Positions 1-6,416 of a stretch of 6,416 bases of DNA are shown piece by piece; position 1 is the stretch's first letter, and every line of letters begins with the position of its first letter. The position numbers and the translations under genes are program-made. The notes below the pieces were generated by a model. It worked only from the letters and a program-made list of their open reading frames with translations, searched no databases and was not told where the DNA came from. The DNA is taken from NCBI GenBank assembly GCA_938039765.1, contig CALHTV010000038.1:1-6416 (forward strand). The letters run 5' to 3'. The DNA comes from an uncultured Dictyoglomus sp. GTDB lineage: Bacteria; Dictyoglomota; Dictyoglomia; Dictyoglomales; Dictyoglomaceae.

Positions 1-5
1 GAAAA

Positions 6-455
6 ATGATTGTGAAAATTTTATTTGTATGTTCAGGAAATACCTGTAGAAGTCCAATGGCCGAGTATCTATTTAAAGATATTTTGAGAGATTATAACAA
101 TATGAATATAGAAGTAATTTCTGCTGGTATTTTTGCTATAGATGAAAGTGAGCCGTCTTTTTATTCTGTTGAAGTAATGAAGGAGAAAGGAATTGATATC
201 TCTTCTCATCGTTCAAGAAGATTAAATAGGAAGTTGATTGAAGATTCATCTTTTATTTTTACGATGACCGACGAACAGGTTGAATTGTTAAGAAAAATGT
301 ATCCTGAGTTTAGTTACAAAATTTTTAAATTGGCTTCCGAAGATATAGAAGATCCTTTTGGAGAAAGTATTGAAAAGTATAGGGAAGTTCGTGATAAGAT
401 AGAAAAAGGAGTAAAAGATATTTTGAAAAATATATATGTGAGGGTGGAAAAATGA
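6..455 (+). CDS. ywlE: Low-molecular-weight phosphatase, probable protein-arginine phosphatase (YwlE type)
   Basis: This cytoplasmic phosphatase of the low-molecular-weight protein tyrosine phosphatase fold has 149 residues, normal for the family. The P-loop CSGNTCRS lies at residues 9-16: Cys9 is the nucleophile and Arg15 binds the phosphate. The general-acid motif DPFG is at 116-119 with Asp116. Thr13 sits where Bacillus YwlE has the threonine that favours phosphoarginine; ordinary tyrosine phosphatases usually carry isoleucine there. From family knowledge the likely reaction is removal of phosphate from arginine residues marked by a McsB-type kinase, but no kinase is visible here and substrate preference is inferred. 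The start is uncertain: ATG at 6 or GTG at 12, which would give a protein beginning MKILFVC. The upstream region is cut off by the window, so no ribosome-binding site can be judged. The stop overlaps the rpiB start by 4 bases (ATGA), implying translational coupling. Confidence 0.88.
   Translation: MIVKILFVCSGNTCRSPMAEYLFKDILRDYNNMNIEVISAGIFAIDESEPSFYSVEVMKEKGIDISSHRSRRLNRKLIEDSSFIFTMTDEQVELLRKMYPEFSYKIFKLASEDIEDPFGESIEKYREVRDKIEKGVKDILKNIYVRVEK
441..447 (+). promoter_or_regulatory. Ribosome-binding site of rpiB
   Basis: The sequence AGGGTGG lies 4 bases before the ATG at 452, inside the last codons of the upstream phosphatase gene. It supports the ATG at 452 as the rpiB start. The spacing is short but usable. 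Confidence 0.6.
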
Positions 456-898
456 AGATTGCAATAGGATCTGATCATGCAGGATATATATTAAAAGAGG
501 AATTGAAACATTGGCTTGAGGAATGGAATATTTCTTATCATGATTTTGGAACTTATTCTCCTGAAAAAGTTGATTATCCAGATTATGGTATATTAGTTGC
601 AAGAGCAGTAGCAAAGGGAGGATTTGAAAAGGGTATATTAATTTGTGGTACGGGAATAGGTATGAGTATTGTAGCTAATAAAGTTAAAGGTATAAGAGCA
701 GCACTATGTCGAGATCCATATGAAGCTAAACTAAGTAGAGAACATAATGATGCTAACATTCTAACTTTGGGTGGAAGAATTATTGGTTTGGATTTGGCAA
801 AAGAAATTGTTAGAGTTTGGCTTACCACAGAGTTTTCAGGGGGTAGGCATAAAGTAAGATTGGATAAAATCTCAATGATTGAGGAGGAGGAACTGTGA
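452..898 (+). CDS. rpiB: Ribose-5-phosphate isomerase B (RpiB/LacA/LacB family)
   Basis: This enzyme interconverts ribose 5-phosphate and ribulose 5-phosphate in the non-oxidative pentose phosphate pathway, in the cytoplasm. Its 148 residues match the family length. The N-terminal [11 protein letters not shown] holds the substrate-binding Asp8-His9. [17 protein letters not shown] (61-77) contains the catalytic-base cysteine, Cys65, followed by the glycine-rich anion loop. [15 protein letters not shown] (95-109) carries His98, the residue linked to ring opening in the E. coli enzyme. The intact cysteine and the [12 protein letters not shown] loop favour RpiB over the galactose-6-phosphate isomerase subunits LacA/LacB, and no lac-type sugar genes are nearby. 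The gene overlaps both neighbours by 4 bases. Its acidic tail (MIEEEEL) is encoded by DNA that also forms the glyA ribosome-binding site. Confidence 0.95.
881..890 (+). promoter_or_regulatory. Ribosome-binding site of glyA, inside rpiB
   Basis: GAGGAGGAGG is a strong purine-rich Shine-Dalgarno tract with GGAGG cores ending 7 or 4 bases before the GTG at 895. It fixes the glyA start at that GTG. The same bases encode the glutamate run at the RpiB C-terminus. Confidence 0.8.
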
Positions 899-2139
899 AG
901 TACTTACCTAATGTAGATCCTGAGATTTATGAAGCTATAAAAGGAGAAGAATATAGAGAAGAATACCACTTAGAACTTATTGCTTCCGAAAATTTTGTTA
1001 GCAGGGCAGTTTTAGAGGCTCAAGGTTCAGTACTTACTAATAAATACGCAGAAGGTTATCCGGGAAAGAGATATTATGGTGGATGTCTTTATATGGATAA
1101 GGTTGAAGAAGTAGCAAGAGAAAGAGTGAAAGCAATATATGGAGCAGAGCATGCAAACGTCCAGCCTCACTCAGGTAGTCAAGCAAATATGGCAGTATAT
1201 TTTGTTGTTTTAAATCCTGGAGACAAGGTTTTGGGTATGAATTTGGCTCATGGTGGACATCTGACTCATGGAAGTCCTGTGAATTTTTCTGGAAAGTTTT
1301 TTAATTTTTATTTTTATGGAGTCGACAAAGATACTGAAAGAATAGATTATGATTCTATATGGAGCTTAGCAAAGGAGATAAAACCTAAATTGATTGTGGC
1401 TGGTGCAAGTGCTTATCCTAGGATTATTGATTTTGAAAAATTTGCTCAAATAGCAGAAGATGTAGGGGCTTATTTAATGGTCGATATGGCCCATATTGCA
1501 GGTTTAGTTGCAGCAGGCCTCCATCCTTCTCCTGTTCCTTATGCTCATTTTGTTACTAGTACTACTCATAAAACTTTAAGAGGACCAAGAGGTGGATTTA
1601 TCTTATGTAAGAAAGAATTTGCAAAAGATATTGATAAAGTAATATTTCCTGGTATACAAGGAGGACCTTTAATGCATGTAATAGCTGCAAAGGCTGTAGC
1701 TTTTAAAGAGGCTATGATGCCAGAATTTAAGGAATACCAAAAGCAAGTAGTTAAAAATGCTAAGGCGTTAGCTGAGGAGTTGATAAGGCTAGGTTATAGG
1801 CTTGTAAGTGGTGGAACTGACAACCATTTGATGTTAGTAGATTTGAGAGAAAAAGGAATAACAGGAAAAGAAGCAGAAAAAGCTTTAGAAGAAGCAGGGA
1901 TAACGGTAAATAAAAATGCAATACCCTTTGATCCTCAGCCTCCGACAATAACTAGTGGAATAAGGATAGGAACTCCAGCCTTGACTACTCGTGGTATGAA
2001 AGAAGAAGAAATGAGGTATGTAGCGAGGCTTATCCATCAAATCCTCTCTAATCCTAAAGATGAAAAGGTAAAAGAAAAGGTAAAAAAAGAAGTTGAAGAA
2101 TTATGTAAACAATTCCCAATTTATAGAAAGGAGAATTAA
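895..2139 (+). CDS. glyA: Serine hydroxymethyltransferase
   Basis: This cytoplasmic PLP enzyme converts serine and tetrahydrofolate to glycine and 5,10-methylenetetrahydrofolate, the main source of one-carbon units for purines, thymidylate and methionine. Its 414 residues are typical of bacterial GlyA. Visible signatures are LIASENF (28-34), [16 protein letters not shown] (48-63), the cofactor-phosphate loop HSGSQAN (92-98), VDMAHIAGL with Asp197 near the PLP ring nitrogen, [14 protein letters not shown] (221-234) with PLP-binding Lys226, and Arg357 in SGIRIGTPA, which binds the substrate carboxylate. The start is GTG at 895: its strong ribosome-binding site is directly upstream, and [10 protein letters not shown] begins where family members usually begin. 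The GTG shares 4 bases with the rpiB stop (GTGA). The C-terminus ends in a Lys/Glu-rich helix that includes a perfect 12-base tandem duplication. Confidence 0.97.
2062..2085 (+). repeat. Two perfect 12-base tandem units in the 3' end of glyA
   Basis: The unit GAAAAGGTAAAA occurs twice back to back (2062-2073 and 2074-2085), encoding EKVK twice in the charged C-terminal helix of GlyA. It keeps frame. It may be a local duplication or just low-complexity Lys/Glu coding; no function is claimed. Confidence 0.7.
2127..2133 (+). promoter_or_regulatory. Ribosome-binding site of upp
   Basis: AAAGGAG lies 9 bases before the ATG at 2143 and within the last codons of glyA, supporting that ATG as the upp start. 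Confidence 0.75.
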
Positions 2140-2142
2140 TAA

Positions 2143-2766
<624 letters not shown>

Positions 2767-2778
2767 TAACTCTGCTAT

Positions 2779-2785
2779 GGGGGAG
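2779..2785 (+). promoter_or_regulatory. Ribosome-binding site that decides the murA start
   Basis: GGGGGAG lies 6 bases before the GTG at 2792, an ideal spacing. The alternative in-frame ATG at 2777 overlaps this tract and has no purine-rich site before it; the still earlier ATG at 2702 is buried in the conserved end of upp. Confidence 0.7.
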
Positions 2786-2791
2786 CTTGTT

Positions 2792-4072
2792 GTGAGAAAA
2801 GACAAGTTTATTATCGAAGGGGGACATAGACTTAGAGGAGAAATAGATATATGGGGAAGTAAAAATGCCTCTCTGCCTATAATGGCAGCTTCTATACTCA
2901 ATTGTGGGGACCTAATTTTAGATAATGTTCCTCCTGTAAAGGATAATATTACTATGGCCGAAATACTTAAAGTATTAGGTTTGGAAGTAGAATTTCTTGA
3001 AGGGGACAAAGTACATATAAAGGGAGAACCTAAGGGATACAGAGCTCCTTATGAACTGGTATCTAGAATGAGAGCTTCTTTTGAATTAATGGGACCTTTG
3101 CTTGCTCGTTTTGGAGAAGCAGAGATTCCTTATCCAGGTGGCTGTAGAATTGGTTTGAGACCTGTCGATCTTCACATTAAAGGTTTTGAAAGTTTAGGGG
3201 CTGAAGTTAGTGTTGAAAAGGGTTATGTATGTGCAAGAGCTAAAAAAGGATTAAAAGGGACAAAGATACATCTTGATAAGCCTAGCGTAGGAGCTACAAG
3301 AAATATTATGATGGCTGCGGTCTTAGCAGAAGGAGAAACAGTAATTGAAAATGCTGCTTGCGAACCTGAAGTGGTTGATTTAGGGAATTTTTTGAGGATG
3401 ATGGGAGCGGAGATTGAAGGATTAGGAACCTCTACTATACACATAAAAGGTAAAAAGGAGTTGAAATCTGTTAATTATTATAAGGTTATTCCTGACAGAA
3501 TCGCTGCTGGTACTTTTATTATTGCTGGGGTTATGTTGGGAAAAGACCTGATTGTAAGAAATGTTGAGCCCGAGCATCTTCAAAGTTTGTTTATCAAATT
3601 AAGGGAAGCGGGGGTTGAGACTTTACAAATAAAAGATAAGGAGGTAAGGATTAAAGCAGCTAAAAACTGGAAAGGAATTGAAGTCACTACTATGCCATAT
3701 CCTGGCTTTCCCACAGATCTGCAGCCTCAAATGATGGTTTTTTTGAGCCTTGCACAAGGAAGTAGTCTGCTTGTGGAAACAGTTTTTGAAAATAGGTTTT
3801 TACATGTAGGTGAGCTTTTACGTTTAGGAGCCAAGATAAGTATAGATGGAAGAACAGCCCTAATTCAAGGAGTGGATAAATTAAAAGGTGCTCCTGTGGA
3901 GGCAACTGATCTTAGAGCTGGAGCAGCCTTAGTGCTTGCAGGATTAGTGGCTGATGGAATTACTGAAGTTTTAGATGTAAGTGAACATATTGACAGAGGT
4001 TATGTGGCTTTAGAGGAAAAACTATCTGCTTTGGGGGCTAAGGTTAAGAGAGTTTATGAAGAAAGTAATTAA
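2792..4072 (+). CDS. murA: UDP-N-acetylglucosamine 1-carboxyvinyltransferase (MurA)
   Basis: MurA transfers the enolpyruvyl group of PEP to UDP-N-acetylglucosamine, the first committed step of peptidoglycan precursor synthesis in the cytoplasm. Started at GTG 2792 it has 426 residues, within the normal range, and begins MRKDKFIIEGGHRLRGEI as family members do. Conserved residues, numbered from that start, are Lys24-Asn25 in GSKNASLP, Arg94 in MRASFELMGPL, catalytic Cys118 in PGGCRIGLRPVDLH, Asp309 in PGFPTDLQPQ, Arg375 in DLRAGAALVLAGL, and Arg402 in HIDRGY. Cys118 matches the cysteine alkylated by fosfomycin, so intrinsic target resistance by a Cys-to-Asp change is not expected. Both halves of the EPSP-synthase-like fold are complete. 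The gene starts 25 bases after upp, and its last 17 bases overlap the next gene. EPSP synthase is excluded by the MurA-type cysteine loop and HIDRGY ending. Confidence 0.95.
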   Translation: MRKDKFIIEGGHRLRGEIDIWGSKNASLPIMAASILNCGDLILDNVPPVKDNITMAEILKVLGLEVEFLEGDKVHIKGEPKGYRAPYELVSRMRASFELMGPLLARFGEAEIPYPGGCRIGLRPVDLHIKGFESLGAEVSVEKGYVCARAKKGLKGTKIHLDKPSVGATRNIMMAAVLAEGETVIENAACEPEVVDLGNFLRMMGAEIEGLGTSTIHIKGKKELKSVNYYKVIPDRIAAGTFIIAGVMLGKDLIVRNVEPEHLQSLFIKLREAGVETLQIKDKEVRIKAAKNWKGIEVTTMPYPGFPTDLQPQMMVFLSLAQGSSLLVETVFENRFLHVGELLRLGAKISIDGRTALIQGVDKLKGAPVEATDLRAGAALVLAGLVADGITEVLDVSEHIDRGYVALEEKLSALGAKVKRVYEESN

Positions 4073-5504
4073 GGTTTTAATTTCAATTTTTATTGGACTG
4101 TCTCTTTTAGGAGGAGGTTTGTACCTCACTATTCCTCTATGGTTTAAGCCTTTAGTTTTTTATATTCTAAATGAGAATTTTGGAAACGTTATATATGTGG
4201 AGGATATTAAATATGTTTTTCCTAATAAGATTGCTATTTCTACTTTAGGAGTAGCAAATCTTGCCTCTTTTTCTAATGTGAATGTTCTTATTCAAAATCC
4301 TATTAAACTATCTCCTATTATTTTAGAACTAGTTAAACCCAAAATAATCGTAATTCATAATGAAAAAGGAGAATGGACTTTTCCTCCTATTCCTGGTATT
4401 GATACCTCCAAAGATAAAGGTGTTTCTAATATTAATGTGGAAATAAGGGCTAATATAAGGGATGGAATAGTTGTTGTTAGAGACCTCAAATTGAAGAAAG
4501 ATATTGAACTCTCAAAAGTTAATGGAGAACTATTCTGGAAAAATCAGGTAGTTTCGTATACTGTTTCTACATTAATAGATGGACAATCAATAAAAAGCTA
4601 TGGGAATTATGACTTTTCAAAGGAAAAAGGAGATTTAACTTTTGAGTTTCAAAAAGCTTTTGCAGAAGTTTGGGGACCATTATTTTTACCTGAGATTTTC
4701 ACAATTGAGAAAGGACTTTTTACAGGTTGGTTTAATACAAAAGGTGAAAAAGGTAATTGGAAAGTAAAAGGAGAAATTGAGGCCTATAATGCAGAGGGTA
4801 GAATTTCTCCTTTTAAGAGTAGATTTACTAACATTTCTCTAAAATTGAAAATAGATGGTGAAAATATAAATATTACTGAGGGAAAAGGAAATCTTAATGA
4901 TTCTGCAATAAAGTTTTCGGGTAAATTAATGCCTATTCCTCTGTTAGACATAAACTTTAAGAATTTCGATTTAGAAGCCTTGGATAAAGAATTTTTTGAA
5001 GGAAATGCTAAGTTGAAGGGAAAAGTAGAGGGAGAGATTATTGTGTCGGATTCTTGGGAGAAGCCTTTAGTCAAAGGGAATTTAACTGCCAAAAATATTT
5101 CTATATATGATTTTGAATTTAAAGAAATAAAAATAACCACAGACTCTAATTTGCCTTCAATAAGTGCAGAGATTTTAGGAAAAATGGAATTAGGGAACAT
5201 AAAAGGTAAAGTTTCTTTTAATTTAGAAAACAATATGGGTAGTTTCAATATAGATGGAGAAAATATTAATGTTGAAAAAATAGCTGAGATTTTCAATCTT
5301 CCTAAAATGGAAGGTAAAGGGAGCGTATCAATTAAAGGACTAAAAGATAAAGAATGGAAAATATATATAAGTGGAGTGATAGAGAACGGAAGATTGGGAG
5401 ATTATTCTGCAGAAAGAATTCTGTTTAATTTTGAGAATGAAGGAAAAGATCTGAATTTTCATAAACTTTTAAAGATTAAGAGTTTTTTTTTCCTAAAAAG
5501 TTAA
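4056..5504 (+). CDS. AsmA/TamB-like envelope protein, frame-0 part ending just after a T9 run
   Basis: This reading frame encodes 482 residues. The N-terminus MKKVIKVLIS is basic and leads into a hydrophobic segment (about 5-30), a likely signal anchor with no clear cleavage site. The rest is predicted to lie outside the inner membrane and is made of alternating short beta-strand-like segments with Gly/Asn/Asp turns. Recurrent units near 218-265, 313-360 and 415-461 follow a pattern of G-x-V-x-G, a Trp or Lys-Pro, a glycine-containing strand, then a strand-rich tail. This resembles the AsmA/TamB/DUF748 group, long beta-groove proteins implicated in lipid transport to the outer membrane; the assignment rests on overall character, since the family has few invariant residues. 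The ATG overlaps murA by 17 bases; AAGGT at 4040-4044 or the purine tract at 4046-4052 could be its ribosome-binding site. Frame 0 ends in SFFFLKS at a TAA (5502-5504), directly after nine T's, and the protein evidently continues in the -1 frame. Confidence 0.75.
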   Translation: MKKVIKVLISIFIGLSLLGGGLYLTIPLWFKPLVFYILNENFGNVIYVEDIKYVFPNKIAISTLGVANLASFSNVNVLIQNPIKLSPIILELVKPKIIVIHNEKGEWTFPPIPGIDTSKDKGVSNINVEIRANIRDGIVVVRDLKLKKDIELSKVNGELFWKNQVVSYTVSTLIDGQSIKSYGNYDFSKEKGDLTFEFQKAFAEVWGPLFLPEIFTIEKGLFTGWFNTKGEKGNWKVKGEIEAYNAEGRISPFKSRFTNISLKLKIDGENINITEGKGNLNDSAIKFSGKLMPIPLLDINFKNFDLEALDKEFFEGNAKLKGKVEGEIIVSDSWEKPLVKGNLTAKNISIYDFEFKEIKITTDSNLPSISAEILGKMELGNIKGKVSFNLENNMGSFNIDGENINVEKIAEIFNLPKMEGKGSVSIKGLKDKEWKIYISGVIENGRLGDYSAERILFNFENEGKDLNFHKLLKIKSFFFLKS

Positions 5505-6306
5505 AACTTGAATTAATAGGTTTGGTATTCAATAGTTTAAAGAGTAGTGGTAACATTCAATTGTCTAAAGACTCTTCTTCAAACTCTAAGTACAATATAA
5601 GGGGAAAATTCCTTGTTGATAATATTGGTACATTACATGTTTATGGAAACTATGATTTTGAAGGTTCTTTTGGGGAAATTTCTTTAATTTCTTCTTCCTT
5701 TGATTTAAGAAATCTTAGTCCTCTTTTGCCTTTAGAGAAAAATAATATAAGTGCTACCATCTTTTTAAGAGGAAAGATAACAGGAAATATATTTAGTAAA
5801 CCTTTTTATAATTTCTCTATTCATATAAGAGATCTAAGTATTAATACTCTAAAGATTGATAGATTGACTATAAATCTTAAGGGAATAGACTTAAAAAACT
5901 TAGATGCTTCTGTTAGTGGTAAATATAGTAATAGTACTTTCTGGTCAAAAGGTAGATTTGACCTTTTTAATTTGAAAGGAGAATTAAAGGGTAGAATTAA
6001 TTGGAATGATTTTGTAAAATTTAATCCTTATTTTGTTTGGCAAGGTAGTTTTTCATCCTGGAGTTTCGAAATATTTTCTAAAAACTCAAGTCTAAGATAC
6101 AATAATTTTTGTCTTAATCTTTCAGATCTTAGTCTAAAAATTGATAGTGAGAGTAGGATTGAAGGGTATTTATTTCATTTAGATAAAGGATGCTATCTAT
6201 ACGCAGGATTAAATGGGACTTTAGATAAATGGAAGCTAGTAGTATGGGGGGAAAATCTTAATATTTTAGACTCAAAGTTGCAAGAGATAGAATTTTCGTT
6301 AAGTAG
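4707..6306 (+). repeat. Degenerate protein-level repeats in the AsmA/TamB-like gene
   Basis: About five similar units are visible in translation, near 4707-4850, 4992-5135, 5298-5438, 5747-5881 and 6182-6306. The first three are spaced about 95-102 residues apart and lie before the frame change; the last two lie after it. Each has a glycine-bracketed strand, a Trp or Lys-Pro, then alternating hydrophobic/polar strands. The match was made by eye and the boundaries are approximate. Confidence 0.45.
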
Positions 6307-6416
6307 TGATTTTGTAGGAGATATGAAAATTAAAATAGGAGATCAAAAGGTTATTAAAAGTGAATTTATCTTATCTCTTGATAATAAGGTGCTTACTTTG
6401 AAAGATATTTCCTATA
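5480..6416 (+). CDS. AsmA/TamB-like protein, continuation in the -1 frame (partial, runs off the window)
   Basis: The -1 frame relative to the upstream part is open from just after a TAA at 5477-5479 to the window end, with codons such as CCT at 5492-5494 and TTA at 5501-5503. It adds 308 complete codons from 5492 on. No ATG or GTG occurs in this frame until ATG 6323, so an independent gene starting near 5500 is unlikely; only TTG codons are available. The translation (PKKLKLELIGLVFNS onward) has the same beta-rich, Gly/Asn/Ser turn-rich character and repeats the upstream unit, for example in IFLRGKITGNIFSKPF and in LNGTLDKWKLVVWGENL. Joined by one extra T in the run, the combined protein would have about 787 residues inside the window and continue beyond it. 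Whether cells make it by slippage, or the gene is simply mis-sequenced or broken, is unknown. Confidence 0.72.
5483..5491 (+). other. Nine-T run at the frame change: possible slippage or frameshift site
   Basis: Nine consecutive T's lie within the only region (5480-5504) where both frames are free of stops. RNA polymerase adding one U would join the frames; T9 runs are known to cause this, for example in Shigella mxiE, and A9 does so in Thermus dnaX. The tract also contains T TTT TTC in frame (5486-5492), compatible with -1 ribosomal slippage. No convincing strong hairpin was seen after it, which fits polymerase slippage better than a structure-stimulated ribosomal event. A one-base homopolymer error would look the same. 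Confidence 0.6.

Follow-up and report, generated by a model that had tools for sequence, protein, structure and literature searches.

In the thermophilic Dictyoglomaceae, a tamB-like gene, the product of which is predicted to span from one cell membrane to the other, very probably contains a conserved, programmed frame switch at a run of T residues, as judged from comparison of its sequence across the family. The gene is split between two reading frames at this run in five of the six species in which the site is covered, in two genera and including two single-contig genomes; in the sixth species the frames are fused and the run is kept. Slipping at the run would likely yield a full-length protein beside a short one, and transcriptional slippage, giving transcripts with ten U residues (U10), is probably the main mechanism. 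The window analyzed here (6,416 nucleotides) is the entire contig C38 of draft genome G000, which is 72% complete.

The frame junction and its conservation

A first-pass annotation of the window had described a frame-0 stop just after a T9 tract, and a -1 frame that opens after a TAA and stays open to the window end. The coordinates of stop and run proved exact (Table 1), and the -1 frame was confirmed, with 312 codons lacking a stop from 5480 to the window end; the two frames overlap by 22 nt (5480-5501). T9 is indeed the longest homopolymer of the window, as had been claimed, and its sole run of at least eight (other runs of at least seven: one A7 and one T7). The 482-aa open reading frame (ORF) starts within the last codons of a murA-like ORF (2702-4072), and the upstream genes in the window appear, from their translations, to be phosphatase-, rpiB-, glyA-, upp-, and murA-like.

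Table 1. Features at the frame junction, in window positions
Feature	Position	Strand	Basis or remark
Frame-0 ORF, short form, 482 aa	4056..5504	+	predicted N-terminal membrane helix and beta-strand groove
TAA closing the -1 frame just 5' of T9	5477..5479	+	read from sequence
T9, proposed slip site	5483..5491	+	within AG-T9-CC (5481-5493), invariant in G000, G001, G003, and G005
T TTT TTC, slippery heptamer for -1 ribosomal slippage in frame-0 register, alternative to T9 as slip site	5486..5492	+	sequence; motif class in PMC4066793
TAA, stop of short form, 10 nt past T9	5502..5504	+	read from sequence
-1 frame, putative continuation of the TamB-like protein, open up to contig end	5480..6416	+	ORF translation, relatives, Pfam

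Seven family genomes from two genera were compared. The short form was matched in all seven, and the junction is covered in six: G000, G001, and G003 of the first genus, and G004, G005, and G006 of the second. G003 and G001 are single-contig genomes (1,959,987 and 1,855,560 bases, respectively), and the G000 gene, which ends at the contig end, enters whole-gene comparisons only up to that point. At the junction, all six species carry T8-9 (T9 in G000, G001, G003, G004, and G005; T8 in G006); these six runs share one ancestor and are not independent cases. The first-pass annotation had proposed that a conserved run with a conserved frame change in relatives would support programmed slippage, and this is the pattern found in the five split species. 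The homologous short ORFs of G003 and G001 are 60 and 59% identical, respectively, to that of the window, and the frame-0 homologues of G003, G001, G005, and G006 (460-479 aa) have a common end point, with the stop 10 nt past the run in G003, G001, and G005, as in the window, and 11 nt past it in G006. In G006, T8 is followed by CCC, and the arrangement is otherwise that of the other split species. The four complete copies of the -1 frame comprise 1,152 (G003), 1,150 (G001), 1,128 (G005), and 1,104 codons (G006). The frames overlap by 19 nt in G001, G003, and G005, because a stop in the -1 frame immediately precedes the run, and by 46 nt in G006.

In G004, T9 is kept, but the sequence past the run differs by a net one base, and a single frame of 1,624 codons results. 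Of the alternative frames past the run, -1 closes after 11 codons and +1 after 7; slippage in G004 would therefore yield a short form. The G002 contig ends within the short form. The N-terminus of this copy (L121, G002:C19) matches protein cluster P0016, the end of which (GFFLKS) suggests a shorter or interrupted run there. A search of contigs for the gene matched only L008, which equals the G005 contig in length, and the two pattern matches among viral contigs included no relative.

Wider sampling of proteins gave the same end point. A profile search with five short forms, in which about 8,000 best candidates were scored under a length filter that admits no fused proteins, recovered 13 clusters of 460-482 aa. 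In all 13, the short form ends 0-4 residues past a Phe pair, although for P0015 and P0017 a contig end is possible instead. P0006 is the cluster of the window itself; P0005, P0008, and P0009 correspond to G001, G005, and G006 (P0009 being, by reading, the G006 short form except for one residue), and P0016 to G002 by its N-terminus. The eight further lineages (P0007, P0010-P0015, and P0017) are known from protein alone, and not from the DNA run. With the G004 protein as query, and again about 8,000 best candidates scored, P0018 (100% identical, 1,619 aa, from another source) and three distant proteins were found. In a tree of 16 short forms, which has a midpoint root only, each of the two genus-level clades contains split forms, and G004 is placed within the second-genus clade at an unresolved fork.

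The run at this junction is unlikely to be a chance occurrence. Each of the seven family genomes has 7-16 matches to T9 on both strands, and T10 has no match in five of the seven (G000, G001, G003, G005, and G006). The string AG-T9-CC occurs once each in G000, G001, G003, and G005, at this junction only, and is absent from G002, G004, and G006. Across G000, G001, G003, and G005, no other invariant stretch of the gene is as long (13 nt, the next being 10); within the first genus alone, the next-longest stretch is 11 nt. When G006 is added, invariance at the junction drops to 8 nt, below a 10-nt stretch elsewhere in the gene. FFF has no second occurrence within the available parts of the six proteins.

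Among 63 flanks of other sites with T9 or longer runs in the seven genomes, one looks, by reading, like a frame junction. This site (L087 1196; G004:C1:145685) is a T10 in the gene just upstream of scpB, which is probably scpA; in G004 the gene is divided into open stretches of 76 and 156 aa, whereas each of the six relatives has a single uninterrupted frame of 221-242 aa. Neither piece has a Pfam match, and an error, a mutation, or a further case of slippage would explain the arrangement. Splits at runs are therefore not unique to tamB; the L087 split, confined to one species, is such as an error or a relic would leave, and that of tamB is shared. A second kept T9 (L083 1205, plus strand; L060 and L069 1190, minus strand) was found in all three first-genus species that cover its site and in none of three second-genus species. 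It sits between the domains of an AMIN and Amidase_3 gene, where either of the other two frames meets a stop after 3-7 codons, and an AMIN-only protein would therefore result from slippage; the G006 copy of this gene (L126) has one in-frame TGA inside the matched stretch.

A TamB-like protein encoded in two parts

The two parts are best read as one protein, as the first-pass annotation had suspected, because G004 encodes both in its one frame and because the -1 part carries the Pfam TamB domain in G003 and G001. Against the curated Pfam cut-off of 22.4 for this domain (PF04357), the -1 parts of G003 and G001 score 63 and 73 bits, respectively, and the fused G004 protein scores 100.6. The two parts in the window have no Pfam match; the contig ends ahead of the TamB domain. 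Of 14 short forms compared with Pfam, 12 have weak DUF748 matches and six have TamB matches. The gene that follows encodes POTRA and Omp85 domains in L008 (G005), and a POTRA domain in L009 (G003).

An AlphaFold2 model of the short form (mean pLDDT 79) has a helix at residues 2-45 and repeated strands after it; pLDDT falls below 50 in the final 16 residues. The short form, as modeled, would have the N-terminal membrane anchor and beta-groove that mark the TamB family. A Foldseek search of this model against the PDB gave nothing significant (best E 0.18); the TamAB complex was at rank 4 (probability 0.38), behind apolipoprotein B and others.

Proposed slippage at the run and alternative readings

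In the proposed scheme, translation of frame 0 would meet the stop just past the run, and a slip at the run would send part of the output into the -1 frame. RNA polymerase would add one U at the run (or drop two), such that a fraction of transcripts would have both parts in-frame. The short form (about 460-482 aa) would comprise the membrane helix and the beginning of a groove of the lipid type, and the long form (about 1,560-1,625 aa) would end in the TamB domain, which in the E. coli counterpart docks into the outer-membrane Omp85 protein TamA. By analogy with E. coli TamB, the short form would fail to extend to the outer membrane and the long form alone could do so. The slip rate would set the number of complete bridges built.

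E. coli RNA polymerase slips on runs of at least seven Ts, on T in preference to A, with insertions outnumbering deletions by about three to one (PMC6260861). Many bacteria show signs of selection against runs once these reach nine bases (PMC1088944). At the tamB junction, no stable RNA structure stands out 3' of the run among 18 pseudoknot-free folds (z -1.8 to 1.5). Polymerase is favored because the run exceeds what ribosomal slippage needs and because no structure stands out after it. The gene has two sequence properties of programmed slippage genes: the run lies at the frame overlap, and both frames are under selection and conserved across species.

The purpose of the switch is a separate matter. 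It is conceivable, on somewhat less than even chances, that the short form has a selected role. We likewise put forward only tentatively a broader reading, by which the two-product tamB would be ancient and family-wide, with polymerase slippage setting the ratio of short form to full bridge, both products selected, and the logic inverted in G004, which is fused but has kept T9. That the split has persisted in two genera speaks for a ratio of short to long form that matters, and G004 shows that the split can be lost; because G004 lives with a fused frame, a short form made by slippage is not required everywhere. Against a selected role can be set a reading that may well be correct, though it falls short of an even chance: the run would be a relic, in which an old indel is tolerated since slippage happens to rescue it, the long form being the one product of importance and the short form a waste product. 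That G004 manages with a fused frame is consistent with this, and disrupted genes that slippage would restore have been described (PMC1088944). The lone split at T10 beside scpB in G004, against six one-frame relatives, indicates that such splits arise in the family. Yet a single indel would mend the split permanently, and the split is found in two genera and 13 protein clusters; moreover, a relic would bear on the purpose of the switch and not on its existence.

Programmed -1 ribosomal frameshifting, in which tRNA-Phe would re-pair one base back at U_UUU_UUC (U_UUU_UUU in G006), is unlikely to be the main route, although several features fit it. All five split species have the heptamer in register (T_TTT_TTC in G000, G001, G003, and G005; T_TTT_TTT in G006), and U_UU.U_UU.C and U_UU.U_UU.U are among the motifs that exceed 0.10% frameshifting without stimulators in E. 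coli, the former motif being one that IS elements use (PMC4066793). A Shine-Dalgarno-like AAGGAG lies 10, 13, and 16 nt upstream of the run in G006 (L017), G004 (L016), and G005 (L008), respectively, with a chance expectation of about 0.02 per place. This hexamer encodes a conserved EGE/GEG stretch, and may be protein sequence only or a ribosomal stimulator. However, none of the three first-genus species has a Shine-Dalgarno-like element; no structure stands out in the pseudoknot-free folds; G004 carries AAGGAG though it needs no shift; and 7 nt would do for the ribosome, yet T9 and its flanks are invariant. The ribosome may contribute beside polymerase slippage, possibly mainly in the second genus, since the U_UUU_UUC heptamer is in-frame and AAGGAG is present in all three species of that genus.

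A further reading, which we regard as very improbable, is that of two separate proteins, with the second ORF starting independently after the stop. Databases do list the parts separately, including the pair P0007 and P0002, each on a contig of 1,207,433 bases. However, when ATG, GTG, and TTG were scored, the position of the first start codon in the -1 frame was not conserved, falling at alignment codon column 152 in G003, 50 in G001, and 13 in G000, and the stretch ahead of it is, to judge by its substitution pattern, under purifying selection. Between G003 and G001, the first 149 aligned codons of the -1 frame are 75% identical (pN 0.13, pS 0.55), and the first part of the gene is 70% identical (pN 0.15, pS 0.55); in comparison with G000, the first 150 codons are less constrained (46-47% identity, pN 0.32-0.33, pS 0.59-0.63). 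Because the -1 frame in G003 runs for 152 codons without a start and is nonetheless under purifying selection, it is most simply reached from upstream. An independent start at ATG, GTG, or TTG was rejected on the start-codon positions and the selection ahead of them.

Phase variation, by which the DNA run would gain or lose a T and so switch the long form on or off, has even less in its favor than an independent start, despite the location of this homopolymer in a cell-envelope gene. T9 is present in all three first-genus species that cover the site. A search with the G003 -1 part over a range of 633-2,016 aa, which allows fused proteins, gave four matches and no fused one among the best 7,989 candidates scored. 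The gene was rejected as phase-variable: run length does not vary among these three species, and no on-state was seen among the four matches. A sequencing error or recent frameshift mutation, which the first-pass annotation had kept as a strong alternative, is hardly credible: although the homopolymer lies within a draft metagenome-type assembly, and sequence errors proved to be the cause of a Deinococcus tamB split in three ORFs (PMC11219805), it is rejected because relatives carry the same run and frame change, in genomes that are separate, belong to two genera, and include two single contigs.

Earlier reports and known slippage systems

In the open-access literature searched, no report was found of transcriptional slippage or of this frameshift in Dictyoglomus, with frameshift papers judged by title or the start of the abstract, nor of slippage in TamB, judged mainly by title. 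A 2016 review names neither Dictyoglomus nor TamB in the portion consulted (PMC5009743). The GeneTack survey covered two Dictyoglomi genomes, but motif clusters entered its analysis only with five or more genes (PMC3711429). In the D. turgidum genome paper, Dtur_0814 is given as TamB, followed by two BamA genes, and the consulted portion of that paper does not mention Dtur_0813 (PMC5167688); by gene order, Dtur_0813 and Dtur_0814 would be the two parts. The tamB frame switch would add to the known class of slippage genes, with no earlier report found in our searches. If it is real, a thermophile family relies on slips in copying to obtain the full-length product of an envelope gene, where databases list two proteins, and the proven slippage genes are extended to a membrane lipid bridge, in a case kept across two genera. 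One could then also test for a short partner form in the working of TamB-type bridges, such as has been shown for TssM1.

E. coli TamB is encoded in one reading frame, whereas the T run divides the Dictyoglomaceae tamB between two frames. The two have in common an N-terminal membrane helix and a beta-groove, as predicted for the Dictyoglomaceae protein, and a C-terminal PF04357 domain, with an Omp85 gene adjoining in the Dictyoglomaceae; in E. coli, the C-terminal domain folds into the TamA barrel, and the groove is reported to carry phospholipid (PMC12800296).

Among slippage genes, the closest case is that of Citrobacter rodentium tssM1 and Yersinia pseudotuberculosis tssM3, which undergo transcriptional slippage (PMC4256274). 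TssM is likewise an inner-membrane protein of an envelope machine, its gene has a stop a few bases past a homopolymer, and slippage gives a long form with a C-terminal domain that contacts an outer-membrane partner (PMC4256274). In C. rodentium, slippage is about 20-25%, and both forms and their ratio are required; the Yersinia homologue slips the opposite way, as G004 would (PMC4256274). The run in tssM is A11, compared with T8-9 here, and slippage sites are rare among tssM genes (PMC4256274), whereas the tamB run is kept in all six family species; slippage in tssM was measured (PMC4256274), whereas the tamB switch is read from sequence. In Shigella mxiE, U is added, as proposed for tamB, at a T run to join two ORFs into a longer product, but this gene is a plasmid-borne regulator of another protein family, with slippage proven experimentally (PMC1088944). 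Thermus thermophilus dnaX shares with tamB a thermophilic host, a nine-base run, and two products from one gene; its run is A9, and slippage there yields the shorter form (PMC1088944). There are also dnaX genes in which the longer subunit is the one that needs recoding (PMC3711429). Among dnaX homologues, one lineage takes the polymerase route and another the ribosomal one (PMC1088944), and the two tamB genera may, by analogy, likewise differ in route.
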